From Candidatus Poseidoniaceae archaeon (GTDB lineage Archaea > Thermoplasmatota > Poseidoniia > Poseidoniales > Poseidoniaceae): 13,468 bases of DNA. Each line of letters opens with the position of its first letter. Positions within the stretch are counted from its first letter, which is position 1. The notes under the pieces were generated by a model that did not search any database, had not been told where the DNA came from, and was given only the letters and a program-made list of their open reading frames with translations. This document shows positions 1 to 13,468 of the stretch, one piece after another. The stretch spans positions 1 to 13,468 of the forward strand of contig DUHU01000016.1 of the NCBI GenBank assembly GCA_013330765.1. The letters run 5' to 3'. A program made the translations under genes and the position numbers.

Positions 1-1
1 T

Positions 2-700
2 GTTGAAATCCCTCTCGAAGAAGTCCCGGCTGCACAGGAACGGATCATTGGCCTGTGCCTTTCTCGCGGAAAACCGGTCATCGTGGCCACGCAGATGCTC
101 GAATCGATGGTCGACCATCCACGCCCAACACGGGCTGAGGTCAGCGATGTTGCCACGGCCATCCGCCAATTCACGAGCGCCGTGATGCTTTCGGGAGAAA
201 CGGCCACCGGTGCGTATCCGGTGGAGGCCGTCTCGACGATGGTTCGCATCGCAGAACGGGCGACATTGGCCATCGACGGCCTGCCGAGCCCTCCTGCGTT
301 GGCGATGTTCCGAAGCACGCGGGCCATCACCGGAGCGGCGGTGAAGTTGGCGGCCGACGTTGATGCGGATCGGTTGATCGTGGCCACGCAACACGGCAGT
401 GCGGCTCGTTTGATGGCCGCTCATCGTCCACGCCGTCCGATTTTGGCCATCACCAACCGGATACGCGCGCTCCGTCGGACCACCATCCTGCCCGGCGTTG
501 GCGGTCACTTGGTCGAGGAACAGCCCCGTTCACGGGACACGGTCGGTGCGGCGGTGAAGGCGATGGTTGACGCGGGCCAAATGCAACCGGGTGAAAAGGT
601 GGTTACCGTGACCGGTTCGCCCAACGCGATTCGTGGTCGGACGTCCACCATTCGGTTGGTGGGCGTCGACGACGATGGCCATCTCCGCATGCTGGAATGA
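2..700 (+). CDS. pyk: Pyruvate kinase, C-terminal part (5' end outside window)
   Basis: Pyruvate kinase transfers phosphate from phosphoenolpyruvate to ADP in the last step of glycolysis, in the cytoplasm. The reading frame is open from base 2, giving 232 codons before the TGA at 698-700; the start and most of the catalytic barrel lie upstream of the window. Visible family signatures are ATQMLESM (about 77-100), PTRAEVSDVA (about 125-154) and AVMLSGETATGAYPVEAV (about 179-232), which belong to the end of the catalytic barrel. The C-terminal domain follows (about 320-690) and includes the typical ending GSPNAIRGRTSTIRLV. An internal ATG at 83 is not a real start, because strongly conserved family sequence precedes it in frame. 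The fragment matches the family to its natural end, with no frameshift. A small hairpin directly follows the stop codon. Identity is firm; allosteric behaviour cannot be judged. Confidence 0.95.
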   Translation, partial: VEIPLEEVPAAQERIIGLCLSRGKPVIVATQMLESMVDHPRPTRAEVSDVATAIRQFTSAVMLSGETATGAYPVEAVSTMVRIAERATLAIDGLPSPPALAMFRSTRAITGAAVKLAADVDADRLIVATQHGSAARLMAAHRPRRPILAITNRIRALRRTTILPGVGGHLVEEQPRSRDTVGAAVKAMVDAGQMQPGEKVVTVTGSPNAIRGRTSTIRLVGVDDDGHLRMLE

Positions 701-714
701 GCGGATTATTCCGC
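701..714 (+). terminator. Short hairpin right after the pyruvate kinase stop codon
   Basis: GCGGA at 701-705 and TCCGC at 710-714 form a perfect 5-bp inverted repeat around a TTAT loop, beginning one base after the stop codon. A T-containing stretch (TTGTTT, 720-725) follows six bases later, but there is no clean U-tract. It could help end or stabilise the pyk transcript. Archaeal termination depends mainly on T-rich runs rather than hairpins, so a functional role is only a guess. Confidence 0.3.
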
Positions 715-720
715 CTGAGT

Positions 721-773
721 TGTTTAAACATGCAAACCTACACCTTATACCTACTAGGATGAGAAAATATCCC
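721..773 (+). promoter_or_regulatory. Candidate leaderless promoter of the giant surface-protein gene, with 10-bp palindrome
   Basis: This spacer is visibly richer in A and T than the flanking genes. TTATAC at 745-750 sits 24-29 bases before the ATG at 774. That is the usual distance of an archaeal TATA box from a transcription start, so the mRNA could begin at or very near the start codon. A second box, TTTAAA (723-728), lies inside the perfect palindrome TGTTTAAACA (721-730) and could be an alternative TATA element or an operator. No Shine-Dalgarno sequence with good spacing precedes 759 or 774, which fits leaderless initiation. Position and composition support this; no transcription start is known. 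Confidence 0.45.
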
Positions 774-887
774 ATGGACGTCAGGCTTGGGAGCAAAAAC
801 CGCGGCGTGCGGCTGCACGCAACGGGTTTGGTGCTGCTCATGCTGCTGAGCTTGGCCTCGCCCCTGCTCATGCCCACTGCGTCCGCT
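774..887 (+). other. Signal peptide of the giant surface protein
   Basis: Residues 1-38 contain a positively charged stretch (R4, K8, R10, R13), a hydrophobic core of Leu/Val/Met/Ala (about residues 16-33) and a small-residue c-region PTASA, predicting cleavage before H39. No lipobox cysteine is present and there is no twin-arginine motif, so export would be by Sec. An upstream ATG at 759 would simply lengthen the n-region. Confidence 0.8.
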
Positions 888-3800
888 CACGAAGACGCAG
901 GTGGTACCGTTTGGCCCATGAGCGGGAGCGAAGACACTGGATGGGTGAAACTCGACGCCGTCTCCACTGATGGAATCCAACCCGCGAGCGCGGATTGGAA
1001 CCTGACGTTCGCCCCCGGAGCCTCGCTTGACAACGTGTCCTTCCAGGTTCGTGTTTCAGGAGCGGACGGCATGGTCATCGATTCCCCACTGATGATTGCC
1101 GGTGGATCTGTTGGCTCCGCGCTCCTCGATTTGAGCAGCCAAGGATGGATGGGGCAGACCCTCGACCTCGACGGTGGCGACCCCTTCACTGGGCGAACAT
1201 CGACCAGCGGGCTTTCGTCAAGTTGGACGCTCCCTGGTGGCGCCACGGTAACCGACCTTGTGATCCAAGCCCTTGCACCGGCCGATCCGACGGTTTCGCT
1301 CAAGCCGTTGGCTTTCGAACCCGCGGCAAGTGCAACCCACCCCGATGACGGGAGGCTTTGGCTCGCCGTCGATGACCGTGTGCTTGTCGTCGATGCAGCC
1401 ATGTCCCCTCCCACCATTGATATCGTGGAAGTTCCAGACGTAGAGGCCATCATTGACCTCGAGGTGGACGTCGCCCACGGCCAATTGTTGGTCCTCGGCA
1501 CCGATGCAATGCACGCCATCGACCTGGCAAACGGCGGATTGATTCCGCTGCCGGACAACCAGAGCACCGTTGGAAGCGACAAGCCGATCCTTCGGCTGGC
1601 TGTCAACGGGACAGGCGATGTCATCGCCGTCGGCGATGCTTGCCTCCATCATCGCTCCGTTGACGGAACATGGTCCGTGCTCAGCGGCTGCAACACCAAC
1701 ACCTTCCCGATGGCCACCAACGCCAACGTCGTGGAAATGCAGATCTTCAACGGTCTTGTTCACGTCAGCCTCGAGGATGAAGGCGTGCTCCGGTACGACC
1801 CGGCAACGAGCACGTCGACAATTTGGACCACGGCCAACGTGCTGCATTCAGACGTCATCACCTCCATGGTCGAAATGGGGAACCAGATCCTCTTCGGGTC
1901 AGAAGACGCAGGGATTGGCCGATACAATCCCTCCCTGAACCTCTGGCAAGCCACGTGGTCCAGCGCCAACTGGCTGGCGGACGACCAAATCAACGGGCTT
2001 GAGGTGGTAGGAAGCGAATTGTGGGTGCTTGCGGGCTCCTCCATCCAGCGCTACGACATCAACTCGGGCGTGTTCACGACCCACAACGGCCCGTCGGATT
2101 TGGCGGACGCAGGCCTTGGCGGCGATGTCCCTGTCATGATGGCTTGGCCCACCGGCGGTGCGCGTGCGCCCAGCGACCACACCCTCCTCATCGGCGACGG
2201 TACGGGCACCTTCCTTCGCATGGCGCCCGGTGCAACGCCGATGGTGCTAAACGACCTCGTCTTGGCCACAAGCCCACCGATTTCGGAAATGACGGCCGTG
2301 GCCGCCTTTGGCGACCAGGTGCACGTCGGCGGTGACGACCTCATCGCCGTTTACAACGCAACACAGCGCCGATGGACGGGTGCAACGACCATCGTCGGTG
2401 TCCCGACGTCCATGGTCGCCACGGCCACCGACGTGTGGGTGGGCACCGAAGAAGATGGCCTGTACCGCATCGATGCAGCCACCGGCAACGCCCAGCAGTA
2501 CCAAGGGAGCGAAGCACGTTGGGACGCCATCGCTGGCTTGGCCGTGGACCAACGCGACGTGGTCATGACCCACGACGACGGAGGGGTCAGCGTGTGGAAC
2601 TTGACCGACTTGGCCAACGGCAATCCGCCGTGGGAAAGCGGCGTGACCGAAGACGTCCCCGCAGACGCCACCGGAGAAGTGGCCGTGCACAACCGTACCG
2701 CCTATTTCGCAAGCGAGGACGGGCTGCTCCGCCTGGAACTGGACGGTGGCCCGGCGTGGTTGGCTTCATGGGGCAGCACCGGGATCGACCAGTCGTTCTA
2801 CGCTCCAATCGTCGAATACCAAGGCGTGCTCCACTACGGCCTCTACGGGTACGGCGTGGTTCGAATCGACCTCGCCACCGGAGAAATCCTCTCTCCGCTG
2901 CTCGACGGAAACGGAAACGGTGCGAGCGGCGCCCTGCCGAGCGATGAGGTCTTCAGCATCATCGTCACCAACATCCGTGGCTCGGCAGAACTTGCCATCG
3001 GTACTCAATCCGGGGCCGTCTTGTGGGACGGGAACAGCGCCTACACCATCCCAGGCGGTCGGAATTGGGACGAGCGCCCCGGTCAGCACCTCGAATTCAT
3101 GGATTTGGGTTCGTATCTGTACGCCGCCACCAACCTCGGCGTCTGCCGCTGGCAGCTCGATGCTGGTGGGGGTTTGGACATCGACGAATGCCTCACGGTG
3201 TACGACGGCATGCCGAATTGGGCGACCTATTCCATCGGACACAACAGCACCCACATCTTTGGCGGCACCCTAAGCGGCGTCGGTGTCATCGACCGGAGTT
3301 CCTTCTCCGTGGTCGACACGTGGGAGACCCAAAGCGCAGACAACGCCCCTGTGGCCATCGTCAGCGACATCGCCTACATCGGCCTTGACGGCATTGGCGT
3401 GGCCCGCTGGGACCTCGTCAACTCAGCGTGGCTGAACCTCTGGACCTCCAGCGGCGTCCTCGACACCAACGGCATCACGGGCTTGGTGGCGGGCACGCAA
3501 GCCAACACGCTCTGGGTTGGGGGCGACGACGGTTTCCAACTCATCGACGTCATCAACTCGACCGAATTGGTTGACATCGAGAAGTCCAGTGGACTCTACT
3601 ATGACAACGGCGATCCGTACGACCTCATCATGATCGGCGACATGCTCCACTACAACCAACGCACGGCCTCCGACCGGATTTACCGCATCGACACCAGCGA
3701 TTACTCCTCAGCGACCAACTACATTGACATCGGCGTCCACCTCAACGAGGGAAGCCTCGACGTCGCGGGGATGGGCCGCATGGGCGACGTCATCGTCGCG

Positions 3801-6800
3801 AGCGCCGTCTCCAGTCAGTGGTGGAACACCGAAGGAAGCGGCGGCATCGTCCGATGGAACGCCACCAGCAACAGTTGGCTGCCCGACATTCTCCCAGACA
3901 CGTCCATTCAGGTGATGGAAGTCATGCAGGCCTCAAACGGCGACACGTGGATTCAGTATGGCGACGACGGTGTTGAGGTGCTCGACGCAAACGGCACCCA
4001 AGTGTTGGGCTGGTCCGCCAGTGAGACGCCTGACTTGCCCAACGGCCAAGGCGGCTATCCAATGGGTGGCGGCATGGTTGAATGGGGCGGAGACATCCTG
4101 TTCGCCTCCGAAGATGGCGTCGGTGCTTATGACCCGTCCGCGGGCACATGGTCGACGTATTGGTCGTCAACGAGCACCTCTGAAGTCTACGAACTTTGGA
4201 CCGACGGAAACGTCCTCTTCATCGGCGCCACCAGCGGCCAAGGCTGGAACCCTGACGGCGTGGTGATCATGGAGGACGCAAACGGCACCCAAACCACGGT
4301 GCTCTCCTCACAGGCCGGCGACTTCTCAAACGCTTATCCGATCAGCATCGAGGCATGCGACGGCATGGTCTGGACGGCCTTCTTCCAATTGTCTGGTGGC
4401 GCTCAAGTCATCGGCGTAGACCCGAACGGGGTTGCGTCAGACGTGGTCATCGACGGTCAGGACTTCGGGACCAACGCTCGACCGGCTGCTTTGGCGTGCT
4501 CAGGGACAGAATTGCACGTTGGCTTCTGGTCGGTCAGCGCTGGCGTCATCGTATGGGACCTGGCGACCAATCAGGTGGTCGACCAACTCACCAGTGCGGA
4601 CGGCATGAGCAACTCACCCGTCTACTACGACGCCATGGCGACGGTCGGGCCTGCAAGCGCTCCCTCAATCGCCGTCGGTTACGACACGAACAACGGTGAA
4701 GGTGGGTACGCCGTGTACGATGTCGCCAACCGCGCCCCCACCGTCCGAGAACAAGGCGCCCTCGTCACCACGGTGGACCGGGCCTCCAACGGGGCGGTTG
4801 TGTACGGCATCCCGGGCCTGAGTTCCGGCTACAGTCAAGTGGGCACGTGGTGGCCGCCCACCGGTGCATCCCTGATTGGAAGCCGAATCCAACTCAACTC
4901 AGGTGCCGTATCGGCTTTGGCCGGTTCGGGCACCACCCTCTACGCGGCCACGTACGACCCTGTCGCAGGGTTTGGAAGCTCCACCGGTGGCAGCGCGCTT
5001 TTGATTGGCGACGTAGCCAGCAACGGAACCCTGACGTGGACTGACGGCCATGTGATGCCCTCAGGCATGCGGGCAAGCTCGCTTGCCATTGGCAGCCAAG
5101 CCGTGCACGTTGCGACCGCCCCGAGAGGCGGTGGTAACGGCGGTGGGCAAGGCGTTGGTTTGCTGACCCTGGACGTGTCGAACGGCACGTGGTCCACGGC
5201 CAGCAACGGCCTTTCGAACGACCTCGACGGGTTGGCTTGGTACGGCAATGAACTCGTGACGGGGTTGGTCGGAGGCGGTAGTGGCGTCTCTGGCGTTCAA
5301 ATCTACGATCCTCCGACGGATGCCTTTGTGGACGGAGGCGTGCTCGGCGGTCTGCCCTCGAACACCGTTCTCGGTCTTTCTCGTTCTTCGACTTCTGACG
5401 TGGTGCACATCGCCACCGACGGAGGCGTGGGCCGGTTTGATCGAAGCCTGGACGGCTGGGACACCCCGATCACGGTCATCAACGGACTGCCCTCCAATAA
5501 CGTCGAGGACGTCGTCACGTGGTTCGACGCTTCAGGTGACGAGCACGTGCTCTTGGCCACGGACGGGGGCTTGTCGCTCTGGAACGCCTCCGCTGACCAG
5601 CTCACGATCACCTGGGACGATACCAACGGCTTGTTGGAAGCCTCCACATGGGGCCTCTTCCGAAACAGCACCGACGGCACGGTCCTGTTGGCCCACGACG
5701 GGCTTGGCTCGTCCCGTCCTGGTGCAACCGTCCTTGCTGCCGCTTCGTCGGCCGCAGGTGGATTCGTCGTTGACGACACCCACCGTTTCGACCAGCTCCC
5801 TTCCAACGACGTGACCGCCGTTGCATCGGATTGGTGGGGTCTCCACATCGCCACCGACAGCGGCACCATGACGCACTGGAACGCCCTCAACGAGGAGTTC
5901 GAAGAGGGCCTTGATCGGACACCGACCAACCAACCTGTCGAGCGAATCAGCAGCGACGGCACCACTGCAGTTCTCATGACGCAAAACGGGTTGGTCCTCG
6001 TCGAGGCCTCATCGGCGGGCCATGCTCTCCTCGCTTCTGAAACCGTGATTGGCGTTTCTGACGTTGGGCTCGATGGGACCGGCGCCATCTGGGCCACCAC
6101 CTTTGACGACGGGCTTGCCGCATGGGGCCCCCCTCCGGGTTACCAACCTGTACCGAGCGCAGCAAGCCTCCGTGCAACCCCGCTCAACCTCGGAATCGGT
6201 ACCGGCTTTGCGGACGTGACCGAATACCTGCATCCAGGAACCAGCATTGACCTGTTGGATTTGGTCGGGCTTCCCTCGTTGGCCCTGCCAAACGGAACCG
6301 CAGGGACGCTGACCCCCACGGCGCTCCCGTTGGTGTTCAGTTCCACCACGCAAGGTGCAGCTGTATGGGCCTCGACCGACCTGCTGCTGTGGAACGGAAC
6401 CTTCGAGATGGCAGACGATGCGTTCGTTAACCGCTTGCAAGCCGCGGTCGACACCGGTCGCATGCTCAACGGCAACCTCACCGTCGAAGGGCAATTGTTC
6501 AGCCCCGTCAATGGCTCCATGGAAGTGCGCCTCATCTACGACTGGAGCCGGACGGAAACCCCCGTTGAATTGCTCGACCTCAGCGACCGCCCCGACGATG
6601 GTGGGAGTGCGCTGCGCGCATCATGGTCGCTGGTTCACGACGAAGATTTTGCTCGCTACCTCCTCTACCTCAAGCCCGGCGGATGGGCCGTACCTCCCAC
6701 CGCTGCCGAACTTCAAACGTCCAACCTCCAACCTGACGCCGCCATCGCACTCCACAGCCGCCTCCAAGCGGACGTGTTCACCGCAGGCGGTGAACCGTTG

Positions 6801-9209
6801 ATCGACGGCCAAGACTACAGTGCCGTGGTGGTCGTTGAATACGCTGACGGGCGCCTCGGTACACCTTCCATGCCGCTTGGACCTGCGAGCCCAAGCGACG
6901 AGGTTCCTCGGCCACCCAACAGCGGCGAAGCCATGCCTTCCACCCTGAGCAATGCGGCCGACGGTGACCTCGATGTTCGATGGGAGCGTTGCACGTCGCT
7001 GGACCATGCATCCACACGACTCTATGCATCCACCGTTGAGCGAACCGACGTTGTTGGCTTGACGCCTGTGCTCGATCTACCTAAGTCAGAGGGCAACGAA
7101 ACCACCCTGACCCTGCAGCCAGGACGGGTGTACTGGATTGGATTAACGTGCGTGGACGAAGCTGGTCAGGAGAACCTCAGCGACGCCCTTATTCTTGGGC
7201 CAGTGGTCCCAACTGGAGGCCTCGATGACGGTCTTGCACCACCGCCCCTCAAGGACGTCGAGGCCACGGATGCCCCGAACGATGAAGGTGGGCGGATTTT
7301 GGTGACATGGACGCCGTCCATTGCGGTGGATTGTGCCTTCTACACCGTTTGGCTGCACGAGCTCGGTGACATTCAGAGCATCGACCAAGTGGGCCAAACC
7401 GACGGAGCTTACGCCACCCGCATCGCAGAAGCGGTGGCAGCCCTCAGGGATGGCACCCTCGCCTTCGAGGAAGCCGAAGTCGTGGCGGATTGTTCCGCCA
7501 ACGAAACGGTGGTGGACGACATCGGCGGTCGTGCGTTGGTCGACGGCCGGACCTACCTCGTGGCCGTGACCGCACATGACGTGTGGCTCAACGTGGACCT
7601 CAGCCTTGGAGACGACACGATCATCGACGACGCCATCCCGTTCAGAAACGTCATCGACGAAGGTCTTGCTCCCGAACGGTTGTTGGAGATTGAAACCTTT
7701 GACCATCCCGAGGACGACGGCCGAGCCATCGACGTCGTCTTCGCTCCTTCTGCAGCCGACGACTTCGACCATTACCTCATCTGGACCTTCACGGAGGAGG
7801 TCACCAACGTAAGCGCGTGGTACCAAGACGGGGTGTTCATGGGCGAAGTGGCGGTGTTGCGCATTGATACGCAGCTCATTGACGCAGAAGGTTCGCCGTT
7901 TGAGATCACCATCAACGAGGCCCTGCATCGGTCGGACGACGGTACGTGGTCCGTTGTGCCCGTTGAGGACGGCATGACCGTTCATGCGGTGGTCACCGTG
8001 CACGACCTTCGAGGCAACGTTCACTTGGACGGTCTGACCTCCGACGACGCACTGGCGGTGGACAACCTCGCCGACCAAGAGGCCCCAGATCGCATCGAAG
8101 AACTGGTCGCCACCGACCGACCCGAAGACGACGGAAGCGCCGTCCTGCTCGAATTCCTCCCCTCCACGGCCAGCGACGTTGCAGCATACGAGGTCTACGT
8201 GCTGAGCGCTCCGTTCAACCGGGTCAGCGAAAGCGCCAACCCGGCCTTGGTGCTTGACCGCACGCCCTCCTTCCCCGTGGTCGTTGACCGCTATTCCGAC
8301 GGCAGTGTGCTTCAGGCTGGAACGACCGCCTACCTTGCAGTGGTGGTGCGGGACGCCAGCGGAAACGCCCACCTTACGGACCTGACCACGGTGGCCATCG
8401 AACCTGTTGACGACGGCGTGGAAGACCCTGGCCTCTACCTTGACCCAATCCTTGGAATCACCGCAGCATGGCTCGATGAAGTCGACGTGCTTGTGGCATG
8501 GGAACACACGAACGATCCTTCCGTGAGGGCTTACCGCGTCTACTTCGCATCCGAATCTTTCCCGGACGTCGAAAGTGCGACCTTGGCAGGTGAAGTTACG
8601 GCATCAAACTCGTTCCGGATTTCGTCGACCTCCTTCCCCGAACTTGTGAACTCGACCGGTTGGTACATCGCCGTGACGCCCGTCGATGACACCTTCGAGC
8701 GGACGTCCGTTGAAACCGTGTTCCTCGTACCCCTGACGCAAAGTGCCAACACGGACGGCGGCGGGGACGAAGGGTTCGATTTCGCCACCTACTTGACGGG
8801 TCCCAACGCCATCATCGCGGGCCTGGTGCTCGTCACGTTCCTTCTCGCCTTGCTCGTGCTGCGACGTCGTAGCGGTCAAGGAAGCAAGACCTACACGTTG
8901 CAAGAAGCCACCTGGGGAATCCAAGAGGACGCTTTTGGACCCGTCCCTACCGCTCCCGCTGCTCCGCCGACCGCATCACCACCTGCAGCACCGGCGTCGG
9001 CCTTGGCCGCACCTCAAGCGCTCTCTGTGGACTTGTATGCTGCAGCCGAGCAACTCACTCCTGCACCCCCCCGCATGGAAGCCCCCGTGTCGCGGTCACC
9101 GTCCCCTTCAACCAACATCGATGGTTTGCTTGATGACTTGGGCCTTGAGAACCGAACACCCGCAAAGCAAGGCGGATTGGACACCTCGTTCCTCGACGAT
9201 TTGCTCTGA
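774..9209 (+). CDS. Giant secreted, membrane-anchored multi-propeller / fibronectin-III-like surface protein
   Basis: The product has about 2,811 residues, and no specific family name is recognised for the whole protein. A signal peptide (basic n-region K8-H15, hydrophobic core about 16-33, ASA before a cleavage near residue 38) is followed by a beta-rich region (about 39-190). Residues about 195-1790 form a long series of beta-propeller blade-like repeats; about 1790-1930 is a further beta-rich region; about 1930-2650 holds fibronectin-III-like units. One membrane helix (about 2678-2697) is followed by RRR and a roughly 115-residue Pro/Ala-rich tail ending in two LDDL motifs. The topology is therefore ectodomain outside, C-terminus inside. 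Ten cysteines, spaced as five pairs, and about 24 N-glycosylation sequons lie in the ectodomain. Start 774 was chosen because of the TATA spacing and the compact signal peptide; the in-frame ATG at 759 would add five residues. Function is unknown: adhesion, ligand or polymer binding, or cell-surface scaffolding are all possible. No catalytic motif was seen. Confidence 0.85.
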   Translation: MDVRLGSKNRGVRLHATGLVLLMLLSLASPLLMPTASAHEDAGGTVWPMSGSEDTGWVKLDAVSTDGIQPASADWNLTFAPGASLDNVSFQVRVSGADGMVIDSPLMIAGGSVGSALLDLSSQGWMGQTLDLDGGDPFTGRTSTSGLSSSWTLPGGATVTDLVIQALAPADPTVSLKPLAFEPAASATHPDDGRLWLAVDDRVLVVDAAMSPPTIDIVEVPDVEAIIDLEVDVAHGQLLVLGTDAMHAIDLANGGLIPLPDNQSTVGSDKPILRLAVNGTGDVIAVGDACLHHRSVDGTWSVLSGCNTNTFPMATNANVVEMQIFNGLVHVSLEDEGVLRYDPATSTSTIWTTANVLHSDVITSMVEMGNQILFGSEDAGIGRYNPSLNLWQATWSSANWLADDQINGLEVVGSELWVLAGSSIQRYDINSGVFTTHNGPSDLADAGLGGDVPVMMAWPTGGARAPSDHTLLIGDGTGTFLRMAPGATPMVLNDLVLATSPPISEMTAVAAFGDQVHVGGDDLIAVYNATQRRWTGATTIVGVPTSMVATATDVWVGTEEDGLYRIDAATGNAQQYQGSEARWDAIAGLAVDQRDVVMTHDDGGVSVWNLTDLANGNPPWESGVTEDVPADATGEVAVHNRTAYFASEDGLLRLELDGGPAWLASWGSTGIDQSFYAPIVEYQGVLHYGLYGYGVVRIDLATGEILSPLLDGNGNGASGALPSDEVFSIIVTNIRGSAELAIGTQSGAVLWDGNSAYTIPGGRNWDERPGQHLEFMDLGSYLYAATNLGVCRWQLDAGGGLDIDECLTVYDGMPNWATYSIGHNSTHIFGGTLSGVGVIDRSSFSVVDTWETQSADNAPVAIVSDIAYIGLDGIGVARWDLVNSAWLNLWTSSGVLDTNGITGLVAGTQANTLWVGGDDGFQLIDVINSTELVDIEKSSGLYYDNGDPYDLIMIGDMLHYNQRTASDRIYRIDTSDYSSATNYIDIGVHLNEGSLDVAGMGRMGDVIVASAVSSQWWNTEGSGGIVRWNATSNSWLPDILPDTSIQVMEVMQASNGDTWIQYGDDGVEVLDANGTQVLGWSASETPDLPNGQGGYPMGGGMVEWGGDILFASEDGVGAYDPSAGTWSTYWSSTSTSEVYELWTDGNVLFIGATSGQGWNPDGVVIMEDANGTQTTVLSSQAGDFSNAYPISIEACDGMVWTAFFQLSGGAQVIGVDPNGVASDVVIDGQDFGTNARPAALACSGTELHVGFWSVSAGVIVWDLATNQVVDQLTSADGMSNSPVYYDAMATVGPASAPSIAVGYDTNNGEGGYAVYDVANRAPTVREQGALVTTVDRASNGAVVYGIPGLSSGYSQVGTWWPPTGASLIGSRIQLNSGAVSALAGSGTTLYAATYDPVAGFGSSTGGSALLIGDVASNGTLTWTDGHVMPSGMRASSLAIGSQAVHVATAPRGGGNGGGQGVGLLTLDVSNGTWSTASNGLSNDLDGLAWYGNELVTGLVGGGSGVSGVQIYDPPTDAFVDGGVLGGLPSNTVLGLSRSSTSDVVHIATDGGVGRFDRSLDGWDTPITVINGLPSNNVEDVVTWFDASGDEHVLLATDGGLSLWNASADQLTITWDDTNGLLEASTWGLFRNSTDGTVLLAHDGLGSSRPGATVLAAASSAAGGFVVDDTHRFDQLPSNDVTAVASDWWGLHIATDSGTMTHWNALNEEFEEGLDRTPTNQPVERISSDGTTAVLMTQNGLVLVEASSAGHALLASETVIGVSDVGLDGTGAIWATTFDDGLAAWGPPPGYQPVPSAASLRATPLNLGIGTGFADVTEYLHPGTSIDLLDLVGLPSLALPNGTAGTLTPTALPLVFSSTTQGAAVWASTDLLLWNGTFEMADDAFVNRLQAAVDTGRMLNGNLTVEGQLFSPVNGSMEVRLIYDWSRTETPVELLDLSDRPDDGGSALRASWSLVHDEDFARYLLYLKPGGWAVPPTAAELQTSNLQPDAAIALHSRLQADVFTAGGEPLIDGQDYSAVVVVEYADGRLGTPSMPLGPASPSDEVPRPPNSGEAMPSTLSNAADGDLDVRWERCTSLDHASTRLYASTVERTDVVGLTPVLDLPKSEGNETTLTLQPGRVYWIGLTCVDEAGQENLSDALILGPVVPTGGLDDGLAPPPLKDVEATDAPNDEGGRILVTWTPSIAVDCAFYTVWLHELGDIQSIDQVGQTDGAYATRIAEAVAALRDGTLAFEEAEVVADCSANETVVDDIGGRALVDGRTYLVAVTAHDVWLNVDLSLGDDTIIDDAIPFRNVIDEGLAPERLLEIETFDHPEDDGRAIDVVFAPSAADDFDHYLIWTFTEEVTNVSAWYQDGVFMGEVAVLRIDTQLIDAEGSPFEITINEALHRSDDGTWSVVPVEDGMTVHAVVTVHDLRGNVHLDGLTSDDALAVDNLADQEAPDRIEELVATDRPEDDGSAVLLEFLPSTASDVAAYEVYVLSAPFNRVSESANPALVLDRTPSFPVVVDRYSDGSVLQAGTTAYLAVVVRDASGNAHLTDLTTVAIEPVDDGVEDPGLYLDPILGITAAWLDEVDVLVAWEHTNDPSVRAYRVYFASESFPDVESATLAGEVTASNSFRISSTSFPELVNSTGWYIAVTPVDDTFERTSVETVFLVPLTQSANTDGGGDEGFDFATYLTGPNAIIAGLVLVTFLLALLVLRRRSGQGSKTYTLQEATWGIQEDAFGPVPTAPAAPPTASPPAAPASALAAPQALSVDLYAAAEQLTPAPPRMEAPVSRSPSPSTNIDGLLDDLGLENRTPAKQGGLDTSFLDDLL
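1355..6145 (+). repeat. About 35 degenerate beta-propeller blade repeats (protein level)
   Basis: A recurring pattern is seen roughly every 45 residues: a hydrophobic strand ending in G or A, then a D/E/G-rich turn, a strand ending in Y/W/F/I plus D or N, and often a W about six residues later. Clear examples are ILFGSEDAGIGRYNPSLNLW (from about 1887), VWVGTEEDGLYRID (from about 2433), ILFASEDGVGAYDPSAGTW (from about 4098), VHIATDGGVGRFD (from about 5403) and LHIATDSGTMTHWN (from about 5841). Three units near 5352, 5487 and 5796 begin with LPSN, the entry motif typical of the two-component-regulator propeller family (Reg_prop). By eye there are about 35 units, which would suit five seven-bladed rings; the grouping into rings is inference. 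Confidence 0.7.
3984..4292 (+). repeat. 18-bp perfect direct repeat inside the propeller region
   Basis: The 18 bases at 3984-4001 recur exactly at 4275-4292, in the same frame, encoding DANGTQ both times. The copies are 291 bases (97 codons) apart, close to two blade lengths. Flanking residues are loosely similar (GV before, D then N then YP after), which fits an old two-blade duplication that has since diverged, though chance cannot be excluded. Confidence 0.5.
6570..8730 (+). repeat. Tandem fibronectin-III-like units with a D-x-P-[DN]-[DE]-G signature
   Basis: Four strong copies of an acidic turn open the units: DRPDDGG (6585), DAPNDEGG (7269), DHPEDDG (7701) and DRPEDDG (8115). Each is followed by a strand such as LVTWTPS or VVFAPS and then by a D..Y.hY/W strand (ARYLLYL, AFYTVWL, DHYLIWT, AAYEVYV). 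Weaker units are visible near 6930-7045 and 8454-8555. The pattern is that of bacterial and archaeal fibronectin type III domains. Spacing of about 140 residues is longer than a standard domain of about 90, so loop insertions or extra strands are present. The position between the propellers and the membrane suggests a stalk. Confidence 0.65.
8805..8870 (+). other. C-terminal transmembrane helix and basic stop-transfer residues of the giant protein
   Basis: An uninterrupted hydrophobic run rich in Ile, Leu, Val, Ala and Phe (about residues 2678-2697) is followed directly by RRR. With the cleaved signal peptide this predicts a type I membrane protein, with about 2,640 residues outside and about 115 inside. 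No sorting motif of the archaeosortase type (PGF) was seen, so anchoring appears to be by the helix itself. Confidence 0.85.
9123..9206 (+). other. Tandem LDDL motifs at the cytoplasmic C-terminus
   Basis: The tail ends with two similar short motifs, GLLDDLG (9123-9143, residues 2784-2790) and FLDDLL (9189-9206, residues 2806-2811), the second being the extreme C-terminus. They are separated by a polar linker and preceded by a disordered-looking Pro/Ala/Ser-rich stretch. Such a layout suits a linear docking site for a cytoplasmic partner or a sorting tag. This role is inference from layout only. Confidence 0.6.
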
Positions 9210-9239
9210 CCGGTGTGCTGAAGCACGACGGCATCCAGC

Positions 9240-9245
9240 GTGAGG
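9240..9245 (+). promoter_or_regulatory. Ribosome binding site of the pabC-like gene
   Basis: GTGAGG at 9240-9245 ends seven bases before the ATG at 9253 and supports that start. The 43-base spacer after the giant gene shows no AT-rich promoter, so the gene is probably read from an upstream or internal promoter. Confidence 0.5.
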
Positions 9246-9252
9246 CGAGCGC

Positions 9253-9999
9253 ATGCCTGCCGGACCGCGTGAAGCCGTCTTTACCACCCTCTTGTTCCGG
9301 CCGGAGCGAGGCGTGGCGGACCTTCACCTCCACCTTGCTCGCTTGCAGGTCCACGCTCAGGCCTTGCGCCTGAACCCAGACATGGACACCGCCCTTGAGG
9401 CGGTCACCGAGGCCTGTCAAGGCCGTTTGACGGAGGGTTTGGTCCGCCTCACTTGGTCCAACGACGAATGGACATGCTCCGTCCGCGAACGGCTGTCCCT
9501 CACCGACGTGGACGCCATTACAGCTCCAGCCCCCAGGTGGGCGGGCAGGATCAACGGGACGAAGCACGGCGCTTGGTCGTGGGCGTCTGAAATGGCCGAA
9601 AAAGGTGAGGCCATGGGGGCCGATGCGGTCCTGATGGTGCATGACCACCGCATCGTCGATGAACGTCGGGCGACGCCTTTGTTGTTGGACGACGACGGCG
9701 TGGTATGGGCCGCTCCCGAAGAAGACGGGGGCGTGGCGAGCATCACGCTGAAGACCATGACCAACGCGCTGTCGGCTGCGGGCCTGCCCGTGCAGCGAGG
9801 GCACCTCAACGAACGGCGTGTTGCACGCGCGACCGCCATGGTGCTGGTCGGCACCGGACTTGGTGTGGCCTCTGTGGACACCGTCGACGGGGTGACCTTC
9901 GCCTCTCCGAGCCAACGTTTGGTCGACGTGTGCCGTGTTGCTTACGAGGCCCACATGGCCGATGAAGCCACGTGGACCAGCCTCGGAGGGGCCCGATGA
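9253..9999 (+). CDS. pabC: Aminotransferase class IV protein, probable 4-amino-4-deoxychorismate lyase
   Basis: The product has 248 residues, a usual length for PabC. Such enzymes use pyridoxal phosphate to release pyruvate from aminodeoxychorismate and leave p-aminobenzoate. Family landmarks are HLARL (H27, R30), a candidate PLP-binding lysine in GTKHG (K104), a conserved glutamate E137 after HRIV, and the late segment VLVGTGLGVASVDTVDG. The assignment to PabC rather than a branched-chain aminotransferase rests on the short length and on the overlap with the aminodeoxychorismate synthase gene (last four bases shared, ATGA). Oddities: the usual N-L-F after the conserved glutamate reads P-L-L here, and the common G-I-T-R is S-I-T-L. 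The fold assignment is good, and the specific reaction rests largely on context. Confidence 0.8.
   Translation: MPAGPREAVFTTLLFRPERGVADLHLHLARLQVHAQALRLNPDMDTALEAVTEACQGRLTEGLVRLTWSNDEWTCSVRERLSLTDVDAITAPAPRWAGRINGTKHGAWSWASEMAEKGEAMGADAVLMVHDHRIVDERRATPLLLDDDGVVWAAPEEDGGVASITLKTMTNALSAAGLPVQRGHLNERRVARATAMVLVGTGLGVASVDTVDGVTFASPSQRLVDVCRVAYEAHMADEATWTSLGGAR
9985..9991 (+). promoter_or_regulatory. Ribosome binding site deciding the pabB-pabA start
   Basis: GGAGGGG at 9985-9991 is a strong Shine-Dalgarno sequence. It lies four to six bases before the ATG at 9996 and seven bases before a second ATG at 9999. It rules against the in-frame ATG at 9972, which lies upstream of it. The start overlaps the preceding stop as ATGA, so translation of the two genes is probably coupled. 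Confidence 0.75.
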
Positions 10000-12176
10000 T
10001 GGACGTTATTTGCACGGTTGAGGGGTTGCGCAAGCACGGACAACTCGGCTCGACAGCGGAGGCCTTCGGTGCACCGGACGAAGTGCTCCTCATGTCCACA
10101 GGGCCGGCGAGCCACTTGGCCAAGCATTCGATGATCGCCAGACCACCACGTCGTCGGGCCGTAATTCGTCAGCCAAAGGGCACCCTTCCAGTGAAGATGA
10201 CCAACAATCCGCTGGAGGGCGAACCCGTATGGAGAACGCCTGAGATGCTTCATGCCACGATGCAAACCTGGCGTGACGGCGAATGGCATGACGATGAACG
10301 GATTGAGGCCCCCGACCTCGAAGTGCTGCTGCGGACACTCGAGTCCGAGATGTTGGCACCAGAGCCGTTCGTCACTCAGGTGGAAGGGTGGCCGCAACGC
10401 TCCTTCCTCAGCGGTGCCTTCGCCTACGATTTGGTCCAGTGGACCCAGCCGATTACGATTCACCATCCTCCTGCTCCAGACGCCCTTTTGGCCGTTCTTT
10501 GGGCGGTGGATGGCGCCCTGCTCATCGACCATGCCACGGGGTTGGCCCACAGGCTCCACACCGAAGGAGATGCATGGGCAGAGCACGTCCACCCCGCAGA
10601 ACCGCGGAGCACCGCACCTCCCTCAACGCATCACACCCCGACGGAGAGTTCCATGGACGACGCACGCCATGCTGAGGCGATCGAACAGGTCAGGCAGGCC
10701 ATCGTCGAAGGACGCATGTACCAGGTGAACATTGGTCGGCGGTGGACGGCCCCGCTTCCAGACGACCCGTGGGAGGTCATGCGGCGCTTGCTTGTGGGAA
10801 ATCCTGCCCCATTTTCTGCATGGACCTGGGCGCCCGATTTGGACCATCATTTGCTTTCAAGCTCGCCCGAATCCCTTCTTCGGATTCATGCCGGGAAAGC
10901 CATGGCATCGCCGATCAAAGGCACCTACCCTCGCGGCAGCGATGCCTTGGAAGAACAGGCCCTTCGCCGTGCGCTGGTTGAGGACGAGAAAGAAACGGCC
11001 GAACATCGGATGCTTGTGGACCTGATGCGAAACGACTTGGGCGCCATCAGCCGACCAGGCTCGGTCAGGATTGAGCGGTACGACGTGGAAGCGTACGCCA
11101 CGGTCCAGCACCTTGTGTCCCACGTCGGTTCAACCCTCACCGTCGACCCACCTGCCGCCTTTGCGTCCGTGTTTCCGGGCGGCTCCATCACAGGATGTCC
11201 TCGAACCGTCGTGTGTGCCGCCATCGACGCCATGGAGCATGAACCCCGGCGGTTTTGGTGCGGATCCATCGGGTGGTGGGACCCTGACGGCCATCATGGT
11301 GCATGGAACATCCTGATTCGAACCATGCAAGTTCGCCACGAAGGCCAGCAGCGCATGGCGGACGTGCTCGCTGGCGGGGGCATCACCATTGGGAGCGTGG
11401 CCGAACGTGAAATCGAGGAAGCGGTCTGGAAGGCGGACGCATTGCTCAGCGCCGCCGGTTGGAGCTCGCCCCGTAGCAGCACGCGAGGCGTCTTGCGGAT
11501 CACGCCGCTCAGCGTTCCTCACGGCACGCCCCTCGGAGGACGCTTGGGGCGACGGCGTGAGCGGCCCCATGGCACCGTGGTGCTGGTGGACAACCTCGAT
11601 TCGTTCACGCACAACATCGCCCATGCCATCATGCAACTCGGCCACGATGTGCACGTGCTGCAGGGGCGTGGCCCAAAGGGACCTACAGACGTGGAAGAAA
11701 GCGTGAGCAGGTTGCTGAGTGCCGCACCAAGCCACGTGTTGTTGGGACCTGGACCTGGTCGTCCGGAGGAAGCCAAGTTTTCCATGCGGTTGGCCCAAAT
11801 GGCCCTTCAAAGCCACACCCCGCCCCTTCTCGGCATTTGCCTCGGACACCAGGCCCTCGGCCTTGCCGCAGGTGGCCGCATCGTTCACGACCCGCATGGA
11901 CCCGTCCATGGACGTCCCGTTCACGTTGTTCATGACGGCACCGGCCTGTTCCGCGATGTGTCGGGTCGCACCACGCGGATGGTGCGTTACAACTCCTTGG
12001 TGGTGGAGGGCACGGTGGCCAGCGGTCTACAGGTAAACGCACGCTCAGGACACGTCACCATGGGCTTCCGTTCCACGGACGGTCGCGTCCATGGACTGCA
12101 AGGCCACCCCGAATCCATCGGCAGCGAAGATGGTGACCGGCTGCTGCGGACTTTCCTCGACGCAGCGCATGGTTGA
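9996..12176 (+). CDS. pabBA: Fused aminodeoxychorismate synthase: PabB (N-terminal) - PabA glutamine amidotransferase (C-terminal)
   Basis: The 726-residue protein would convert chorismate and glutamine to 4-amino-4-deoxychorismate. Residues about 1-485 are the chorismate-binding PabB part, with YQVN, SSSPES (E292), PIKGT (K308), DLMRNDLG (about 343-350), FPGGSITG, IRT, GGGI and the ending E472-xx-E475-xxx-K479. The lysine in PIKGT marks aminodeoxychorismate synthases; anthranilate synthases have alanine there. Residues about 525-726 are a class I glutamine amidotransferase, with DNLDSFTHN, GPGPGRP, the nucleophile C615 in GICLGHQ, and H704 and E706 in HPES, so the triad is intact. A basic, Pro/Ser-rich linker of about 35 residues joins them. 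The family motif TGAPK reads TGCPR (R403). The domain order is that of TrpE-TrpG fusions and the reverse of plant, fungal and actinobacterial PabA-PabB fusions. Start 9996 is set by the ribosome site and ATGA overlap. Confidence 0.9.
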   Translation: MMDVICTVEGLRKHGQLGSTAEAFGAPDEVLLMSTGPASHLAKHSMIARPPRRRAVIRQPKGTLPVKMTNNPLEGEPVWRTPEMLHATMQTWRDGEWHDDERIEAPDLEVLLRTLESEMLAPEPFVTQVEGWPQRSFLSGAFAYDLVQWTQPITIHHPPAPDALLAVLWAVDGALLIDHATGLAHRLHTEGDAWAEHVHPAEPRSTAPPSTHHTPTESSMDDARHAEAIEQVRQAIVEGRMYQVNIGRRWTAPLPDDPWEVMRRLLVGNPAPFSAWTWAPDLDHHLLSSSPESLLRIHAGKAMASPIKGTYPRGSDALEEQALRRALVEDEKETAEHRMLVDLMRNDLGAISRPGSVRIERYDVEAYATVQHLVSHVGSTLTVDPPAAFASVFPGGSITGCPRTVVCAAIDAMEHEPRRFWCGSIGWWDPDGHHGAWNILIRTMQVRHEGQQRMADVLAGGGITIGSVAEREIEEAVWKADALLSAAGWSSPRSSTRGVLRITPLSVPHGTPLGGRLGRRRERPHGTVVLVDNLDSFTHNIAHAIMQLGHDVHVLQGRGPKGPTDVEESVSRLLSAAPSHVLLGPGPGRPEEAKFSMRLAQMALQSHTPPLLGICLGHQALGLAAGGRIVHDPHGPVHGRPVHVVHDGTGLFRDVSGRTTRMVRYNSLVVEGTVASGLQVNARSGHVTMGFRSTDGRVHGLQGHPESIGSEDGDRLLRTFLDAAHG

Positions 12177-12202
12177 AAGCACGGGAGTCGGTCGCAAGAA
12201 CC

Positions 12203-12209
12203 GAGGGAG
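12203..12209 (+). promoter_or_regulatory. Ribosome binding site of the zinc-ribbon membrane protein gene
   Basis: GAGGGAG at 12203-12209 precedes the ATG at 12213 with its GAGG core six bases upstream. The 36-base spacer after the pabB-pabA stop shows no TATA-like element, which favours co-transcription with the upstream genes. Confidence 0.6.
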
Positions 12210-12212
12210 ACC

Positions 12213-12599
12213 ATGCCACTCTGCCGATCCTGCAACGGGACCTTCGCGCGGGAGTATTTCATCCATGGAAATGGACCACGAACGCAAATCTGCGTGCGTT
12301 GTGCTCTCGACCAAGGCCTCGTGACAAAAGAAGAGGTCCCGACCTTTTTCGATGAGGGGCTCATCGCTTCCCGCCTTTCAGTGGTGTCCCGTCGATGGGG
12401 GCCTGCAATCACCCTCATCATGGGCTGGACCTTTTGGTCGACCTTCTTGACCGGAGTGAGGCCTTGGGGGACCTACGTGCTGGTCTTGCTCGGCATCGGT
12501 ACGTTGCTCCTGCCCGCTCAGATCCTGCTTTTCCGTGCGAAGTACACCAGCGACATGTCGCGGTTAACGCCGTCCCACGAACGGCCCAAAGGCCACTGA
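12213..12599 (+). CDS. Small zinc-ribbon protein with two transmembrane helices, function unknown
   Basis: The 128-residue product begins almost at once with CxxC (C4, C7), followed after 19 residues by a second CxxC (C27, C30), a treble-clef or zinc-ribbon arrangement that should hold one zinc ion. Two hydrophobic segments follow (about 62-81 and 86-107), separated by a very short loop (VRPWG), so a hairpin in the membrane is likely with the zinc ribbon and the basic C-terminal tail (KYTSDM...ERPKGH) on the same side, probably the cytoplasm. A good ribosome site supports the start. It is the last gene of the plus-strand run and ends one base from the convergent GTPase gene. No named family was recognised. 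A membrane-linked adaptor or regulator is possible, but nothing in the sequence shows a specific partner. Confidence 0.8.
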   Translation: MPLCRSCNGTFAREYFIHGNGPRTQICVRCALDQGLVTKEEVPTFFDEGLIASRLSVVSRRWGPAITLIMGWTFWSTFLTGVRPWGTYVLVLLGIGTLLLPAQILLFRAKYTSDMSRLTPSHERPKGH

Positions 12600-12600
12600 A

Positions 12601-13468
12601 TCACGTCTTTGCGTGAATCTTCAGGACGTCTCCGTCCTCGACTTGGTGATCTGCACCTACCACGCGACGCGTTCGTCCATCCACGGCGCGAATGAAGCCT
12701 GCTTCGAGGTCCGTATGGACGCGTCCCGCAACGGACTTTGCGGTGATGCCAGCGGGCACCACCAGTGCATCGGGAAGCACCCGCCCCTCACCGTCCACCC
12801 AACGGCCCTCGTCTTGGACGGGATAGACCACGATTCGGTCGAGCGTATCGAACACCACAGCGTCAAGCAATGCTTCGATGCCGGTCCCTCCTGCGCTCGT
12901 CAACGCTCCACGCATACGTTCCAAGGCCGCGCGTTGCGCATCGGAGAGCGAGGCATCTTCGGAGACGTCGAAATCGACGTCGCCGGTTCTGTAGGTGATC
13001 AAGCCAGCTGCATCCGCGCGCCGCAGCGCCAATTCCATGTCGGCCAAGCAGGGCGTCGCTTCGACATCAAGCGAAAGGTGCTCCATGACGCCTGCGGGGG
13101 CGAGGTCCAATTTGTTGACCGCCACATGCAATGGAAACAGGCCACGACGAAGGGCCTTGGCAAGGGCGCTCATCTCCACGTCGCCCCAGGTCCACGGTTG
13201 CCCGAGGTCATGGCTGCCTTCACGCAGCGTGTCAAGGGCAGCACCAATGAGGGCGTTCGTCGCTCCAAGCCCACTGAGCCGTTCCACGAGGAACCCCTGG
13301 AGGCCGCGTTCTCCTTCGGCTTGAACACGGCGTACGCCTCGGGACCAACCGTCGGCCAGGACGCCCGCAATCCATTGTTCGAGTTCGGTGGTGAGGAAGG
13401 TGACCTCGTGAGAAATGGAAGCTGCAGCAGCAGCAGCATCGGTGGCCGGCGCGATGGGGTTGCCCTCC
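12601..13468 (-). CDS. ychF: Archaeal YchF/Ygr210-type GTPase with TGS domain, C-terminal part (5' end outside window)
   Basis: The minus-strand frame is open from the window edge to a TGA at 12601-12603, giving 288 codons; the GTPase start with its P-loop lies beyond 13468. This family of TRAFAC-class P-loop proteins binds the ribosome and hydrolyses ATP or GTP. Visible are EGNPIAP (13447-13467), a helical region, QLSGLG-like RLSGLGAT, the base-recognition motif NKLD (13105-13116), ELALRRADAAGLI, the archaeal-type domain segment with VVFDTLDRIVVYPVQDE, and a C-terminal TGS domain (PDALVVPAGITAKSVAGRVHTDLEAGFI, ending DGDVLKIHAKT). The GTG at 13287 is not the true start, because family sequence continues in frame upstream. 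Six alanine codons in a row (13420-13437) replace an expected charged segment. Identity is firm; the exact subfamily name is less sure. Confidence 0.9.
   Translation of the reverse strand, partial: EGNPIAPATDAAAAAASISHEVTFLTTELEQWIAGVLADGWSRGVRRVQAEGERGLQGFLVERLSGLGATNALIGAALDTLREGSHDLGQPWTWGDVEMSALAKALRRGLFPLHVAVNKLDLAPAGVMEHLSLDVEATPCLADMELALRRADAAGLITYRTGDVDFDVSEDASLSDAQRAALERMRGALTSAGGTGIEALLDAVVFDTLDRIVVYPVQDEGRWVDGEGRVLPDALVVPAGITAKSVAGRVHTDLEAGFIRAVDGRTRRVVGADHQVEDGDVLKIHAKT

Follow-up and report, generated by a model that had tools for sequence, protein, structure and literature searches.

A giant, probably surface-located propeller protein of the archaeal order Poseidoniales with a near-invariant tail peptide and an apparently mosaic first ring

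RESULTS AND DISCUSSION

Nearly all sampled genomes of the archaeal order Poseidoniales carry a gene for a giant protein that combines about 35 propeller blades, FN3-like units, one membrane helix and a cytoplasmic tail with a near-invariant end. We analysed the copy in the window, the whole stretch of 13,468 nucleotides from a Candidatus Poseidoniaceae archaeon (contig DUHU01000016.1). Judged by its sequence features the protein is probably located at the cell surface, and we see an even chance that it serves the order as a membrane-anchored, stalked surface recognition or coat protein with an exchangeable tip. According to this proposal the FN3-like units would raise a head of ∼35 blades, arranged in several propeller rings, off the membrane; the rings would bind ligands or adjacent surface proteins, and the fixed C-terminal peptide would dock on a partner in the cytoplasm that keeps the protein in place or gathers it into clusters. 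Constraint on the stalk and the tail would resemble that on a housekeeping component, whereas part of the distal ring 1 would be swapped between lineages as alleles. Such an exchange would be expected of a tip that encounters viruses, grazers or ligands that vary; we infer the membrane-distal position of ring 1, ligand binding by the rings and the selective cause. Little has been described so far of the cell envelope in these ocean archaea, which are abundant and uncultured. With its near-universal and order-restricted occurrence, its fixed tail peptide and its mosaic tip, the giant protein would be a concrete target for surface imaging and a lead both for the search for virus receptors and for the question of how large surface structures of an archaeon are anchored internally. 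Near-universality, conserved tail peptide and allelic mosaic all go beyond the preliminary description of this DNA.

Gene and domain layout

The reading frame runs without interruption to position 9209 of the window; ATG 774 is a plausible start codon, and a second in-frame ATG lies at 759. The preliminary description had reported one gene of 8.4 kb, and this gene is intact. A merged or frameshifted gene can be ruled out, because the same-genus relatives L002–L005 each carry one full-length ORF with 83–84% identity to P0001; many of the listed matches in other relatives are single full-length ORFs as well. P0001 by itself matched no Pfam (E ≤ 1) and no NCBIfam (E ≤ 0.1) model, and the domain assignments in Table 1 therefore rest on relatives and structure. 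The Reg_prop profile gave no score anywhere in the window's own genome. Pfam finds no enzyme domain in P0001 (E ≤ 1), in agreement with the earlier statement that no enzyme motif was seen. A viral origin of the gene was considered and dropped, as P0001 matched no PHROGs family.

Table 1. Features of the giant gene and its product in the window
Feature	Residues	Positions	Strand	Basis or remark
Giant gene, protein P0001	2811 aa	774..9209	+	ORF and homologues
Signal peptide	1–38	774..887	+	hydropathy ∼14–38; cleavage after ASA (ASA|HE) inferred from motif
N-terminal domain	39–180	888..1313	+	conserved in alignment A1; low pLDDT
Ring 1, seven four-stranded blades	∼171–500	1284..2273	+	
Variable, mosaic part of ring 1	201–400	1374..1973	+	identity lowest at 201–350
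Ring 2, apparently eight blades	∼499–843	2268..3302	+	501–600 variable
Blades 16–35, without ring assignment	844–1795	3303..6158	+	consensus, AF2 models, hhalign
Domain X, conserved	1796–1929	6159..6560	+	AF2 pLDDT mostly 33–52
Six FN3-like units	1930–2655	6561..8738	+	hhalign; Pfam fn3 in 3/17 relatives
Membrane helix	∼2674–2696	8793..8861	+	hydropathy
Cytoplasmic tail: TLQEATWGIQ (juxtamembrane), variable Pro/Ala-rich linker, C-terminal peptide	115 residues	8862..9206	+	
C-terminal decapeptide LDTSFLDDLL		9177..9206	+	

Hydropathy gives an N-terminal signal segment, one C-terminal membrane segment and a short tail, as had been described. The stalk of 'five or six' FN3-like units could be specified to six segments, which resemble each other in 13 of 15 hhalign pairs (probability at least 80; the exceptions are F1–F2 with 18 and F2–F4 with 45); the Pfam fn3 matches in relatives confirm the repeats. 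Five segments of the propeller part were similar in all ten pairwise hhalign comparisons (probability 96–99). Two conserved regions, residues 39–180 and 1796–1929, are neither propeller nor FN3 and were absent from the earlier description; by hhalign they are like no other segment of the protein, and their models are of low confidence. A relationship of the N-terminal domain to domain X or to the other surface protein mentioned below was not supported (hhalign probabilities 0.4 and 1.3). Four cysteine pairs are invariant in 31 relatives (791/806, 1195/1242, 2073/2126 and 2187/2240 in P0001 numbering) and could form disulfides.

A hand count on the consensus of 31 relatives yielded 35 blade-like units, and two AF2 models, whose secondary structure was likewise counted by hand, yielded 35 three- or four-stranded units, so that the proposed number of about 35 blades is reproduced. 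The proposed arrangement in five seven-bladed rings is not supported, because ring 2, for which seven blades were rejected, finds its best matches among eight-bladed propellers, and because 20 blades are without ring assignment. AF2 predicts two closed rings, one with seven and one apparently with eight blades; model 2 begins inside a ring. A doubtful further possibility is that blades 27–32 form a six-bladed ring inserted into another ring.

Relation to known proteins

Among solved structures, the propellers of Bacteroides two-component sensors come closest in sequence profile, with BT4663 (4a2l) at E 8.4e-33, and PF07494 (Reg_prop) was found in 8 of the 17 relatives scanned. Both results bear out the earlier assignment of the blades to the sensor-kinase type. 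The accompanying remark that the protein contains no kinase also holds: no such Pfam family was detected in P0001 or the 17 relatives. The ectodomains of Bacteroides hybrid sensors (HTCS; BT4663, BT3049 (3v9f) and BT4673 (3va6/3ott)) share Reg_prop-type blades with the giant protein (E 8.4e-33 to 3.8e-15) and are among the top Foldseek matches of both AF2 models. However, they comprise ∼750 residues compared with ∼2600 in the giant protein, which unlike them has six FN3-like units and no kinase or regulator; histidine kinase, receiver and DNA-binding output domains were absent from the Pfam results for P0001 (E ≤ 1) and 17 relatives (E ≤ 0.01). The Y_Y_Y domain is not among the seven Pfam families found in these relatives (E ≤ 0.01), and domain X is possibly a diverged form of it.

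A second likeness concerns PorZ of the type IX secretion system (5m11). Its family PF21544 was detected in 8 of 17 relatives and Foldseek matched it to model 1 with E 1.7e-16; in 243 genomes of the phylum PF21544 scored above the cut-off in 13, in all 13 cases on the contig of the giant gene. The match is confined to the propeller part. PorZ differs in size, and the single membrane helix and the archaeal origin are particular to the giant protein, whose C-terminus is a helix plus tail; no type IX C-terminal sorting domain was matched by Pfam in P0001 or 17 relatives. The ectodomains of ROS1 and Sevenless were Foldseek matches of both models. Like the giant protein, these receptors combine propellers, FN3 units and one membrane helix, but their kinase is missing from it, and since whole-chain superposition is poor (TM ≤ 0.18), the modelled resemblance concerns parts of the chain and does not indicate homology over its full length. 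In the Sulfolobus S-layer a canopy is raised by a stalk; there two proteins (SlaA and SlaB) are used instead of one chain, and the comparison is by architecture alone. The PGF-CTERM motif had no matches in the window's genome, and 22 of 40 genomes have other matches; the giant protein ends in LDTSFLDDLL. Relatives are named 'fibronectin type III domain-containing protein' or 'hypothetical protein' in some databases.

Occurrence and gene neighbourhood

The homologue search in Poseidoniales genomes that had been suggested returned full-length relatives, with the gene matched in 189 of 193 sampled genomes and in all 21 genera of the order. A search of the family, which overlaps this set, matched 137 of 145 genomes and 11 of 11 genera. 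The gene is also kept in small genomes of 1.2–1.3 Mb. Profile A5 (residues 1640–2560) matched 101 of 292 genomes of the phylum, 81 of them inside the order (one, G040, weakly) and 20 outside. The listed matches in these 20 are partial (the best, E 2e-33, lies in the FN3-like part), and the sister order gave none in 21 genomes; on these sequence searches the complete architecture is therefore seen in the order Poseidoniales only. The titles of 78 named loci read Euryarchaeota, Poseidoniales, Thermoplasmatota or similar, except for L070, which is titled Rhodobiaceae bacterium yet has the same archaeal gene neighbours and is probably a mis-binned contig. A published description of the giant protein was found neither in literature searches outside the subscription journals nor in passages of PMC6864105, PMC6461757, PMC6336850, PMC9723583, PMC7618865, PMC7291766 and PMC6741140. 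In the parts available, Rinke et al. (PMC6461757), Tully (PMC6336850), Orellana et al. (PMC6864105), Pereira et al. (PMC6741140) and PMC9723583 attribute adhesion, where they mention it at all, to flagella, thrombospondin or flotillin, and leave the giant protein unmentioned.

The giant gene is followed by pabC and pabBA in every one of the 52 named loci whose downstream sequence reaches 3.2 kb or more (12 others are too short) and in the one further locus of family f1. Among ten loci of family f2, with shorter flanks, seven have pabC and pabBA, two (L129 and L131) have a gene for a small membrane protein instead, and one ends at once. Within the window these genes lie at 9253–12176, the first for an aminotransferase of class IV and the second a fusion of chorismate-binding and glutamine amidotransferase domains (pabC and pabBA-like), conserved beside the giant gene. 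A small protein encoded at 12213–12599, with two CxxC-like pairs, hydrophobic segments and no Pfam match, is conserved in position. Upstream of the giant gene lies pyruvate kinase or a fusion of malic enzyme and phosphotransacetylase; in several lineages (L094:7422–9917 and relatives) the fusion gene and the giant gene point away from each other. These neighbours are metabolic, and no functional link of the giant gene to pyruvate kinase, the malic enzyme fusion or the pab genes was seen.

The tail peptide

The motif [ILV]DT[ST]FLDDL[LF] ends all 121 proteins compared, namely the query and the best 120 of 127 relatives from the protein search. An alignment of 19 tails across both families shows a poorly conserved linker followed by the C-terminal peptide, in which S, D and L are invariant. 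Of 86 ORFs from the loci that end in a stop and span 900 codons or more, 79 carry the motif; of the remaining seven, two were read as other genes, four as ends that are broken or unreadable, and L132 as a variant. A fixed end behind a free linker is typical of docking peptides, and the near-invariant end of the tail is a putative docking peptide for a cytoplasmic partner. We also considered whether the peptide is common to other membrane proteins; none of 30 listed pattern matches that were examined supports this (17 are C-terminal and by context the tail of the giant gene, one lies in a 44-codon frame and 12 are internal to other ORFs).

Constraint and the mosaic tip

Same-genus dN/dS values of the giant gene were 0.08–0.13 in 10 of 10 pairs, next to 0.08–0.12 for PabBA, with some dS values above 1. 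Residues 201–400 fall into two classes with ∼40–70% identity in genomes that are 80–97% alike elsewhere. In 731 pairs of 113 proteins the lowest-identity windows were 251–350 (mean 0.63–0.64) and 551–600 (0.65), with near-equal values at 2201–2250 in FN3 unit 3 (0.65), 2651–2700 at the membrane (0.66) and 1751–1800 (0.68); in PabBA, too, identity falls as low as 0.38 in windows of 50 residues. Expressed as local minus remaining identity, the loss is strongest in ring 1 and where ring 2 begins (to −0.42 and −0.44), whereas five further segments reach −0.05 to −0.28. At 1301–1450, local minus overall identity has a larger spread (SD 0.078) than in ring 1 (0.060). Protein P0052 resembles the distant P0024 at ∼220–400 and the close P0048 elsewhere.

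Trees (LG+G4) were calculated for separate segments, the tested clades being picked after the identities had been seen. For residues 201–400, L042 groups with L040 and L041 (100/99) and {L042,L043,L044} is rejected (AU p 1.7e-59). For the stalk (1800–2650), {L042,L043,L044} is recovered (100/100) and {L040,L041,L042} is rejected (p 5e-72); the control genes PabBA, PabC and YchF also join L042 to L043 and L044, and pair L040 with L041. Residues 850–1750 group L044 with L040 and L041 (95/96), and residues 601–800 decide no grouping. Since the ring 1 tree conflicts with both the stalk tree and the grouping of neighbouring genes, part of ring 1 appears, on sequence evidence, to have been exchanged between lineages, with tip alleles recombining. 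The main caveats are the post hoc choice of groups and chimerism. The mosaic could be an artefact of chimeric metagenome assemblies, with a tip that is merely fast-evolving: every named record is a MAG or uncultured assembly, and L044 is suspect for an odd patch near alignment column 1760 that is unlike all of the five other same-genus sequences and may reflect a frameshift pair or assembly join. However, the conflicts are seen in separate lineages, and the clusters P0052, P0048 and P0024 contain 76, 125 and 332 member sequences, and we regard an artefact as unlikely.

Possible roles

A competitor of a recognition or coat protein with exchangeable tip is a structural coat, a substitute for an S-layer in which stalk and canopy would form one chain and neighbouring heads a lattice. 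The presence of the gene in nearly all sampled genomes, including the small ones mentioned above, and the strong constraint would suit such a role, as would the finding that the S-layer family PF07752 matched in none of 40 genomes, with Methanosarcina acetivorans matching as control; however, PF07752 is the sole S-layer family behind this absence. As a gauge of very high expression, codon usage of the giant gene lies above the background mean in eight of nine genomes but below the mean of ribosomal proteins in all of them, which weakens the S-layer reading or leaves it undecided, and we regard it as unlikely. Equally doubtful to us is an extended version, an order-defining outer coat whose one-chain stalk and canopy would be locked from inside by the tail peptide and whose ring 1 would be an exchangeable allele cassette, its diversity maintained by viruses that take it as their receptor.

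A transmembrane sensor, in which a ligand of the propellers would be signalled via the tail to a separate cytoplasmic partner, could account for the near-invariant tail peptide and for hybrid two-component sensors providing the nearest solved propellers by sequence. Against it, kinase, receiver and Y_Y_Y domains are absent in 17 of 17 scanned relatives (E 0.01) and no linked regulator was found in the conserved neighbourhood; such a function seems quite improbable. The protein might also be an adhesin or a scaffold that captures particles and polymers as substrates. Propeller plus FN3 architecture is common among binding proteins, and the order is described, in the parts of the literature available, as partly particle-associated. 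But no binding motif was found, and the gene is kept in nearly every genus, whereas the same partial sources describe adhesion traits as varying by family and genus; we consider this role highly unlikely.

Further copies and a second surface protein

Some genomes of the family contain a second copy of the giant gene (L124–L127) with the tail (V/I)DVSFLD(D/E)LL; pab neighbours were not seen as far as the flanks reach, the flank being sufficient only in L124. Contig C7 of genome G000 encodes another protein of probable surface location, 1434 aa long (L189:2176–6480), with FG-GAP repeats, one membrane helix and an acidic tail, whose FN3-like unit resembles the stalk of the giant protein (hhalign 95). 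ORFs of ∼1400–1480 aa with similar partial matches occur in many family f1 genomes.
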